Assembly: GCF_000816845.1 (NCBI RefSeq)
Contig: NZ_CP006880.1
Span: forward strand, 62,001 to 126,000
DNA length: 64,000 nt
Origin: Rhizobium gallicum bv. gallicum R602sp
Lineage (GTDB): Bacteria > Pseudomonadota > Alphaproteobacteria > Rhizobiales > Rhizobiaceae
Reading direction: 5' to 3'
A model generated the notes under the pieces. That model saw only the letters and a list, made by a program, of their open reading frames with translations. It was not told the DNA's origin and ran no database searches. The position numbers and the translations under genes were made by a program. Positions 1 through 64,000 of this stretch are shown one piece after another (position 1 is the first letter of the stretch; the number at the start of each line of letters is the position of its first letter).

Positions 1-1156
1 ATTTTGATTTCTTTGGTCCTTTGCGCCTCGGCGCTGAAGTTGTTGTTGTTGTTTTCCCAATAGAAACGAGAGGATGACGCTCCGGTGTTCGTCAGCCAGT
101 ACAAAGTGATGTCATCGAGCATCTCGTCCTTGGACAGGACACGCTCAGGGACGCCATCACTGTCGCTCCACTGGGCAAATTTTTCGTACATCCATGCGGC
201 AAGACCCGCGGGCGAGTCTGACAGCGAGTAGCCAATGGTCTGCGGGCGGGTCACCATCATCGCACCGTACGCGGCATTGCGTCCAAAAAATGTGCTAAGC
301 GACTGGAAGGCTTCGCGTTCTGATGTCTTCAGGTCAGACGGGGCGGGGTCGCCGCTATTGATCGCTCTAATCAGTTCGCCTGGAACCGTTGCGGGCATAT
401 TGAGATGTATCGCACGCAAACCCTTTGGTGCCTGGCGAGCCAGCGCATCGGATACTACCGAGCCATGATCCCCACCCTGGGAAACGTAATGCTCATATCC
501 GAGCCTCTTCATGAGGGTGTCCCAAGCCCGTGCAGTGCGATCAGGACCCCAGCCCAAATCCGTCGGCTTCCCAGAAAAGCCGTAGCCGGGGATGGAAGGG
601 ATGACAACATCAAATGCATCCTCGGCGCGGCCGCCGTAACCTGTGGGATCGGTAAGAGGGCCGATGGACTTAATGAACTCGAATGTTGAACCGGGCCAGC
701 CGTGAGTGAGAACCACGGGGAGGGCGTTGGGGTGACGGGAGCGAACATGGATGAACTGGATCTCGACCCCATCGATCGTTGTGATGAATTCCGGCAATGA
801 ATTGAGCTGCGCCTCGGCTTTACGCCAGTTGTAATCAGTGCCCCAATAGCGAACCAGTTCCTGAACTTGCGCCAGTTGAATACCTTGCGAGGAATCATCG
901 ACGGTTTCCCTGTCGGGCCAGCGTGTCTCGGAAATGCGCTTGCGTAAATCATCGAGTTGAGATTGTGGGACGTTAATATGGAACGGACGGATACTCTCAT
1001 CCGAGCTGGTACTCTTTGCCGACGTGGCCGAAATGGCATCGGCGGCGATTGCCGGGAGGACGTATCCCGCAGGAACGAGCATGAGGGAGCCAACCGCAAC
1101 TGCAATCAGGCGGCCAGCGAAATGGACTCGAATAGAGGCGATTTCAGTTCTAGTCA
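1..1156 (-). CDS. Secreted epoxide hydrolase, C-terminus cut by window edge
   Basis: The minus-strand frame is open from an ATG at 1156 to the window edge, giving 385 visible residues; the 3' end lies outside. It begins with a hydrophobic signal peptide (about residues 1-40, ending near IAADA). An epoxide-hydrolase N-terminal domain follows (RPFHINVPQSQLDDLRKR), then the alpha/beta-hydrolase core. HGWPGS is the oxyanion-hole motif, and GGDHGS carries the nucleophilic Asp where GGDWG is more usual. Family enzymes open epoxides to diols through a covalent ester intermediate. The signal peptide implies a periplasmic enzyme. The general acid/base His would be beyond the edge. It is transcribed away from the cupin/dipZ operon but shares promoter-region motifs with it. 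The substrate cannot be predicted. Confidence 0.88.
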
Positions 1157-1589
1157 TAAGATACTCTCCGTTGTTTTGCCTGTTGGTGACGGAGAGCAGG
1201 CTAGAGGGCGGACGTATCCAGCATGTTTTGAAAATTTGCCGGAAGTGTATCAGAGCGTAGCGTCGTGATCGTGAGCCCGCTCTACACATCGGTCGCAAAA
1301 GCCATTTTGTATCAGGGACTTGACAGTATGGTGAACACTGCGGCTCTGCAGGCATCCGGATCAGGCGACTGTAGGGCTAGGGATCGACTTGTTTGCTTGA
1401 TCGAATGTGCTCGCGAAGGGGTTAAGAGCGGTACGGCCTCGCTGAGGCAAATCTTATCCTGCCGACCCAGACGTCATTTTTGGCGAAGTGTGTTCTGGCA
1501 ATGCCGAGCGGCGATAGCTGTCGTGTCTTGGACAGTGCCGACATGCGCAGGCAGCGCCACTGCTCCCTGCGCATGTTGCGGATAAGTCG
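1157..1589. other. Intergenic region with repeated GTATC-type motifs
   Basis: No convincing gene is present in these 433 bases; short open frames on both strands have poor composition and no ribosome site. Upstream of the epoxide hydrolase are GACGTATCC (1211-1219) and TGTATCAGAGCGTAGCG (1246-1262). The second is a direct repeat of a GTATCA-like hexamer with 10-bp periodicity. Close matches occur near 4716 and 4831. This is the likely regulatory region of the epoxide hydrolase gene. Confidence 0.45.
1246..1262 (+). promoter_or_regulatory. Direct-repeat element upstream of epoxide hydrolase
   Basis: TGTATCAGAGCGTAGCG contains two GTATCA-like hexamers whose starts are 10 bp apart. It matches 14 of 17 positions of the element at 4831-4847. 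Direct repeats with a helical-turn period are typical for OmpR/PhoB-type regulators, and one is encoded at 6097. Assigning the site to that regulator is inference. Confidence 0.4.
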
Positions 1590-1988
1590 TTATTTTGACG
1601 GTACGACCAGAGTCTGGCCTTTCTTGACGATATAGGTGGCAAGCTCCGAGGCTTTGCCAGTGCCTACATTTTGCGCCGAATGAGCAACGCCGGTCGGAAT
1701 GAAGAGTGATTGACCTGCGGAAAGGGTGACCGGCTCGCGTCCGTCTAATTTATACTCAAGCGCCCCTTCGATCACGTAGGCTATCTCTTCACCGGGGTGA
1801 GAATGCCTGGCGGCCAGAACACCCGGGAGAAAGTCGACACGGACCTGCACAACTTCGTGGGCGGGCACGTCGATATCGCTCTTGATGAGATCCGTGCGTA
1901 GCAGGGGTTCATCAGCGAACGCCTGCAACGGCGTCATTCCGCTGCTGAGAAACAGGAGGGTTGCGACAAATGCGTTGATCGGTTTCAT
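1590..1988 (-). CDS. Secreted cupin-domain protein
   Basis: A 132-residue protein with a signal peptide (MKPINAFVATLLFLSSG, cleavage near AFADEP) and a single cupin_2 beta-barrel. Metal-binding cupin features are visible: RHSHPGEEIAYVIEG supplies His, His and Glu of motif 1, and FIPTGVAHSAQN supplies the His of motif 2. It lies 53 bp downstream of the alpha/beta hydrolase and is probably the last gene of the dipZ-hydrolase-cupin transcript. Such small periplasmic cupins are usually annotated only as cupin-domain proteins. A sensing, isomerase or dioxygenase-like role is possible; the substrate is unknown. Confidence 0.88.
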   Translation of the reverse strand: MKPINAFVATLLFLSSGMTPLQAFADEPLLRTDLIKSDIDVPAHEVVQVRVDFLPGVLAARHSHPGEEIAYVIEGALEYKLDGREPVTLSAGQSLFIPTGVAHSAQNVGTGKASELATYIVKKGQTLVVPSK

Positions 1989-2041
1989 GCCTGTGTCCTT
2001 TCAGGATACTTGTGAAGGAGATCGTGGGTGCGGGGATGCGC

Positions 2042-2809
2042 CTACCTGCTCTTTGCACCAACTTGCCGCGCCGCTGTTTCGATGACGTCGGCAACCTTCT
2101 CGGCTTGCGACGCGAACACGGCGTGGCTTGCCTTGATCTCGGTAACCACGCTGCCCGCGCGCTTAGCCATTTCGCGTTCCAGTTCAGGATTGATTGAGCG
2201 GTCTTCGGAAGCAACAATTGACCAGCTCTGCTTTATCTTCCAAGCGGGATCCCCGACCTTGGCGGAAAACGCTTCCTTCGAGGCGTAGACCTGAGATCTC
2301 GCCAGAAACGCTGCGTCGTCTTTCGGCAGGTCCGCGGCGAAGTCATTCGCGAACGCGGCGGGGTCGAGATAGACATATTTGCCATCCTTCGTTTCGCGAA
2401 TATTCATGCCGCCGGCCGGCTTGGAACTTGCGAGGCTGAGGAGGCTTTCGCCACGGTCCGGCTGGAAGGCTGCGACATACACGAGACCAGCGACAATGGG
2501 ACTGTGGCCAGCTTCGGTGATCACCATGCCGCCATAGCTATGACCGACGAGAAGCGTTGGGCCGTCCTGCAGGTCGAGCACCCGATTGGTTGCGGCGATA
2601 TCGTCGGCAAGCGACGTGATCGGCTCCTGAACAATCGTGACATTGAAGCCTCGCTCGACGAGGATATCAGATGCCTTGCGCCAGCCCGAACCATCGGCGA
2701 GCGCACCATGGACGATAACGATGTTTTTCACGTCGGCGGCCTGTGCCGCGAAGGCAATCACGCTCGTGGCGAAGGCGAGTGCTAGGGTCGAGATGTAGTG
2801 GCGGTTCAT
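2042..2809 (-). CDS. Secreted alpha/beta hydrolase
   Basis: A 255-residue protein with a signal peptide ending near AAQAAD. The core shows the oxyanion loop VHGALADGSGW, the nucleophile elbow GHSYGG with catalytic Ser, and a late His in ASHAVFASQ, so a complete Ser-His triad is plausible. It belongs to the short periplasmic esterase-like hydrolase family common on proteobacterial plasmids. It sits between dipZ (50 bp upstream) and the cupin (53 bp downstream) on the same strand, consistent with one operon. The substrate is unknown; context suggests hydrolysis of a xenobiotic or oxidised ester. Confidence 0.87.
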   Translation of the reverse strand: MNRHYISTLALAFATSVIAFAAQAADVKNIVIVHGALADGSGWRKASDILVERGFNVTIVQEPITSLADDIAATNRVLDLQDGPTLLVGHSYGGMVITEAGHSPIVAGLVYVAAFQPDRGESLLSLASSKPAGGMNIRETKDGKYVYLDPAAFANDFAADLPKDDAAFLARSQVYASKEAFSAKVGDPAWKIKQSWSIVASEDRSINPELEREMAKRAGSVVTEIKASHAVFASQAEKVADVIETAARQVGAKSR

Positions 2810-2859
2810 GGGTTTGACTCCTGTCTGTTGTGGGTTGTTTTGGTAAGGGAGATGAAGTT

Positions 2860-4635
2860 TCAGCCGAAGGTGAAGGCGTAGGCTTCGACGCCTGGATCGA
2901 GGAAACGGATTTCGAACGTCCGTTCGTTCACGTCGCCGGACTGGCGGACGAGTTGGTAGAGCCTGGTGGACATCACCGTGCCCTGGCCGTCGGCGTCGGT
3001 ATCTGCGCCATGGTTTGGTCCGGGAGCCTTGCCGTCGATCGTCACCTGGAAGCGGACCGGCTTGCCGGCAGCACTGGGTCCGAGAACCAGATGCAGGTCG
3101 CGGGCGCTGAATCGGTAGACGATGCTACCATCCGGCTGGTTCAGGACGGCCTGCTCAGCGCCAACCGTCCAGGTTCCGGAGAGGCCCCATTCATTCAGGC
3201 CCGGTTTGTCGATAGAATACGCGTTGGCGGCGTCGGCACGGAGGTTCTCCGGAGAGGCGAAGCTGGTGGCGCGTTTGTATCCGAGATAGGTTTCGCCCGA
3301 ACGGACGTTCTTGAGGTCCGGGCTGGCCTCGGCTCCTTTGGCGTCCGGGGTCACTGGCGCAGTCGAGGGCATCTCGCTGCCGGCTTCGCGCAGAAGGTCC
3401 TGGATCGCCTGCTCGGTCTGGCGGTAGTTGCCTTCGCCGAAGTGGTGGTAGCGGATATTGCCCTTTGCATCGATCAGATAATGCGCTGGCCAGTAGCTGT
3501 TCTCGAAGGCGCGCCAGATCTTGTAGTCATTGTCGATCGCAACCGGATAGCCGATCTTAAAATACTCGACCGCCTTTTTGACGTTGTCGATCTTTTTCTC
3601 GAAAGCGAATTCGGGGGCGTGCACGCCGATCACGACCAGGCCCTGATCCTTATATTTTTCCGACCAGGCACGGACGTAAGGCACGGTGCGAATGCAGTTG
3701 ATGCACGAGTAGGTCCAGAAATCGACGAGGACGACCTTGCCGCGCAGCTGTTCAGTCGTCAGCGGCGGCGAGTTCAGCCATTCGACGGCGCCATTTAAAG
3801 ACGGCGAACCACCTTCGATAGGCAGGCTGCTGCGAAATGGTCGGTTCCTGTCAGCGATGGCAGCCGTCGCGCCACGATCGGCAGCTTCTACGGACGAGTT
3901 CGCCGCGGGCCTCTTGTGCAGTTGGTCAAGCACGGTCTGTTCGAAGGCGGCTGTGCTGGTATAGGAAAGCCGTGCCAGGAGGCCCGTATCGAGACCGAGC
4001 GCAATGACGGCAACGCCGGCCAGGACCGCGGCACCCAGCATCTGGCGAAGACGCTCGCTTACGCCGAGCGACCGCTTCATGCCGGCAAAGATCTTGCCCC
4101 CGACAAGAAGGGCAATGGCAAGCGATGTCGCGGCACCAGCGGCATAGGCGACGAGGAGGAAAGTCGTCTGGAGATTGGCGCCTTGCAGTGCCGCACCCGT
4201 CAGCAGGAGGCCGAGGATCGGCCCGGCGCAGGGTGCCCAGAGCAGACCGGTCGCAACGCCGAGGATCAAGGAGCTTGCGGCAGTCGGTACGGAGCCGGGT
4301 TTGCCCGACGCATTCAGAAGCCTGTTGCCGAAGTCGACGACTGGCTGGGTGATGACGCTTGCAACGCGTGGCGAAAGAAGGCTGGCCCCGAAGACCGCGA
4401 ACAACAGGATTGCGGCGAAACGCCCGTATTCATTGGCATGGATCGCCCAACTTCCGCCGACCGACGCAAGCGTCGCGACAAGTGCGAAAGTACCACTCAT
4501 GCCGATCAGCATGGGCAGCGTGCTTCGGATAAAGGGCTGTCCCGCGCGGGCAAAGACGAAGGGGAGAATGGGAAGGATGCACGGACTGAGTATGGTCAGC
4601 GCTCCTCCGAGATAGGCAATGATGAGAAGTGTCAT
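2860..4635 (-). CDS. dipZ: DipZ-like CcdA-thioredoxin fusion
   Basis: A 591-residue protein with three parts. Residues 1-230 form a CcdA/DsbD-type membrane domain with six predicted helices and paired cysteines in SPC (C19) and APC (C136). Residues 270-425 form a TlpA-like thioredoxin domain with redox motif CINC (C311, C314). Residues 430-591 form the DipZ-type C-terminal domain. Members carry electrons from cytoplasmic thioredoxin across the inner membrane to periplasmic disulfides. An earlier in-frame ATG at 4794 exists, but the chosen ATG starts exactly at the conserved first helix (MTLLIIAYLGGALTILSPC) and has AAGGAAA just upstream. It heads the minus-strand operon with the hydrolase and cupin, and probably supports redox maintenance of their exported proteins. 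Confidence 0.9.
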   Translation of the reverse strand: MTLLIIAYLGGALTILSPCILPILPFVFARAGQPFIRSTLPMLIGMSGTFALVATLASVGGSWAIHANEYGRFAAILLFAVFGASLLSPRVASVITQPVVDFGNRLLNASGKPGSVPTAASSLILGVATGLLWAPCAGPILGLLLTGAALQGANLQTTFLLVAYAAGAATSLAIALLVGGKIFAGMKRSLGVSERLRQMLGAAVLAGVAVIALGLDTGLLARLSYTSTAAFEQTVLDQLHKRPAANSSVEAADRGATAAIADRNRPFRSSLPIEGGSPSLNGAVEWLNSPPLTTEQLRGKVVLVDFWTYSCINCIRTVPYVRAWSEKYKDQGLVVIGVHAPEFAFEKKIDNVKKAVEYFKIGYPVAIDNDYKIWRAFENSYWPAHYLIDAKGNIRYHHFGEGNYRQTEQAIQDLLREAGSEMPSTAPVTPDAKGAEASPDLKNVRSGETYLGYKRATSFASPENLRADAANAYSIDKPGLNEWGLSGTWTVGAEQAVLNQPDGSIVYRFSARDLHLVLGPSAAGKPVRFQVTIDGKAPGPNHGADTDADGQGTVMSTRLYQLVRQSGDVNERTFEIRFLDPGVEAYAFTFG

Positions 4636-4955
4636 CGTCGTTTCCTTGAAACCGGTTGGTCGGGTTCTGGACGGCGATGGGGCACGGCCAGCAACGGGGC
4701 CAATCTGGTGGGCGCGACGTATCCTGGATGTGTCCGGCTTCCATAAGAAATGTACCGCAGTGTACGAACCGCCGGGTGCACGACAGAATGACACAAATCA
4801 CCGGCGGCTCGTTGAAGGGGCGGAGCGGATTGTATCAGAACGTATCAAGGCGGCCGGATGCTACATCTGCATTCAATTGCGGGCTCGGCGGGACACATTG
4901 GGGATACATGCGGCCGGCTCTCTTCAGGTCACGATCAATCGAGATGGAGAGAACG
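4636..4955. promoter_or_regulatory. Divergent promoter region dipZ / hydrolase
   Basis: These 320 bases separate two divergent transcription units and carry no gene. They contain GACGTATCC (4716-4724), also present upstream of the epoxide hydrolase at 1211, and TGTATCAGAACGTATCA (4831-4847), a perfect GTATCA direct repeat with 10-bp spacing. A further TGTACC/TGTACG pair lies near 4752-4768. The cluster of related half-sites suggests a shared operator. Confidence 0.5.
4831..4847 (+). promoter_or_regulatory. GTATCA direct repeat, candidate operator
   Basis: TGTATCAGAACGTATCA has two identical GTATCA hexamers 10 bp apart. It lies 109 bp before the hydrolase start and about 200 bp before dipZ, and its near-copy is at 1246-1262. 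The nearest plausible binder is the OmpR-family regulator at 6097-6837. This is inference from repeat geometry. Confidence 0.42.
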
Positions 4956-5999
4956 ATGTCCCCTGAATTCAACCACCAGCGCCGCCGCTTCTTCGGTGTC
5001 GCCGCCATGGCCGTGGCCGCCGCCGAATTCGGCATGACCGCGATCGCAAACGCCCAGTCGCCCGCGGTATCCTTAGGAGCGGTCAAGGGGGGAGGCCATA
5101 CTTCGTTCGGAGCGCTGAAGCAGATCAAGGCAGGTGTGCTCGATATCGGATACGCAGAAGCCGGTCCGGTAGATGGTCCAGTCGTCCTGCTCGTTCACGG
5201 CTGGCCATACGACATCTACAGCTATGTCGATGTCGCACCGATCCTGGCCGATGCAGGCTACCGCGTTATCATTCCCTATCTGCGCGGTTATGGCACGACG
5301 CGCTTCCTTGCGGACGAGACGCCGCGTAATGGCCAGCAGGCGGCGCTGGCGGCTGACATGATCGCCTTGATGGATGCACTCGGCGTCGAAAAGGCGATCC
5401 TCGGCGGATATGACTGGGGTGCGCGCACCGTCAACATCATGGCGGCTCTCTGGCCGGAACGCTGCAAGGCAATGGTTTCCGTCAGTGGCTATCTCATCGG
5501 CAGCCAGGAAGTCAACAAGAAGCCGTTGCCGCCGAAGGCGGAGCTGTCCTGGTGGTACCAATTCTACTTCGCAACCGAACGCGGCCGGCTCGGCTATGCC
5601 GCCAACACGCACGAGTTTGCAAAGCTGGTCTGGCAGACGGCCTCGCCCACCTGGGCCTTCGACGACGAGACCTTCAACCGTTCGGCAGGCGCGTTCGACA
5701 ATCCGGACCATGTGGAAATTACCGTCCATAACTATCGCTGGCGGCTCGGTCTCGTCGAAGGCGAGGCGAAATACGATGCCTACGAGAAGCTGCTGGCGAT
5801 GGGGCCGATGATCACGATCCCGACGATCACCATGGAAGGCGATGCCAACGCCGCGCCGCATCCGGAACCATCCTCCTATGCGAAGAGGTTCTCCGGAAAA
5901 TACGAGCATCGAAATGTAACGGGCGGTATCGGGCATAATCTGCCACAGGAAGCGCCGCAGGCGTTCGCCCAAGCCATCCTTGATGTCGCGAAATTCTGA
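4956..5999 (+). CDS. Tat-exported alpha/beta hydrolase (haloalkane dehalogenase/epoxide hydrolase fold)
   Basis: A 347-residue protein. The N-terminus has a twin-arginine type signal (NHQRRRFFGVAAMAVAAAEFG, ending near IANAQ). The hydrolase core has the oxyanion loop HGWPYD, a nucleophile elbow GGYDWG with Asp, and a late catalytic His in GGIGHNLPQE. The Asp nucleophile places it with epoxide hydrolases, haloalkane dehalogenases and haloacetate dehalogenases rather than Ser esterases. The ATG at 4956 is preceded by GGAGAG and starts directly before the Tat motif; an upstream in-frame extension to 4656 has no signal-like sequence. It is divergent from dipZ and followed after 97 bp by the response regulator gene. 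Confidence 0.87.
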   Translation: MSPEFNHQRRRFFGVAAMAVAAAEFGMTAIANAQSPAVSLGAVKGGGHTSFGALKQIKAGVLDIGYAEAGPVDGPVVLLVHGWPYDIYSYVDVAPILADAGYRVIIPYLRGYGTTRFLADETPRNGQQAALAADMIALMDALGVEKAILGGYDWGARTVNIMAALWPERCKAMVSVSGYLIGSQEVNKKPLPPKAELSWWYQFYFATERGRLGYAANTHEFAKLVWQTASPTWAFDDETFNRSAGAFDNPDHVEITVHNYRWRLGLVEGEAKYDAYEKLLAMGPMITIPTITMEGDANAAPHPEPSSYAKRFSGKYEHRNVTGGIGHNLPQEAPQAFAQAILDVAKF

Positions 6000-6096
6000 C
6001 TGGAAGCTGTCGCGAGAAACCCCTTTACTCGCGGCAGCCGACACGTGCAAATAGCGGCTGCAAAGCGGCCAATGGATACTGTTTGAAAGACAAAAG

Positions 6097-6837
6097 ATGG
6101 AGCATGTCGACCACATCCTGATTGTCGATGATGATCGTGAAATTCGCGAACTGGTATCGAGTTACCTGAAAAAGAACGGCCTACGGACCACGGTTGCCGC
6201 CGACGGCCGGCAGATGCGCAGTTTCCTCGAAACCAGCACGGTCGATCTGATCGTGCTGGATGTGATGATGCCGGGTGACGACGGGCTGGTCCTTTGCCGG
6301 GAACTTCGCGCCGGCAAGCACAAGGCGACGCCGGTTGTCATGTTGACGGCGCGCGACGACGAGATGGACCGGATCATCGGGCTCGAAATGGGAGCCGACG
6401 ACTATCTCCCGAAGCCTTTCGCGGCGCGTGAGCTTCTTGCCCGCATCAAGGCGGTGCTGCGGCGCACGCGAATGTTGCCGCCCAACCTTCAGATCAGCGA
6501 GGCAGGACAGCTGCTGACTTTTGGCGAGTGGCGGCTCGACACCGTTGGCCGGCACCTTCTTGACAGAGACGGCACGGAGATCGCGCTAAGTGGTGCCGAA
6601 TACCGATTGTTGCGGGTCTTCATCGATCATCCCCAACGCGTGCTCAACCGAGATCAGATCTTGAACCTGACGCAGGGCCGCGATGCCGAGCTCTTCGACC
6701 GATCGATCGACCTTCTGGTCAGCCGTCTGCGCCAGCGGCTCGGTGACGACGCACGCGAGCCGACCTACATCAAGACGGTGCGGGCTGAAGGCTACGTGTT
6801 CTCCGTACCGGTCGAGATTTCGGTGCCTAGGACATGA
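6097..6837 (+). CDS. OmpR-family response regulator
   Basis: A 246-residue two-domain regulator. The receiver has the acidic pocket (IVDDDRE), phospho-acceptor Asp in VLDVMMPG, conserved Thr in VMLTARDD and Lys in DDYLPKPF. The C-terminal winged helix is complete, ending in SRLRQRLGD and RAEGYVFSVP. It overlaps the kinase gene by 4 nt (ATGA), so the two form one operon. It probably controls the surrounding hydrolase and dipZ genes, whose promoters share direct-repeat elements. That link is inference. Confidence 0.93.
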   Translation: MEHVDHILIVDDDREIRELVSSYLKKNGLRTTVAADGRQMRSFLETSTVDLIVLDVMMPGDDGLVLCRELRAGKHKATPVVMLTARDDEMDRIIGLEMGADDYLPKPFAARELLARIKAVLRRTRMLPPNLQISEAGQLLTFGEWRLDTVGRHLLDRDGTEIALSGAEYRLLRVFIDHPQRVLNRDQILNLTQGRDAELFDRSIDLLVSRLRQRLGDDAREPTYIKTVRAEGYVFSVPVEISVPRT

Positions 6838-8153
6838 GTGAGGGCGGCAAGTCCCGTTTCGGCTGGTGGCCAAGCACGCTACGCTCGCGCCTCTTCCTGA
6901 TCCTATTTGCCGGACTGGCGATCGCCTATAGCCTCTCGTTCAGCATCCTTTTTGCCGAGCGCTACATGTCGGCCAAGGCCGTCATGCTTGGCACGCTGGA
7001 AAGCGATCTAGCGACGTCGATAGCCGTGATCGACCGACTGCCCGCCAACGAGCGGGCCGAATGGCTGGACCGCCTGAGCCGTGGCAACTATCGCCTTGTT
7101 CTTGGGCCGGGTCTTCCCGGTGTGCCGGACATGTCGGGACGCGGAGCGGAGATTGCAAAACGGATAGAGGAGGCGGCAGGCAACAGGTTTCCGCTCCGCG
7201 TCGAAGCCATTCCAGGTGACGGCAAGCGGCTGCAGGGACATCTGACTCTTTCAGACGGTGCACCGCTCACCATTGACGTGACGCCGCGCGGCGTCATGCC
7301 GTTGGCCGAATGGCTGCCATATGTCTTTGCCGCCCAGATGGTGCTGCTGATCCTCTGCACCTGGTTTGCGGTGCGCCAGGCGGTTCGCCCGCTTAGCGAT
7401 CTCGCGGCCGCCGCCGATGCACTCGATCCCAACAAGAAGGGGTCCCCATTGAGCGAGAGCGGGCCGAGCGAAGTCGCCAACGCGGCGCGCGCCTTCAACG
7501 CCATGCGCGACCGTATCGCCCATTACCTGGAAGAACGCGTGCAGATTCTCGCGGCGATCTCGCATGACCTGCAGACGCCGATCACGCGCATGCGCCTGCG
7601 CGCCGATTTGGCGGACGATACCCCGGAAAAGGACAAGCTGGTCAGCGACCTGCGGGAGATCGAGCGGTTGGTTCAGGACGGAATTGCCTTTGCGCGCAGT
7701 TCTCACGGCAACGGCGAAAAGACATCTCGCATTGATCTGTCTTCCTTTATCGACAGCATCGCCTACGATTACCAGGATACTGGAAAGGCGGTCACCGTTG
7801 CAGGCATCGTTCAGGGCACGGCCGTGACGAAGCCCTATTCGTTGAGACGTATCCTGACCAACTTCATCGACAACGCCCTCAAATTTGCGGGTGCTGCCGA
7901 GATCAGCGTCGAACGGAAGGGCGATGGAAATACCATCATTACGGTCACCGATCGTGGGCCAGGTATTCCGGACGACAAGCTGGAGGCCGCCATGCAACCG
8001 TTCTACCGGCTTGAGACTTCGCGCAACCGCGACACCGGGGGTACAGGGCTTGGACTGGCCATCGCTCAGCAGCTTGCCGTCTCGGTTGGCGGCACAGTAA
8101 GGATCTACAACCGCCTCGGCGGAGGCCTCGCCGCAGAGATATCGCTGCCCTGA
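6834..8153 (+). CDS. Sensor histidine kinase
   Basis: A 439-residue membrane kinase with a first transmembrane helix near residues 18-40, a periplasmic loop of about 115 residues, a second helix near 160-180 and a HAMP segment (RQAVRPLSDLAAAADAL). The catalytic core has H-box AAISHDLQTPITRMR, N-box NFIDNALKFAG, G1 DRGPGIPDDKL and G2 GTGLGLAIAQQL. It is the cognate kinase of the overlapping upstream regulator and resembles the EnvZ/RstB group. The signal is unknown; context suggests a periplasmic chemical or redox stress. Confidence 0.93.
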   Translation: MSEGGKSRFGWWPSTLRSRLFLILFAGLAIAYSLSFSILFAERYMSAKAVMLGTLESDLATSIAVIDRLPANERAEWLDRLSRGNYRLVLGPGLPGVPDMSGRGAEIAKRIEEAAGNRFPLRVEAIPGDGKRLQGHLTLSDGAPLTIDVTPRGVMPLAEWLPYVFAAQMVLLILCTWFAVRQAVRPLSDLAAAADALDPNKKGSPLSESGPSEVANAARAFNAMRDRIAHYLEERVQILAAISHDLQTPITRMRLRADLADDTPEKDKLVSDLREIERLVQDGIAFARSSHGNGEKTSRIDLSSFIDSIAYDYQDTGKAVTVAGIVQGTAVTKPYSLRRILTNFIDNALKFAGAAEISVERKGDGNTIITVTDRGPGIPDDKLEAAMQPFYRLETSRNRDTGGTGLGLAIAQQLAVSVGGTVRIYNRLGGGLAAEISLP

Positions 8154-8256
8154 CCCGATCGTCAGGCTCGCGGCAACCGCGGCTTTCGCGCAGCCGCCGA
8201 CGTAATCGTCGCCGTCGATGTCGCCGGGGAGGGGCGGCCCAGTCAAAAAGGGTGAG

Positions 8257-8490
8257 ATGATCCGCAGAACCCTGAGCGCATCGCTCCTGGCCGCGCTGTT
8301 TCTTGCAACCCGGCTTTTGCCGAGGAAGCAACCATCGGACGCCCGATCGGAGGCGGCAGCCTGCACGCAGGATCCCTCGACATGGTGGTCTACTACGTCT
8401 CGGTCGACGGCGACCTTGCTGGAGGTCACCGCCACCTTCGCGCCGAAGACGGGGGGCGATCCGCTGCGCTTCGTCATGTGGCCCGGCTGA
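8257..8490 (+). pseudogene. Frameshifted small secreted protein gene
   Basis: The ATG at 8257 follows AAGGGTGAG and starts a signal peptide (MIRRTLSASLLAALFLAT). Around 8310 the frame must shift to continue as PAFAEEATIGRPIGGGS, giving a normal AFA cleavage site. Around 8420 it must shift back to continue as LEVTATFAPKTGGDPLRF. A lost C near 8310 and an extra G near 8421 would explain both, and the frame then ends at 8490. The reconstructed product is a roughly 76-residue periplasmic protein. I do not recognise a family with certainty. It follows the kinase gene on the same strand. Sequencing error is possible, but two compensating indels favour decay. Confidence 0.6.
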
Positions 8491-8547
8491 TCCCGCCTTC
8501 AGCCAAGACGATGACGTTAACGCTTAAGTTGGCGGAAAGTCCGAGGC

Positions 8548-9615
8548 TCAATTCGGCCGCAACGTCTTGCCCGATCCCGCATCGAATAGATGGAGCTTTC
8601 CGGTACGAGGGGCTATCGTCACGACCTGCCCTGGCTCAAAATCGTGGCGTTCCGAAAAGACCGCGACAAGCTCGCCCGGCCCGTAACGCAGGAACACCAT
8701 CGTTTCATGGCCGGTGGGTTCGGTGACGTTGACCGTCGCCGTGAGGCCGCTTTGGGCCAGCGACAGATGTTCAGGCCGCACGCCCAGGAGGACAGACTGC
8801 CCGTCGGACGCTTCCGGGGTGAAACCGAGCGGGATCTCGTCGCCGTTCTCCGTGACGAAGATTGCACCATCGGCCTTGTACCGGCCTTTGAGGAGATTCA
8901 TCGACGGCGAGCCGATGAAGGTTGCCACGAACGTGTTGTTGGGACGGTCGTAAAGTTCCAGAGGCGTGCCGATCTGTTCGACCTTGCCGCCCTGCATCAC
9001 CACGATCTTGTCGGCCATGGTCATCGCTTCGACCTGGTCATGAGTGACATAGATGGTCGTGGTTTTCAGCCGCTGGTGCAGTTCCTTGATCTCCTTGCGC
9101 ATCTGCACGCGCAGCTTGGCATCCAGGTTCGACAAAGGCTCGTCGAACAGGAATACTTGCGGCGACCTGACGATGGCTCGACCCATCGCCACACGCTGCC
9201 GCTGGCCACCCGAAAGCTGGCGCGGATAACGGTCCAAGTAGGGCACGAGATCGAGCGTTTCGGCCGCCGCCTGCAGGCGCTGTTTGATGACGTCCGCTGG
9301 TTGCTTCTGTAGGCGCAGCGCAAAGACCATGTTTTCGGCAACGGTTTTGTGCGGATAGAGCGCATAGCTCTGGAAGACCATCGCAATATCGCGGTCCTTG
9401 GGCGGCAGATTGTTGACGACCTTTCCGCCGATTGAGATGGCGCCGCCCGTGATGCTCTCGAGCCCTGCCACCATCCGCAACAAAGTCGACTTCCCGCAAC
9501 CGGACGGGCCGACGAGCACTACAAACTCGCCGTCGCGGATTTCTATATCTACATTGTGCAGGACATTTACGGCGCCGTAGGCTTTCTTCGCCCCTGAAAT
9601 ATTGACCTCAGCCAT
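8548..9615 (-). CDS. Carbohydrate ABC transporter ATP-binding protein (MalK/UgpC type)
   Basis: A 355-residue ATPase with Walker A GPSGCGKST, signature LSGGQRQRVA, Walker B VFLFDEPLSNLDAKLR and the H-loop YVTHDQVEAM. The C-terminal TOBE/regulatory domain of about 120 residues (VRPEHLSLAQ) is typical of MalK, UgpC and MsmK proteins. It is transcribed divergently from the binding-protein and permease genes, and the shared upstream region holds two LacI-type operators. It energises import of the unknown sugar of this locus. Confidence 0.93.
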   Translation of the reverse strand: MAEVNISGAKKAYGAVNVLHNVDIEIRDGEFVVLVGPSGCGKSTLLRMVAGLESITGGAISIGGKVVNNLPPKDRDIAMVFQSYALYPHKTVAENMVFALRLQKQPADVIKQRLQAAAETLDLVPYLDRYPRQLSGGQRQRVAMGRAIVRSPQVFLFDEPLSNLDAKLRVQMRKEIKELHQRLKTTTIYVTHDQVEAMTMADKIVVMQGGKVEQIGTPLELYDRPNNTFVATFIGSPSMNLLKGRYKADGAIFVTENGDEIPLGFTPEASDGQSVLLGVRPEHLSLAQSGLTATVNVTEPTGHETMVFLRYGPGELVAVFSERHDFEPGQVVTIAPRTGKLHLFDAGSGKTLRPN

Positions 9616-9758
9616 CTCGCTCCCACTTGCTTTCCGGCGATCTCCCTTTTGCGGAGAGTCCGGGGCTTATGCATATCTTGCCGTGGAATTTCGAGCATCC
9701 GGCCGGGGTGAAATCGGCCCCTCCTGCCTCTGCTCAAAAGCACCCGACAATCTCCTCC

Positions 9759-9772
9759 ATGAAACGTTTCAT
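9759..9772. promoter_or_regulatory. LacI-type operator 1
   Basis: ATGAAACGTTTCAT is a perfect 14-bp palindrome with the central CG typical of LacI/GalR-family operators. The LacI-family regulator is encoded at 13728-14756 in the same operon. The site is about 144 bp upstream of the ATPase gene. Confidence 0.75.
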
Positions 9773-9844
9773 TTTTCATTGACTTTTTCCGCTTGCCGTC
9801 TAATGCTCGATGGCGAGACCGGGAGGAGCGGTTTCAAGCAAGAT

Positions 9845-9858
9845 ATGAAACGTTTCAT
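9845..9858. promoter_or_regulatory. LacI-type operator 2
   Basis: A second identical ATGAAACGTTTCAT palindrome, centred 86 bp from the first. It lies about 110 bp before the binding-protein start. Two identical operators between divergent units fit cooperative repression, possibly with looping, by the LacI protein of this locus. Confidence 0.75.
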
Positions 9859-9967
9859 TTTCTTGTTTACCAGATAGTTCTGCACGAGGCCAGTCTTAAG
9901 TTGGGACTGGGAGCCAGTCCGGCAACACTGGCTGGCGGCAGCACAACGAAACGTCGAGGAGGAAGAC

Positions 9968-11608
9968 ATGAAGGTCGAAATATACGATGCATTAATGCGC
10001 CGTCAGGCAAGTCGCCGCGACGTTTTGCGCGGAACGGCAAGTGCCGCGGCTCTGCTCGGCCTGTCGGGCGCGATGGGCGGGATTGCCGGCACGGCTTTTG
10101 CCGCCGATGATTTGCGCGCCCAGATCCTGCAAATTCCGGGTGTCGGCAAAGGTTCGCCAACGGACGCAGACTGGCAGAAGGTGGGCGAGCTCTGCCTCGG
10201 TCCGACCAAGGCGAATGTCAAGCAGGGCGAGTTCGCCGGTGTCGAGCTGACCTTCATGGGGCTCAACAATCAGAATCTCCACAACTTCCTTTTCCGCGGT
10301 TTCCTGAAGCCGTGGGAAGCCTATACGGGAGCCAAGATCAACTGGATCGACCTTGCCCAGGCCGACTACAACGCCCGCCTTCAACAGTCGATTGCAACCG
10401 GAACGGTCGACTTCGACATCCTTGAAATGGGCGCACCCTTCGAAGGCGACACCGCCGGGCGCGGGCTTCTGGACGAGATGCCCGACTGGGTTGGAAAGCA
10501 GATCGAGGCCGACGACTTGGTGAGTTACCTGAAGCCGCCTGTCGGCACCTGGGACGGCAAGACCTATCGCGTGACGATCGACGGCGACTGCCACACCTTC
10601 GCCTATCGCAAGGATTACTTCGGCGAAGGATCGATCAGTGGCATGGCCGAGCCGCCGAAGACCTGGCAGGAAGTTAACGAAGCTTCCAAGGCGCTGATCG
10701 GCAAGACCGATCCGCTGACCGGCCAGCCAGCCTACGGTTATCTCGACCCGCTCAAGGGTTGGGGCGGTTTCGGCTTCTATTTCATCGAGAACCGCGCGAC
10801 GGCCTATGCCAAATATCCGGGCGACCCGGCTTGGCTGTTCGATCCTGAAAACATGAAGCCACTTGTCAATAACCCCGCCTGGGTTCAGGCGATCCAGGAC
10901 GTCTTGGATCTGATCGCGGCCAAGGCCTATCCGGCCGACCAGATCAATGCCGATCCTGGCACCACAGCCTTCTCGCAGTTCCTGGCAGGCACCGGCGCAA
11001 TGCTCATGTGGTGGGGCGATGTCGGCTCCGGCGCGCGCACCTCGGACACCTCAGTTGTGGGCGACGTGGTCGGCTTCGGCATCAATCGCGGCTCCAACCG
11101 CGTCTTCAACCGCAAGACCGGGCAATGGGAAGACAAGTACAACGAAGCGCCGAACATGGCCTATCTCGGCTGGGGCATCTACGTCACCAAGCAGGTCTCA
11201 AGCGACGAGAAGAAGCGCAAGGCCGCTTGGTCTGCTGCTGCCCATCTCGGCGGCAAGGATCTGTCCCTGTGGACGTCGGCCTATCCCTCCGGCTTCCAGC
11301 CCTACCGTCAGTCCAACTTCAACTATGACGAATGGGAAAAGGCAGGTTACGACCGCGCCTATATCGAGGACTATCTGGGTTCGAACGCCGACAGCTACAA
11401 CCACCCGAACGCGGCCATCGAACCGCGCATCCCCGGCATCTTCCAATATTACTCTGTCGCCGAGGACGAACTGGCGAAGGGTTTTGCCGGACAGTACAAG
11501 TCGGCACAGGAAACCGCGGATGCGATTGCAGGCGCCTGGGAGAAGATCACCGACCAGATCGGCCGCGATAGCCAGCTGAAACTCTATCGGGCGAGCCTCG
11601 GGCTCTGA
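9968..11608 (+). CDS. ABC transporter sugar-binding protein, Tat-exported
   Basis: A 546-residue family-1 extracellular solute-binding protein. The N-terminus has a twin-arginine signal (SRRDVLRGTASAAALLG, cleavage near AFAADD). The body contains aromatic-rich binding-cleft segments such as LMWWGDVGSG and MAYLGWGIYV. At about 515 mature residues it is larger than the usual 400-430, as in some rhizobial plasmid-borne transporters. It is the first gene of a plus-strand operon with two permeases, lacI, the mutarotase and the kinase. The substrate is a carbohydrate of unknown identity; the mutarotase and ribokinase-like enzyme suggest a pentose or deoxy-sugar. Confidence 0.9.
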   Translation: MKVEIYDALMRRQASRRDVLRGTASAAALLGLSGAMGGIAGTAFAADDLRAQILQIPGVGKGSPTDADWQKVGELCLGPTKANVKQGEFAGVELTFMGLNNQNLHNFLFRGFLKPWEAYTGAKINWIDLAQADYNARLQQSIATGTVDFDILEMGAPFEGDTAGRGLLDEMPDWVGKQIEADDLVSYLKPPVGTWDGKTYRVTIDGDCHTFAYRKDYFGEGSISGMAEPPKTWQEVNEASKALIGKTDPLTGQPAYGYLDPLKGWGGFGFYFIENRATAYAKYPGDPAWLFDPENMKPLVNNPAWVQAIQDVLDLIAAKAYPADQINADPGTTAFSQFLAGTGAMLMWWGDVGSGARTSDTSVVGDVVGFGINRGSNRVFNRKTGQWEDKYNEAPNMAYLGWGIYVTKQVSSDEKKRKAAWSAAAHLGGKDLSLWTSAYPSGFQPYRQSNFNYDEWEKAGYDRAYIEDYLGSNADSYNHPNAAIEPRIPGIFQYYSVAEDELAKGFAGQYKSAQETADAIAGAWEKITDQIGRDSQLKLYRASLGL

Positions 11609-11680
11609 CCGGTTGACTAAACGCGCTGGCGGATCGGAAGCGATTTCGCCAGCGCCCATTCTGTCCGGACGAGGAATATC

Positions 11681-12799
11681 ATGTCGACAGTCGAAGGCGA
11701 CCTGCTCCACACGGTCGAAGCCGGCTACATTTCCGCGAGCCGTCGTTTCTGGGGCCGCGCGGCTCTGTGGCTGAGCGCTATATGGTTCGTAGTATCGTTT
11801 GTATTACAGGGTGCTCATGAGCTGGGCTGGATCGATTGGGGATTCGCGAACTGGCGCCCGGTTCTCTACGCCTATTTTCTCTGGGCCGCGGCCCTCTGCG
11901 TCACGCGCGTCGTCATTTACGGCGAGGCAGGCAAGAAGGTGCTTTTTGTTCTGCCGGCAGCGCTTTTCGTTGTGTCGATGGTGGTATTCCCGCTGATCTT
12001 TGCGCTCTGGATCGGCTTTTCTGATTGGAACCTCGCCTCTTCAACCGGGCGCCGCTTCAACGGGCTCGACAATGTGCGCCGGATGATCGCGGATCCGTTC
12101 TATACCAATGCCTTACTCAATATGATTCTTTATTGTCTGGCGATTGCGGTCGAATATGCAATCGCGTTCGGCCTGGCCTTGCTTCTCAACCAGGAAATCA
12201 TCGCACGCAAGTTCTGGCGCGTGACCTTCCTGGTGCCCTTGATGCTGTCGCCGGTCGCGGTGAGTTGGATGGTCGGCAAGTCGATGATGGAGACCCGTTT
12301 CGGCCCGGTCGCGCGGCTTGCCCGCTGGCTCGGCTTTGAAAATCCATCCTTCTTCGGCGACCCGCTGACAGCGCGGCTTTCGATCATGATCATGGACGCC
12401 TGGACCTTCATTCCCTTCATGATGATCATGCTGCTCGCCGGATTGCAGGCCTTGTCGCGGGAGGTGCTGGAGGCGGCCGAAGTCGATGGTGCCACCAAGT
12501 GGCAACGCTTTTGGAAGGTCATTTTCCCGCTCATGCTGCCTGTTTCGGTAACGGCGGTGATGATCCGCATCATCTTCAAGCTCAAGCTCGCCGACATCAT
12601 CATCACGGTGACATCAGGAGGTCCTGGCGGGGCGACCGATTCCGTCACCAGTTTCATCTATCGCGAATACCGCGACCGTTCGAATGTCGGATATGGCACC
12701 CTTCTCGCACTCGTCTATCTGGTGATCATCGTCTTCGGTATGACGGTGCTGATGAAGTTTTCCGACCGCATCGTGAAGCGCATGACAGGAAGGCTCTGA
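11681..12799 (+). CDS. Sugar ABC transporter permease (MalF/UgpA type)
   Basis: A 372-residue membrane protein. Two extra hydrophobic helices at the N-terminus (about residues 24-45 and 65-83) precede the usual six-helix core. The EAA loop is visible as EVLEAAEVDGATKWQRFWKV with the conserved Gly of the ATPase-coupling segment. The stop overlaps the start of the next permease (TGATG). It forms the transmembrane pore with the downstream permease. Confidence 0.93.
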   Translation: MSTVEGDLLHTVEAGYISASRRFWGRAALWLSAIWFVVSFVLQGAHELGWIDWGFANWRPVLYAYFLWAAALCVTRVVIYGEAGKKVLFVLPAALFVVSMVVFPLIFALWIGFSDWNLASSTGRRFNGLDNVRRMIADPFYTNALLNMILYCLAIAVEYAIAFGLALLLNQEIIARKFWRVTFLVPLMLSPVAVSWMVGKSMMETRFGPVARLARWLGFENPSFFGDPLTARLSIMIMDAWTFIPFMMIMLLAGLQALSREVLEAAEVDGATKWQRFWKVIFPLMLPVSVTAVMIRIIFKLKLADIIITVTSGGPGGATDSVTSFIYREYRDRSNVGYGTLLALVYLVIIVFGMTVLMKFSDRIVKRMTGRL

Positions 12800-13710
12800 T
12801 GGTCCGGATCGATTTCGAAAAATATGCGCGCGGGCAGCGAATTCGCTGGTGGGCCATGCGTTTGGCCGTCTACGGCCTGCTCGTCATATGGGCATTTGTA
12901 TGCGTCTTCCCGCTGTTCTGGACGGTCTCGACTTCGTTCAAGACGGCCGCCGATGTCATGCGGGGCAATCTGATCCCCTGGTTCAACTTTTCGCCCAGCT
13001 GGCTGGGCTGGCGCTCGCTCGGGCTTTCCCCGGATACGATCTTCCAGATATCGACGGTGCGCGACGAGTTCATGCGCAGGCTCTGGAACAGCGTCATCAT
13101 CTCGGTCACGGCGTCCGCCCTTGCAGTCGTGCTCGGATCGCTCGCGGCCTATGGCCTCAGCCGCTTTTCCTATAAGTTCGGGCATATGCGCAACTCCGAC
13201 ATTTCCTTCTTCTTCTTGTCGCAGCTCATTATGCCGCCCGTCGTCCTCGCCCTGCCGTTCCTGGTTCTCTACAAGGAGTTGGCGCTGCTGGACACTTATG
13301 TGGGCATGATCGCCGTCTACACGCTGATGGTCCTGCCGATCGTCGTCTGGATCATGCGCGACCAGTTCGCTACGGTGCCAGTAGAGCTCGAGGAGGCCGC
13401 GCTCGTCGATGGGCTGTCGGTCTGGGGCGCATTTGCCCGCATCATCGTGCCGCTCGTTCTGCCGGGCATGGTTGCCGCCTTCCTCCTGGCGCTGATCCTG
13501 TGCTGGAACGAATATTTCTTCGCCGCGCTGCTGACCTCCACCAATACCAACACCCTGCCGGTGATGATTGCCAGCCAGACGGGCAGCCAGGGCATCAACT
13601 GGTGGTCGATGGCCGCCCTTTCCACCGCCGGTATCCTTCCGCTGGTCATCGTTGGCGTCGTGCTGGAAAAGCACATCATCGCCGGGATGACCGCAGGAGC
13701 AGTCAAGTAG
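12799..13710 (+). CDS. Sugar ABC transporter permease (MalG/UgpE type)
   Basis: A 303-residue membrane protein with six helices. The coupling EAA loop reads ELEEAALVDGLSVWGAFARI. The ATG at 12799 shares its A with the stop codon of the previous permease, which indicates translational coupling; an in-frame extension further upstream lies within the previous gene. It is the partner permease of the same transporter. Confidence 0.93.
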   Translation: MVRIDFEKYARGQRIRWWAMRLAVYGLLVIWAFVCVFPLFWTVSTSFKTAADVMRGNLIPWFNFSPSWLGWRSLGLSPDTIFQISTVRDEFMRRLWNSVIISVTASALAVVLGSLAAYGLSRFSYKFGHMRNSDISFFFLSQLIMPPVVLALPFLVLYKELALLDTYVGMIAVYTLMVLPIVVWIMRDQFATVPVELEEAALVDGLSVWGAFARIIVPLVLPGMVAAFLLALILCWNEYFFAALLTSTNTNTLPVMIASQTGSQGINWWSMAALSTAGILPLVIVGVVLEKHIIAGMTAGAVK

Positions 13711-13727
13711 CGGCGGGGCGTTCGAAA

Positions 13728-14756
13728 ATGTCAAAGATGCCCACAGTCAAGGATGTCGCCGAATATGCAGGCGTATCCGTGGGCACCGTTTCGCGCGTGC
13801 TGTCAGGCGAAACCGCCGTCAAACCTATGCTGCGCGAAAAGGTCAACGGTGCGATTTCTGCGCTCGGTTACCGTCCGAACGTGACCGCGAGAGCGCTGCG
13901 CACCAGCAGAACCGACGTCATCGGCCTCGTCGTTCCCGACATCACCAATCCTTTCTTCGCGCAGCTTGCCGCAAGCGTCGAGCGTGCGGCGCTCGAATGC
14001 GGGCATAGCCTCATGCTGGCGAGCTCGCATAATGATCGCGCCGCAGAGCAGAGCCACGTCTCTGCGTTTCTTGACCGGTCGGTGCGCGGCATCATCGTGG
14101 TGGCTTCGAGCGATGGTTCGGGGCTCCACCTCGAGGCAGCGGTTCCGATCATATCGCTGGACCGGCGCTTCGGCACCTTTCCCCTGGTGTCGACCAACCA
14201 TGCGCAAGCGGCCGCGCTGATTGCGGACCATCTCTATGGGCTGGGGCACCGCCACATCGCCTATATCGCCGGGCCGCTCGACACCGAGGCCGGGCGCATG
14301 CGCCAGGAGGGCTTCGTCAGCCAAATCGACCGGTTCGGCAGGACCGGCGAACGCGTTGAACTCGAAATTGCCTACGGCAGATTCGACTACGAGTCCGGTG
14401 AAAGAATTGCCCGAGACCTGCTTTCGCGTCCGCCGCAGGACCGGCCAACGGCGGTTGCAGCTGCCAGCGACCAGCAGGCCATCGGCGCGCTGCGCGCTGC
14501 CCGCGACCTCAAGATCGACGTGCCGCGCAAGCTGTCAGTGACGGGTTTCGACGACATTTCGCTCGCCAATCTCGTCGTGCCGCGGCTGACGACCATACGC
14601 CAGCCGGCCGACACGCTGGCACGGCGCGCCGTCGGCCTTCTCCTTGAGGAACCACCGGGCAGGGAAGACGAGATGGTTGACGGGTCGCTGATCGTGCGTG
14701 GTTCAAGCGGCCCGCCCGCGCAACCTAAGGCGGATATCGCTGGGCATAGAAATTGA
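13728..14756 (+). CDS. LacI-family transcriptional regulator
   Basis: A 342-residue repressor with an N-terminal LacI helix-turn-helix and hinge (TVKDVAEYAGVSVGTVSRVLSG, then GYRPNVTARALRT) and a periplasmic-binding-protein-like effector domain (VIGLVVPDITNPFFAQL, TGFDDISLANL). The ATG at 13728 begins exactly at the HTH; upstream extension runs into the permease gene. It probably represses the sugar locus through the two palindromes at 9759 and 9845, with the transported sugar or its phosphate as inducer. Confidence 0.92.
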   Translation: MSKMPTVKDVAEYAGVSVGTVSRVLSGETAVKPMLREKVNGAISALGYRPNVTARALRTSRTDVIGLVVPDITNPFFAQLAASVERAALECGHSLMLASSHNDRAAEQSHVSAFLDRSVRGIIVVASSDGSGLHLEAAVPIISLDRRFGTFPLVSTNHAQAAALIADHLYGLGHRHIAYIAGPLDTEAGRMRQEGFVSQIDRFGRTGERVELEIAYGRFDYESGERIARDLLSRPPQDRPTAVAAASDQQAIGALRAARDLKIDVPRKLSVTGFDDISLANLVVPRLTTIRQPADTLARRAVGLLLEEPPGREDEMVDGSLIVRGSSGPPAQPKADIAGHRN

Positions 14757-14800
14757 AGCAAGGCCGGCACTGCGGCCATTAGAAAGGGATGGAAGGATCA

Positions 14801-15262
14801 ATGCTCAAGGGAATCAGGGCCGAACTCAACGGCGACATTCTTCAAGCACTTTGCAACATGGGACACGGCGACTATCTCGTCATTTCCGACATGAACTTTC
14901 CGTCGGATTCGATAGCCCGCCAGACGCGTCTGGGTAAGCTTTTGACTATGGAAAACATCCCCGCGCCGCAGGCGATAGACGCGGTCCTTTCCGTCTTCCC
15001 GCTGGACACACCGATCCAGCCTTCGGCGGGCCGCATGGAAGTGATCGGCAAGCCCGATGAAATTCCGCCGATTCAACAGGAAGTCCAGGCCATTGTCGAC
15101 CGCGCCGAAGGCAAGCCATCGCCGATGTATCCCGTCGAACGCATGGCGTTCTATGACATCGCCAGCAAGGCCTATTGTGTGATCGCAACCGGGGAACTGC
15201 GCTTCTACGGATGTTTCCTTCTGACCAAGGGTGTCATTGCGGCGGCGGAGGCCGTCAGATGA
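14801..15262 (+). CDS. RbsD/FucU-family sugar mutarotase
   Basis: A 153-residue protein of the RbsD/FucU fold. The conserved start MLKGI and the motif NMGHGDYLVISDMNFP contain the catalytic-site His and Asp. The late segment RMAFYDIASKAYCVIATGE is typical of FucU-like members. These enzymes interconvert alpha and beta anomers of imported sugars. The ATG at 14801 has GGAAGGATC upstream and matches the family start; a second ATG four codons earlier is less likely. The stop overlaps the next start (ATGA), coupling it to the sugar kinase. Confidence 0.9.
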   Translation: MLKGIRAELNGDILQALCNMGHGDYLVISDMNFPSDSIARQTRLGKLLTMENIPAPQAIDAVLSVFPLDTPIQPSAGRMEVIGKPDEIPPIQQEVQAIVDRAEGKPSPMYPVERMAFYDIASKAYCVIATGELRFYGCFLLTKGVIAAAEAVR

Positions 15263-16188
15263 GCGAAAAAAGCGGGATCGTCATTCTGGGCATTTTTGCC
15301 GCCGACACTGCCTACAAGGCCAAGCGCCTGCCCCATATTGCCGAGACGCTGATGGGGTCGGGCTTTACGCTCGGGCCGGGAGGCAAGGGCTCCAACCAGG
15401 CAATTGCCGCGGCAAAAGCCGGCGGTAAAGTGACCTTTATCTCCCGGGTCGGCAACGACCCGTTCGGCGAGATGGCGCTTGCGGCCTATGCGGCGGCGGG
15501 CGTGAAAGCCAATGTGATGAAGATGGAAGGCGTATCCACAGGCGCGGCCTTCATCTTCGTCGACGAAGTAAGTGGCGACAATGCCATCATCGTCGCACCG
15601 GGTGCGGCAGGCCTTATCGGCATCGACGATGTCGACGCGAACCGGACGGAGATCGAAAACGCTGCCATCTTCATGACCCAACTCGAACAACCCCTCGAAG
15701 CGGCCATACATGGCCTGTCGATGGCGAAAACGGCAGGCGCGACGACGATCTTCAACCCCGCACCTGCCCGCGCCATCCCGGACAGCATCTACGGCTTGTG
15801 CGATTTCATCGTCCCGAATGAAGTTGAAGCAGCGGAAATGGTGGGCCACCCGATCGAAACTGATGAACAGGCACGTGCGGCGGCCTCCACCTTGCTTGAT
15901 CGGGGGGCGCGAGCGGTGATCATCACGCTCGGCGCACGCGGCGCGTTTTATCACAGCACCGGGCAGAGCGAATTCGTACCGGCGTTCTCAGCAGGCAATG
16001 TCATCGACACAACCGGAGCCGGGGATGCCTTCCTTGGTGCCTTCGCGACGGCGATTTCCGAAGGATGTGCGCCGGTCGAGGCTGTCCGCTTCGGTTGCGC
16101 GACTGCGGCAATCGCCGTAACACGGCCGGGCACGGCCCCCGCCATGCCCTCGCGCGCCGACATCAACGCCTTGTTGCGCTCATCATGA
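15259..16188 (+). CDS. PfkB-family carbohydrate kinase (ribokinase-like)
   Basis: A 309-residue kinase with the PfkB first signature GPGGKGSNQAIAAAKAG and second signature DTTGAGDAFLGAFATA, which carries the catalytic Asp and anion hole. It resembles ribokinase (N-terminal GGKGSNQA). The ATG at 15259 overlaps the upstream stop by 4 nt. It would phosphorylate the sugar after anomer conversion and is the last gene of the sugar operon. Confidence 0.92.
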   Translation: MSEKSGIVILGIFAADTAYKAKRLPHIAETLMGSGFTLGPGGKGSNQAIAAAKAGGKVTFISRVGNDPFGEMALAAYAAAGVKANVMKMEGVSTGAAFIFVDEVSGDNAIIVAPGAAGLIGIDDVDANRTEIENAAIFMTQLEQPLEAAIHGLSMAKTAGATTIFNPAPARAIPDSIYGLCDFIVPNEVEAAEMVGHPIETDEQARAAASTLLDRGARAVIITLGARGAFYHSTGQSEFVPAFSAGNVIDTTGAGDAFLGAFATAISEGCAPVEAVRFGCATAAIAVTRPGTAPAMPSRADINALLRSS

Positions 16189-16460
16189 TTGAAGAGCGCA
16201 ACCGAAATCTAGATCAACCGGACGTTGGACGCGTGTGCGGCTCGTTAGGCAACTCTCCCAGGCGAGCGCGACACGGAAACTCTTAGCCGGGAAGAGTGCC
16301 GTCGGCTCACGCCACGTTTGGCCCGAACAGGTCGGCGCTCACCTCGCCCCAAGAAAGCCGCTCGAACAGCTTTTGGAGCGCGCGTTTGTCACCGCAAGTT
16401 TCGGTCGCTTTGCCCATCGAACAAGACGCTTGCGTTCCTCCAGGAGAACTTGGCCTTAGA
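16189..16460. other. Intergenic DNA after the sugar operon
   Basis: 272 bases with no supported gene and no clear rho-independent terminator. It separates the sugar operon from the small reverse-strand frame at 16461-16676. Confidence 0.35.
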
Positions 16461-16676
16461 CTAGCCGTCGTCGTCAAGATGGCGAAACACCCGGACCCAA
16501 AAGGCGAAGTCGCCTCTCCGCCCATCACTGCGCGCGTGAATGGCGCACCAGGCGACAGCCGTTTTTGCGCAGGCGCCGTAGAGCGAGGAGGCGGCGGCCG
16601 CCGCGGTTTCGGTTGTAGTGCCAGCGCGCAGCGCCGCTTCAAAACAATGTTGTTGCTTCAGACCTTTGTCACGCAT
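16461..16676 (-). CDS. Small hypothetical protein
   Basis: A 71-residue open frame with a protein-like composition: KQQHCFEAALRAGTTTETA, then an Ala-rich helix, then SLYGACAKTAVAWCAI and RRGDFAFWVRVFRHLDD. It contains three cysteines and an amphipathic C-terminal helix. It resembles in style short helical hypothetical proteins of rhizobia, but I cannot name a family. No strong ribosome site is visible upstream of the ATG. It stands alone between two operons. Confidence 0.42.
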   Translation of the reverse strand: MRDKGLKQQHCFEAALRAGTTTETAAAAASSLYGACAKTAVAWCAIHARSDGRRGDFAFWVRVFRHLDDDG

Positions 16677-16978
16677 CCACTCGTCCCGTCACCGTCCGGC
16701 GCGGGTTGATCGAAAGACGATTGCCGGACGTCAATCCCTACGGGCCACGATCACGTGCCGTCCTTGGCAATCAGCCACGAGTGCTAGCGTTCAATCAATG
16801 CTGGTCACATTATGTTGCAACAAAAGTAGAAGGTCAAGCCTTCATGAATCACGTAAAACGTGTTTAATAAGCGAAGTTCTCGTCTATACGCCTACTGGAG
16901 GTGGTTTTGCCGCTATCTGCCTTGTATGATGTAACATCAAAAATGGTCCTTCATCGCAGGACGCCCGCGAGGTACCAA
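16677..16978. promoter_or_regulatory. Promoter region of the pseudo-receiver/oxoamine synthase operon
   Basis: 302 bases without a gene. AT-rich DNA around 16800-16870 contains TGTTGCAACA (16813-16822), and a related TGATGTAACA lies at 16927-16936. Both resemble the perfect element at the gntR promoter (23146-23161). The ribosome site GCGAGG precedes the ATG at 16979. Confidence 0.55.
16811..16826. promoter_or_regulatory. Candidate GntR operator upstream of first pseudo-receiver gene
   Basis: TATGTTGCAACAAAAG contains the core TGTTGCAACA shared with the 16-bp palindrome at 23146-23161. It lies about 155 bp upstream of the regulator start. A weaker match, TGATGTAACA, is at 16927-16936. Confidence 0.6.
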
Positions 16979-17668
16979 ATGACACCCCGTATCGCAATCC
17001 TATCGACGGATGCGGACTACTACCTGATGCTGTCCCACGTTCTCTTGGCCGCAGGCTATTCCACGGTTCTGGCCGATGGATCCGAGGCAGCACTGGCCTT
17101 GATCGCCGAGAAAAAGATCGAAGTGCTGCTGATCGACTGCCAGCCGGCGTCCTCAATCCTTTCAGATCTTTCCGATCGGCTGAAGGCATCAGGCCGTTCC
17201 ACAGACGTGCTGGTCGTCGCGCTCGTTGCCGAAGGAGTTCCCTATATCGACATTCTCAAGGCCGAGATCGATGAGAGTTTCATTCGCCCGATGAAGCCAG
17301 AATGGCTGCTGTCTTACCTTCATGGCCGCCTTAAAGCAGGCCCCCATGACGTTGCCGGTCGCCCCGCCATTTCCGGTCCCGACGATCTTCGGCTCGATAC
17401 CGCTGCAAGGCGGGCGCTGGCAAACGACAAGCCGGTAGGCCTAAGCCCGATCGAATTTCGAATACTCAGCACTTTGATGAGCACACCCGGGCGGGTGTTT
17501 GGCCGGCCCGAACTGATCGAGGCAGTCTGGCCAAAGGCGAATTTCGTAGACCCGCGAACCGTCGACGTGCATGTGGCGCGATTGCGCCGCTCCTTGCACG
17601 ACGCGCTCGGGCGAGAGGTCATCCGCACGGTTCGCGGCGAGGGATATGCTGTCGATATGAAGGAATGA
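16979..17668 (+). CDS. Response-regulator-like protein with degenerate receiver
   Basis: A 229-residue OmpR-type two-domain protein. The receiver-like half keeps the phospho-acceptor position (LLIDCQP), but the acidic pocket is weak (ILSTDADYY), the conserved Thr is lost (VLVVALVAEG) and the conserved Lys is Arg (FIRPMKPEW). The winged helix is normal (DPRTVDVHVARLRRSL, VRGEGYAVDM). No histidine kinase is nearby. It is paralogous to 27853-28572 at the other end of the cluster. The ATG at 16979 follows GCGAGG. It probably regulates the cluster without canonical phosphorylation; that is inference. Confidence 0.85.
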   Translation: MTPRIAILSTDADYYLMLSHVLLAAGYSTVLADGSEAALALIAEKKIEVLLIDCQPASSILSDLSDRLKASGRSTDVLVVALVAEGVPYIDILKAEIDESFIRPMKPEWLLSYLHGRLKAGPHDVAGRPAISGPDDLRLDTAARRALANDKPVGLSPIEFRILSTLMSTPGRVFGRPELIEAVWPKANFVDPRTVDVHVARLRRSLHDALGREVIRTVRGEGYAVDMKE

Positions 17669-17789
17669 ACGTCAGGCAAGCCTTTGGGACCGTCACGGAA
17701 TCTTAAGGAAAAATTCAGGCTGGCTTCGTTGTATGAAGGTGGGGCTCCTCCTTACGCTTAATGGATCAGAAGCGGGCGGGGAGGGTTCC

Positions 17790-19031
17790 ATGCAGAACGA
17801 ACAACAGCACAATGCGCCGATGCCTACGCGGCATCGCAACACCGCAAGTCTCATCCATACCTCGGCGCCGCATTTTGCCGCGGCACATTCGAAGGGCCTT
17901 ATGGCGCTCTATGCGAGGCCGCTCGCAGGGCGAAACGCCGAGATACGATCGGCAAGAGGCAAGACGAGAATCGTCACCGATTTCGTGCGGTGTTCCTATC
18001 TCGGGCTCGACAACCATCCGGTGATCGCGGCCGGTGCGATGGCAGCACTCCTGGACTACGGGACCCTTCACTGGTCCTGCGCGCGAACGCGCCTGAATTT
18101 TGCCGCTCTCGGTACCCTCGAAGAAGCCCTATCGGATCTCTTCGATGCGCGTGTCATTACATACACGACGGTGCTTGCCGCCAACATGAGTGCATTGCCG
18201 CTGATTGCCTCGGGCGCGCTGACAGACGGTGTGAAGCCCGTCATGGTATTCGATCGTCTGGCCCATGCAACGCTCGCCTTTAACAAACCGGTCGTCGCCG
18301 AAGAGACAGACGTCCGCACGATCGCTCATAACGACCTTGCCGCGCTCGAAGAGATCTGCGAGGCCCATCCATGCGTCGCCTATATCTGCGACGGCGTCTA
18401 TTCGATGGGTGGCAATGCGCCTATCGCCGAGCTTCTGGAACTCCAGCGGCGCTATGGACTATTCCTTTATATCGACGACGCGCATGGCGTTTCGATCTTC
18501 GGAGAGAAGGGCGCGGGTTTTGCCCGTTCGCAGATGCCAGGTGGCCTTGGCGAGCGGACAATCATTGCAGCCTCTCTCGGGAAGGGCTTCGGTGCTTCTG
18601 GCGGCATCCTGATGCTCGGCACGGCGCCCCAGGAGGAGGTCTTTCGGCGCTTCGCCATCGCCCATGCCTTTTCCGCTTCGATCAACGTTGCCGCAATCGG
18701 AGCTGCCATGGCGTCTCAGAGGCTCCATCGCACGGATGAGCTCAGGCAACGGCAGCAGAGGCTTGCGGCAAACATCGCACTCTTCGACGAACTGGTGCCA
18801 ACCGCCCAATCCGGATCGACACTCCCGATCCGTACCGTTTTCATTGGCGATGAACTGGCAGCGATCAACGCCGCACGACGTGTTCTGGTCGCAGGCAGCT
18901 ATGTGTCGGCCATCTTCTTTCCGACCGTTTCTTCGGGGCGGGCCGGCCTGCGCGTCTGCCCGACCGCCGATCATACCGTCGACGAGATCAGGGCTCTTGC
19001 CGTGGCAATTGACAAGGCACTGGAGCTGTAG
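17790..19031 (+). CDS. Alpha-oxoamine synthase family PLP enzyme (BioF/Kbl/CqsA-like)
   Basis: A 413-residue fold-type I PLP enzyme. DDAHG (229-233) matches the PLP-contacting Asp/His motif, and SLGKGFGASGG carries the Schiff-base Lys (K265). Family enzymes condense an amino acid with an acyl-CoA, with decarboxylation, to give an alpha-aminoketone; examples are BioF, Kbl, HemA, SPT and CqsA. The usual glycine-rich segment (GSGGSR) reads HWSCARTR here (residues 94-101), so substrate binding may differ. The ATG at 17790 has GGAGGG upstream. It follows the degenerate regulator by 121 bp and converges with the ABC operon. No biotin, haem or threonine-degradation genes are nearby. Confidence 0.85.
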   Translation: MQNEQQHNAPMPTRHRNTASLIHTSAPHFAAAHSKGLMALYARPLAGRNAEIRSARGKTRIVTDFVRCSYLGLDNHPVIAAGAMAALLDYGTLHWSCARTRLNFAALGTLEEALSDLFDARVITYTTVLAANMSALPLIASGALTDGVKPVMVFDRLAHATLAFNKPVVAEETDVRTIAHNDLAALEEICEAHPCVAYICDGVYSMGGNAPIAELLELQRRYGLFLYIDDAHGVSIFGEKGAGFARSQMPGGLGERTIIAASLGKGFGASGGILMLGTAPQEEVFRRFAIAHAFSASINVAAIGAAMASQRLHRTDELRQRQQRLAANIALFDELVPTAQSGSTLPIRTVFIGDELAAINAARRVLVAGSYVSAIFFPTVSSGRAGLRVCPTADHTVDEIRALAVAIDKALEL

Positions 19032-19040
19032 GGAAGGAGC

Positions 19041-19056
19041 CGGGTCTTTCGACCCG
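19041..19056. terminator. Possible bidirectional terminator between convergent operons
   Basis: CGGGTC-TTTC-GACCCG forms a 6-bp stem with a 4-base loop in the 34 bp between the convergent oxoamine synthase and binding-protein genes. There is no strong T-run, so efficiency is uncertain. Confidence 0.45.
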
Positions 19057-19065
19057 ACACATCTT

Positions 19066-20121
19066 TCATCGTATCCAGGCGTTCCAGCGCTCCAGCAGCA
19101 AAGCGGAATTGGTGTTGATCCATGCGGCGTCCGGGACGACGATATGATCCCGGATGTCTTCCTCGCTTGGAAGCCCTGCACGGGCCGCCGGCGACATCGC
19201 CGTGATCGCCTTGCTGCTTGGCGGCGTGCATAGGAGCTCCTCGCAGACGCGCGCCTGCGCGTCCGGACTATTTAGCCAGAAGGCGATCAGCTTCAGGGCA
19301 TTTTCCTTATTCGGCGCTCCCTTGATAACGGTCAGACGATCGCCGACCAGGAAGGACGCTTGATTGGACCAGCCGATGGCGCGACCCTCCACCTTCAGCG
19401 CATTGGCTCGCGTCAGCCAGATCTGGCCGATGCTGTAGTCGCCGTTACGGAAGCCCTGCACACTTTGGTCGCCCGTCTTCCACCAGACGGAGATATCGCC
19501 GCGAATGGTTTCAAGCTTGGCGAGCGCCCGATCAATATCGAGCGGGAAGAGCCTCTCCCGCGCTACGCCGTCGGCAAGCAGGGCAGCCGCCATAACCCGC
19601 CAGGGATCGTCGAAATTCGGGAAAGCCCGCCCGCCCGGAAAGCGCTTCGTGTCCCACATGTCCGCCCATGTCGTCGGCGCTCCATCAGGGAACGCGTCCG
19701 ATTTGTAGGCCATCAGAGTTGCCGTCGAAAACAGCCTGGCACCGGCACCGATGCAGGCGTCCTCGACGAGGTCCGGCCGGTCCTTGAACGCCTCGCAGAA
19801 CACGGCGAGGTCTTCCGATGTCGCCTTGTGATTGTCGGAATCCGCCTGGATTTCTCCATCGGGATAAAGATCCCAGGTGACATTGCCGGTTTTGACCATG
19901 GCCGTTGCCTTGGCGCGCATCTCGGCATTGGTAGCAGCCACCGAAACGACTTTGATCCCGGTGCTCGCGGTGAATGGATCGAACCAGAACTTCCTCAACG
20001 CAGCGTCATAGGAGCCACCCGTCGTTGCCACGACAACGCGCTCCTCAGCAACCGCCGGCGAAACCACTGCGAACTGCAGGGCAGTCGTGCAGGCTGCGAT
20101 AAATGTCATTGACCTCTTCAT
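19066..20121 (-). CDS. PotD-like ABC transporter substrate-binding protein
   Basis: A 351-residue periplasmic protein with a signal peptide (cleavage near AVAEER). It starts ERVVVATTGGSYDAALRKFW and continues with SVWWKTGDQSVQGFRNGDYSIGQIW, typical of the spermidine/putrescine, AEP and thiamine binding group. The cognate permeases and ATPase are directly upstream. Ligands of this group are small cations or phosphonates. The adjacent aminotransferase and oxoamine synthase favour an amine, but this is inference. Confidence 0.9.
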   Translation of the reverse strand: MKRSMTFIAACTTALQFAVVSPAVAEERVVVATTGGSYDAALRKFWFDPFTASTGIKVVSVAATNAEMRAKATAMVKTGNVTWDLYPDGEIQADSDNHKATSEDLAVFCEAFKDRPDLVEDACIGAGARLFSTATLMAYKSDAFPDGAPTTWADMWDTKRFPGGRAFPNFDDPWRVMAAALLADGVARERLFPLDIDRALAKLETIRGDISVWWKTGDQSVQGFRNGDYSIGQIWLTRANALKVEGRAIGWSNQASFLVGDRLTVIKGAPNKENALKLIAFWLNSPDAQARVCEELLCTPPSSKAITAMSPAARAGLPSEEDIRDHIVVPDAAWINTNSALLLERWNAWIR

Positions 20122-20152
20122 GTCTTTCCTCGCGTGATGAAAATTCGACCGC

Positions 20153-20983
20153 CTATTCCTCCCGGCGGCCCTTCAGGAGTTCGACCGAGCCCATCAACAA
20201 AAGCGAGATTGCGACCATGAGGGTCGAGACCGCGGCAATGACGGGTGTCAGGTTGAAATCGATATCTTCGAACATCTTCCGGCTGATCGTCTTGCCTCCC
20301 GTATCCGAGATGAAGAAGGCGACCGTGGCCTCATCGAACGAGGCGAGGAAGGCAAAGACGGCGGCCACTGCCACGGCAGGGGCGATGTTCGGCAGGACCA
20401 CGCTGAAAAACGCCTGTGTTCGCGAAGCGCCGCAGCTGAGCGCTGCACGCTCGAGAGCCGGATCGAAACGTTCGAGTGCTGCGCTGACGGTAATCACCAC
20501 ATAGGGGATCGACAGGACGCAATGGGCAATGAGAAAGCCGGTGAAGTTGCCGGTAAGCCCGATCGGCGAGAAGACGAGATAAAGCGCGACGCCGAAGACG
20601 ACATGGGGAACGATCATCGGAGCCATCGCCAGCGCCTTCAGAGCGTTCCGGCCGGGCAGGCTCCCGCGCACGATGGCAAGCGACGCCAGCGTGCCTGTCG
20701 CAGTCGCTGCGACAGCGGTCGAAAACGCAATTTTCAGACTGAAGACGGTTGCTGCCCGCCAGTCCGGATCGGCCAGATAATCGAGGTACCAACGCAGCGT
20801 CAACCCGCGGGGCGGCAACTCGATATAGGCCGTTGCGTTGAGCGACATTGGAACGATGAGAAGCGTGGGCATCAGCAGGAAGAACAGCACGACGCCGATT
20901 CCGGCACCGCCCGCGAGCCGAACGATGGTCGTGCGGAGCGGATGGCTAAAGGTTCTTGCTGCAACGGGTTGGTCAGGCGACAC
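20153..20983 (-). CDS. PotC-like ABC transporter permease
   Basis: A 276-residue inner-membrane protein with six helices. The ATPase-coupling loop reads ERAALSCGASRTQAFFSVVLPNI. It overlaps the upstream permease by 11 nt, indicating translational coupling, and precedes the binding-protein gene by 31 bp. Confidence 0.92.
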   Translation of the reverse strand: MSPDQPVAARTFSHPLRTTIVRLAGGAGIGVVLFFLLMPTLLIVPMSLNATAYIELPPRGLTLRWYLDYLADPDWRAATVFSLKIAFSTAVAATATGTLASLAIVRGSLPGRNALKALAMAPMIVPHVVFGVALYLVFSPIGLTGNFTGFLIAHCVLSIPYVVITVSAALERFDPALERAALSCGASRTQAFFSVVLPNIAPAVAVAAVFAFLASFDEATVAFFISDTGGKTISRKMFEDIDFNLTPVIAAVSTLMVAISLLLMGSVELLKGRREE

Positions 20984-21890
20984 TGTTTATTCCTTTGCTG
21001 ATCGAAAGTGCGCGGCGGAAGGCGAGGACGACGAGCAGCGTTACCAGGAGCAGGACGGTCGAAAGAGCTGCTGCAAACGGCCAGTCGAGAACGACCATCG
21101 TCTGCTGGGCGATAAGGGTCGCCATCGTCATGGCTTCCGGTCCGCCGACGAGTGCTGGCGTGATGTAAAAGCCGATCGCCAGGATGAAACACATGACGCA
21201 GCCGGCGAAGACGCCCGGCAGCGAGAGCGGCAGGACGACGCGCAGGAAGGTCGCAAGCGAACCGGCGCCGAGGCTGCGGGCCGCGAGCGCATAGTCAGGG
21301 GAGATCGAGCGCAACGCATTGGCGATGGGCAGGATCATGAACGGCATCAGCACATGCGTCATGGCCAGGATGACCGCGCCGTCGGTATAAAGCAATTTCA
21401 GCGGCGCGGCGATGAAACCGCTCTCGACCAGAAAGGCGTTGACGAGGCCGCTGCGCTGCAAGAGCACGATCCAGGCATATGAGCGCACGAGCACCGAGGT
21501 CCACAATGGAACGAGAACAGCCGCGGCAATGACGAGCGCCAGGCGACCCCGCGCTTTGGACATCGCCAGAGCGACTGGATAGCCGAACATGAGGCTGAGC
21601 AGCGTGACGATGGCGGCAGTCGAGATCGTGCGCGACAAGACTCCGAGATAAAGCGATGTCGTAAAGATGCGCCGGTATTGCTCGAGATCCGCTGCAGCGT
21701 CGCCGAAGCTCATGATCACGAGTCGCGCAATCGGATAGAGGAAGCCGATCGAAAACAGGACGATCAACGGCATCAGGAGAACGAGTGTCAATGTTGCTCC
21801 GTAGCGCCCAGCCGGTGTCGCTGCTCCAAGGCGCAGCGCCGGTCCGATGAGGCGTCCAGGAGTTGGTGCGGCCGACATGTCCATACTCAC
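20973..21890 (-). CDS. PotB-like ABC transporter permease
   Basis: A 305-residue inner-membrane protein with six helices after a short cytoplasmic N-terminus. The coupling loop is YALAARSLGAGSLATFLRVVLP. The start overlaps the ATPase stop by 4 nt. It forms the membrane pore with the PotC-like subunit. Confidence 0.92.
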   Translation of the reverse strand: MSMDMSAAPTPGRLIGPALRLGAATPAGRYGATLTLVLLMPLIVLFSIGFLYPIARLVIMSFGDAAADLEQYRRIFTTSLYLGVLSRTISTAAIVTLLSLMFGYPVALAMSKARGRLALVIAAAVLVPLWTSVLVRSYAWIVLLQRSGLVNAFLVESGFIAAPLKLLYTDGAVILAMTHVLMPFMILPIANALRSISPDYALAARSLGAGSLATFLRVVLPLSLPGVFAGCVMCFILAIGFYITPALVGGPEAMTMATLIAQQTMVVLDWPFAAALSTVLLLVTLLVVLAFRRALSISKGINSVA

Positions 21891-22984
21891 GACCCTTGCC
21901 TTTCGAACACATGCAGGCTGTCTTCGTGTGCCACGATGTCGACACGCGCGCCGGCATCGAGACCGGCCGGTTTGGTATCGACGGATGTCTGGATCTGGAT
22001 AAGCGGACGGCCATCGGTTTCGGCGCGCACCAGATGAAGCTCGCAGGCTCCGGTGAACACACTCGCTTCAAGCGTTCCGGGAATGACGTTCCTTCCGCCC
22101 TTGCCGCGTGCCGTCAGGCATAGCTTTTCCGGGCGCATGGCAAGTTTAAGCCGCGCGCCTGGACGGATGGTGCCGTTGACGCTGCTTGCCTGCAGCACGA
22201 CGGTCTCCCCAAGCCTCACCGCATGAAAACCCTCATGAAGGCCAAGATAGATTCCCTCGGCAAAGCTCATTCGCCCGATGAAATCGGCAACGAATGCGGT
22301 TTGCGGCTGCCGGTAAAGCGATGCAGGGCTTCCCACTTGGGCGATCTCGCCGGCCGCCATGACGGCGACCCGATCCGACATGGTGAGCGCTTCCTCCTGA
22401 TCGTGCGTGACATAGATCACCGTTGCACCAAGGCGTTGCTGAAGCTGCTTGATCTCCAACTGCATGGTCTCCCGCAGCTTCTTGTCGAGCGCGCCGAGCG
22501 GCTCGTCCATGAGGAGCACCGGAGGCTCGAAGACAATGGCACGGGCAACTGCGACGCGCTGCTGCTGGCCGCCCGACAGTTGATGGGGATAGCGGCGAGC
22601 GAGGTCATCGAGCTGCACGAGTTCGAGCGTCTCGGCCACCTTGCGTTCCCGTTCGTTTCGCGGCAGGCGGCGCATCTTCAGGGGAAAGGCGATGTTTTCG
22701 GCAACCGTCATGTGCGGAAACAGCGCATAGCGCTGGAACACCATGCCGATGTCGCGCCGATTAGGCGGGAGCTGCGTGACGTCCCGCCCGCCGATGACGA
22801 TGCGCCCGGCGCTTGGCGTCTCAAAGCCGGCAATCATGGTCAGAAGCGTCGTCTTTCCCGAGCCCGATGGCCCGAGGATCGAAACGAATTCGCCAGCTTC
22901 GACCTCAAGCGTCACGCTTCGGACCGCGGTATGGGCGCCATACTGCTTGCATGCGCCGTCGATGAATATGGGGGCACCGATCAA
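21887..22984 (-). CDS. PotA-like ABC transporter ATP-binding protein
   Basis: A 365-residue ATPase with Walker A GPSGSGKTT, signature LSGGQQQRVAVAR, Walker B VLLMDEPLGALDKKLR and H-loop YVTHDQEEAL. A TOBE domain (AMRPEKLCLTARG) closes the protein. It is the first gene of the minus-strand transporter operon, and its promoter shares the 164-bp region with gntR, where the perfect operator palindrome lies. Confidence 0.94.
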   Translation of the reverse strand: MIGAPIFIDGACKQYGAHTAVRSVTLEVEAGEFVSILGPSGSGKTTLLTMIAGFETPSAGRIVIGGRDVTQLPPNRRDIGMVFQRYALFPHMTVAENIAFPLKMRRLPRNERERKVAETLELVQLDDLARRYPHQLSGGQQQRVAVARAIVFEPPVLLMDEPLGALDKKLRETMQLEIKQLQQRLGATVIYVTHDQEEALTMSDRVAVMAAGEIAQVGSPASLYRQPQTAFVADFIGRMSFAEGIYLGLHEGFHAVRLGETVVLQASSVNGTIRPGARLKLAMRPEKLCLTARGKGGRNVIPGTLEASVFTGACELHLVRAETDGRPLIQIQTSVDTKPAGLDAGARVDIVAHEDSLHVFERQGS

Positions 22985-23145
22985 GTTTACTCCCTCCTAC
23001 AGAATTTGAGCCGTCCTTACGGTTTGAAGACATAGCTTTGCCGCTCCGGCGGCGGGTTCCCACGCCGCAATCTCCGCCCAGCGTTGCTAATATTCACAAT
23101 CTCGTTATGCTGTTACATTAAACCGTAATATTCCTGTTACATGTG

Positions 23146-23161
23146 TTTTGTTGCAACAAAA
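23146..23161. promoter_or_regulatory. Perfect 16-bp palindrome, candidate GntR operator
   Basis: TTTTGTTGCAACAAAA is a perfect palindrome between the divergent ABC operon and gntR. It lies 31 bp before the gntR ATG. Related TGTTACAT/TGTTACATG sequences at 23111 and 23135 lie beside it. Close copies occur before the other two transcription units of the cluster. It fits an autoregulated GntR/FCD repressor controlling both directions. Confidence 0.7.
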
Positions 23162-23192
23162 ACGCGGCATGTCAATGCCAGGGGGAGAAAAT

Positions 23193-23903
23193 ATGGACGA
23201 CAGTACAACTGCGGGTGCGTCTGGTGCGGAAGGCCACCAGGGGCGCCTTAGCGATTATGTCTATGAATCACTCAAGGACCAGCTCACCCGCGGCGCTTAC
23301 AGCCCCGGCAAGAAGCTGCCGATCCGCACTGTCGCCGAGACCTTGGGCGTCGGTTCTACTCCGGCGCGCGAGGCGATCAATCGACTCGTCTTCGAGGGCG
23401 CCTTGGTGATGTCGGGTCCGAAGACAGTCATCGTTCCCTACCTCGATCTTGCGGGGCTTTATGAGGTGACGCAGATGCGGCTTGCCCTCGAAGGGCTTGC
23501 GGCCGAAAAAGGTGCTGCCAACGCAACCGACGAAACCGTCGAAACTCTTTTGAAATTACAGGAGAAAATCAGTCTGTCCCTCGACGAGAAGCGATACCGG
23601 GATGCGCTACACGTCAATAAAGAGTTTCATTTTACCATCTACCGTCTTTGTGGCATGCCGCATCTTCTTTCGACGATCGAAGCTTTATGGCTGCGTGTCG
23701 GATCATCCTTCCACGACCTCTATCCGGAATTTGCCGAGCAGCGCTACGGCGTCCACAACCACATGGTCGCCATCGAGGCGCTGGCCGAGGGTGAGGCGTC
23801 TTTCGTGCGAGCGGCGATGGAAAATGACATTCGCGACGGCTACAGGCGCCTCAAGAAGGCGGCCCAGTCGCGCACTGGTCATCGCGCAGCGCCCTTCGGT
23901 TGA
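23193..23903 (+). CDS. GntR-family (FCD) transcriptional regulator
   Basis: A 236-residue regulator. The N-terminal winged helix contains YESLKDQLTRGAYSPGKKL and LGVGSTPAREAINRLVFEGAL. The C-terminal FCD ligand domain has the metal-site pattern NKEFHFTIYRL and VHNHMVAIEAL. FCD regulators sense small carboxylates or amino-acid-like ligands. The ATG at 23193 has GGGGGAGAA upstream; an earlier TTG lies inside the operator palindrome and is unlikely. It is probably the regulator of the whole cluster through TGTTGCAACA elements, and may autoregulate. Confidence 0.92.
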   Translation: MDDSTTAGASGAEGHQGRLSDYVYESLKDQLTRGAYSPGKKLPIRTVAETLGVGSTPAREAINRLVFEGALVMSGPKTVIVPYLDLAGLYEVTQMRLALEGLAAEKGAANATDETVETLLKLQEKISLSLDEKRYRDALHVNKEFHFTIYRLCGMPHLLSTIEALWLRVGSSFHDLYPEFAEQRYGVHNHMVAIEALAEGEASFVRAAMENDIRDGYRRLKKAAQSRTGHRAAPFG

Positions 23904-23906
23904 TCT

Positions 23907-23918
23907 TTTTTGTTGCAA
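23907..23918. promoter_or_regulatory. Candidate GntR operator before the aminotransferase, site 1
   Basis: TTTTGTTGCAAC repeats the left three quarters of the gntR palindrome immediately after the gntR stop codon. It lies about 75 bp before the aminotransferase start. Confidence 0.58.
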
Positions 23919-23936
23919 CTTCTTCGCCATTGTGAT

Positions 23937-23950
23937 TTTTGTTGTAACAT
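23937..23950. promoter_or_regulatory. Candidate GntR operator before the aminotransferase, site 2
   Basis: TTTTGTTGTAACAT carries the core TGTTGTAACA, one base different from the consensus TGTTGCAACA. Its core starts 29 bp after the core of site 1, about three helical turns, so the two could be bound on one DNA face. Confidence 0.55.
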
Positions 23951-23963
23951 AATTGCAATGTTC

Positions 23964-23980
23964 GGACGCACGGTGCGTCC
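23964..23980. promoter_or_regulatory. Hairpin directly before the aminotransferase ribosome site
   Basis: GGACGCA-CGG-TGCGTCC is a perfect 7-bp stem with a 3-base loop. It ends one base before the ribosome site GGAGGAAGAAG of the gene starting at 23993. It could be a leader RNA stem modulating translation or a protein-binding palindrome. Confidence 0.45.
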
Positions 23981-23992
23981 CGGAGGAAGAAG

Positions 23993-25354
23993 ATGCTTCA
24001 TACACGTGACATTTCCGGGGACCGGCCGCTGTCGCGCGCCCGGTCCCATCATTTTTTCAACAGAGGGCGGAAAATCTTTCCCTCGGGCGTGACGCGGGTG
24101 ACCGTCGAGCGTCAACCGGTACCGGTCTACATTGCCCGCGGCGAAGGGGCTTATGTGCTCGACGTCGACGGCAACCGGTTCCTGGATCTCAACAACAATT
24201 TCACGACGCTGATCCACGGCCACGGTTTCCTGCCGGTCGCCGACGCCGTTGCCGACCTCCTTCACCGCGGAACCTGCTTTTCCAATCCGACGGAACACGA
24301 AATCGACCTTGCCGAACTCCTCGCCGAGCGCATTCCGGCGATCGAACACGTTCGCTTCGTCAACAGCGGGACCGAAGCCGTGATGTTTGCGATCAAGGCG
24401 GCGCGTGCCTTTACGGGCCGGACCGGCATCGTCCGCGTCGAGGGCGCCTATCATGGCGCCTATGACTGGGCCGAGGCCGGTCAGGCGAGTTCACCGACAC
24501 GTTGGGGGGACGGGTCGAGACCCAATGCGATTCCCGCCTATCGCGGGACGCCCCCGTCGGTCGCCGACGACGTTGCCGTCATTCGCTTCAATGATGTCGA
24601 GGGCATCGAACGCAGAATGGCGGACGTAGGTGCCAGAACGGCCTGCGTCCTGATCGATCCGATGCCGAGCCGCGCGGGGCTGATCGAGCCGAAGGCGGAT
24701 TTCCTGCAGGCGTTGCAGGCTGCCGCGCACAAGCACGGCGTTCTCCTCGTCGCCGATGAAGTGCTCAATCTGCGGCAATCCTATCGCGGCGCCTCGGCCC
24801 GCTATGGCCTCGAACCGGATCTGATTGCCTGCGGCAAGATCATCGGCGGCGGCTTTCCAGTAGGCGCTGTCGGTGGACGGGCAAACGTCATGAGCGTTTT
24901 CGCCAACGACAAGGGAAAGCCGCTCCTGCCGCAGGGCGGAACATTTTCGGCAAACCCCGTGTCGATGGTGGCCGGCCGTGTCGCGATGGAGGCGATGACC
25001 GAGGAGGCCTTCCATGGCCTGGAGCGCCTTGGGGACAACGTCCGGTCCGGATTGCAGAACGCAATCGATCGCACCGGCGCGCCCTTCAGCGTCAGCGGTG
25101 CCGCCTCGCTGTTTCGCATCCATCCGAAGAAGCAGGCACCCAGCGACTATCGAAGCGGCTATCCGACACAGGCCGAAAACGACATCAACACCGCGCTTTC
25201 CGATTATTTCCTTCATCGCGGCATCCTGCTGCCGAACGGCGCCGCCGCCTGCCTGTCGACCGCAATGACGGCCTACGACGCCGATGCGGTCGTCACGACC
25301 TTCTCCGACTTCCTCTCGACCCCTGCCGCTCAAGAATTCGAGGCCTCCCGATGA
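23993..25354 (+). CDS. Class III aminotransferase (glutamate-1-semialdehyde mutase-like)
   Basis: A 453-residue PLP enzyme. VNSGTEAVMFAIKAAR is the phosphate-binding segment, D255 in LLVADEVLNLR pairs with the pyridine nitrogen, and K282 in IACGKIIGGGFPVG is the Schiff-base Lys. The overall pattern is closest to GSA-aminomutase-like transaminases that act on a terminal amine or beta-amino acid. It overlaps the ThDP enzyme gene by 4 nt, so it is the first structural gene of a four-gene operon. Given the neighbours it probably deaminates an imported amine, or aminates an intermediate. The substrate is unknown. Confidence 0.9.
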   Translation: MLHTRDISGDRPLSRARSHHFFNRGRKIFPSGVTRVTVERQPVPVYIARGEGAYVLDVDGNRFLDLNNNFTTLIHGHGFLPVADAVADLLHRGTCFSNPTEHEIDLAELLAERIPAIEHVRFVNSGTEAVMFAIKAARAFTGRTGIVRVEGAYHGAYDWAEAGQASSPTRWGDGSRPNAIPAYRGTPPSVADDVAVIRFNDVEGIERRMADVGARTACVLIDPMPSRAGLIEPKADFLQALQAAAHKHGVLLVADEVLNLRQSYRGASARYGLEPDLIACGKIIGGGFPVGAVGGRANVMSVFANDKGKPLLPQGGTFSANPVSMVAGRVAMEAMTEEAFHGLERLGDNVRSGLQNAIDRTGAPFSVSGAASLFRIHPKKQAPSDYRSGYPTQAENDINTALSDYFLHRGILLPNGAAACLSTAMTAYDADAVVTTFSDFLSTPAAQEFEASR

Positions 25355-27066
25355 CGCATTCCCCTGACATGTTGACAGTCGCAGAGCGTATTGCGCTCAG
25401 CTTGAAGCGGCACGACGTTTCAATGATCTTTGCGCAAAGCCTTCCATCCGCCGTCATTCTCGCAGCCGAAGCGATCGGCATACGGCAGGTTGCCTACCGG
25501 CAGGAAAACATGGGCGGCACGATGGCCGATGGCTATGCGCGGCGATCGGGAAAGGTCGGGGTCGTCGCCGCCCAGAACGGTCCGGCGGCGACACTTCTCG
25601 TTCCGCCGCTCGCCGAAGCCCTGAAGGCCTCCGTGCCGATCGTCGCCCTCGTTCAGGACGTCGAACGGGATCAGGCCGATCGAAACGCCTTCCAGGAACT
25701 CGACCATCTGGCGCTCTTCCAGTCCTGCACAAAATGGGTGAGAAAGGTGACCGTTCCCGAACGCATCGACGACTATGTCGACGCCGCGTTCACCGCCGCG
25801 GTATCGGGACGGCCGGGACCTGTCGCCCTGCTGCTTCCCGCCGACCTCCTGCGCGCCGAGATCGAGGCGCCGGTGCTGTGCCGGTCGGTGAGCTTGGGAC
25901 GATGGCCGCTTGACCGCAACCGTCCGGCAGACGCAGATATCGCGCGGGCTGCGGCATTAATCGCCGCGGCACGGGCGCCCGTTGTCATCGCCGGCGGCGG
26001 CGTGCATGCAAGCTGCGCCGCTCAGTCTCTTGCAAAGCTCCAGGAGGAAGCATGCCTTCCCGTTCTGACGACTAATATGGGCAAGGGTGCCGTGGACGAA
26101 CATCATCCACTATCGGCTGGTGTCCTGGGCGCGTTGGTCGGTCCGAAATCGCTCGGCCGCCATACGCTTGCCCTTGTCCAGGAGGCGGATATTGTTCTCC
26201 TCATCGGGACGAGAACCAATCAGAACGGCACCGACAGTTGGCGTCAGATTAACCCAGCCTCGGCCGTCATCCATATCGACGTCGACCCTTCGGAAATCGG
26301 ACGCACCTATGAAGCCGTCAGGCTGGCAGGTGATGCGGCCGAGACCATTGACGCGTTACGGGCAGCCCTTGCGACGCGCGATCTGTCGAAACGTCACGCC
26401 GCGCGTGCGGACCTGGTTGAACGCATCGCCAGCTGCTGGGCCATGTTTGACGCCGAACGGCAAGGCGTCAGTCATTCAGGTGCAACTCCGATCCGGCCGG
26501 AACGGATCATGCGCGAGCTGCAATCGCAATTGACAGCAGATACGACGGTCGTCGCAGACGCGAGCTACTCCTCAATGTGGGTTGCAGGACAGCTCCGATC
26601 GCTTTCAGCCGGGATGCGGTTTTTGACGCCGCGCGGTCTTGCGGGTCTCGGTTGGGGGTTGCCGCTTGCGCTGGGCGCAAAACTTGCCGATCCGGACAAG
26701 CCCGTTGTCGTCCTCGTCGGCGACGGCGGTTTTGCCCACAGCTGGGCGGAGCTCGAGACAATGGTCCGAAGCAACATCCCCGTGCTGATCATCGTTCTCA
26801 ACAACGGTATCCTCGGGTTTCAGCGCGACGCAGAGACCGTAAAATTCGGACGCTTCACCAGCGCCTGCCATTTTGTCGATGTCGATCACAGCCAAATCGC
26901 TGCAGCGTGCGGATGCCCGGCTGTCCGTGTCAGCGTCGCCGACGGGCTTGCCGAACATATCCGCACGGGGCTAACCGGCAACAAATCTCTGATGATCGAG
27001 GTCTTGACCGATCCCGAGGCCCATCCGCCTCTGTCACTTTTTGCCGCAATGGACGAGGCGGCATGA
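25351..27066 (+). CDS. Acetolactate synthase-like ThDP-dependent enzyme
   Basis: A 571-residue enzyme with the three-domain acetolactate synthase layout. E52 in AYRQENMGG is the conserved cofactor-activating Glu. The ThDP/Mg motif begins VLVGDGGFAHSW and ends IIVLNNG. A central domain (VIAGGGVHASCA) completes the fold. Family members decarboxylate 2-oxo acids or transfer the resulting carbanion. There is no small regulatory subunit, so biosynthetic branched-chain acetolactate synthase is unlikely. It could act on the 2-oxo acid or aldehyde made by the aminotransferase. It overlaps both neighbours by 4 nt. Confidence 0.88.
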   Translation: MTHSPDMLTVAERIALSLKRHDVSMIFAQSLPSAVILAAEAIGIRQVAYRQENMGGTMADGYARRSGKVGVVAAQNGPAATLLVPPLAEALKASVPIVALVQDVERDQADRNAFQELDHLALFQSCTKWVRKVTVPERIDDYVDAAFTAAVSGRPGPVALLLPADLLRAEIEAPVLCRSVSLGRWPLDRNRPADADIARAAALIAAARAPVVIAGGGVHASCAAQSLAKLQEEACLPVLTTNMGKGAVDEHHPLSAGVLGALVGPKSLGRHTLALVQEADIVLLIGTRTNQNGTDSWRQINPASAVIHIDVDPSEIGRTYEAVRLAGDAAETIDALRAALATRDLSKRHAARADLVERIASCWAMFDAERQGVSHSGATPIRPERIMRELQSQLTADTTVVADASYSSMWVAGQLRSLSAGMRFLTPRGLAGLGWGLPLALGAKLADPDKPVVVLVGDGGFAHSWAELETMVRSNIPVLIIVLNNGILGFQRDAETVKFGRFTSACHFVDVDHSQIAAACGCPAVRVSVADGLAEHIRTGLTGNKSLMIEVLTDPEAHPPLSLFAAMDEAA

Positions 27067-27839
27067 GCACCGGCGGGACAGGGCGGGTCGCCGTCATCAG
27101 CGGCGGCACCACTGGCATCGGCCTTGCAACTGCCCGTCGGTTCCTGAGGGATGGCTATCGCGTCGGCGTTTTCGGGCACAGCGCCGAAAGCGTCGAGCAA
27201 GCCGGCGCCAGTCTTGCCGCGAGCATCGAAGCGGGTCGCGCGGTCGCCTCGCAGGTCGACCTTCGGAAGCCCGAAGCCATTCAGAGCTTCTTCAATGACA
27301 TCCGCGCTCGCTTTGGTGCGCCGTCGGTCCTGGTCTGCTGCGCCGGGGTCTCACCGAAAGGCAACAATGGCCCGTCACTGGTCGGTACCATTCCGCGCGG
27401 GGAATGGGATGACGTGCTTTCCATCAATCTGACAGGTGCCATGCTGTGCTGCCAGTACGCTTTGCCCGATATGCAGAACAACCGCTTCGGGCGCATCATC
27501 TTCGTAGGATCGCTCGCTGGCCGGACGCGACCATTGATTGCCGGGCCTGCCTATGCGGTCTCGAAGGCAGCCCTTGCCGGATTGTCACGTTCGCTTGTAA
27601 CCCAATACGGACGCTTCGGTATCACCGCCAATGTTGTTGCACCCGGCCGAATTCTGACCGGAATGACGGGTCCGGCTTCAAGCGATGTCAATCGTGAGGC
27701 CATTAGGCGAATTCCGGCCGGCCGCTTGGGGACAGCCGACGAGGTCTCGGCCGCCATCGTGTTTCTCGCATCCGACGAGGCAGGCTTCGTCAATGGCGCG
27801 ATACTCGACGTCAATGGCGGCGAGTTTACGCCAAGCTGA
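27063..27839 (+). CDS. Short-chain dehydrogenase/reductase
   Basis: A 258-residue SDR with cofactor motif SGGTTGIGLA, the NAG-like motif CCAGVS, a catalytic Ser in FVGSLAG, and YAVSK with catalytic Tyr and Lys. The C-terminal GAILDVNGGEF is typical of FabG-like classical SDRs. The ATG overlaps the previous stop by 4 nt; a longer frame upstream is inside the ThDP gene. It probably reduces or oxidises a ketone or alcohol intermediate of the cluster pathway. Confidence 0.92.
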   Translation: MSTGGTGRVAVISGGTTGIGLATARRFLRDGYRVGVFGHSAESVEQAGASLAASIEAGRAVASQVDLRKPEAIQSFFNDIRARFGAPSVLVCCAGVSPKGNNGPSLVGTIPRGEWDDVLSINLTGAMLCCQYALPDMQNNRFGRIIFVGSLAGRTRPLIAGPAYAVSKAALAGLSRSLVTQYGRFGITANVVAPGRILTGMTGPASSDVNREAIRRIPAGRLGTADEVSAAIVFLASDEAGFVNGAILDVNGGEFTPS

Positions 27840-27852
27840 GAGGAGGACTGAG

Positions 27853-28572
27853 ATGGAAAATCGGGTGCTAATCTGCACAGAGGATCCGGAGCTTTATCTT
27901 CTCCTAAACCACATCCTTTCCGTAGAGGGGTTTCCGAGCCAGCTCGCCGACGGTGACGCCGATGTCGAATCTTGTCTGCAGAAAGGCGGACTGCTTGCCG
28001 TCATCTTCGATGGTGTTGCCTGGCACGGCGATATCGTCGCCCTTTGCAGCCTGTCAAAACAGGCTGGACTTGCCGTCGGCGCGTTGATCGCCGGCGACAT
28101 GCGAACCATGCATCTGCAGATGATCAAGGCCGGGCTTGATGACGGCATCATGCGACCGCTTGACCCCGAACGCCTGCTTGCCTTTCTCCGGCACGCGCGT
28201 CGTGCGTCCGGTGATCCGTCTGCCTTTGGCGAAGTCCCGCCGTCAGCTTCGCCCACCCATATATCGGTTTCGTCCGAACTACAGCACGTCACCATCAGTG
28301 GAAGGCGTCTGGCGTTAACCTCCATCGAAGGTCGGATCCTTGAGACACTCGTTCGCCACCGCAACAGGACCTGCTCCAGGGACGATTTGCTGACTGCCGT
28401 CTGGCGAGAGCCGCACGACGTTGGCGCCCGCACCGTGGATGTCCATATCGCTCGCCTTCGAAAGGCTCTGTCCGCCTGTCATGACGTCCGGATCAAGACA
28501 GTCTATGGCGAAGGATATGCGCTCGTTTCAACGCGAAAGGGTGAGGAGTTATGCGTCGCGGCGAGGCGATAA
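27853..28572 (+). CDS. Response-regulator-like protein with degenerate receiver (paralogue)
   Basis: A 239-residue OmpR-like protein, last in the operon, with AGGAGG before its ATG. The receiver-like half retains Asp in VIFDGVAW, but the acidic pocket is changed (LICTEDPEL), the Thr position is hydrophobic (VGALIAGDM) and the Lys is Arg (IMRPLDPER). The DNA-binding half is intact (ARTVDVHIARLRKAL, VYGEGYALV). These changes match those in the regulator at 16979, so the two are probable duplicates that use a signal other than a kinase. Confidence 0.85.
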   Translation: MENRVLICTEDPELYLLLNHILSVEGFPSQLADGDADVESCLQKGGLLAVIFDGVAWHGDIVALCSLSKQAGLAVGALIAGDMRTMHLQMIKAGLDDGIMRPLDPERLLAFLRHARRASGDPSAFGEVPPSASPTHISVSSELQHVTISGRRLALTSIEGRILETLVRHRNRTCSRDDLLTAVWREPHDVGARTVDVHIARLRKALSACHDVRIKTVYGEGYALVSTRKGEELCVAARR

Positions 28573-28787
28573 TGTTGGTGTCCTCAGGCAATCAACGGCT
28601 CACGTTGATCGTCCCCTGCAAGCTCACAGGATGTAGTCGCCGTCGACGCCGGACTTCGGTCGTTCCAATCTCTCACCGCCATGTGCAACTTTGTGGCAAT
28701 TTCCCCGAGAATTTAGGGATATGCCTCCGACTTCTTTATGGCAATTATCGTGTTTGGTGCGGTAGTCGAAGAATGGGAACCAGTGGC

Positions 28788-29112
28788 ATGTCGACCAATA
28801 CCGAAAGCTGGCGTGCACTCTCCAAAAGGAAAGTATTGATCACCGAAAAGCTTCTGTCCCGGGATTTTCCCGGACGCCATGAGCTGCGGATGCAATTACT
28901 TTCGGCCCGTGTCAGTCCGATTGACCGCCAGGATAGTTTACAATCTCGCATCGTTGGTCCCGCTGCATTGGTCGAGGCCCGCTTTCCAACCGAAGCATAT
29001 TATTTTGATGGACCCGACAGAAATAGTGGACCAGCTGTTCATCTGCCTCATTCACGTCGTCGAAGGCAATTTGCATGAACTCGAAATCTACAAAGACGAC
29101 CGCCGCAACTAG
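28788..29112 (+). pseudogene. DUF6984-like gene with a frameshift
   Basis: From the ATG at 28788 the frame reads SWRALSKRKVLITEKLL, then SRDFPGRHELRMQLLSARV, and continues to about 29045. There the matching C-terminal part (LIHVVEGNLHELEIYKDD) is in another frame, ending with TAG at 29112. One extra base near 29045 would explain this. The joined product of about 107 residues has the look of the DUF6984 family (FPG..ELR..L, then LLHVV.G.L.ELE). Function is unknown. As written, translation ends early with an unrelated Arg-rich tail. Confidence 0.55.
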
Positions 29113-29221
29113 CGTTCTTCCTGCGGATTAGGACCTAACGAAACTGCATCTCTTTTAATCCGCCAACTCTTGTAGTCCTGCCATCTTCATCACTCAAATC
29201 ATCACGGGAGGCGAGCACATT

Positions 29222-29503
29222 ATGAAAATCGATCAAGTTTACGCGTTCGAGGTGGTTGCCGGAAGCGAGGAGCTCCTCGGATACGAAGCCACCGAAGAGG
29301 ACGCACGCAAAGCTGCCCTGGCGCATCTCCGCGAACTGCGGGTGAGGGATCGAATGAAAATCAAGGTCCCGACGGGGATCTACAAAGTTTGGTTGAAGCC
29401 AATCGACACGTCGCTGCTTCTCGAAATCATGAACGTCCCGGACGAACGTGCGGATTGGCGGCTCGTAGAACGCATGGAGCGCATTGCGGTCGTAACGGAA
29501 TGA
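29222..29503 (+). CDS. Small hypothetical protein
   Basis: A 93-residue charged cytoplasmic protein with balanced composition: VYAFEVVAGSEELLGYEATEEDARKAA, then a basic segment and VWLKPIDTSLLLEIMN. GGGAGGCGAG lies about 10 bases before the ATG. No family is recognised. It stands alone between the DUF6984-like pseudogene and the glycerate kinase operon. Confidence 0.6.
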   Translation: MKIDQVYAFEVVAGSEELLGYEATEEDARKAALAHLRELRVRDRMKIKVPTGIYKVWLKPIDTSLLLEIMNVPDERADWRLVERMERIAVVTE

Positions 29504-29739
29504 TGGCGACCACCCCGGCATACTGCTTGTCGTGACACCCCGGCGTCCCGGTCAAAGGCCGCGTCCCGCACCGCCGGCGGCAGTCTCGACCAGCTTTACA
29601 AGGCGTGGCCCCATTCACTGCCAACCGCGGTCGCGGCCCGCATTCTCCGCAACCTTATCTTTCTTGCCTCGCGTCATCCTGACCTTGGGCCGGGCCGCCT
29701 CGCCGTTTTCGCCATTTCCGCACAATGGAATGTCGGCTC

Positions 29740-30915
29740 TTAAGATCGCAATACCGAACGCGTCGCAAGCATTAGACGCACGGCCTGTTCAGCCGCTTCC
29801 GTAAGCAGAGCTTCAGTTTCGCGGATCGCGTCTTCCAGCGTACAGGGCCGGTTGAGGATGCTGAACACCGCATCAATTCCGATCTCCCGTGTCGTCTCAA
29901 CGCCCGCACCGACGGTCCCGGCCAAGGCGAGAACCGGCAGCTTGTGGCGTTTGGCCCGACGTGCGATCTCCGCCGGAACCTTGCCGTGCCGCGTTTGTCC
30001 ATCAATCCCGCCTTCGGCGGTCATCACCAGGTCAGTCTTGGACAGCCTTCGATCGAGTTTTATGTGTCGAAGAATGAGATCGAAACGGGGATGCAGCTTG
30101 GCGTGGGCGAACGCGTGGAGGCCTGCCCCAAGTCCCCCCGATGCCCCACCTCCCTTCAAGGGCTCGACGTCGACATTGAGATCGCGGCGAACAACCCGGA
30201 CAAATGTCTGAAGACCTTGTTCCAGAATGGCCACCTGATCCGGCGTCGCACCCTTCTGCGGTCCGAATATCCGTGCAACGCCGTTCTTTCCGAGCAGCAT
30301 GTTGTAAGGATTGACGGCGACGTCGATGCTCACCTTCTCAAGGCGAGCATCGCGATCAGTAGCATCGATACGGTCAAGCGAACGCAGTGCCGCCCCATTG
30401 CCGGCAATCGGTTGGCCGTATCGATCCAGGAGGTGGACGCCAAGCGCCTGCGCCATGCCGGCGCCCGCATCGTTAATGCCGGAATCGCCGCAGCCCAGGA
30501 TGATGCGTTCGGCTCCGAGGTCGAGTGCCGCGCGGATCATTTCACCGACACCGTAACTGGTTGTTCGAGTGGGATCGCGCATATCCTTTGGCACGAGACG
30601 CAACCCGGCAGCGGCAGCCATCTCGATCACCGCCGTGCGTTTCCTCCGTCCTGAAAGAAGGCCGATATGGGCATCGACGGGTTGACCTACCGGACCTGTC
30701 ACGGTGAGTGGATGCAGTTTGCCCCCCAGGAGATCCACCATGGTTTGGACAAAGCCTTCGCCGCCATCGATCATTGGCATGCGCGTGATCTTGGCCCGTG
30801 GGAGAGCGTTGCGCACGCCCCGTGCGATCGCGTCTGCGACTTCACGAACGCCGAGCCCTTCCTTGAAGCCTGAAGGTGCCACCAGAACACGTAAACGCCT
30901 GTGCTTTTTCGACAT
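29740..30915 (-). CDS. Glycerate 2-kinase (GarK/GlxK family)
   Basis: A 391-residue kinase. Family landmarks are VLVAPSGFKEGLGVREVADAI at the start, PMIDGGEGFVQTMVDLLGG, GCGDSGINDAGAGMAQALG, the Gly-rich PLKGGGASGGLGAG and TAEGGIDGQTRHGKVP. It phosphorylates glycerate to 2-phosphoglycerate, feeding glyoxylate, glucarate or hydroxypyruvate carbon into glycolysis. It lies 18 bp downstream of the SLC13-type transporter on the same strand, so the two should be cotranscribed. Confidence 0.93.
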   Translation of the reverse strand: MSKKHRRLRVLVAPSGFKEGLGVREVADAIARGVRNALPRAKITRMPMIDGGEGFVQTMVDLLGGKLHPLTVTGPVGQPVDAHIGLLSGRRKRTAVIEMAAAAGLRLVPKDMRDPTRTTSYGVGEMIRAALDLGAERIILGCGDSGINDAGAGMAQALGVHLLDRYGQPIAGNGAALRSLDRIDATDRDARLEKVSIDVAVNPYNMLLGKNGVARIFGPQKGATPDQVAILEQGLQTFVRVVRRDLNVDVEPLKGGGASGGLGAGLHAFAHAKLHPRFDLILRHIKLDRRLSKTDLVMTAEGGIDGQTRHGKVPAEIARRAKRHKLPVLALAGTVGAGVETTREIGIDAVFSILNRPCTLEDAIRETEALLTEAAEQAVRLMLATRSVLRS

Positions 30916-30933
30916 AGAAACTCCTAACGCTAC

Positions 30934-32391
30934 CTACACCAACATCAATTCGATGGCGGGCCAGACGATCAGCACGAAGGCCATGATCAGAAGAAAATGA
31001 ACGGGCATAAGCACCGCACTGAGCCGAACGAGGTCACCCGCGCTATAGGCGTTCTCCTCCAACCGCCCAAAGAGCGCGACCGGTTTTGCGCTGACCATCA
31101 GCGTCTGACAAAGGCCTGTCGCCGAGACCAGCGTCAGCATCACCATGACGGCATCTGCGCCTGACGCCTGAGCAAGGATCAGGGTCGGCGGCAGCAAGAT
31201 CGATACCCGCGCAGTGCGGCTATGAATGATCAGATGAGACAGCAATCCGATCATGGCAACGAGCGCGATGAACATGATGGAGGGCAATTCCCCTGCTCGC
31301 AGAGGACGGAACACCATCGTGACCAGTGACTCGTTCAGCCCGGAAGTCACGAAACCATCTGCAAGGCAGATCATCGCGGCAAGGAAGACCAAAAGCGACA
31401 GGTCAACGTCGCGGAGGGCATCGCGAAATGATATTGATCCGACGCCGGGAAAGAAGACAGCAAGCGCGCCGATAAGCGCAAGGATCGTCGGGTCGATCCC
31501 ATGCATCGGTTCCGTCAGCCAGCCGGTCACCACGGCCGCGGCGATCCAGAAGATCGGCTGACGCGGAAGCGGCTCGCGCTTAAGGCTGTTTGGAGGAAGG
31601 ACGAGCATGCCTCGCCGTTCTTGCGCCGTCAAAAAGAGCCGCAGGATAATACTGGTCGAAAGAAATACGCTTGAAGCGGCAAAAGGCAGGCCCAAAACAA
31701 CCCAATCAAGATATCCGATCTCCTGACCGGACAGCCGTTGCACCATATCGATGGCGACGAGATGTGCGCCGGCACCAATCGGCGAGGCGAAGGCTGATAA
31801 AAGCACGATCGTCGGAAACAACAGCGCGAACGCCCTTCGCACCCGAGCACTGGTACAGTTCCCGGCAATTGCCGCGTAGGCCGGCACCATCATGGCCGCC
31901 CGGCCCGATGTGGAGGGAATGACGAAAGCGGTCGCGAGAAGTATCGCCGTCAGGACATAGGCAAGGGACTGAACCGAGCGCAAGCGACCGGCGGCCAGAG
32001 CAATGAGCTGGTCGGTAATGCCGCTCGCCTTGAAGGCTGCGGCCAGCAGAAACGATGCAAGAAGAAGCCAGATCAGCTGGTCGCCAAGAGTACCGAACAG
32101 AGCTTCCGGTTTTCCGGTAACGAACAACGTCATTGCAACGGCTGAAGTGACAGCAACAAAGGTGTCGTCGAGTGATGTCAAAGTCCACCCGACCAATGCG
32201 AGCACAAGAATCTGCAGGGAACGCCGGGCCTCCAGCGCCATCCCGGAGGCAAGAAGCTCGATTGCAATGGTCATCGACACTGCAACGAATACACCGACCG
32301 CTGGATGCCACCGCGTCGACGGCGTAGCCGATTGCGCGCCGGGCAAAGTCCGCCCGGATAGGGGCTGCGGCCAAATGTCTGCCTTCTCCAT
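30934..32391 (-). CDS. SLC13/DASS-type anion permease
   Basis: A 485-residue protein with about 11-12 hydrophobic helices and the ArsB/NhaD/DASS layout (FVIPSTSGRAAMMVPAYAAI in the first half, HSRTARVSILLPPTLILAQ in the second as the repeated SNT-like motif). Family members import di- and tricarboxylates or other organic anions with Na+. The start at 32391 has CGGAGC upstream; an earlier in-frame ATG at 32433 is possible. Pairing with glycerate kinase suggests uptake of glycerate, tartronate or a related hydroxyacid. Confidence 0.85.
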   Translation of the reverse strand: MEKADIWPQPLSGRTLPGAQSATPSTRWHPAVGVFVAVSMTIAIELLASGMALEARRSLQILVLALVGWTLTSLDDTFVAVTSAVAMTLFVTGKPEALFGTLGDQLIWLLLASFLLAAAFKASGITDQLIALAAGRLRSVQSLAYVLTAILLATAFVIPSTSGRAAMMVPAYAAIAGNCTSARVRRAFALLFPTIVLLSAFASPIGAGAHLVAIDMVQRLSGQEIGYLDWVVLGLPFAASSVFLSTSIILRLFLTAQERRGMLVLPPNSLKREPLPRQPIFWIAAAVVTGWLTEPMHGIDPTILALIGALAVFFPGVGSISFRDALRDVDLSLLVFLAAMICLADGFVTSGLNESLVTMVFRPLRAGELPSIMFIALVAMIGLLSHLIIHSRTARVSILLPPTLILAQASGADAVMVMLTLVSATGLCQTLMVSAKPVALFGRLEENAYSAGDLVRLSAVLMPVHFLLIMAFVLIVWPAIELMLV

Positions 32392-32596
32392 TAAGCGGCT
32401 CCGTTTAACGATTGGGGCGCCAAGTGCGCGCAACGGCCCTCCATCTCCTGTGCAATCTTAATGATCGCAGGTTAGAGGACGGGGTGCGGAAGGTTAGAAT
32501 TTGGTGAGAGGCGTGCTGTTTGCAGCGCAAACCCTTGTCCTGGACCCTCTGATCGGCAATCCTTGGCAACGAGCTCCCAACCAGACACGAGGCAGT

Positions 32597-34207
32597 ATGA
32601 CCGTCCGGCGGCGCATTTTTCTCTTCCAGTTAGTCACGATCGTCTTTGTCGCGGTGGTTGTCTGCCTGATGCTGATCACCCTCAAGCTGACGGACGATTT
32701 CGTAAATCGCATTGACGGCGTTCACTCTCGCTTCGAGGCGATCAGCGAACTTGACGGGCTCGGCAATAATTATGCCGAGCAGCTGGCCGAAGTCCTTCTG
32801 CTTGGCGCCGAACAGATGCCGGACTTCCAACTCGCACGGCAGCGGATGGAAGATGGATTCCGTGTGCTTGCCGAAGTGACGCGCAAGGAATTCGCCACGC
32901 TTGGAAGCCTTGGCGACGTTCAGCAGGAATTGCCGGAAGCAGAGTTCGCCGCACGGCTTCAGGAGTTCTATCGAGCGATAGATCGGGCGGCCGAGCGGGT
33001 TTTTAAGGCGCAGACGGCCGGCCAGCAGGATCGTGCCGTCGATATCTTCAGGCGAAGCATCGAGTATCGGCTTTCCAACGACTTTGAGACAATGCTCGAG
33101 GATGCCCGGCGCGAGGAGCGTGGAGAAGTTGCCGAAGAGCTGGCCCGGGTGAGAAGCACCCAACATACGGTCCTCATCGCTGCCGGAACGTTTTCGGTCC
33201 TTGTCATTGCAGCGGGGCTGGGTTTGGGCCTGACGCTGCAGCATTCGATCGCCCGGCCGGTCCGCCTCTTGGCGGCCGGTGCTGAGGCGATTGCCAATGG
33301 TCAACTCGATCATCGCATCCAGACGAGCCGCCGTGACGAATTCCTGGTACTTTCGCAAAGTTTCAACAAGATGGCCGAGGCGATCGAGCGCCAAAGAGCC
33401 AGCCTTAAATCCGCCCAGGCAAGACTCGAGCGCGAAGTCGATCAACGAACCCTTGAGCTGCGGCAGGCAAATGACCAGCTTCTGGCGCTTGATAGCAAGC
33501 GCAGCCAGTTCCTGGCGGATGCGAGCCACGAACTACGGACGCCGCTTACAATCTTGCGCGGTGAAGCCGAGGTGGCTCTTCGTGGGCGGCCGGGGCTTGC
33601 TGCCTTCCGCGATGCGTTGAATCGCATTCAGCTCTACGCAGCGGACATGGCGCGGTTGCTTGAGGATCTGATCGACTTCACGCGCACGGAGATCGACGAC
33701 GTCACCTATGAGTTCGAAACGGTCGGGGCCGAAGACGTGGTCGTTGCGGCAGTTCATGAATGTGAAATCCTTGCGCAACAAAAGCAGGTGGACGTTCAAC
33801 TCATCTCGCGAGCGCCGAAGCAGTTGATCCGGGCAGATCCCCGACGCTTGAAGCAGGCCTTGATGATCGGGATCGACAACGCAATCAAATATGCCGACCG
33901 CGGCGGTAGCATCGACATCGATATTTGTCGCAGCGGTGACGTCCTGGCGCTGACCGTCCGTGATCATGGCTGCGGGATTGATCCGGCGGAACTGCCTTAC
34001 GTCTTCGACCGATATTATCGCGGAACAAACAACGCCAGCCGCGCGGCCACGGGTCTCGGCATCGGGCTGCCGATTGCCAAAACCATCGTCGAGCGGCATG
34101 GCGGCACCATCACCCTCGCGCCTGCGCCGCCGCGCGGCGCAGTTCTCACCATCCGGCTGCCTGTCGCAGAAGGGGAAACACATGCGGATATTGATTGTCG
34201 AGGATGA
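32597..34207 (+). CDS. Sensor histidine kinase
   Basis: A 536-residue kinase with a first membrane helix (about 9-31), a long helical periplasmic domain, a second helix (about 195-215), HAMP (RLLAAGAEAIANGQLDHRI), a short coiled coil, and a catalytic core with H-box ADASHELRTPLTILRGE, N-box IGIDNAIKYAD, G1 DHGCGIDPAEL and G2 GLGIGLPIAKTI. The ATG at 32597 has GAGG upstream. It overlaps the regulator gene by 26 nt and is divergent from the permease/glycerate kinase operon. Confidence 0.92.
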   Translation: MTVRRRIFLFQLVTIVFVAVVVCLMLITLKLTDDFVNRIDGVHSRFEAISELDGLGNNYAEQLAEVLLLGAEQMPDFQLARQRMEDGFRVLAEVTRKEFATLGSLGDVQQELPEAEFAARLQEFYRAIDRAAERVFKAQTAGQQDRAVDIFRRSIEYRLSNDFETMLEDARREERGEVAEELARVRSTQHTVLIAAGTFSVLVIAAGLGLGLTLQHSIARPVRLLAAGAEAIANGQLDHRIQTSRRDEFLVLSQSFNKMAEAIERQRASLKSAQARLEREVDQRTLELRQANDQLLALDSKRSQFLADASHELRTPLTILRGEAEVALRGRPGLAAFRDALNRIQLYAADMARLLEDLIDFTRTEIDDVTYEFETVGAEDVVVAAVHECEILAQQKQVDVQLISRAPKQLIRADPRRLKQALMIGIDNAIKYADRGGSIDIDICRSGDVLALTVRDHGCGIDPAELPYVFDRYYRGTNNASRAATGLGIGLPIAKTIVERHGGTITLAPAPPRGAVLTIRLPVAEGETHADIDCRG

Positions 34208-34859
34208 CCGGCGGATTTCAGGCTTTCTGAGGCGCGGCCTTGAGGCGGAAGGCTATCACGTGCAACTTGCCGAGGATGGGCGAGATGGCCTCGAGCGTAT
34301 CCGTCATGAGAGCGTCGATCTGGTCATACTCGATCGCATGATCCCCTATGTGGATGGCCTTGAAGTATGTCGAATCATCCGGCAGGAACGACGCTCCGTA
34401 CTCGTCCTTATGCTGACTGCCAAGGAGAGTATCCGCGACCGCGTGGACGGGTTTCAAAGCGGCGCTGACGATTATCTCGTCAAGCCATTTGCGTTCGACG
34501 AACTGATTGCACGGATCGAGGCACTGCGCAGACGCCGCCCAACGCTCGAATGTACTGACCTTCTCCAGGTCGGTTCACTAACCCTCGATCCGGCAACGCG
34601 CCGCGTCACGAAGTCGGATCGCGAGATCGACTTCACCGTGCGGGAGTTCGAATTGCTCCGCTACCTTATGCTCAATGCCAACAAGGTGGTCAGCCGCCAG
34701 CGACTGTTGAACAACGTCTGGAACTACGATTTCGACCCCGGAACGAAGATCGTGGAAGTCTATATCCGTTATCTGAGGCGTAAACTCGGCGTGAGCGATC
34801 AGTTGGCTATCCGAACGGTGCGAGGCGTAGGCTATTCCCTTGTCGGAAGCGCGTCCTAG
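34182..34859 (+). CDS. OmpR-family response regulator
   Basis: A 225-residue regulator with a canonical receiver (IVEDDRR, phospho-Asp in VILDRMIP, Thr in LMLTAKES, Lys in DDYLVKPF) and a winged helix ending VEVYIRYLRRKL and VRGVGYSLVG. The ATG lies inside the 3' end of the kinase gene. The pair probably controls the divergent hydroxyacid transporter/kinase operon; that is inference from position. Confidence 0.93.
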   Translation: MRILIVEDDRRISGFLRRGLEAEGYHVQLAEDGRDGLERIRHESVDLVILDRMIPYVDGLEVCRIIRQERRSVLVLMLTAKESIRDRVDGFQSGADDYLVKPFAFDELIARIEALRRRRPTLECTDLLQVGSLTLDPATRRVTKSDREIDFTVREFELLRYLMLNANKVVSRQRLLNNVWNYDFDPGTKIVEVYIRYLRRKLGVSDQLAIRTVRGVGYSLVGSAS

Positions 34860-34893
34860 CATTGTATGATGCAGAAAACGAAGCGCGACTGCG

Positions 34894-34916
34894 GCGACAC
34901 CCGATCGCGGTGTCGC
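34894..34916. terminator. Possible bidirectional terminator
   Basis: GCGACACC-CGATCGC-GGTGTCGC forms a perfect 8-bp stem with a 7-base loop between the convergent regulator and phosphate-transporter genes. It is followed by TGCATTT on the plus strand. The T-run is short. Confidence 0.5.
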
Positions 34917-34995
34917 TGCATTTCCGGTTCGATGGGATTGCGGCCCATTGTGAGCATGAAAGCTTGGCATCCCTCGGCGTTGCCTGACACTGTCG

Positions 34996-36000
34996 CTATT
35001 CAAACAAACGGGAACTCCAGTAGAAGAGAGCCGAGATGAGGGCCGCGGCTGGAAGCGTGACAACCCAGGCAATGACGATGTTTCCGGCCAGCCCCCAGCG
35101 CACCGCCGAAAGCCGTCTTGCGGCACCGACACCGATGATTGCGCCGGTGATCGTATGCGTGGTCGAGACGGGAATACCGAGCCATGTGGCGCCGAAAAGC
35201 GTCAGCGCGCCGCCCGTTTCGGCGCAAAATCCCTGCATCGGGTTGAGGCGAGTAATCTTGGAGCCCATCGTATGGACGATGCGCCAGCCGCCGAAAAGCG
35301 TTCCGAGCGCCATTGCCGCCTGGCAGGAGAGCACCACCCAAAACGGCACATGAAAACTTTGGCCGAGATAACCCTGCGAATAAAGCAGGACTGCAATGAT
35401 GCCCATCGTCTTTTGCGCATCATTGCCTCCGTGGCCAAGCGAGTAGAGCGAGGCCGAGACAAATTGCATGACGCGAAACGTACGATCGACGGCAAAGGGC
35501 GTCTGACGTACAAAAATCCACGAGACGACGAGCACCAGAACAAGCGCGAGGAAAAAGCCAATCATAGGCGACATGACGATGGCGCCCGCCGTCTTGAGCA
35601 GACCGCTCCAGACAATCGAGCTTAAGCCTGTCTTGGCAAGTCCCGCGCCAACCAGCCCGCCGACCAGGGCGTGAGAGGAGCTTGAGGGAATGCCGAACAT
35701 CCACGTGACAATGTTCCAGATGATCGCGCCCATCAGCGCCGCAAATATCACCTGCGGCGTGACAATACTCGGATTGATGATGCCGGTTCCAAGGGTCTCT
35801 GCGACATGCAGCCCGAAGAACAGGAATGCTATGAAATTGAAGAAAGCTGCCCAAAAGACAGCATAGTGCGGTCGCAGCACGCGGGTCGAAACGATGGTTG
35901 CGATCGAGTTGGCGGCGTCGTGCAGGCCGTTCAGAAAATCAAAGAACAGGGCAATCCCGATGAGGCCCACAAGCAGGGGGAAGGCAAGTGTAACCTCCAT
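34996..36000 (-). CDS. pit: Low-affinity inorganic phosphate transporter (Pit)
   Basis: A 334-residue permease with about ten helices and the two PiT signature repeats: GLHDAANSIATIVSTR near the N-terminus and GGNDAQKTMGIIAV in the middle. It moves metal-phosphate complexes driven by the proton gradient. Its start codon abuts the stop of the upstream DUF47 gene, the usual rhizobial pap-pit arrangement. Confidence 0.94.
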   Translation of the reverse strand: MEVTLAFPLLVGLIGIALFFDFLNGLHDAANSIATIVSTRVLRPHYAVFWAAFFNFIAFLFFGLHVAETLGTGIINPSIVTPQVIFAALMGAIIWNIVTWMFGIPSSSSHALVGGLVGAGLAKTGLSSIVWSGLLKTAGAIVMSPMIGFFLALVLVLVVSWIFVRQTPFAVDRTFRVMQFVSASLYSLGHGGNDAQKTMGIIAVLLYSQGYLGQSFHVPFWVVLSCQAAMALGTLFGGWRIVHTMGSKITRLNPMQGFCAETGGALTLFGATWLGIPVSTTHTITGAIIGVGAARRLSAVRWGLAGNIVIAWVVTLPAAALISALFYWSSRLFE

Positions 36001-36647
36001 CAGACGTTCTCGATCACGATACCGCTGATCTCGTTGGCGACGTCCTCGAAGCGATCGACGACCCTCTCCAGCTCACCATAAATCTCGCTGCCGATAATAT
36101 AGGCCATTGGATCCGAGGTGCCGTAGCGGCTGAAGAGATCCTTGAGGCCCCGGTCATGCAGATCGTCCGAACGACCTTCGACCCGAGTGACCTCTTCGGC
36201 GATGGCTGTAAGCCGAGGCGCATTGGATCCTATCCGGTCGAGTAGCGGAATAGCTTCCGCTATCAGATGTGCCGCCTGGACGATGGTCGCACCCATCTCC
36301 TGCATGCCCGGATCGAACGAAGTCTGCTGAAACAGACGGATGGTCTTGACCGTCTTTTGCATCATGTCGATCGCGTCATCCATCGATTGGATGAGATCCT
36401 TGATGTCGCCACGATCGAAAGGAGTGATGAAGCTTCTCCTGATGGCAAGCATCACCTCGCGCGTGATTTCGTCAGCTTCATTCTCAAGACGAACGATCGT
36501 CTCGCAATGGCGCTCGATCTCGCTGCCAGCTAACAACTGGTTCAAGGCTTCGGCAGCTCCGACTACGGTGCGCGAATGTTGCGCGAAGAGATCGAAGAAA
36601 CGATCTTCACGCGGCATGAGTCTACGAAACCAGCTGATCATCGACAT
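36000..36647 (-). CDS. pap: DUF47/PhoU-like phosphate transport accessory protein
   Basis: A 215-residue all-helical DUF47 protein (FFDLFAQHSRTVVGAAEAL, ENEADEITREVM, DREDI-like region PFDRGDIKDLIQSMDDAIDMM). PhoU-like helix bundles bind metals and modulate Pit transport. It is the promoter-proximal gene of the two-gene operon and shares one base with pit. The gene name follows the pap-pit nomenclature of rhizobia. Confidence 0.92.
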   Translation of the reverse strand: MSMISWFRRLMPREDRFFDLFAQHSRTVVGAAEALNQLLAGSEIERHCETIVRLENEADEITREVMLAIRRSFITPFDRGDIKDLIQSMDDAIDMMQKTVKTIRLFQQTSFDPGMQEMGATIVQAAHLIAEAIPLLDRIGSNAPRLTAIAEEVTRVEGRSDDLHDRGLKDLFSRYGTSDPMAYIIGSEIYGELERVVDRFEDVANEISGIVIENV

Positions 36648-37214
36648 CCCATTTAACTGTCACAAATCTGTCATAATGGAGCGATGCCGGTGTGAAAAGC
36701 ACCCGGTATCCTTGTTTTGGGGATAGTCGCAAACAGGTTACACATTCTGGGTTCATTGTGTTGGCGCAAGCCTGCGCAAGTACATCGACGATCGATCTCA
36801 AAAATCGACGACAATGCGGCGCAGGGACCGTCCATCCCTCAGCGATCTCGTTCGCCGCCCTTCTGGCCGATATTTACATCGACATTTCGACAGTTTGCCC
36901 ACCGCGAGGACATCATGATGCTTCTGAATGCTTGCTCATGCGAATGGCTCGCTCGATTGGTATGGCGAAAACTTTGCAAAGCAGCGTCGCCGCGGATCCC
37001 AGTCGGGAAAAGCCTGAGCATTATCGTCAGGAAAGCAGCGCGGCGGCAGACAGCCCGGTGAACCGCAGGACTTTAACGATCTGAATGGGCAGTGTGATGC
37101 CGCAAAGCGGATTTTTGCCTTTGCCTTGCATTCAGAAGCGTCTATTTATGTCGCCGCAAGTTCCGATTTGGCGCACCAGGGTGCGGCAGGATTAAATGAT
37201 CAAAGGAAGACGCT
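36648..37214. other. Intergenic region upstream of pap-pit and csp
   Basis: 567 bases with no convincing gene; open frames here have unlikely composition. It must contain the pap-pit promoter (reverse) near 36650-36720, where TGTCACAAATCTGTCATAAT resembles a pho-type direct repeat of TGTCA-like units, and the csp promoter with a long leader (forward). AAAGGAAGACGCT is the csp ribosome site. Confidence 0.45.
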
Positions 37215-37421
37215 ATGGCGACGGGTACCGTGAAGTGGTTCAATGCAACAAAAGGGTTTGGCTTCATCCAGCCCGATGACGGCAGCGGCGATGTCTTCGT
37301 TCACATTTCCGCGGTCGAGCGGGCCGGCCTGCGTGGCCTCAACGACGGCCAGAAGATTACCTATGAGCTGGTCAAGGATCGCAAGTCCGGCAAGATGTCG
37401 GCGGACAACCTGCAGGCCTGA
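37215..37421 (+). CDS. Cold-shock protein (CspA family)
   Basis: A 68-residue OB-fold protein with both RNA-binding motifs, KGFGFI (RNP1) and VFVHI (RNP2). It begins [15 protein letters not shown]. It binds single-stranded RNA or DNA and melts structure. It is monocistronic, followed by a strong terminator. Confidence 0.96.
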
Positions 37422-37443
37422 CGCCGATTGATCCGACAGTACG

Positions 37444-37467
37444 AAGGCCGGGTTCGCCCGGCCTTTT
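37444..37467 (+). terminator. Rho-independent terminator of csp
   Basis: AAGGCCGGG-TTCG-CCCGGCCTT forms a perfect 9-bp stem with a stable UUCG tetraloop, followed by TT and a pyrimidine-rich tail, 23 bp after the csp stop. Confidence 0.85.
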
Positions 37468-37687
37468 CCGCTTGCAGAAGGTTCGGACATCGAAGCAGCT
37501 CTGTTACCGCGCGTTTGGGCGGCAAACTCAAACGCAGGCGTGATTTTCGACCGTGTTAAGCGCCTGACGCGGGGCCGGAAGGGAATTCTTGTCGGCTCGC
37601 TTTGTGCGCGCCAGCTCTTGATCGATACGTTCTTCCACGCACAGATCATGAGAGATCTGCCCACCAAGGCGAGATAGATGGCGCTCG

Positions 37688-38158
37688 TCAGGTCTGGCGA
37701 TCCCGTCTGAGAAGGGCGGCGCGGATCTGTTCAGTCTTGCTTGGGGGAGCTGGGGAAGCGGCCGGCTCGATACTGGAGGCGCTGTTCTCGTCGTTGCCTC
37801 GTTTCAGGCTGAGAAAGCGTTGCTGCGCAACAAGGCGGTCTTCGGTCGAAAGTGGTTCCACCGGCTTGCCATCGATATCATGGCGCATCGAGCCAGGTTG
37901 GGCGCTCGCGAAATAGTACCGTTTTGAGTGGACAAAGGAGCCAACGGCTCGGCGCAATGCCGTCGCTTTGACATCAGGCTTTGCCAGCGCACGGATATCG
38001 TTGAAGAGGCCGAGGGCGAAGGGACGGATCGGATCGCCTGGCTTATTGGGGAGAATGCCGATCGGACGGATCAGCAGTACGCGGATCGCCTCTGCCTTTT
38101 GAACATCGAACTCTGTTGCTACGATCGGTCCGTGGCTGACGGTCCAGGGTTTGTCCAT
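37688..38158 (-). CDS. ProQ/FinO-domain RNA-binding protein
   Basis: A 156-residue protein whose residues about 25-115 match the ProQ/FinO fold: IRPFALGLFNDIRALAKP, then ALRRAVGSFVHSKRYYFAS, then MRHDIDGKPVEPLSTEDR. The C-terminus is short, disordered and basic. FinO proteins protect antisense RNAs that repress F-plasmid transfer, and ProQ proteins bind structured sRNAs. On this conjugative replicon it is a candidate fertility-control or plasmid-host sRNA chaperone. Only the domain assignment is supported by sequence. Confidence 0.85.
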   Translation of the reverse strand: MDKPWTVSHGPIVATEFDVQKAEAIRVLLIRPIGILPNKPGDPIRPFALGLFNDIRALAKPDVKATALRRAVGSFVHSKRYYFASAQPGSMRHDIDGKPVEPLSTEDRLVAQQRFLSLKRGNDENSASSIEPAASPAPPSKTEQIRAALLRRDRQT

Positions 38159-38352
38159 GAGCTCCTACCTTGCGCTTCTTTTCACTACGGATCGATTGTG
38201 AAGAGACGTTGACAGCAGGTCTAATCTTCTAGATTTCCGCTGGCGGCGCTTTATCTAAACGTACACGGGCATTTCGCAAATAGCCCCCTGGCGCGGTTTA
38301 AGCGGCCGCCCGCCCTTAAGGTGGGGAGGAAATGAAGATTTGGGAGCAAGCC

Positions 38353-38619
38353 ATGTGCAGAAACATAAGAACGCTGTTCAATTTCGATCCGCCGGCGACG
38401 GACGAGGAAATCCATGACGCTGCGCTGCAGTTCGTGCGAAAGCTGAGCGGTACGACCAAACCGGCGAAACGCAATGAGGCGGCGTTCGAGCGCGCGGTCG
38501 GTTCGATCGCGGCATGTGCCCGCGAACTGCTCGATGCGCTCGAAACGTCGCAACAGCCGCGCAACCGCGAGGAAGAAGCCGCAAAAGCGCGGGCGAGAAG
38601 TCTGACCCGGTTCGCGTGA
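38353..38619 (+). CDS. DUF2277 family protein
   Basis: An 88-residue protein starting with the family hallmark MCRNIRTLFNFDPPATDEEI and continuing LQFVRKLSGTTKP and NEAAFERAVGSIA. The Cys-Arg N-terminus and FNFDPPAT are conserved in DUF2277; its function is unknown. The ATG at 38353 has GGAG upstream and gives the conserved N-terminus; seven extra codons upstream are not used by relatives. It is the left-most plus-strand gene of the inferred leading region. Confidence 0.9.
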   Translation: MCRNIRTLFNFDPPATDEEIHDAALQFVRKLSGTTKPAKRNEAAFERAVGSIAACARELLDALETSQQPRNREEEAAKARARSLTRFA

Positions 38620-39490
38620 TTGCGCCGGACGGTCGGGCCTGCCGCCGCGAGCTGAGTTCAGCCTTCCAGGCGGGAGAGGCAGGCGCTCACAAGAGCGGTC
38701 TGGCCCATCTGGCACGTCGACTTCCGCGTAAAAAATAAGGGGGCACCCTCGGTGTCTCCCGCGGAAAGCTTGCCGGCGCAGTCGGTGAAAAATTCCAGTT
38801 CCAACGGCCTAATTTAACGGGGCACGTCATCGCACCGATCGCCAAGGTATAAAGAATCGCTAACCTGGACGATGCCCCGCGCCCTATCATCGGCGTCGTC
38901 GCATCGCCGAAGGGCAACTGCATGTCAAACGTCTGCGGCCTTCCTAAGACAAATCGCGCCCTCGTACTGAACCCGAATGCTGCGCGGTCGTGCGATGAAA
39001 ATCCATCGATGATCGCGGCCGGCGCGCCAGCCTTGCGACGGTTTTGCACCAGAATGGACAGCTTGATCTGCCCAACCGCGCCTTTGAGCTGAAGTAGGTG
39101 CGGCAAACCGACTTCAAGATCCGGCGTGGGTTGCCTGGAAAGATCCACCGCATCACACGACGACATCATCGACATCGCACGGTCACGGGCACGACCGGGC
39201 CGCTGACGAGGTCACCGCGGCCGTTCTTACCAGCACGATCTTGCGAGATCGTTCTTCAAGTCATCGGATTCGGCACGATGTTGCCCCAGCCGTCGAACAA
39301 TCCCTGCGTGCTGCGACCATCGCGTCCTGCCCCGGGTTTAGGTCCTGTCGGGCCCGCGCCGCCCCGCAACGGCTTTGCCGTCCTCCACGTCCGTTCCGGC
39401 CCTATCGGGTGCTGGCCTGCGCTTGCAGCCCGACATTCGGACCGCCGTAGCAGGTCGCGATGGTCGCGGCCTCGAAACGGAGCTTTCGAC
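38620..39490. other. Region without a supported gene; ArdC leader at right
   Basis: 871 bases in which no frame is convincing. A 162-codon reverse frame (38687-39175) and short forward frames have mixed features and no ribosome site; they could be decayed remnants. The last 150 bases are a GC-rich leader before ArdC, including CGATGGTCGCGGCC at 39458-39471, which resembles motifs before DUF736 and the 55-residue gene. Confidence 0.4.
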
Positions 39491-40414
39491 ATGAGCAGGC
39501 AACAAACTCACCAACGATCCGACATCTACAGCCGCATCACCGACAAGATCATCGCCGAACTCGAACAGGGGGTGCGGCCCTGGATTAAGCCCTGGAGATC
39601 AGCACATGCGAACGACCGGATCACCCGGCCTTTGCGCCACAACGGCCAACCCTATTCTGGCATCAACGTCCTGCTTCTGTGGTCAGAGGCGATCGCCCGC
39701 GGCTTCACCTCGCCAACCTGGATGACGTTTCGCCAGGCCCGCGAACTGGGAGCTGCGGTTCGCAAGGGCGAGACCGGCACGTTGATCGTCTTCGCCAGTT
39801 CCTTCATCCTTACCGAAACCAACGACATGGGCGAAGACGTTGAGCGCAATATCCCGTTTCTCAAGCCGTACACGGTCTTCAACGTCGATCAGATTGCCGG
39901 ACTGGATGCGCGCTTCCATCAGGTCACACCGGTTCAGGATCCAATTGTCCGTATCGGACATGCCGATCGCTTCTTTGCAAACACCGGCGCACTGATCCGG
40001 CACGGCGGATCGACGGCATACTATGCCCCAGCCCGTGATTACATCCAGATGCCAGCCTTGGAAGCCTTCCGCGACGCTGCGTCCTATGTTGCGATCCTCA
40101 GTCACGAAATGACCCACTGGACGGCGGCGCCACACCGACTGGATCGCGATCTCAGCCGCTATGCCAGGGATCAAAGCGAACGCGCCCGCGAGGAACTGAT
40201 CGCCGAGCTCGGCAGTTGCTTCCTTTGCGCTGATCTCGGCATCGTTCCCGAACTCGAGCCGCGGCCCGATCATGCGAGCTATCTTGACGCCTGGCTCAAG
40301 GTTCTCGCCAGCGACAAGCGTGCAATTTTTGTCGCGGCCGGTCATGCGCAGCGCGCTGTCAGCTACCTGCACCACTTGCAACCAGATCAGATAGACGAAG
40401 GGGCGGCGGTGTAA
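39491..40414 (+). CDS. ardC: ArdC-like antirestriction protein
   Basis: A 307-residue protein. The N-terminal ssDNA-binding DUF1738 half reads IYSRITDKIIAELEQGVRPWIKPW and NGQPYSGINVLLLW. The C-terminal zincin metalloprotease half contains HEMTH (H205, E206, H209) and a downstream Glu in REELIAELGSCF. ArdC proteins protect incoming plasmid DNA from host restriction early after conjugation. The chosen ATG starts directly before the conserved N-terminus; an in-frame upstream extension is low complexity. It lies on the strand that would use the transferred strand as template. Confidence 0.93.
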   Translation: MSRQQTHQRSDIYSRITDKIIAELEQGVRPWIKPWRSAHANDRITRPLRHNGQPYSGINVLLLWSEAIARGFTSPTWMTFRQARELGAAVRKGETGTLIVFASSFILTETNDMGEDVERNIPFLKPYTVFNVDQIAGLDARFHQVTPVQDPIVRIGHADRFFANTGALIRHGGSTAYYAPARDYIQMPALEAFRDAASYVAILSHEMTHWTAAPHRLDRDLSRYARDQSERAREELIAELGSCFLCADLGIVPELEPRPDHASYLDAWLKVLASDKRAIFVAAGHAQRAVSYLHHLQPDQIDEGAAV

Positions 40415-41252
40415 GCCGCGTTCCCACTCCGTCCGGCCGCCGATTTCTGCCGTGCGCAATTTGCGCGCGGCGCGTTGATGATCGTCGATGCCGAAGATCT
40501 GCAGAGGCCCGACTTCGGCAAAACGCAAGTGCATGCAACCTGTGGCATGCACATCCGCCAGGCGCTACGCCCAGTCCACGCTGTCCATGGCGGACGGATC
40601 GACCTCACCCGATGATGAGGCGGGGACATCCTCGCCTTGCGGTGGGGCCGGAGCCGTATCGGCTTTGCCCGTCGCCGTGATCAGATGAGGTGGTTTCCGC
40701 AATGCGGCCGGGCCGCAAAGGCAGGATCGGAAGCGGTCGAGATTGCCGGATGTGACGAGAGAATCTCGAACTTCCGCCGCGAATCTCTTTCATACCGGCC
40801 GCGACTTGGCCGCTGGAGGACCGATGACAATCGGCAGCATCGGCAAAGGCCCCGACCGAATAAGTGGACACGCTCCTTGGTGTGCCGAAAACGCTGCCCT
40901 GAACGACGTTGCCTTTGCTGGCGTGTGAACGACGATGCGTCTCGCCTCGGTCCCCTCCTCTTCTACATGCGTGCGCCGACGCAGACCTCGATGAGGCTGG
41001 TGTGACCGACGGACGACTGCGTCTCGATCAACTGACCGCAACGGGCGTCTCCGGCTTTTTTCCGCCGCCTCCGGCTTTGCATCGCGAAACAAAAAAGCCG
41101 GGCCTGCCCGCCTTCCACTACGTTCCAGCCCGTCCACCCCGCTGCGCAGGCGCAACGGGGCCCCGGCGGGTGCGTTGGCGATCGCCCCCGGTCCTTCCAC
41201 CGCCATCGAGGCCGCGATGGGCGCGGCTCGAGCAACGGAAAGGAACGAGATC
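40415..41252. other. Non-coding or decayed region before DUF736
   Basis: 838 bases with no gene I can support. A 34-codon frame (40824-40928, starting MTIGSIGKGPDRISG) is too short to judge. The final 170 bases are GC-rich leader sequence, with CGATGGGCGCGGCT at 41215-41228, matching the leaders of ardC and the 55-residue gene. Confidence 0.4.
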
Positions 41253-41567
41253 ATGGCAGTCATCGGCGAATTCATCACCAACGGCAACGTCATCCAGGGC
41301 AACGTCCGCACTCTGACGGTTGCCATGAAGGTCCGCCTGCACTCGATCGAGCGAGTCTCGCGCGACGCCCCGGACTTCCGAGCCGTATCCAACGGCGCCG
41401 AAGTCGGAGCCGGATGGAAGGCGGTCTCGGGCAGCGGCGAGCCCTATATCTCGCTCAAGCTCGACGACCCGAGCTTCAACGCTCCGATCAGCGCGGCACT
41501 GTGGCCGGCCGAAGCCGACGGCGACTATGTCCTCGTCTGGTCTCGCCCGAACCGTGAAGCAGCCTGA
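41253..41567 (+). CDS. DUF736 family protein
   Basis: A 104-residue protein with the DUF736 start MAVIGEFITNGNVIQGNVRT and end ISAALWPAEADGDYVLVWSR. DUF736 proteins are small beta-rich plasmid proteins common in rhizobia and sphingomonads, often near transfer genes; their role is unknown. The ATG at 41253 has AAAGGAACGAG upstream. The long GC-rich leader is shared in style with its plus-strand neighbours. Confidence 0.92.
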   Translation: MAVIGEFITNGNVIQGNVRTLTVAMKVRLHSIERVSRDAPDFRAVSNGAEVGAGWKAVSGSGEPYISLKLDDPSFNAPISAALWPAEADGDYVLVWSRPNREAA

Positions 41568-41581
41568 ACCAAGGCATCGGA

Positions 41582-41603
41582 GGCCCTGCCGAAAGGCGGG
41601 GCC
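41582..41603 (+). terminator. Possible terminator after DUF736
   Basis: GGCCCTGCC-GAAA-GGCGGGGCC forms a 9-bp stem with one G-T pair and a GNRA loop, 14 bp after the stop codon, followed by TTCCCC. The weak T-run lowers confidence. Confidence 0.55.
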
Positions 41604-41886
41604 TTCCCCGCATGGTGAAGCCGAAAGCAGGCATTGAGCCCGCTTCCGGCTTTTCGGGTGCCACAGGGGAACTAAAATCTGCTCAGTCCGTCCAAGCGTG
41701 CCATGGCGGAATGAAGGCCTCAAGGACGAGCGGTTCCCCCAAATTTCATCCGCTGCCCCTGCGTGGCCGCGTCAAAAATTCGGCTCCCCCACTCGCCGGC
41801 TCCGCCGGTCGCGTTCCGCGCTCCTTGACCCCTGCATTCCGCGATGACCGGGGCCGTCGTCTTTCACAAACATCAAGGAGACGACA
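41604..41886. other. GC-rich leader before the 55-residue gene
   Basis: No gene is seen in these 283 bases. They contain a small CCGGC/GCCGG hairpin (41796-41808) and CGATGACCGGGGCC at 41842-41855, the third member of the leader motif found before ardC and DUF736. AAGGAGACGACA is the ribosome site. Confidence 0.45.
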
Positions 41887-42054
41887 ATGACGAACGAACT
41901 CGACCGCACCATCGAAGAACTCAAGGCCGAACTGCGGAACGCCGATGCAGCCGAACGCCGCCAGATCTACGCCGAACTTGAACTGGCGCTCGCCGAACGC
42001 GAGGTCATGGTAGCCGAGCAGGAAGGCCGCATCAGCGCTGAGCCTCCGTTCTGA
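41887..42054 (+). CDS. Small charged helical protein (55 aa)
   Basis: A 55-residue protein (MTNELDRTIEELKAELRN, then AAERRQIYAELELALAERE) predicted as one long helix with heptad-like Leu/Ala spacing, probably a small coiled coil. AAGGAG lies 7 bases before the ATG. Similar short proteins accompany DUF736 genes on rhizobial plasmids. Function is unknown; early establishment or DNA-protein interaction is possible. Confidence 0.7.
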   Translation: MTNELDRTIEELKAELRNADAAERRQIYAELELALAEREVMVAEQEGRISAEPPF

Positions 42055-42290
42055 AGGAGGCTTTCGCCATGCGGACCGCCGGATCGACCGGCGCATCGGT
42101 TCGAAGCTTCAGGCTGGCGATCGAGGTCGCTTTTTTGTCGAGATCGACATAGCCATCGAGACTGATAGGGTTAAGCCCGATGAAGCGCCTTCGAGGCCCG
42201 CTCCTTCGGCTTCATGTCGACAACCAGGGCAGGGGAGTTGGTCGGCGCCGATTGATTCACGACAGTGATGCGTAAGGCGGGTTTGGTGAT

Positions 42291-43496
42291 TTAACTTGGT
42301 TCCCCGGGCAGTGATGGCATTTCGCCGTCAGAGACACGCCAAACCCACGCCGCCAAGTCGGGCCGCGCCTCGATCATCTCCGCCAGGGTCGCCTCGAACC
42401 CGTCATCGGCGTTCGGCGGAACGATATAGAGCGCCATCGGCTGAGGGCGCAGTTCCGGGAGGATCGCATTTGCGAACGGCTGGCTGCGGGCGAGATTGAA
42501 GCGCAATCCCTTTACCGTTTTGCCGCGGAACCGCACGAGTTTTTCGAGGAGCCGTTCCTCATGGGCATCCTCGATCGGCAGCCAATGCTCGGTCACGGTC
42601 ATCAGCGCGATCTCATTGATCGATACGAAGCCCGCAGCGAGACCCTCGATCGTTGCGATCGCAACCAGATGGGAATTCTCGTTGTGCCTCCATAATGCCA
42701 GTTCGACCTCGAAGCGCCGCTGCAGACGCCGCCACGCTATCTCCTCCAGATGCAAGCGGAAACCCGGCATCTGCTTGATGACGAGTTGTTGGCCGCTTCT
42801 GGCCGAGGTGAACTCTTTTATCTCCCCAGCCAGCAGCATCATCTTTTTGCCTCCTGCATCCGAGCGAAACAGCCTGCTCATCGCCTGCGCGCGTCGTTGC
42901 TCGATCGCAATCTTGCCGTCGGCTCGAAACGGCTCCGGCACAAACAAGCGCTCCGCCAGGATTTCTCCTCGCACCGACAGGGTGCGGGCGGCCTCGCAAA
43001 GATGATGATAGACCTGCCACCAATGCCGCTTGCCAGCCCAATGCACCGTCCACTCCGTCAGGCCGCTTTCATGCCAGAGAAGGTGAAGCAGCGCACGCAG
43101 CGACAATCTCCTGCTGTCGTTCGTCACACTGTCGGCTTGCGTGCCGCCCACGCCTGTACCCCTCGACGATCCGCGTTTGGAAAGCGAGAAAGCGAGCTTG
43201 AGGGCGGCGGTTCCAGCTGCGGCATCCGGCTTGATTGCGCTACCGATCAGAGCGCCCAGCCCGGTCAGTTCATAGGGCGGCTCATAGGAGGGGCAGGCCG
43301 GGTCATGGTCGCTGCCAGAAAGAGGCATTCTCTTGATCACAAGCTGATTGCCGATGTTAGCGATATACATTGCGACGCCCGGTTCTCTGCAAAGGCATAG
43401 CGGCCGAAGTTTGTCTCGATAGGACCGGGTCACGCACTCCTGGAAACTCTCGGCATCTTCTGTTTGTATTTCGCCGCCGATCAGGAACTGTCGCAT
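42291..43496 (-). CDS. DUF1173 family plasmid protein
   Basis: A 401-residue protein of the DUF1173 type known from Agrobacterium and Rhizobium plasmids. The N-terminal part has a conserved Cys-rich patch (LRPLCLCREPG, DPACPSYEP). The central part LLHLLWHESGLTEWTVHW and the C-terminal half (FRLHLEEIAWRRLQRRFE) are also recognisable. Function is unknown. The start at 43496 has GGAG upstream. It follows the ParA/RHH genes on the same strand with about 50 bp spacing, so it may belong to the same transfer-initiation operon. Confidence 0.85.
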   Translation of the reverse strand: MRQFLIGGEIQTEDAESFQECVTRSYRDKLRPLCLCREPGVAMYIANIGNQLVIKRMPLSGSDHDPACPSYEPPYELTGLGALIGSAIKPDAAAGTAALKLAFSLSKRGSSRGTGVGGTQADSVTNDSRRLSLRALLHLLWHESGLTEWTVHWAGKRHWWQVYHHLCEAARTLSVRGEILAERLFVPEPFRADGKIAIEQRRAQAMSRLFRSDAGGKKMMLLAGEIKEFTSARSGQQLVIKQMPGFRLHLEEIAWRRLQRRFEVELALWRHNENSHLVAIATIEGLAAGFVSINEIALMTVTEHWLPIEDAHEERLLEKLVRFRGKTVKGLRFNLARSQPFANAILPELRPQPMALYIVPPNADDGFEATLAEMIEARPDLAAWVWRVSDGEMPSLPGEPS

Positions 43497-43543
43497 GGTT
43501 CGAACTCCATTCACCGCGCTGTCCGGAAGCGGAGCTGCTGCCT

Positions 43544-43936
43544 TCAATAGCCGTTTTCCTTGAGATAGAAGTCGATCGCGGCCTTCATGACAGCAGCCAT
43601 CTTGAGATCGTTCTCATCGGCCGCCCGTTTCAGGCGTGCTTTCGTCGCCTGATCCAGCGCGACGTTGACATAGAACTTGATCTCCCGCTGCTTGGCTCGC
43701 TTGAGGTTCTTGAGACTGGAACGCGCATCCTCTCGTATCGCGGCCCGGTCTCTCGCACGTTTCTCCTGCTCGGCCGGGGTGCGCTTCGTCAGCATTGCCG
43801 GCGATGCATCGGCCTCGGTCTGGGTGCTCTCCTCCTCGGGTCGCTCTGCACCCACCGGTCCGGCAGAGGGAACCGGCTTTGCCGTAGACTTCGCCGCAAT
43901 CGTGAAGTCGCTGAGATACAGCCCGCCCTTGCTCAC
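43544..43936 (-). CDS. Ribbon-helix-helix partner of ParA-like ATPase
   Basis: A 130-residue protein with a disordered N-terminal half rich in Ala, Pro and Glu. The C-terminal ribbon-helix-helix-like domain reads EIKFYVNVALDQATKARLKRAADENDLKMAAVMKAAIDFYL. It overlaps the ParA-like gene by 4 nt. The pair resembles VirC1/VirC2 of Ti plasmids (VirC2 is also RHH) or small type Ib partition pairs. It probably binds DNA near oriT or a centromere site. Confidence 0.75.
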   Translation of the reverse strand: MSKGGLYLSDFTIAAKSTAKPVPSAGPVGAERPEEESTQTEADASPAMLTKRTPAEQEKRARDRAAIREDARSSLKNLKRAKQREIKFYVNVALDQATKARLKRAADENDLKMAAVMKAAIDFYLKENGY

Positions 43937-44640
43937 CTTGCAGCTCCCTTTTGGCCGCCGCGCTTGCTCTCGATTTCGTCCACAAGGGTCTGCACTTCCA
44001 GCCGGGCCTTTCTCACAGGATCGGTCAGTTCCTGCATCTGCAGCGTCCCGAGCCCGTTTTGAATTTCCCGATAAACGTTGCGCTCGAACAGCTCGGTATC
44101 GAGAAGGGCTGTCTGGTAACCAGCCTCCTGCAGGCCTGCGACGAAGGGTCGGACATAGCGATAGGCTTCAAGGTTGCGTCCGGGCACGGTAATCCGTGTT
44201 CTGACATTCAGGTGCATGATGTCCAAGCCGCCACGATCGTTGATTTCGTTGACGCTCGCCGCAGCCTGTCCGGCCGCCTCGATCTCCTTGATGCCGGGTT
44301 GAATGGGAGACAGAACGAGTTCGGAGGAACCGATGATCGTTTCCTGCACCGTGCTGTCGACGCCTGGCGCATCGATGATGATCACGTCGAAACTCACACT
44401 TGAACGCAAGATCTCCGCCTCAATTGATCGATGCGAGGCCGCAATGACGACATCGATATTTTCCGGCACGTTCTCCTTGCTGTGGCAAAGTTTCCACCAG
44501 CCGGTCAGGTTGAGCCTGCCGTCGGCGTCAATCAAAAGCACCCGCCCGCCACGCAGCGCGTATTCGCCCGCGATCAAGGTGACCAGTGTCGTCTTGCCGG
44601 CTCCGCCCTTGCTGCTCACAGCGGCATAGATCCTGCCCAT
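43933..44640 (-). CDS. ParA/VirC1-like ATPase
   Basis: A 235-residue MinD/ParA-fold ATPase with deviant Walker A SKGGAGKTT (residues 10-18), Walker A' (LLIDADGRLNLTGWWKL) and Walker B FDVIIIDAPG. The size and the GWW segment recall VirC1, which recruits the relaxosome to the T4SS pole, more than RepA-type ParA proteins of about 400 residues. Location next to oriT, with an RHH partner, favours a transfer-initiation role. Simple plasmid partition is the alternative. Confidence 0.8.
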   Translation of the reverse strand: MGRIYAAVSSKGGAGKTTLVTLIAGEYALRGGRVLLIDADGRLNLTGWWKLCHSKENVPENIDVVIAASHRSIEAEILRSSVSFDVIIIDAPGVDSTVQETIIGSSELVLSPIQPGIKEIEAAGQAAASVNEINDRGGLDIMHLNVRTRITVPGRNLEAYRYVRPFVAGLQEAGYQTALLDTELFERNVYREIQNGLGTLQMQELTDPVRKARLEVQTLVDEIESKRGGQKGAAR

Positions 44641-45095
44641 ACCCGCTTCTCCTTCCCTGGAAAATGAACGTCCGCTCTCTCGCGCGTCGGTTCTGATGAG
44701 AATAAATATTATTCTATTTCCGCTTCCGTCAAGCCATCTTTTGCAACGCGATAGTCGCTGTAGCGGTGAGGTTTTCCTTCATATTCATATTGGCGTTTCA
44801 CACGATGTTTTCGCATCGATCAGCGATGTAGACACGCCATTTAACAAATTTAATCAATAATATGGTGACGAAGCACTATATGAGAGTGCCGATCGATGCT
44901 TTGGTGCCGGAGAGCGACATTAAACGAAAATGTCGATTTTCAGACGTGCAAAAGTTCTGCAAGCAGGGCTTGAGCATTGGAATAAAAACGGTAAACTTGC
45001 ATTTGGCAGGATACGCAATTTTGTGATACAAATTGCTGATGATCGACGGACGAGCCGTCGATGGGCGCCTGCGGCGCTTCGTTAGGGAGGCAGAG
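44641..45095. other. Transfer origin region between divergent mobilisation operons
   Basis: 455 bases without a gene between the parA-like and mobC genes. It is AT-rich (for example AATAAATATTATTCTATTT near 44700 and a TTTAATCAATAATAT stretch near 44850), which suits promoters and strand opening. It contains the predicted nic site and inverted repeat at 45005-45036 and a GACATT/AATGTC inverted repeat near 44918-44934. Confidence 0.7.
45005..45036 (-). other. oriT: Predicted oriT core: inverted repeat plus nic site
   Basis: On the minus strand, the inverted repeat GCAATTTGT-ATC-ACAAAATTGC (one bulged base; 45015-45036) is followed immediately by GTATCCTGCC. TATCCTG/C matches the IncP/VirD2 relaxase cleavage consensus (ATCCTG/C). 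The predicted nick lies between 45007 and 45006 on the minus strand. A MOBP-type relaxase and MobC are encoded 60-500 bp away. The transferred strand would run from 45006 toward lower coordinates. Confidence 0.75.
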
Positions 45096-45506
45096 ATGGC
45101 GGTGGACAGTCGAGGCGCGGTGGCGCTGGGATCGCCCGACGGGCGGAAGGATCGGGTCGTGCACGCCCGCTTTAGCGCCTGCGAACTTGCCGCCATCGAC
45201 GCCGCTGCCGAGGTTTCTGGCCTGACGGTTTCCGCCTTCATGCGCTCGCTGACGCTGGAAGGGGCAGGTGTACGCCCATTCCTGACCGACGACGATCGTG
45301 CGGTCTTCGAGATGCTGATTTCGGACATGCGGTCGGTTGGGGTGAACCTCAATCAGCTTGCCCGCAGTGCAAACGCCAGTGGTCGTCTCTCCGATGCCGA
45401 CCTTGCGCTCGAACTGAGGGAGGTTCAGCGACTCGTCGCAGCGGTGGTTCTGGAGCTGAGAAGCTACGCGGCACGGGGCGTGCGGCGGCGCCGGGGAGCG
45501 ACGTGA
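45096..45506 (+). CDS. MobC-like relaxosome accessory protein
   Basis: A 136-residue MobC-family protein. It has an RHH-like N-terminal part (VVHARFSACELAAIDAAAEVSGLTV) and the MobC signature MRSVGVNLNQLARSAN. MobC proteins bind oriT and help open the nick region for the relaxase. The ATG at 45096 has GGGAGG upstream; an alternative in-frame start lies at 45033. It overlaps the relaxase start. Confidence 0.88.
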   Translation: MAVDSRGAVALGSPDGRKDRVVHARFSACELAAIDAAAEVSGLTVSAFMRSLTLEGAGVRPFLTDDDRAVFEMLISDMRSVGVNLNQLARSANASGRLSDADLALELREVQRLVAAVVLELRSYAARGVRRRRGAT

Positions 45507-47899
45507 TGGAGTTCTTTCCAGGCGCGTTCGAGACCGACTGGGAACGGCGGAAGACGGTGCTCTTGCGCGAGCAGTCACTTCTTCACCGGAGATTTACGGA
45601 CGAGGATGAACTCCGTCGCCGGGGAGGCGTCGTGCCGACGGCATCGCCGCTGCCCGGCAGCGGTGCCGGACGCCTAGGCTTTGGAAAGAGGTCCGGCATC
45701 TTTGCTCGGGCCAAGAGGCAGGGCCACGCGTCCGAGCCATCCATGCGATCCCGTTTTGCAGGGCTCGCTTCGGGCAGTCAGCCGGCTGTCGTCAAGATGG
45801 CGTCTTTCGGCGGCGGTGGGCGGCTCGGGGCGATGGTCAACTACGTCTCGCGCAATGGCGGTATCGTCGTCGAAAACGAGCGGGGCGAGCAACTTAAAGG
45901 ACGCGATGAGCTGGCGACTGTCCGCGCCGAATGGGACCATCTGATGAAGAACCGCGCTGAGAGCCGGGACATCGGCGCCTTCTCGCTTGAGGTGAAGGAG
46001 CCCGCCGATCCGGCTGTGGATGTTCACGAGCGGGCGCGGGTGTTGCTCAAACGCGGGTTTGGCGACCGGAGCTTTGCCTATGCAGTCACGCCGCACGATG
46101 ACGGGAATGGTTATCGGATCGAAGGTGTGACCATCCTGCGCGACAGTGAAGGCGAGCGGCTCACTGGCGATAAGAAGGCATCGGAGATCGTACAGGGTCG
46201 TCTGGGCGGGGAGGGAGCAGAGCAAGAAGAGAAAATGGCCTTTCGTTTTTCCGGCTACGGGAATGGAGGCGCCTACGGATTGAGCCGACTGCGCGACCTG
46301 GTCGACCGGCATCATGGTGCCGTCCAGGATGACAAGGGCAATGCAATCGCCGATGCAAAGCAGGCGGGTGATCTGGTGCAGCTCGAATGGCGCGATCAGC
46401 TTCACAGTCGCAAGCCCCGCGATGTCATGCATGTGATCATGTCGGCGCGAGCCGGGACCGATGTTCAGGCGTTTCATGCGGCCGCTCGTGACTTCCTGGC
46501 CCAGGAGTTCGCCGGTCATCGCTATGTTTTTTCCCTCCACGATCCTTTCCAGGATCCAAAGGCGGAGGATGCGGGAGGCAAGCGGCCGCATGTGCATGTC
46601 CACGCCATCGTTGCGATGCGCTCGGATGCCGGCGACAGAATCGAGACGACCATTCCTGCTTTCCGCCGCTGGAGGGTAACGCTGGCGGAGAAAGCGCGTG
46701 CCCGCGGCATCCGCATGGAAATGACGGACCGACGCGAGCGGGCGAGTGCTGCCGTCTACACCAGGAACCAGGTCCGTCCCACCAGCCGGGCTGGCCGCAC
46801 GCAGCACGAGGGGACGAGCCCCGCAGCGCAACTGCGCTATGATGCGAAACGAGCGGATCGGCAGAGTGTCGCACGGACGGAAGAGAGCAGGATTTATTCT
46901 AATTCCGCCCGCCAGGAATGGTTGACGCTCGCGAGAAAAGCCCAGGATTCCGATGTGCGACAGTTTGCGTCCAATCAGATAAAGCGACTGGAATCAGCAG
47001 CTTCTCGGATCAAGTCGGTTGAGACGGAGGGATCCGGAAACGGAAATTTCTACTCGCAATTCAGAACAAGTTTGGTAAAGTTGATGAAAGTCGTTTCGGA
47101 GGGCGAGACCATGCGCCACATGACACGTCAGGAATTCGAAGTCTACGAGAAGCGAGTCGAAACAGCGCTGCTCCAAGCCGAGCGCGTCACGCCCGACGAG
47201 CAAAGGAAGAGCTTCCACGAAATCGCTACAGCGGCTCGCGAGCATGTCAATGTCCGGCGTGAGTTGATGGAACTGAGGGAACGGTCTGTTCCGCCTGAGC
47301 GAGATGGCGAGCGCGCGGCCCGGGAACAGGACGACGACCCCCGCACCCGCTGGGACGATGCCGTCGGCCGTCATGGATTGCGCGCGGTCGAGACGGCCAA
47401 TCAGGTCATGGTGGAGGTCGAGCGCTACCGGGACGAGATCGAGAAAGCTGAATTCGGGAAGCTCGATTCCCAGAAGGCAACACTGGAAGCCGGTCTGCAG
47501 CGGGAGATCGCAAAGGCTGCCGAGCTCGGTGCCGCCGGCAATACGCTGATCCGGGAGATCGCCCAGGTTGACGAAGAGTTGCGGCTTGCGATCGAGCGGG
47601 CGGAACATTCGCGCGACGGTCGCAACAAGCCCAAGGCCACGGAAATGAGAAGTGTAGATACCCGGGCCGAAATGAACGAAGACATCGGACATGGCGACGG
47701 CCCCGCTCGCCGACCGGCCGACCCTGAGCAGGAGCGTGACCTGGCCGATCCTGATCGCGCGCGACAGGAACATTTAACGACCCGGGCCGGTGACACCACC
47801 CGTACGGATCCGGCGCAGCAGCACATACAGCGGCTTGAGCAAATCCAGCGCGAGGCTGACGAGAAAAGAGAACAGGATCGCGACGAGCGCGAGCGATAG
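45506..47899 (+). CDS. MOBP-type relaxase
   Basis: A 797-residue relaxase. Motif I has Tyr113 in GAMVNYVSRNGG. A motif II-like segment is DVMHVIMSARAGTD. Motif III, the metal-binding His triad, is H362-V-H364-V-H366 in RPHVHVHAIVAM. About 100 residues precede the Tyr, and the stretch between Tyr and the His triad is long (about 250 residues). The C-terminal half is helical and highly charged, with coiled-coil tendency. It would nick oriT, stay bound to the 5' end and be exported by the T4SS via VirD4. The ATG shares a base with the mobC stop. Confidence 0.9.
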   Translation: MEFFPGAFETDWERRKTVLLREQSLLHRRFTDEDELRRRGGVVPTASPLPGSGAGRLGFGKRSGIFARAKRQGHASEPSMRSRFAGLASGSQPAVVKMASFGGGGRLGAMVNYVSRNGGIVVENERGEQLKGRDELATVRAEWDHLMKNRAESRDIGAFSLEVKEPADPAVDVHERARVLLKRGFGDRSFAYAVTPHDDGNGYRIEGVTILRDSEGERLTGDKKASEIVQGRLGGEGAEQEEKMAFRFSGYGNGGAYGLSRLRDLVDRHHGAVQDDKGNAIADAKQAGDLVQLEWRDQLHSRKPRDVMHVIMSARAGTDVQAFHAAARDFLAQEFAGHRYVFSLHDPFQDPKAEDAGGKRPHVHVHAIVAMRSDAGDRIETTIPAFRRWRVTLAEKARARGIRMEMTDRRERASAAVYTRNQVRPTSRAGRTQHEGTSPAAQLRYDAKRADRQSVARTEESRIYSNSARQEWLTLARKAQDSDVRQFASNQIKRLESAASRIKSVETEGSGNGNFYSQFRTSLVKLMKVVSEGETMRHMTRQEFEVYEKRVETALLQAERVTPDEQRKSFHEIATAAREHVNVRRELMELRERSVPPERDGERAAREQDDDPRTRWDDAVGRHGLRAVETANQVMVEVERYRDEIEKAEFGKLDSQKATLEAGLQREIAKAAELGAAGNTLIREIAQVDEELRLAIERAEHSRDGRNKPKATEMRSVDTRAEMNEDIGHGDGPARRPADPEQERDLADPDRARQEHLTTRAGDTTRTDPAQQHIQRLEQIQREADEKREQDRDERER

Positions 47900-47910
47900 G
47901 AGGTCTTCCC

Positions 47911-48099
47911 ATGCAAGATGATCGGCGCATCTTCATCAATTCCGAGACGGATCATAAGGCGAACGAGGGCTTCGCAAAATTTGGCGGCACACTGTTCGGT
48001 GTCGTTATGACGATCGCGGTGATCGACTATGGCCTGACGACTGCCTGGAACTGGACCGTGTCCACATGCGATTGGCTGCTTGCACAGTTACCGTTCTGA
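47911..48099 (+). CDS. Small single-span membrane protein
   Basis: A 62-residue protein with a charged N-terminus (MQDDRRIFINSETDHKANEGF) and one hydrophobic helix (about residues 24-45, FGGTLFGVVMTIAVIDYG). AGGAGG lies 10 bases upstream. It starts 11 bp after the relaxase stop and is probably cotranscribed. Function is unknown. Confidence 0.7.
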   Translation: MQDDRRIFINSETDHKANEGFAKFGGTLFGVVMTIAVIDYGLTTAWNWTVSTCDWLLAQLPF

Positions 48100-48156
48100 T
48101 TGGTGCTCTGCCGATTTTCAAAGAAAGAACCCGTCGATGTGTGTTCCGCTCGCCCA

Positions 48157-48400
48157 TGACTCTTTGGGCAATCTTTACGGCAGCTGGTGGTTATGCCTTT
48201 CTTGTGAACATGACTGAGGTGGGCGGAACGGGCTCCCAGTTTGGCGCCTTCCTAAATCTGGCCGTGCTGCGCTCGGCCTGACGATGATCGTCTTCGGTGT
48301 GTTCTTCGACGTCGTGCCGCCGTTTGCGACGAAGCGGGAGGTGGAGTGGTCGAACCGGAACGCCAGCGTTCGCTATACCAACCGGTCACCCCATTTCTGA
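48157..48400 (+). pseudogene. Frameshifted small membrane protein gene
   Basis: From the ATG at 48157 the frame encodes one hydrophobic segment (MTLWAIFTAAGGYAFLVNM, then GTGSQFGAFLNLAVLRSA) and stops at 48281. A second frame starting at the same point continues LTMIVFGVFFDVVPPFATKREVEW to a stop at 48400. Joined, they form an 80-residue two-helix membrane protein. The join near 48275 requires a one-base change. It lies downstream of the relaxase operon. No family is recognised. Confidence 0.42.
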
Positions 48401-48507
48401 AGAGGGTTGTGGCGCATAGGGATCACCCGGTTGCGATCTCACGAATTGTACACACTCAGGGCCTGACCCAACAGGCTGATCCATCCGGGGAACCGCCGCG
48501 GTGGAGC

Positions 48508-49137
48508 TTACAGCACGATGGCAATATCGGCGCGACCAGCGAAACCTAATATCTGACGCATTTCGTCGATGTTCCCATAAATCGAGGTCTTGCTGATTGC
48601 GCTAAGGTCGGATTCGAAGACTCGATCTCCGAACAACAGCAAAGCTTGTTGTGGGTCGCAGCGTTTCGATGTCCAGATCAAGCCGTGCGCATCCGGCCTG
48701 TTCTGGTGGATTGCGAGAGCCCACGCAGCAGTCGTGGCATAGGAAGCGGCCGTCGTGTCGATCAGATCCGCCCGTGTAATGCGCCACCTGGCAAGGTCTG
48801 GCGCGAATAATGGCACCAGCACGATGTCTCGTTTGATCTCGACAACTGAGTGTGAAAGCGGTTTGATATTGTCGGCACCAACGGTTTTGTTCGGCTCGTC
48901 GATCGGGACATCGTGGAAGATGGTCTCGTGGGCGGCGCATTCGAAATTGGTGGCAAGGTATTGCGTCGGGATCGGCTTGCCGCTCAGAAAGAGCGGGGCG
49001 AAACGACTCGGCCGTCCCTTTCCCGGATTGAACGCGCAGCTATCGAACCGCTGGTCATGGACGCGATGAAACCTCGTTCCCACCTTGATCCCGTGTGAGT
49101 TCGAGGCGGGAAACGGTGAAGGTGGCTGGGAGATCAT
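48508..49137 (-). CDS. RES-domain toxin
   Basis: A 209-residue RES-domain protein: GTRFHRVHDQRFDSCAFNPGKG carries the conserved Arg and early motif, YLATNFECAAHETIFHD the conserved Glu, and RADLIDTTAASYATTAAWA with DAHGLIWTSKRCDPQQALLLFGDR the later motifs. RES toxins degrade or modify NAD+. It follows the putative antitoxin with a 4-nt overlap (ATGA), the standard order for RES-Xre modules. It probably stabilises the plasmid. Confidence 0.85.
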   Translation of the reverse strand: MISQPPSPFPASNSHGIKVGTRFHRVHDQRFDSCAFNPGKGRPSRFAPLFLSGKPIPTQYLATNFECAAHETIFHDVPIDEPNKTVGADNIKPLSHSVVEIKRDIVLVPLFAPDLARWRITRADLIDTTAASYATTAAWALAIHQNRPDAHGLIWTSKRCDPQQALLLFGDRVFESDLSAISKTSIYGNIDEMRQILGFAGRADIAIVL

Positions 49138-49913
49138 CCGATGATGTCTTCCGCCTCGTGCGCCGCAGCCTGCGCCACAGCCTTGGTGTCCTTGATGACG
49201 TCGACTGGTCGCTTGCCATCAAGCCAGCCATTCGGCGAGGTGAACCAGAAGGCTAACTGCCAGCCGGATTTCCTTTCGCCGAGCAACGCGAGAACCTTGC
49301 CGACCGTCTCGAGAGGCTGTCCGTCCTCGAACTGGAAGGCGGGAAAGTACTCGGCACCACCGTGTTTGATAGGGAATACCTTACCCTTCGCCTTCCAGCG
49401 CGAAGCAGTCATGCTCTTGTTCTTCGATCCGTGTCCTGCAGCATCAGCCAGGTCCTTGCTGGTGAAGCCCGGCCATTCCTGGAGGAAGCGTGCCCTTGCC
49501 TTGGCGTTGCTGTCGTAGAGCAGTCTCTCGACCTCAACGTTTGGAGCGGTGCGCATATATACGGATACCAGGGCGTCGATTGCATCGTCCGTCAACTTGC
49601 TTTGCCGGGCCTCAATAATACCGGGGACGTGCTCGACGATGTCACGGATTGTGTCCCGAACCGCTTGGTTAGGGGTCTCAACCACCACGACCATCGTGTC
49701 GTCGACGCCGGCCCCTGGTTTGGATCGCACAACCTTGGCCATCGCATTGCGCAGCTTTGATGCGAAAGCGGATGCCGGGCCTGTTCGGAGGTTGCGCTTG
49801 ACGGCAATCTTTCTGGCCTTCGCTTCGCTCCTAGGAGAAGAGTCCATCTCAGTCTGCAGCGCATCCGCGAACTCTTTACCATTGTAGATGCGAAGATCCT
49901 TAGAGACGATCAT
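49134..49913 (-). CDS. Extended Xre/MbcA/ParS-like antitoxin of the RES module
   Basis: A 259-residue protein. The C-terminal part (about residues 160-259: TASRWKAKGKVFPIKHGG, YFPAFQFEDGQPLETVGKVLALLG, WQLAFWFTSPNGWLDGKRPVDV) matches the toxin-neutralising domain of RES-associated antitoxins. The roughly 150-residue N-terminal part is not a typical Xre HTH: it is basic, followed by ETPNQAVRDTIRDIVEHVPGI and a helical region. Usual antitoxins in this group have about 110-160 residues, so the extension is notable. It is coupled to the toxin gene by a 4-nt overlap. Confidence 0.75.
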   Translation of the reverse strand: MIVSKDLRIYNGKEFADALQTEMDSSPRSEAKARKIAVKRNLRTGPASAFASKLRNAMAKVVRSKPGAGVDDTMVVVVETPNQAVRDTIRDIVEHVPGIIEARQSKLTDDAIDALVSVYMRTAPNVEVERLLYDSNAKARARFLQEWPGFTSKDLADAAGHGSKNKSMTASRWKAKGKVFPIKHGGAEYFPAFQFEDGQPLETVGKVLALLGERKSGWQLAFWFTSPNGWLDGKRPVDVIKDTKAVAQAAAHEAEDIIG

Positions 49914-50236
49914 CGGAATGCTCCAGGTATTTCGGTTATCATTGTCGACATAACCTATATTACCATGTCTGCCTTTTCAAGGCATCATACTTCGGAAATG
50001 CTCGCGAGGAGATTTGGCATAGAATGGCATGACGGAGCATTGCACTTCTGCAATTTGGTGGATGGTGAACGCCGAGATTCTCAAAAAGGCAATTGGCCCA
50101 GCCTATATCCTATGTCGACCTACCTTGTAGCCAGGATGATGCGCCCTCGGAGCAATACCGAACTTCTCGGAATTGGATGTTGAAAAGCACCGAACTGCAA
50201 TCGAACGACCGTCAATTGCGCTATTCCGTATTCTTG
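49914..50236. other. Intergenic region upstream of the toxin-antitoxin pair
   Basis: 323 bases with no gene I would accept; a 72-codon forward frame from 49965 has no ribosome site or family features. It contains the inverted repeat GGTTAT-N10-ATAACC just upstream of the antitoxin start. Confidence 0.45.
49934..49955. promoter_or_regulatory. Inverted repeat, candidate toxin-antitoxin operator
   Basis: GGTTAT and ATAACC are separated by 10 bases, 21 bp upstream of the antitoxin start. Antitoxins of this class autoregulate through such palindromes, so it is a reasonable operator. Confidence 0.5.
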
Positions 50237-50716
50237 CTACAGGGGCGGCAGCCGCCGTTTAACGGAAGTGCCCTTGATGACGGCTGTGCTGGTAACGGCG
50301 TGCTCGGAGAGGGCTTCAAGGACGTCGTCCATCCGTTCGATCGAACGGACGACCAGCCGGGCAAGAAAAGGATCGTCGCCGGTGATCTTGTCGCATTCGA
50401 CAAACTCCGGCCGTTCCTGAATGAGCTTTTCCACCAAATGCAGTTTGCCGAGTAACGGCCTTATCCTCACCATCGCCCGTATCTGGTAGCCGATGGCGCG
50501 CGTATCGACATCGAGTGTGAAACCTCGGATGACGCCGGCATTTTCCAGTCTGCGAACCCGCTCCGACATACTGGGGGCGGACATGCCGATAAGGCGGGCA
50601 AGCTCGCTCATCGACAATCGTGCATCAGAATCGAGCGCGGCAAGAATGCGCGCGTCCGTCTCGTCCAACGTTGAGTTTCTGGATTGAAGGTTATGAGGCG
50701 CTTTTGGCTTCGACAT
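50237..50716 (-). CDS. Lrp/AsnC-family transcriptional regulator
   Basis: A 159-residue regulator with an N-terminal HTH (LDETDARILAALDSDARLSMSELARLIGMSAPSMSERVRRLENAG) and a C-terminal RAM-like effector domain (IRGFTLDVDTRAIGYQIRAMV, VECDKITGDDPFLARLVV). The start MSKPKAPHN at 50716 fits the family length better than the ATG at 50791, which lies inside the neighbouring DMT fragment. It is divergent from a truncated DMT exporter, an arrangement typical of Lrp-regulated amino-acid exporters. Confidence 0.9.
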   Translation of the reverse strand: MSKPKAPHNLQSRNSTLDETDARILAALDSDARLSMSELARLIGMSAPSMSERVRRLENAGVIRGFTLDVDTRAIGYQIRAMVRIRPLLGKLHLVEKLIQERPEFVECDKITGDDPFLARLVVRSIERMDDVLEALSEHAVTSTAVIKGTSVKRRLPPL

Positions 50717-50745
50717 GACGAGAAAACTACCCGATTGTCCCATGC

Positions 50746-51321
50746 TTGGTGTTGATCGCAATCGGCGTCGCCATCGTAAATGTCGTGACAATCAGCGCGG
50801 CTGACGTTTCAGATACGGCCTCGATCATGCTCGGCATTCTCGCCAGCTCTGCGGCGTTGGCGATCTGGATCGCCTATGGTCTTGTGAATGCAGCGGTTAT
50901 GCGGTCCGGCGACGCGCCGGATGGGTTGCAATGGACAGGACTGCAAGGTGTCGGCGCGGCGATCGGAAGCCTTCTCCTGTTGCCGCTGGCCTCTTTCGAG
51001 CTGACGGATACGGCATCCGCGTCTGAAACCTTCCACTTCATTGGATGGGCGTTGGTGATGGGACTAGCCAGCTCGTGGTTCGCCACCTGGTGTTGGGTTG
51101 TCGCTTCCCGTCGCCTGCCCCTTGCTCTTTCCGCCCAGCTCATTGTTGCGGAAACGGTGTTCGGTCTCGCCTATGGCTTCATGTTCGAGGGCCGATTGCC
51201 GTATCTTGCCGAGGCCGGCGGAGCGGTTTTGCAGTTCGCTGGCGTCTGCTCGGCCATCGCAGCGTTCTGCAAGCCGCGCTCTCTCTCTGATTTGTCGAAA
51301 ACCTCAGTCGCAAAAGTATAA
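50746..51321 (+). pseudogene. Truncated EamA/DMT-family transporter
   Basis: A 191-residue open frame covering only the second half of a DMT exporter: hydrophobic segments LIAIGVAIVNVVTIS, IMLGILASSAALAIWIAYGL, VGAAIGSLLLLPLA, FIGWALVMGLASSWFATW and the last two helices (LPYLAEAGGAVLQFAGVCSAI). Intact members have ten helices and about 300 residues. The N-terminal EamA repeat is missing and the frame begins 30 bp from the Lrp start. A deletion has probably joined the regulator to the middle of its target gene. Confidence 0.7.
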
Positions 51322-51410
51322 GTTTGCTGCAGGATACAGACAGGCGAAATTGCTGAGTGAAAGGATTGCTAAATCGTCTCCGCGTGGTGTCCTGTCCTTA
51401 GAGCGCTCGT

Positions 51411-53444
51411 TCACTCCAGCCCGATCTCCGCAGGATCAGGAACGGTTTGTGCAAGGATTTCTTGGATGGTCTTACGTTGTCTTGGAGGCATATCCGGTGA
51501 CCGGGCCAACGATGCTGCAATGGCCGATTTCAATTTCGCCGCCGTCGGCAGGATGCGCTCTTCGGTCCTGGTGAAGAGATCATCGACAGCGGATCCCGGC
51601 GCTGCATCGGCCGGCGCGTTGGATTTGGGTCGGCCCGCTTTTGCCGGCATTTTCTCTACGCTTCGCGCCACCCACTTCGGATAGGTAGGAGCCTCAAGGG
51701 CCTGTGATGGATCTTTCTCTGTGGGCTGACTCTCATTGCCTGAACTTCCAAGGAGATCGTATTCCGGCGACAGCGCGGGAACCGGCATCGTTGCTTGGAA
51801 CTCCAGGTCAGGGAGTTCCTGTCGTTGCTGCCGGGCATAGTCGGCGGCAGTCTTGAATGGCTGTGTCGTATGATAGCGAAGCTTCCCTCCGAAGATCGGG
51901 TGCTGGCCCTCCACGAGCAGAATCATCCGGTCCTCCGGCATCTGGCGAACCTCCTGCGGCATCATCAAGTCTCGCTCGCGGATCTGTTCAACCTTGGTTC
52001 GCCGCGACAGGCCCATAGGTTCGAGGGTGCGCGATTCCGACTGATAGCGGATGGTGCGCTTTCCGAGCGCACGAGAGGCGTATTCTGCGGTTGCCTGATC
52101 GTTGGCACCGAGGATGAGCTGAAGGCCGCAATTGCCGAGCAGCGAGTGGCGAGCAGTTTCCCCATAGATCTCGTCGAGGGTTTTCAGGTCCTGGATGATG
52201 AAGGCCATCTTGATGTTGTAGCCGGCCACATAAGGTAGCTTGTTCATGATCTCATCCATCTTCTTCAGCTGCCGGAATTCATCGAGCAGGAAGTAAACGG
52301 GTACTCCGGTCGGATTATGCTCGCGGGTAAGCAGGTCCATGACCTGCTGCACGAAGAGCGTGAGCAACGGTCGCAGGATCGTCATGTCGGTGATGTTTGG
52401 CGCCAGGTAGATGCTGACCGGCCGGCGCTGCAGCGAGGCAAGGTCCATGTCCGTTACGCTGGTCGCGGCGACGACGCGTTCGTTGCGGAACGGCGCCAAG
52501 GCCTTCTGGATGTCGAGGAGCGCCGAACGGGCTGCTCTCTCATTCAACGCGATGTAGGCGTTGAAGCTCTCGGTCGTGAAGCGCGTGAGATAAGGCTCCT
52601 TCTCCTTGATGAGCTTCATCAGCACTTGTAGATCGACGCCGGAATTGAAGATGCTGTTGACCTCACCGAGGTTACGGCGGTTCCTGTAGTGCGCGCTTTC
52701 CAGCACGTAGCTGATGATGCCGGCGATCACCTGCTGTGCAACACCCTGCCAGACGGCGTTTTCGGAGCCTATGGTTTCCGGGATCAGGATGCTCGCCATG
52801 TTTTGGATGTCGGTAGTTCGGCTGCCGCGATCACTGCGTACGAAGTCGAGTGGATTCCAGCGATGCGTTTTGGTTGCACCCGGCGAGAAGAGGAAGACTT
52901 GGTGCCCCTTCGCTTTTCTATAGCCAGCGGTGTGTTCGAAAATCTCGCCTTTGAGATCAGTGACGATCATCGAGCCGGGAAACATGAGCGCATTGGGAAT
53001 GACATAGCCAACGCCCTTACCGGAGCGCGTCGGGCCGATGATCAGATGATGCCGGTCGTCCTTGCGGCGGAGAATGTTGCGTCCGACCCGTCCGAACACG
53101 TGGCCATCCTTGCGAAACCACCCACCGCGCCGCAGCGACGCCATGTCTTGGAAGGCTGCGTCGCCGAGCGGGCTCGACGGGCGCCGCAGACCAACGATCG
53201 CTGCGATTGACGCAATAACGATGGAGGGCACGAGGGCGCCGGCGGCGACCAGCTGCAGAGGCCGACTGTTCGAATAGGCCAGCAATTGCTGGAACGGCGC
53301 GAGTGGATTGGTGGTCGTAACAAGATTGAGGATGCGGCCATCCTTCCAGACAAGTTGGAGGATCACGCTATAGCTCAACATCCAGACCGCGACGGCGATC
53401 AGAAGGCAGAAGAACAGATAGACTGCCTGGTAGGATCTGCTCAC
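51411..53444 (-). CDS. virD4: Type IV coupling protein VirD4
   Basis: A 677-residue coupling ATPase. Two N-terminal membrane helices (about 6-28 and 60-82) precede the Walker A motif GPTRSGKGVGYVIPN. Walker B lies in GVPVYFLLDEFRQL, followed by IKMAFIIQDLKTL. The last 130 residues are a variable Pro/Ala-rich tail. It docks the relaxase-DNA complex to the T4SS channel. Its start overlaps the virB11 stop by 4 nt. Confidence 0.95.
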   Translation of the reverse strand: MSRSYQAVYLFFCLLIAVAVWMLSYSVILQLVWKDGRILNLVTTTNPLAPFQQLLAYSNSRPLQLVAAGALVPSIVIASIAAIVGLRRPSSPLGDAAFQDMASLRRGGWFRKDGHVFGRVGRNILRRKDDRHHLIIGPTRSGKGVGYVIPNALMFPGSMIVTDLKGEIFEHTAGYRKAKGHQVFLFSPGATKTHRWNPLDFVRSDRGSRTTDIQNMASILIPETIGSENAVWQGVAQQVIAGIISYVLESAHYRNRRNLGEVNSIFNSGVDLQVLMKLIKEKEPYLTRFTTESFNAYIALNERAARSALLDIQKALAPFRNERVVAATSVTDMDLASLQRRPVSIYLAPNITDMTILRPLLTLFVQQVMDLLTREHNPTGVPVYFLLDEFRQLKKMDEIMNKLPYVAGYNIKMAFIIQDLKTLDEIYGETARHSLLGNCGLQLILGANDQATAEYASRALGKRTIRYQSESRTLEPMGLSRRTKVEQIRERDLMMPQEVRQMPEDRMILLVEGQHPIFGGKLRYHTTQPFKTAADYARQQRQELPDLEFQATMPVPALSPEYDLLGSSGNESQPTEKDPSQALEAPTYPKWVARSVEKMPAKAGRPKSNAPADAAPGSAVDDLFTRTEERILPTAAKLKSAIAASLARSPDMPPRQRKTIQEILAQTVPDPAEIGLE

Positions 53445-54469
53445 GAGGACCGCCGGGAGAAGAAAATCTCGGAGACGCCGCGCCGCCCGCCGTCGCGGCG
53501 CAGCTGGATGACGATCGGAATGACCATGCGGATGTACGACATCAGATCCTGCTTCGAATAACCGGACGATACGCCGGCTTGCATCATCATCATCGCAAGC
53601 TGTTCATAGGCGCCCATCGGCGTGTCGGCATGGACGGTCGACATGCTGCCCGGATGACCGGTGTTGACGGCGCGCAGGAACGCGAAGGCCTCGACGCCGC
53701 GGACCTCACCGACGAACAGCCGGTCCGGCCGCATGCGAAGCGATGCCTCCAGCAACGACTGGATCGTCACCTGCGCGGTTCCCTGATCGCCGCGCGAGGC
53801 CAAGAGATGCGTGCTGTTGCGGTGGGGCGGGAAGAGCTCGCGCGTGTCCTCTAGTGTCAGGATGCGTTCGTGCTCGTCGATGCTCTTGAGGCAGGCATTG
53901 AGGAAAGTGGTTTTGCCGGTGGACGTCCCGCCGCTGATCAGGATCGAGACACGCTCGCGCACCGCCGTCACGATGAAGTCATGGATCCGATCCGTGTCCA
54001 ACAGGGCTAAAAGTTTCTCCTCAGTTGCGCTCAAGCCGCCGACGGTCACTGATACCTTGTCCAGCGCGCCACTATCCCGATACTGCGCCAGCGTGAGATC
54101 GCTGATCACCTGCTTGCGGATGGAGATGGCGCCGCCATCGGGCGCCGCAGGCGGGAGGACCACTTGTATACGCTCGCCGGAGGGCAGCGCGGCGCTGAGC
54201 AGAGGATTGATGCGGCTGATGAACTGATTGCTGACGGCGGCCACGCGCTCGCCGATATGTTCGATCTCGGCGGCCGTTAACGCAGGCACGGCATAAAACG
54301 CCATATGGTCGGCGCCAAGGCGTTCGACGAAGACCTCGCCGGGGCGGTTGACGGAAATCTCAACGACTTGCGGGTCGTCGAGAAACTCCGCCAAAGGCAA
54401 GAGCGCTCGCTTCAGAAAGTAATGCGGATCATTGCCGGGCGCCGTGACCCGTGCCGAGGCCTCGCTCAT
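53441..54469 (-). CDS. virB11: VirB11 traffic ATPase
   Basis: A 342-residue hexameric ATPase with Walker A SGGTSTGKTTFLNA, the Asp box (TLEDTRELF), Walker B-like region RPDRLFVGEVRGVEAF and the His box (NTGHPGSMSTVHAD). It powers pilus assembly and substrate transfer with VirB4 and VirD4. It overlaps virB10 by 41 nt if the ATG at 54469 is used, which suggests tight translational coupling. Confidence 0.95.
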   Translation of the reverse strand: MSEASARVTAPGNDPHYFLKRALLPLAEFLDDPQVVEISVNRPGEVFVERLGADHMAFYAVPALTAAEIEHIGERVAAVSNQFISRINPLLSAALPSGERIQVVLPPAAPDGGAISIRKQVISDLTLAQYRDSGALDKVSVTVGGLSATEEKLLALLDTDRIHDFIVTAVRERVSILISGGTSTGKTTFLNACLKSIDEHERILTLEDTRELFPPHRNSTHLLASRGDQGTAQVTIQSLLEASLRMRPDRLFVGEVRGVEAFAFLRAVNTGHPGSMSTVHADTPMGAYEQLAMMMMQAGVSSGYSKQDLMSYIRMVIPIVIQLRRDGGRRGVSEIFFSRRSS

Positions 54470-55679
54470 GCTTGATCTCCTTCAATGCTTCCTCGACCGG
54501 ATCCGGGTACATGGCGGAGAAGTCGAGGTCCTGACGAACGTAAACGAAGATGCGCTCGCCCTGGTGGACGCTGATCGTCGGCGGAATGCGAAGGTTTTCT
54601 CCGAGTGCCTGGTTGGCCATGTCGGAGAAGGTCTGGGCGATCGTCTCTCTGGCGAGCTCGGCAGCTTGATCGGAATCTGATTCGTCATTTCCATTGCTGC
54701 TCGAGTAGGAACCGTTCCCATGACCTGTGAGGTAGGACGAGGCGGCCCCCACGATCGAAAGCAGGATGGCCGAGCCGAAGCGCTCGCGCCATTTGTTATC
54801 GACGGTGCCGGTCAGCCCTGAGCGGCCGAGACTGTCGGTGCCGATGCTGTTCAGGCGTACGGAGATGCCGTCATCGCGAAGTAGCCGTGTCCAGATGACG
54901 AAGATGCGTTTCTGCCCGCGGGTGACTTCCGACTGGTATTCACCGATCAGACGCGTGCCTGTCGGAATGAGTACGCGGCGGCCGTCGAAGGAATAGACGT
55001 CCTGGGAGGTGATCGCACGGATCTGCCCGGGCAGGTCGCTGTTGATGGCCGTCTCCAGAAGACCGGGAATAAGCGTACCTTCCGGTATCATGGCGTCGAT
55101 CCGGCCGATCTGGCGGGCTTTTGCCGATCGGTCGCCGATCGCCGAGGCTGTAGCGAGGAACTTGCTGCTTCGATCCTCACCCGCGACGGTCGGCGCTCCT
55201 TCGGTGATTGCGCCGTTCAATGCGAAATCACCACTATCGGCATTGGCCGAGTCGACGATGATCTGTTTCGAGAGATAGCGCTGCGGGAATTCCTCCGCGG
55301 GCTGTTCGCCCTGCTGCTCGGTCTTTTCGATGGCGATCGGTGGCGGCGGGACGTCGAATTCGGTCGTGTCGGATGGGTCTTCCTTTTTCTCCTGCGGAGG
55401 CTCGGGAAGCTGAATGACCTGGTCGTCCGATTTCTGCTCAGGTTCCGGCTCTTGGCGGAGGAAGGTTGGCGGACGAAACGTCGTGGTCGAGAACTCCTCG
55501 TCGCCCTGAAAGACATCCTGACCCGCCTTCTTGGGTGCAAAGACGAGGACATAGGCAAGGGCAGCGCCAACGAGCAGTATCACCGCCCCGCCGAGCACTT
55601 GCTTGCGCTTCACCCGCTGGTCGCGCACCTCGCTCTGGTCGGCTTCCAGCATCGCTTCGAGTTCTGGCGATCGTTTCAT
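54429..55679 (-). CDS. virB10: VirB10 core-complex protein
   Basis: A 416-residue bitopic protein. The cytoplasmic N-terminus is followed by one helix (QVLGGAVILLVGAALAYVLVF, about 26-46), a Pro/Glu-rich periplasmic linker (about 80-130) and the C-terminal beta-barrel domain (AMIPEGTLIPGLLETAINSDLPG, VLIPTGTRLIGEYQS). It spans both membranes in the outer-membrane core complex. The ATG at 55679 overlaps the virB9 stop; a longer frame is inside virB9. Confidence 0.95.
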   Translation of the reverse strand: MKRSPELEAMLEADQSEVRDQRVKRKQVLGGAVILLVGAALAYVLVFAPKKAGQDVFQGDEEFSTTTFRPPTFLRQEPEPEQKSDDQVIQLPEPPQEKKEDPSDTTEFDVPPPPIAIEKTEQQGEQPAEEFPQRYLSKQIIVDSANADSGDFALNGAITEGAPTVAGEDRSSKFLATASAIGDRSAKARQIGRIDAMIPEGTLIPGLLETAINSDLPGQIRAITSQDVYSFDGRRVLIPTGTRLIGEYQSEVTRGQKRIFVIWTRLLRDDGISVRLNSIGTDSLGRSGLTGTVDNKWRERFGSAILLSIVGAASSYLTGHGNGSYSSSNGNDESDSDQAAELARETIAQTFSDMANQALGENLRIPPTISVHQGERIFVYVRQDLDFSAMYPDPVEEALKEIKHERGLGTGHGARQ

Positions 55680-56488
55680 TCGTTGCCGCTCCTTCTGCGC
55701 GTCGTCGCCTTGTTGTCGAAGACCGGCCCCATGATGGCAGGGTCCGGTGCGCCGAAGTCGGGCTTGCGGAGATTGAAAATGCAGGTCCACTGATTGCCGT
55801 CGCGCAGGGTGTACTGTGTGGCGGTGCCATCGACGACGATGTAGTCGCCCTCGCGCCGAAAGTTGCGCAGCGTCTCGGTGAAGTCGGCATTGACCGCGAA
55901 AATCGCCGGGGCCCTGGCTTCAAATTTGAAGAAGGTCTTCCTGCCGTCGTCGAAGACCACCAGCGGCTTCAGGCTGCCGTCGCCCGAGAAGGAATAGTCG
56001 ATGTTGACGTTGGCCTTGTCGATGCCGGAAATGTTCGGATAGGCGGTCCGGGCCTCGGCTTCCTTACGCAACGAGGCATTCAGATCCTTGTCGGGATAGA
56101 TGAAGCGGATGCCGAAGATCTTTTTGTTGTCCTCCGGCGCGAAGTCGCTGAGCTCGAGATAATAGATGCGTTTGGTGGTCACCACGTTCATGTTGGTGGC
56201 GGCGTTCTTCGCCTTCGGCTTTACGAAGAGGATGTTGCCCTTGTCGGTCGGCACCACGTCCCAACTGTCGCTGTCTCCAACGGCGATCGTCTCGAACTTT
56301 TCGCCCTCATCGAAGATAATCATGGTCGAGATGCCGTAGGTCGCGAAGACGCGCACGACGTTGTTCGGCTGGTAGACGATACTCGTGACGCGTGGATCGA
56401 GCCGGCCGGGAGAAGGCGTTTCGGCAGCCCATGCGCCTGCAATAGTGGCAAGGCTGATCATGAGGAAAATGGGGAAATGTCGGGTCAC
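55676..56488 (-). CDS. virB9: VirB9 core-complex protein
   Basis: A 270-residue periplasmic protein with a signal peptide (about 20 residues, ending AGAWAAE) and VirB9/CagX domains (PRVTSIVYQPNNVVRVFATYG, LFVKPKAKNAATNMNVVTTKR, FRREGDYIVVDGTATQYTL). A GTG at 56488 overlaps the virB8 stop (GTGA) with GGGGAG upstream, and fits the signal peptide better than the ATG at 56566. Confidence 0.93.
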   Translation of the reverse strand: MTRHFPIFLMISLATIAGAWAAETPSPGRLDPRVTSIVYQPNNVVRVFATYGISTMIIFDEGEKFETIAVGDSDSWDVVPTDKGNILFVKPKAKNAATNMNVVTTKRIYYLELSDFAPEDNKKIFGIRFIYPDKDLNASLRKEAEARTAYPNISGIDKANVNIDYSFSGDGSLKPLVVFDDGRKTFFKFEARAPAIFAVNADFTETLRNFRREGDYIVVDGTATQYTLRDGNQWTCIFNLRKPDFGAPDPAIMGPVFDNKATTRRRSGNE

Positions 56489-57177
56489 TGACCGCTCCCC
56501 ACCACCGTCTCCTGGTCGCGCCGGTAGTCGTAGACCTGGAACCCCAATGGGTTTTCGAAGCGCCACTCGTTGGTGGCGGGCGTGTCGGTATAACGGTAGC
56601 GCACCACGGCGATCCAGTGGCGGACGATCGAATCTGTATCCGAAATCTCCGTTGTGGAGAAGCGCACAATGCCGGTGCTGTTGTTGGGGAAGGTCACGGA
56701 CGCGATCTCGGTCATGACGCGTGTGTTGCGGCCATAGGCTTTTGCCGGGTTCTTCGGATTGGTCTTGCTGTGGAAGTCCTGTAGCTCGCGGGCTGCATTG
56801 CCCGTAGAGAGCAGAGCGGCGATCCCGAAATTCTGCTCAATCGCATAAGGATCGTAGCCTTCGCGGGCACGAATGTAGCGGACGATGTTCGCCTGGGTGA
56901 TTGCCTGCTGTTCGGTGAGGGCGACGGGCCGCGTGAGTCCCGTCTTTACCTCGACATAGCCGGTGTTCTTGTCGACTTCAACGATATAGGGCTCGAAGCT
57001 TTTGAGCGGTACCAGCATGACAAGGGCGATCAGGCTGAGCAACGTGATCGTGCCGAAGATCATCGTCACGAACCAGGCAAGCGCCCGCGATCGTTTCGCT
57101 CGTCGGACGATCTCCTGCTCCCAAATCTCTCCGCTCTGATAATAGGTTCGTAAATCAAGGTCTTTGACGTCAGCCAT
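56485..57177 (-). CDS. virB8: VirB8 assembly factor
   Basis: A 230-residue inner-membrane protein with a short cytoplasmic N-terminus (YYQSGEIWEQEIVRRAKRS), one helix (about 34-58) and the periplasmic VirB8 NTF2-like domain (SFEPYIVEVDKNTGYVEVKT, ARSLQ-type region, FSTTEISDTDSIVRHWIAVVRYRY). It nucleates T4SS assembly. It lies between virB6 and virB9 as usual. Confidence 0.95.
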   Translation of the reverse strand: MADVKDLDLRTYYQSGEIWEQEIVRRAKRSRALAWFVTMIFGTITLLSLIALVMLVPLKSFEPYIVEVDKNTGYVEVKTGLTRPVALTEQQAITQANIVRYIRAREGYDPYAIEQNFGIAALLSTGNAARELQDFHSKTNPKNPAKAYGRNTRVMTEIASVTFPNNSTGIVRFSTTEISDTDSIVRHWIAVVRYRYTDTPATNEWRFENPLGFQVYDYRRDQETVVGSGQ

Positions 57178-57205
57178 ATTCTCTCATCTTCTCGAAAATC
57201 ACTGC

Positions 57206-58231
57206 TCAAGTCGGGTTGCCCTGTTGGGATATTCTGCTTTGCATGGCTGATTTGACCGCGGACCCGTCGTCTTCCCCGCCGCCCCGGATTCGGTTCCTTA
57301 AACTGAAACCGGCCCGATAGGCGCCGCGCCCCGCCGCTTCGCTGCCGCGTGCCATGGCCAGCGGGTATCGGATTCCAAATCGATGCGAGATGCCGGTTGC
57401 AGCACCTCCGACGCCTGACGCAATGCCGCCGGCAATCCCTTGGCCGATCGACTGGATGTAGAGCATGACGAAACCGCCGGCGATGCAGAGCAGCAGGAAG
57501 CCGGCGGTATCCGCCAGCGCCAGGGTCCTCGAGCCGCTCGCCGCATCGATCTTGGACAGTTCCGGATTCATCGCGGCGATCAGAAAGGCGGCGACGACGT
57601 AGATGAAGAGTGGGATCAGTGCATAGGTCAGGACCTGATTGAACCAGCCCATGCCATAGCGGCGGCTTCGATCGAACAGAAAACACGAAACAAAAATCGG
57701 TGCGGTGCCGATCAGCACCCACAGCATCACCTTGGCAAGGATCAGGATGGCAAGGGCCACAGCGATGAACACACCGGCGCCGACCATGATCAGGAGGCCA
57801 ATCATGCTGGGGAGGATCGAAAAATAGCCCGACTGCTCGGCGAAGACTGAGGCCGCCTGATTGGCCGTTTGCCAGATCATCGACATGCCATTGGTGGGCT
57901 CGGTAATGCCGGTTCCGGAGGCAGCCAATATCGCCCGGCCGACATCTTCCGGTGTGTCGTTGATCCAATGATAGACAAAATTATTGAAATTGCCCCAGGA
58001 GCTGACGAGAAGCAGGATCATCACCATGCGAATGATGCGTAGCACGATCTCGCCAACCCCTAGGCGCGCCGTGCCCATCACGAGCTGCAGACCGTACCAG
58101 GCGACGTAGACGACCAGCATCAACCGCAAAAGCGGCAATATCTCGTTGCCGACGATCGTATAGGCCTGCTCCGAAAAAGTCGCGCCGGAGTTCTCGATGC
58201 GCTCGAGAAGATCGCCGAGGAAATCCTGCAT
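57206..58231 (-). CDS. virB6: VirB6 polytopic channel protein
   Basis: A 341-residue protein with six or more helices, including LLRLMLVVYVAWYGLQLVM, IIRMVMILLLVSSWGNF, MIGLLIMVGAGVFIAVALAIL and the central conserved Trp region. The C-terminal 70 residues are Gly/Arg-rich. It forms part of the inner-membrane substrate pathway. Confidence 0.92.
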   Translation of the reverse strand: MQDFLGDLLERIENSGATFSEQAYTIVGNEILPLLRLMLVVYVAWYGLQLVMGTARLGVGEIVLRIIRMVMILLLVSSWGNFNNFVYHWINDTPEDVGRAILAASGTGITEPTNGMSMIWQTANQAASVFAEQSGYFSILPSMIGLLIMVGAGVFIAVALAILILAKVMLWVLIGTAPIFVSCFLFDRSRRYGMGWFNQVLTYALIPLFIYVVAAFLIAAMNPELSKIDAASGSRTLALADTAGFLLLCIAGGFVMLYIQSIGQGIAGGIASGVGGAATGISHRFGIRYPLAMARGSEAAGRGAYRAGFSLRNRIRGGGEDDGSAVKSAMQSRISQQGNPT

Positions 58232-58232
58232 C

Positions 58233-58445
58233 TTACTCCTGTGCCTCCTGAACGCCGATCGCGGCGAATGCCGCTGCCGGATCGTTGACGGCTCGCATCG
58301 GTCCGCATTCGCGTCTGTGGTCCTCGGCGAAGGACATCAGGTTTGTCGGCCGCTTGCAGGGCGCTGTTTTCTCTTTGACGGTCCCGCAGGCTGTCGCCGC
58401 AAGGGCCAGCGCCGCAACCAGGAGCAAACCGAGGATTCGTTGCAT
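58233..58445 (-). CDS. Small lipoprotein (entry-exclusion/VirB7-like candidate)
   Basis: A 70-residue protein with a lipoprotein signal (MQRILGLLLVAALALAATAC, Cys20 as lipidation site) and a short Cys-containing mature part (CGTVKEKTAPCKRP, RRECGPMRAV). It sits between virB5 and virB6, the position occupied by eex entry-exclusion lipoproteins in IncN-type systems. VirB7 normally lies between virB6 and virB8, where nothing is present here. It may be Eex, or may serve as the VirB7 lipoprotein. Confidence 0.75.
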   Translation of the reverse strand: MQRILGLLLVAALALAATACGTVKEKTAPCKRPTNLMSFAEDHRRECGPMRAVNDPAAAFAAIGVQEAQE

Positions 58446-58447
58446 CG

Positions 58448-59149
58448 TCAGTTCCCGTATGTAAGCGTCTTCTTGGTGTTGGAGATATCGGTGAGGCGGC
58501 GCTGGTTTTCGGCCTGCAATGAGGTGACGGCACCGTTCATCACGCCGATCAGCTCGTTGAGCGTCAGGCCAGATTGCACCTGAAGCTGTGTGTTCTGGTC
58601 GATCGAGCCTTTGATGTCCTGAGCAGTGCCGATTTGGGCGCCCGCCTGCTCGAAGGCGCTGCGACGGCTCTCGATCGCCTGTTGAGACCCGTTAATAAGA
58701 GCGGAAACGCCGAGCAAGGTGTTCACCAGTTGCTCATACGACTTGTCGCCGGAGAAACTGCTGTTCTCCTTTCCGGATAGTGACTTCACCAGTCGCAGAC
58801 CGTTGATGAACGCGGTTGCCGCCTTTGTAATATCGGCGCTCATGCTGCCAAAGTTCGGCACGCCGTCTTTCAGGATGCTGTCGAAGGAAGGGATTGTCGC
58901 GACGCTGAAGCCATTGCCGATGGCGAGGCTCTTCAGCGGCCCGGCCATGCTGCCACGATCCCCGGTGACAGCCTGCAACGTCTCTTCGACCGTGGTCAGA
59001 ATGTTCTTGTTGGTATCGAGGATCTGGCCGGTCGTCGCCGCCGTTTTCTTGGCGACCTCGTAGTTGGTGCGGTCGATGACCGGCACGTCGGCCAATGCAG
59101 ACGCAGGAAATGCAAGCAGCGCGAGGCCGCCCCAAAGGATCGTTCTCAT
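58448..59149 (-). CDS. virB5: VirB5 minor pilin
   Basis: A 233-residue secreted protein with a signal peptide (cleavage near ASALAD) and a helical VirB5 body beginning DVPVIDRTNYEVAKKTAATTG. It ends with LNELIGVMNGAVTSLQAENQRRL. VirB5 tips the conjugative pilus. Its mature N-terminus resembles that of the upstream transglycosylase gene (DVPVVDDTNLGERKD), hinting at a shared origin. Confidence 0.88.
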   Translation of the reverse strand: MRTILWGGLALLAFPASALADVPVIDRTNYEVAKKTAATTGQILDTNKNILTTVEETLQAVTGDRGSMAGPLKSLAIGNGFSVATIPSFDSILKDGVPNFGSMSADITKAATAFINGLRLVKSLSGKENSSFSGDKSYEQLVNTLLGVSALINGSQQAIESRRSAFEQAGAQIGTAQDIKGSIDQNTQLQVQSGLTLNELIGVMNGAVTSLQAENQRRLTDISNTKKTLTYGN

Positions 59150-59164
59150 CTCTCGATTCTCCCA

Positions 59165-60244
59165 TCATTGAGGCTCCAGCATCAGCTGGACCTGGTTCTC
59201 ATTTTCCCGTCTTTCGACGCAGGCCTGTTCCTCATCGCTCCAAACAAGATTCTGGCGCGCGTCGCATGGGTGCGTGGCGTCGCTCGGCTTTTCATCATCC
59301 CTGTCGGGGGTGGCGGTGCGCGACGAGCCGGAGAGGTGAGCAGATGAGACGGCGTTTCGCGAATTGACGAGACCGGCCATCGCGGTGGCGAGCTTGATGA
59401 TGTTGTTCATCATCTCGAGATTAGCATTGCGCGCGGTGGAATTGTGGTCCCAGCTATCCTGGATAGTGCCGGTCTGCAGCTGCCCGAGTTGCTGATACCA
59501 GCTTGCCACGTTGCCGAGACTGTCGCTTGTCGACGCTGTCGTACCCATCGCATTCAGCGTTGACGATCGCATGCCGGTATAGGCTGTCTCACCGCCGCCA
59601 AAGTTGAGGGGTATGCCCGATTTGTCCGATCCGCCGAAGGCGGGCAGCCAATCTCGAGTGATCGAGGCCACGTAGCCCTGTGTCTCCTTGAACGGTGGAA
59701 TCCCGCCATATCTGTTCACGTTGCCGGGGCCTGAATTATAGGCCGCAAGCGCCAACGATACGTTGCCGCCGTAGCGATCCAATTGTTGCTTGTAATAGCG
59801 CGCGCCACCGCGGAGATTCTGTTCGATGTTGTTTTCGTCGACACCCAATTGCGCCGCCGTGCCAGGCATCAACTGGGCAAGGCCGGTGGCCCCGGCGACG
59901 GATTTGGCGCAGGGGTTGAAGCGGCTCTCCTGGTAGACGAGAGCGAGGAACTGGTTTTCGTCGACGCCTTCCTCGCGCGCGACACGGCGCACCAGACCGG
60001 AGATTTCCGGATTGGCTTCGGCCGCGCCGACCGGATCGTTGCGCCGTCCGGGACGGTACATCGAGCAGGTGACAGAGGTATGGATCGTATAACGCCCGTG
60101 ATCGGTGTCTTCGATGCTCGTCGTCGCCTCATCCCGATCCTTCCGTTCGCCGAGATTGGTGTCGTCGACGACCGGCACGTCCGCCCATGCGATAGAAGCC
60201 GAAATCATCGGCGCGAGCATTGCTGAGAGAACGGCGACCCTCAT
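59165..60244 (-). CDS. T4SS-associated lytic transglycosylase with VirB5-like ends
   Basis: A 359-residue secreted protein. After a signal peptide (ending IAWADV) it has a VirB5-like start (DVPVVDDTNL). Residues about 75-200 form an SLT domain with catalytic Glu in LALVYQESRFNPCAKS, then GATGLAQLMPGTA and LALAAYNSGPGNVNRYGG. The C-terminal part has helical sequence (MMNNIIKLATAMAGLVNSRN) and a Cys-containing tail. It opens peptidoglycan for the channel. The start at 60244 overlaps the virB4 stop. A separate VirB1 is encoded at the right edge, so the locus has two transglycosylases. Confidence 0.87.
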   Translation of the reverse strand: MRVAVLSAMLAPMISASIAWADVPVVDDTNLGERKDRDEATTSIEDTDHGRYTIHTSVTCSMYRPGRRNDPVGAAEANPEISGLVRRVAREEGVDENQFLALVYQESRFNPCAKSVAGATGLAQLMPGTAAQLGVDENNIEQNLRGGARYYKQQLDRYGGNVSLALAAYNSGPGNVNRYGGIPPFKETQGYVASITRDWLPAFGGSDKSGIPLNFGGGETAYTGMRSSTLNAMGTTASTSDSLGNVASWYQQLGQLQTGTIQDSWDHNSTARNANLEMMNNIIKLATAMAGLVNSRNAVSSAHLSGSSRTATPDRDDEKPSDATHPCDARQNLVWSDEEQACVERRENENQVQLMLEPQ

Positions 60245-62655
60245 ATATTGCTCTCCCAGCCGCAAAATTTTCCAAGCCATGCGGCCGGATCATCGCCATA
60301 GATTTCGCGCAGATGCGCGCATTCCTCGATGGTCTCTTTTCGGCCCGACAGGACCTTGATCAAGTCGGGCATCACGCCGAGATCTAGCTTGGCGATGACA
60401 CTGTCATTGCCATGCTTGATCAGGAATGCCCGCTTCTCCGGCGGCGTCGTGCGGATGAAGTTAAACTCCTTCGCTGTCAGGCCGAACCGGTGGATGTAGC
60501 TTTCCTCGTCGGCGCGCGGATTGGGGAAATGGATATTGGTCGCCGACTGCTCGATCAGTGTGTGAGCCGCAGGTGAGCGAGCGATGTCGGCCGCCGATTG
60601 GGTCCCGAAGCCGACGATGCCGTTCAGCTTGCGGATCGTCTTCATCTTGTCGACGATGAAGTCGCTGAATATCGGATCCCTCAAGAGCCGCCAGCCCTCA
60701 TCCATGAAGATCATGACCGGCGTGCCGTCGAACAGCTCATTCAGACGATGATAGATGTACATGAGCGCCGGGCTGCGCACCTCGTCATTGTCGAGGATGC
60801 TGGTCATGTCGAAGCCGAAGGCCGCGCGCCCGGAGAAAGAAAGCACGTCATGGGAGGCGTTGAAGAGCCAGGCCTTCTCGCCTTCGATCCAGGGCCGGAG
60901 GCGCGAATGAAGATCGTTTGGACCGGCGCGTGTTCGACCGGTCAGCAGGCCTGCGAGATTGGAAAGGTTGCGTTGGAAGGTCGGCTCCTGCATCAACCTG
61001 ACGACGGCGCGTTCCAGGATATCTTCCTCCTGCCTGTCAAAGGCGGTTCCGTCGCCCAGGCGCAGCATGGCCTTCAGCAGCCGCAGCAGGAACTCGCGGT
61101 TCTCACCCGTGTTTTCGAGCTGCAGCGGATTGAAGCCGGTCGGCGTACCCGGCGACAGAACCTCATAGGCGCCGTTCATCGCGCGAATGAAGATTTCGGC
61201 TCCACGATCCTTATCGAAGAAAACCGCTTTCGGACTTGGCCGCACGCGAAATGCCTGGGCAAGCAGGAAGGTCAGCGCCACCGTTTTGCCGGAACCGGTC
61301 GGGCCAGTTACCAGAAAATGCCCAATGTCGCGTTGGTGGAAGTTGAACCAATAGGGCGTCTGGCTGGTGGTTTCGAGGATGGTGATCGGATTACCCCAAT
61401 GCAGAGCGTCTCTCTGACCCGACGCGAAATTGTGCATTGACGACAGGCCGGAGAAGTTGGCGCTCGACAGCATGGCCTTGCGGGCGATGTAGGCATGGTT
61501 CCCCGGCAACTGCGCCCAAAAGGACGCCTCCAGGTTCAAATCTTCCCGCAGCCAGTTGATGTTCATGTCGGTAAGGCAGGCGCCAAGATCGGAGACCGCC
61601 TTGTTCACGCCCCCGAGATCCCGCGACAGGCAGAGCAGCGAGAGATGATGGAATCCGAAAATGGCTTCCTGGTTGAGAAGGCTGTTCAGCGCAAAGTCGA
61701 TATCGTTCTCGACATCGCTGCCGGCTTCATCCGATGCGCCGATCTGGCGTTTAAGGCGCGAAATGCGTTCCTGCGCGATCGGCTTGTCGGCAATCGTGAA
61801 GGATTGGGTGAGGATGAATTCGTGATTGACCTGCAGGAGCCCGTCCAGCATGCCCGGCCCTGTAAATGGCGGATACTCCTTGATCGAAAGCATGGCGCCG
61901 AAGCGGTTGTCTTCAGGGACAGCTCCTTGTGCCTGAAGCGTCCGCCGGGAAAAATGCAGCCGCGAGGTACCGACATAGTTTGCAAGCTCCATGCGCGGCA
62001 GCCGCATGCCGCGCTTTAGCCCGCAGGTAAGAACCATATTCAGGAATTCGCATGGCTCGGAATAAGGTTCGTGCCCCCGGTAGGCTATTCCGAGGGTGCG
62101 GGCGCCATATTTGCTGAGGTCGCGGACCAGGCTGTCGGTCAGCTCCTCGAGCTCGGTCGTTGCCTCTCGCAGCTGTTCGTCGTGTGCGGCGCGACCGGCG
62201 GCCTTGTTCAGGAAGCGCCGAACGCGGTCACCGGCGGCCAGTGCGCCGCGCAATCCTGATCGCAGGACCGTCAGATAGATCTCATTGGTGAACATCCGCT
62301 TGTGGCCAAGCGCCGCCATATAGCGCCGGTCGACCACCTCGCAGAAGGGATCTTCGAAATCTCCGTGCATGACAGTATCGACCTGCCGACGGATGACTGT
62401 CGACCACAAGGAGAACCGGCTCGATCCGAGCGCACGGATCATGGTATTTTGGACCACCGAGCGCATGTTGAGCTCGGCCTGGTCTTCCGTCTGGAAGAAG
62501 AGCCCATCCAGTTTTAGGACCGCCATCACGGCGCCGCTCTCAAGCCGAAGGATGGAATCAGCGACATGCCTGAGATAGGGTATATGACCTGCCATCGGCC
62601 GTTCGCGATGACCGACAGATCCAAAGCCGAGCTCTTCGCGGATCACCTTCAGCAT
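60241..62655 (-). CDS. virB4: VirB4 T4SS ATPase
   Basis: An 804-residue ATPase with the VirB4/CagE N-terminal domain (VADSILRLESGAVMAVLKLDG) and a C-terminal motor with Walker A VTGPTGSGKTVALTF, Walker B VMIFMDEGWRLL and the arginine-finger region (FGTQSAADIARSP). It drives pilin extraction and transfer. The ATG at 62655 lies 2 bp after the virB3 stop and opens the conserved N-terminus; a longer in-frame extension is inside virB3. Confidence 0.96.
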   Translation of the reverse strand: MLKVIREELGFGSVGHRERPMAGHIPYLRHVADSILRLESGAVMAVLKLDGLFFQTEDQAELNMRSVVQNTMIRALGSSRFSLWSTVIRRQVDTVMHGDFEDPFCEVVDRRYMAALGHKRMFTNEIYLTVLRSGLRGALAAGDRVRRFLNKAAGRAAHDEQLREATTELEELTDSLVRDLSKYGARTLGIAYRGHEPYSEPCEFLNMVLTCGLKRGMRLPRMELANYVGTSRLHFSRRTLQAQGAVPEDNRFGAMLSIKEYPPFTGPGMLDGLLQVNHEFILTQSFTIADKPIAQERISRLKRQIGASDEAGSDVENDIDFALNSLLNQEAIFGFHHLSLLCLSRDLGGVNKAVSDLGACLTDMNINWLREDLNLEASFWAQLPGNHAYIARKAMLSSANFSGLSSMHNFASGQRDALHWGNPITILETTSQTPYWFNFHQRDIGHFLVTGPTGSGKTVALTFLLAQAFRVRPSPKAVFFDKDRGAEIFIRAMNGAYEVLSPGTPTGFNPLQLENTGENREFLLRLLKAMLRLGDGTAFDRQEEDILERAVVRLMQEPTFQRNLSNLAGLLTGRTRAGPNDLHSRLRPWIEGEKAWLFNASHDVLSFSGRAAFGFDMTSILDNDEVRSPALMYIYHRLNELFDGTPVMIFMDEGWRLLRDPIFSDFIVDKMKTIRKLNGIVGFGTQSAADIARSPAAHTLIEQSATNIHFPNPRADEESYIHRFGLTAKEFNFIRTTPPEKRAFLIKHGNDSVIAKLDLGVMPDLIKVLSGRKETIEECAHLREIYGDDPAAWLGKFCGWESNI

Positions 62656-62657
62656 CG

Positions 62658-62963
62658 TCACGGCCCGTAGGAGTTGGCGCCCCAGAACGTCTTGTTGGGC
62701 GTTCGGGGTGTCAGCCGTGTTGCAACCTGCAGGACATCGAGGATCCGGCTGTCCCAGGCGCAAAGGGTGAACAGCGTCATATAGGTGACGGGCGCAGTTA
62801 GAAATGCCCAGATCGTATTCGACGCCAGCCAGGCAATGATCGTCAGGCCGAGAATGATCACGCCGGCGAGGTAGGGCACACCCCACAGCGTCGGTGAACG
62901 CGTTAGGCCGATGACCAATGGTGTGAGGACGGGTTTTTCCGGGTTCTGGCTGATCATGCTCAT
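62658..62963 (-). CDS. virB3: VirB3 inner-membrane protein
   Basis: A 101-residue protein with the VirB3 layout: short N-terminus, PLVIGLTRSPTLWGVPYL, two adjacent helices (about 30-70), then WDSRILDVLQVATRLTPRT. It assists pilus assembly. The start overlaps the virB2 stop by 4 nt. Confidence 0.93.
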   Translation of the reverse strand: MSMISQNPEKPVLTPLVIGLTRSPTLWGVPYLAGVIILGLTIIAWLASNTIWAFLTAPVTYMTLFTLCAWDSRILDVLQVATRLTPRTPNKTFWGANSYGP

Positions 62964-63295
62964 GACCCCACGATCGCAATCAGGGAATCGACGATTCCAG
63001 GACCTCCGAAAACAAGGCCGATGCCGAGGGCAATACCTCCGGCCAGGAACCAGCTCAGTCGGCCTACCCAGGCCAGAAATCCCATCGACATCACGGCGAT
63101 GATTGCGCAGAGGCGCCCGAACGGGCCGGTGATGAAATCGACGATCGCCTGGAAGATCGCTTGAAGGGGCGCGAAAGCCTGGCCGAGTTCCTGCGCGTAT
63201 GCGTAATCGGCCAAAATCAGCTGCGCCGCAGCCACCAGACCAATGACAAGAATTCGGCGGCGTCTAATATGGGGTAAACGAATGGCTTGCTTCAT
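62960..63295 (-). CDS. virB2: VirB2 major pilin
   Basis: A 111-residue prepilin with a long signal peptide (about 35 residues, cleavage near YAQELG) and two hydrophobic helices in the mature part (CAIIAVMSMGFLAWVG and LAGGIALGIGLVFGG). It polymerises into the conjugative pilus. Confidence 0.93.
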   Translation of the reverse strand: MKQAIRLPHIRRRRILVIGLVAAAQLILADYAYAQELGQAFAPLQAIFQAIVDFITGPFGRLCAIIAVMSMGFLAWVGRLSWFLAGGIALGIGLVFGGPGIVDSLIAIVGS

Positions 63296-63315
63296 TTTCT
63301 GCTCCCTCTTTCATG

Positions 63316-64000
63316 TCAGAACTTCATGACACCGCCGACGAAGCGGCCGACGGACGTGCCGCCGATGACACCGCTGTCCACGGATCGCCGTGCGGATTTG
63401 TCTGGAACCGTGCGACCTTGCGGAGCACGTAACCCGAGCTGGAAATTCAGGATCTCGGCCAGGTAGCTGACGGTTTCCGCATAAGGCGGAATACCGTCAT
63501 GATCTCGGACGGCCTGGGCGCCGGCGTTGTAGGCGGCGGCCGCGAGTAGCGGGTTCTGAAATTTGTCCAGAAGTGCTCGCAGGTGACGGATGCCGCCATC
63601 GATATTGGCGACAGGATCGCAGACGTCGCTCAAGCCGAGTTCTCTTGCAGTTCCCGGCATCAACTGCATGGGGCCGCGGGCGCCCTTCGAGCTATTGCGG
63701 ACACGGTCGAAGCGGCTTTCCGCCCAGGCAACGGCGGTGGCGAAGCCAGGATCAACGCCATGTGCACGCGCCGACCGCTCGATAATATCAAGGATTCTGT
63801 CCGCAGTTACGGGTGAAACTTGGCATGGCGCTGTTGGCGGTGCATATCCATTATTGTTCTCGCGTGAGTTTCGTATGAGCGTGTCGACAGAACCTCTTTC
63901 ATCGTCATCGGGACTCGCTTTTAGATATCCGATATTGTTCTCGACGGCTGCTGCCGACGTTGGCAGGACGACGCCGTTGGCATCCAGGTAAAAAATCGAA
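63316..64000 (-). CDS. virB1: VirB1 lytic transglycosylase, N-terminus cut by window edge
   Basis: The reverse frame is open from the stop at 63316 to the right edge, giving 228 visible residues; the start lies outside. The SLT domain has the catalytic Glu in AVAWAESRFDRVRNSS, then GARGPMQLMPGTARELG and LLAAAAYNAGAQAVRDHDG. The upstream 60 visible residues are a low-homology linker (NNIGYLKASPDD, SVDTLIRNSRENNNGY). It is the first gene of the virB operon visible here. Confidence 0.87.
   Translation of the reverse strand, partial: SIFYLDANGVVLPTSAAAVENNIGYLKASPDDDERGSVDTLIRNSRENNNGYAPPTAPCQVSPVTADRILDIIERSARAHGVDPGFATAVAWAESRFDRVRNSSKGARGPMQLMPGTARELGLSDVCDPVANIDGGIRHLRALLDKFQNPLLAAAAYNAGAQAVRDHDGIPPYAETVSYLAEILNFQLGLRAPQGRTVPDKSARRSVDSGVIGGTSVGRFVGGVMKF

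Follow-up and report, generated by a model that had tools for sequence, protein, structure and literature searches.

The leader of a short gene in the putative conjugative leading region analysed here probably acts as a promoter in single-stranded DNA, in the manner of plasmid F's Frpo, as judged from a conserved fold, strand-specific wobble pairs and the promoter boxes that the fold would rebuild. The gene encodes an acidic 55-residue protein (p55; 41887..42054, plus strand; 14 D+E, 7 K+R), relatives of which carry PF27469, and lies in a 64,000-nucleotide stretch of Rhizobium gallicum bv. gallicum R602sp (NZ_CP006880.1, positions 62,001 to 126,000; hereafter the window, whose numbering is used throughout). 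Upstream of it is a structured domain on the transferred strand (41681..41855, minus strand), recognised by folding, covariation, wobble pairs and a covariance model (CM), and composed of outer stems P1 and P2, two small hairpins, P3, a 5 × 5 purine internal loop and P4.

The direction of transfer was read from the sequence of a predicted RP4/MOBP-like nic site on the minus strand (45006..45013; TATCCTG^CC, cut between 45007 and 45006). We take TATCCTG^C to be the MOBP-type nic consensus, and further features of a MOBP-type oriT are present: an imperfect inverted repeat (45015-45036) adjoins the predicted nic, and a relaxase gene is its neighbour. The relaxase gene and a MobC-like gene (45096..47899, plus strand) occupy the trailing side of oriT; the relaxase has an HVHVH motif and a MobP1 match below the cut-off (29.9 of 200 bits), and the homologues of the two genes in loci L044 and L055 are annotated mobC and TraA. 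The nic sequence and its orientation are identical in four mobC-type loci (the window, L044, L046 and L055). The nic lies on the minus strand in all eight loci examined, representing two unrelated nic types, and the orientations of leader and oriT are concordant in 11 of the 11 plasmid records present in both listings; the bare nic hexamer also occurs elsewhere, in opposite orientation, in two of four traA-type loci. A minus-strand cut at 45007/45006 would send the transferred strand toward low coordinates. The sequence-only reading had proposed this same strand and direction, and the nic placement agrees with it.

Four genes had been named as expressible from the incoming strand, namely ArdC antirestriction (39491..40414; ArdcN and zincin domains), DUF736 (41253..41567; PF05284), p55 and DUF2277 (38353..38619; PF10041). 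All four are indeed on the plus strand, hence the transferred strand would be their template. Between p55 and oriT lie DUF1173, small-protein and ParA/VirC1-like genes (42291..44640, minus strand), which could not be expressed with the transferred strand as template, and p55 is the first recognised plus-strand gene that this strand brings in. ArdC, DUF736 and p55 point toward oriT, as they do on related plasmids, and sequence comparison supports the leading-region assignment and the template-strand logic on other plasmids as well. DUF2277 was rejected as a member of this module, no gene of that name being present in the annotated stretches of relatives; we found no case for a leader element there, and orientation is the sole argument for its expression from a single strand.

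That the three remaining leaders are conserved far beyond chance was confirmed by BLAST, which matched the p55, DUF736 and ArdC leaders in 620, 527 and 430 of 72,556 plasmid records, respectively. The DUF736 leader is 76%–79% identical in L014, L015 and L016, where the DUF736 protein is 42%–44% identical. A scan of 38000-42300 for duplex promoters gave none, a result of little weight since 0.7 were expected by chance.

The fold of the p55 leader belongs preferentially to the minus strand. In the window the folding z-score of the domain is -2.74 for the minus strand and -1.66 for the plus strand; across p55 leaders (those >95% alike were merged ahead of counts) the means are -3.79 and -1.92, and the minus strand is more stable in 42 of 42, in 38 of them beyond composition. 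As with the p55 leader, the T-strand of the F plasmid Frpo control was favoured in the same strand-energy test (9 of 9). RNAalifold on the first alignment was blurred by misalignment and was replaced by single-sequence folds, stem detection (which gave G·T and A·C equal weight) and counts on named structures; GCTCAG, conserved at the domain edge, served as the anchor for cutting the alignment, and L114, whose leader breaks off, was dropped, leaving 41 of 42 leaders. The resulting structure has 47 conserved pairs, with double changes at 24 of them; 92.1% of its cells are paired, against 30.5%–50.5% when it is slid, and none of 500 shuffles reached equal pairing. Wobbles on the minus strand number 157 G·T versus 14 A·C in this 47-pair structure, which was derived from the minus fold, and the unbiased set of 43 pairs common to both strands' folds gives a weaker signal, 73 versus 11 in favour of the minus strand. 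Because the leaders are related, these alignment cells are not independent events; counted by pair, the same set gives 21 versus 4 (sign p 0.0009). Even in the plus-strand consensus fold, A·C (88) exceeded G·T (74). The triloops are GNA (GGA) in just 21 of 37 p55 leaders, and the window domain matches the CM at 166.9 bits, its own sequence being in the training set.

The 3′ arm of the domain holds a candidate -35 box, TTGAGG (41718..41723, minus strand), with its first T and G each conserved in 41 of 41 leaders. After a 17-nt spacer comes a -10 box of the form CANNNT, in the window CACGCT (41695..41700, minus strand), placed at and beyond the end of P1 and predicted to be mostly unpaired; the 5′ arm would be the template into p55. 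The -10 pattern of the family is mostly (C/T)ANNNT, with A(-11) and T(-7) in 38 of 41 each; the window's own version is weak, matching TATAAT at two of six positions. The spacer is fixed in length and variable in sequence. A scan for conserved boxes (TTG plus A(-11)/T(-7), spacing 15–19) found exactly one place in the p55 leaders, with spacer 17, and by sequence the boxes are present in 34 of 39 leaders versus 14% in shuffles. A TTGACC look-alike, located in this stem but on its opposite strand, has such a -10 in one of 39. Past the domain lies the predicted 5′ UTR of the p55 mRNA (41856..41886, plus strand; start placed at ∼41857-41862), with a Shine–Dalgarno hairpin (GTCGTC...GACGAC) whose wobbles fit the plus strand, 12 versus 4 in 33 leaders; the switch of wobble preference to the plus strand falls just past the predicted start.

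Under the Frpo-like mechanism, the T-strand would enter the recipient 5′ end first and the region below oriT would fold. The 3′ arm would then provide, as non-template strand, a double-stranded -35 (TTGAGG) and, 17 nt on, a mostly unpaired -10 (CANNNT); the recipient's sigma-70-type RNA polymerase could bind and, using the 5′ arm as template, transcribe into p55. The resulting short mRNA would begin ∼27 nt upstream of the ATG and carry a ribosome-binding site ready for use. Second-strand synthesis would abolish the hairpin, and the boxes in the duplex would point away from p55, so p55 expression would be a brief pulse.

In PMC9849209, Frpo1 and Frpo2 (ssi) of plasmid F are described as two leading-region copies with the gene toward oriT, and their T-strand fold as rebuilding -35/-10 boxes in a stem. 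The p55 leader shares the leading-region position, the gene toward oriT and a T-strand fold that would rebuild boxes. It differs in that its domain is branched (∼175 nt) and Frpo is one long hairpin, in preceding a 55-aa gene where Frpo precedes ssb, and in its plasmids, which have a MOBP- or MOBQ-type oriT, unlike F (MOBF). Neither blastn of the three leaders nor nhmmer of the p55 profile found similarity to the F leading region. Folded ssDNA also acts as a promoter-like site in the RNA-polymerase-dependent sso of rolling-circle plasmids and ICEs; unlike an sso, the p55 element directly precedes a coding gene with a ribosome-binding site. The promoters of the bacteriophage N4 virion RNA polymerase are short ssDNA hairpins whose small loops are stable, but these are served by the phage's own polymerase and the p55 element carries sigma-70-type boxes.

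The p55 CM found 11 matches outside its training set, in other alphaproteobacterial families and ahead of several kinds of small gene, with similar boxes. The -35 anchor is present in 10 of the 11, and each of these has a -10 as well; with a stricter pattern the count is 8 of 11. An ORF follows 30–48 nt downstream in 10 of 11. A second type of element comprises 22 kept of 30 nhmmer hits that were not beside a detected p55 gene; left out were one L042 leader of p55 type, L063, L152, L117, L119, L114, L105 and one near-identical copy. Among the 22, A(-11)/T(-7) is found in 19 and the minus strand is favoured in 18. The box spacer is 17 in p55 leaders, 15–16 in the second type and 18–19 in several remote members.

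The strand evidence is mixed for the other two leaders. The DUF736 leader domain (41004..41193, minus strand; ends placed by eye) consists of a long-range stem and hairpins, and wobbles in its two best-supported stems fit the minus strand (58 versus 6 and 40 versus 8; 67 aligned leaders). The ArdC leader is conserved over 39314..39488 (minus strand; nhmmer E 4.5e-29). On the minus strand, GNA triloops, which are DNA-stabilising loops, occur in 33 of 40 DUF736 and 28 of 41 ArdC hairpins, and the plus strand has none; the ArdC triloop of the window is AAA, unlike most relatives. The two strands differ little in folding energy (z -0.29 and -0.37 for the ArdC and DUF736 leaders), and plus-strand consensus folds contain more G·T than A·C in DUF736 (173 versus 103), ArdC (89 versus 72) and the second-type elements (81 versus 54); each strand's fold therefore favours its own wobbles. 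The conserved-box scan found no -35/-10 boxes in 67 DUF736 and 45 ArdC aligned leaders, and a DUF736 candidate, TCGAGG-17-CAGACM, was rejected, having no T(-7), a -35 outside plain duplex and a negative scan. The sequence-only reading had suggested that the ArdC, DUF736 and p55 leaders could be Frpo/ssi-like single-strand promoters. Covariation, wobbles and boxes support this well for p55; for DUF736 and ArdC the hairpins have mixed strand support and come without boxes. The DUF736 and ArdC leaders may be a second class of transferred-strand structure, with the same job or one in second-strand priming, at somewhat less than even chances.

The CGATG-N5-GGCY motif noted earlier as common to the leaders is present at 39458, 41215 and 41842, with the respective ATG 33, 38 and 45 bp downstream, but it was rejected as a promoter element. 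It occurs nine times in the window versus 3.0 expected from shuffles, and it is followed by an ATG within 10–30 nt at 194 places genome-wide. Within 70 nt of the start it is found in 9 of 46 ArdC and 34 of 72 DUF736 leaders, and in one of 42 p55 leaders, the window's own. In ArdC and DUF736 leaders it lies inside the hairpin adjoining the start codon (for DUF736 41210..41228, plus strand), whose wobbles fit the mRNA strand (DUF736, 21 versus 6 in 62 of 72 leaders; ArdC, 6 versus 4).

A conserved fold of the transferred strand would fit equally well if the p55 domain were an ssi/sso, where RNA polymerase or primase lays the complementary-strand primer on the folded T-strand and p55 expression is incidental; the title of a 1997 paper terms Frpo itself both promoter and primer site. 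We consider this unlikely, as a short ORF with a Shine–Dalgarno-like sequence follows at 30–48 nt in 10 of the 11 remote matches, across several protein families, and the wobble preference becomes mRNA-sense just ahead of the p55 ATG. Minus-strand G·T wobbles would also suit a structured antisense or regulatory RNA transcribed from the minus strand, to which the fold would belong. Such an RNA is very improbable: boxes within the domain would start it downstream, excluding the domain from it, the GNA triloops of the ArdC and DUF736 hairpins are confined to the minus strand, and orientation relative to oriT is constant where seen.

Another possibility is that each leader is an ordinary structured 5′ UTR (riboregulator) whose mRNA starts at a duplex promoter lying further upstream. 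It draws on the plus-strand wobbles of the three start-codon hairpins, on the alignment-wide count for the ArdC stem (39 versus 5 for the plus strand) and on the G·T-rich plus-strand consensus folds of the ArdC and DUF736 leaders. In the main p55 domain the preference is reversed (11 fitting the plus strand versus 73), the best-supported DUF736 stems also favour the minus strand, and Rfam gave zero matches over 36000-46000 at E up to 1, so that we give this reading a very low probability. Conserved duplex DNA, such as operators or repeated elements with no single-strand function, would account for ∼200 bp of high sequence conservation, yet it would predict no one-strand wobble bias, and both the double changes, which affect 24 of the 47 pairs, and the spacer of fixed length and variable sequence make it scarcely credible.

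If the Frpo-like reading of the p55 leader is true, Rhizobiaceae symbiosis, Ti/Ri and other plasmids would express genes while still single-stranded. Two recent surveys detected single-strand promoters chiefly through BLAST, using known or candidate Frpo sequences as queries, and added a structure-based search in a few islands; families lacking sequence similarity to Frpo would be missed. Wobble pairs compatible with the transferred strand alone offer a homology-free way to seek such promoters. More speculatively, and rather less likely true than not, alphaproteobacterial conjugative plasmids may have their own multi-copy single-strand promoters, of two architectures and with no sequence relationship to Frpo, which would switch on antirestriction and establishment genes in a set order from the incoming strand. 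The two architectures would be a branched sigma-70-type hairpin (p55 and other small genes) and a boxless three-way junction (ArdC, DUF736), the latter carrying DNA-specific GNA triloops.

The transferred strand could be predicted from the origin of transfer. In the window (62001–126000 of a 2.47-Mb contig; genome 7.3 Mb), GGCAGGATACGCAATTTTGTGATACAAATTGC lies between a ParA/VirC1-like gene and the mobC/relaxase pair. Its minus strand reads TATCCTG^CC, which we take to be nic by the RP4 consensus, and an inverted repeat flanks it on the side left behind. GGCAGGATA had an identical orientation at all four mobC-type loci inspected, and four loci with a Ti-type traA carry (A/G)AGGGCG[C/T]A..ATACGTCGC on the minus strand, an RSF1010-like nic (GCG^CCC). 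The nic copy of locus L052 is a variant identified by eye, and on the plus strand L045 (pXAUT01) and L053 each have a further bare GCGCCC at another position. Because nic sites of both types fall on the minus strand, we consider the minus strand transferred and place the leading region on the left, and the orientation predicted by the sequence-only reading (minus strand moving toward low coordinates) agrees with all eight loci. Leader and oriT orientation also agreed in 11 of 11 plasmid records common to both listings, among the matches listed (the comparison was manual, and one pair straddles the start of its record). Farther to the right, a type IV secretion system is represented by genes for a coupling protein and a VirB4-type protein; the stretch between the relaxase and coupling-protein genes (48508–49913) holds one gene with a RES domain and another resembling an Xre/ParS-type antitoxin, the latter match being below the cut-off.

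Among fourteen annotated loci one order recurs (helicase, ParB-like, hypothetical genes, ArdC, toxin–antitoxin, DUF736, p55, opposite-strand genes), with many local losses; L050 and L051 depart from it, and L055 is without the ArdC/DUF736/p55 module. ArdC, DUF736 and p55 are directed toward oriT in this order, and oriT comes after a few opposite-strand genes beyond p55 where the annotated stretch extends that far. In R388, ArdC has been described as required in the recipient. DUF2277 (38353–38619), grouped with these genes by the sequence-only reading, shares their orientation, beyond which we found no case for it. Beyond DUF2277 is a minus-strand ProQ/FinO-family gene (37688–38158); FinO-like proteins are conjugation regulators elsewhere.

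All three leaders are conserved at the DNA level across hundreds of plasmid records. Within the same family, the DUF736, ArdC and p55 leaders were found in 120, 64 and 72 of 297 genomes, and an order-wide draw of 297, which takes in members of the same genus and family, gave 22 for ArdC and 10 for p55. Merging near-identical sequences from 170 loci plus the window left 46 ArdC, 72 DUF736 and 42 p55 leaders.

The p55 leader domain (41855–41681, minus strand) folds alone at −42.9 kcal/mol (z −2.74), against −35.8 kcal/mol (z −1.66) for the plus strand. The minus strand was more stable in 42/42 p55 leaders (mean z −3.79 vs. −1.92), and the strand difference exceeded composition in 38 of the 42. 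Conserved hairpins had been proposed as a check on related plasmids, and the fold is indeed kept: across 41 aligned leaders, 92.1% of cells in the window's 47-pair structure are paired, shuffles and slides coming nowhere near, and 24 of the 47 pairs show changes on both sides. Of the wobbles, 157 are G.T when read on the minus strand and 14 when read on the plus strand. Since this structure was derived from the minus fold, we recounted on the 43 domain pairs common to the window's two folds, where 73 wobbles fit minus and 11 plus (21 vs. 4 pairs; sign test P = 0.0009). Thinning to a single representative of each 80% cluster (20 sequences) gave counts of 36 and 9. Even the plus-strand consensus fold, which takes in the start-codon hairpin, had minus-fitting pairs ahead, 88 to 74. 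Stability, covariation and wobble bias together make the fold best read as the transferred strand's, and such a structure very probably exists upstream of p55. GCTCAG at the domain's outer edge (41681–41686) was present in 18 of 19 leaders in a first, unanchored alignment.

The 3′ arm of this fold carries GTCC-TTGAGG-17 nt-CANNNT. A box scan along the full domain alignment, asking for a conserved TTG and, 15–19 nt further on, A(−11) plus T(−7), found this single place, with spacer 17; the spacer is variable in sequence and nearly constant in length. Of 41 leaders, 39 have the −35 anchor, and 34 of these have A(−11) and T(−7), 30 at spacer 17 (shuffled control, 14%). In the same stem, the other strand offers TTGACC with a matching −10 in 1/39. 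The −10 starts at the terminal pair of stem P1, extending past it. The 3′ arm would be the non-template strand and the 5′ arm the template; because the latter continues into p55 antisense (gene at 41887–42054), the RNA would be p55 mRNA, starting near 41857–41862. Around the p55 ribosome-binding site, wobbles fit the plus strand (12 vs. 4 in 33 leaders), as expected if that hairpin acts as RNA. On sequence evidence, the p55 leader is a likely candidate for a sigma-70-type single-stranded promoter. A p55-type leader is also retained on pTi-SAKURA (L042:14521–14716), its downstream p55 gene absent from annotation and tblastn, and pXAUT01 has a second paralogue of p55, accompanied by an element of its own (L045:17034–17191), ∼4 kb closer to oriT.

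Nine Frpo copies (F Frpo2, its paralogue and seven homologues) served as controls. The T-strand was more stable in 9/9, and the strand difference against composition shuffles (mean z −2.07, 9/9) is near the −2.61 of the p55 leader; the T-strand consensus had 55 G.T and 4 A.C, the plus-strand consensus 19 and 7. No sequence similarity was detected between the F leading region and the three leaders. Frpo1/2 have been described as folding to rebuild −35/−10 boxes and as required for early expression (Couturier 2023, PMC9849209). Samuel 2024 searched by BLAST from known Frpo/ssi, adding a structure-based search of four islands, and a 2026 survey relied on BLAST from known as well as candidate Frpo sequences. 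The main text of the former has no word beginning Rhizob and no Agrobacterium, ArdC or DUF736; the latter has none beginning Rhizob and no Agrobacterium or Alphaproteobacteria. Among the matches listed from the open-licence PMC literature, no title concerned single-strand promoters in rhizobial plasmids.

The sequence-only reading's single-strand promoters, well matched at p55 by fold, wobbles and boxes, fare differently upstream of DUF736 (41253–41567) and ArdC (39491–40414), where the same box scan found none in 67 and 45 leaders. With both wobble kinds weighed equally in detection, the two best-supported DUF736 stems (67 leaders) favor the minus strand, a long-range stem by 58 to 6 and an A/T stem by 40 to 8. 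GNA loops stabilize DNA hairpins, and GNA triloops occur on the minus strand in 33/40 DUF736 leaders (the pattern fits 40 of 72) and 28/41 ArdC leaders, with none on the plus strand of the same hairpins. On the other side, strand energies barely differ (z difference −0.37 for DUF736, −0.29 for ArdC), and consensus folds favor wobbles of whichever strand is folded (DUF736: plus fold 173 vs. 103, minus fold 320 vs. 112; ArdC: 89 vs. 72 and 84 vs. 38). CGATG-N5-GGC(C/T) lies in the hairpin closest to the start codon, and this hairpin fits the plus strand (DUF736 21 vs. 6, ArdC 6 vs. 4), which speaks against that motif as a single-stranded promoter element. That these two leaders share the predicted function of the p55 leader is conceivable but somewhat doubtful. 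An additional hairpin, CCACCCCG..CGGGGCCCC (41134–41164), is inserted in some DUF736 leaders, the window's included, as a module present or absent among relatives. A partial DUF736-type leader match on a Novosphingobium plasmid (L050:4282–4459) lies upstream of a DUF2493 gene, so this second leader class may not be bound to DUF736.

A p55-leader profile gave 90 matches across the loci, with repeat counts where loci overlap; 60 adjoin detected p55 genes. Of the remainder, 22 form a second type upstream of other small genes, several from the ..MVLANRL.. family. Their −35 is TTGACG or TTGAGG, A(−11)/T(−7) follows at 15–16 nt in 19/22 (shuffles 18%), and the −10 falls in a predicted bubble. Examples are L046:16768–16942, L184:1501–1666 and 2498–2665, L066:2041–2165 and L058:2648–2788; the −10 of this type is better (TACAAT, TAAAAT). 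Strand evidence is moderate: the minus strand was favored beyond composition in 18/22 (mean z difference −1.16), and wobbles favored minus in the minus consensus (97 vs. 38) and plus in the plus consensus (81 vs. 54).

A minus-strand covariance model, run on 24 sources, returned 14 matches at E < 1e-9. Every one is on the minus strand, and 10 are training sequences. The model finds three copies in the R602sp genome; among 190 alphaproteobacterial genomes, 9 have matches, that one included. Eleven matches lie outside the training set, one also being among the 22 second-type elements; their wobbles run 23 to 4 in an alignment made to the model's own structure. The −35 anchor is present in 10 of these 11, with a −10 in 10/10 anchored (e.g., TACGAT, TACAAT), or 8/11 under a stricter first pattern, and an ORF of one of several protein families begins 30–48 nt downstream in 10/11.
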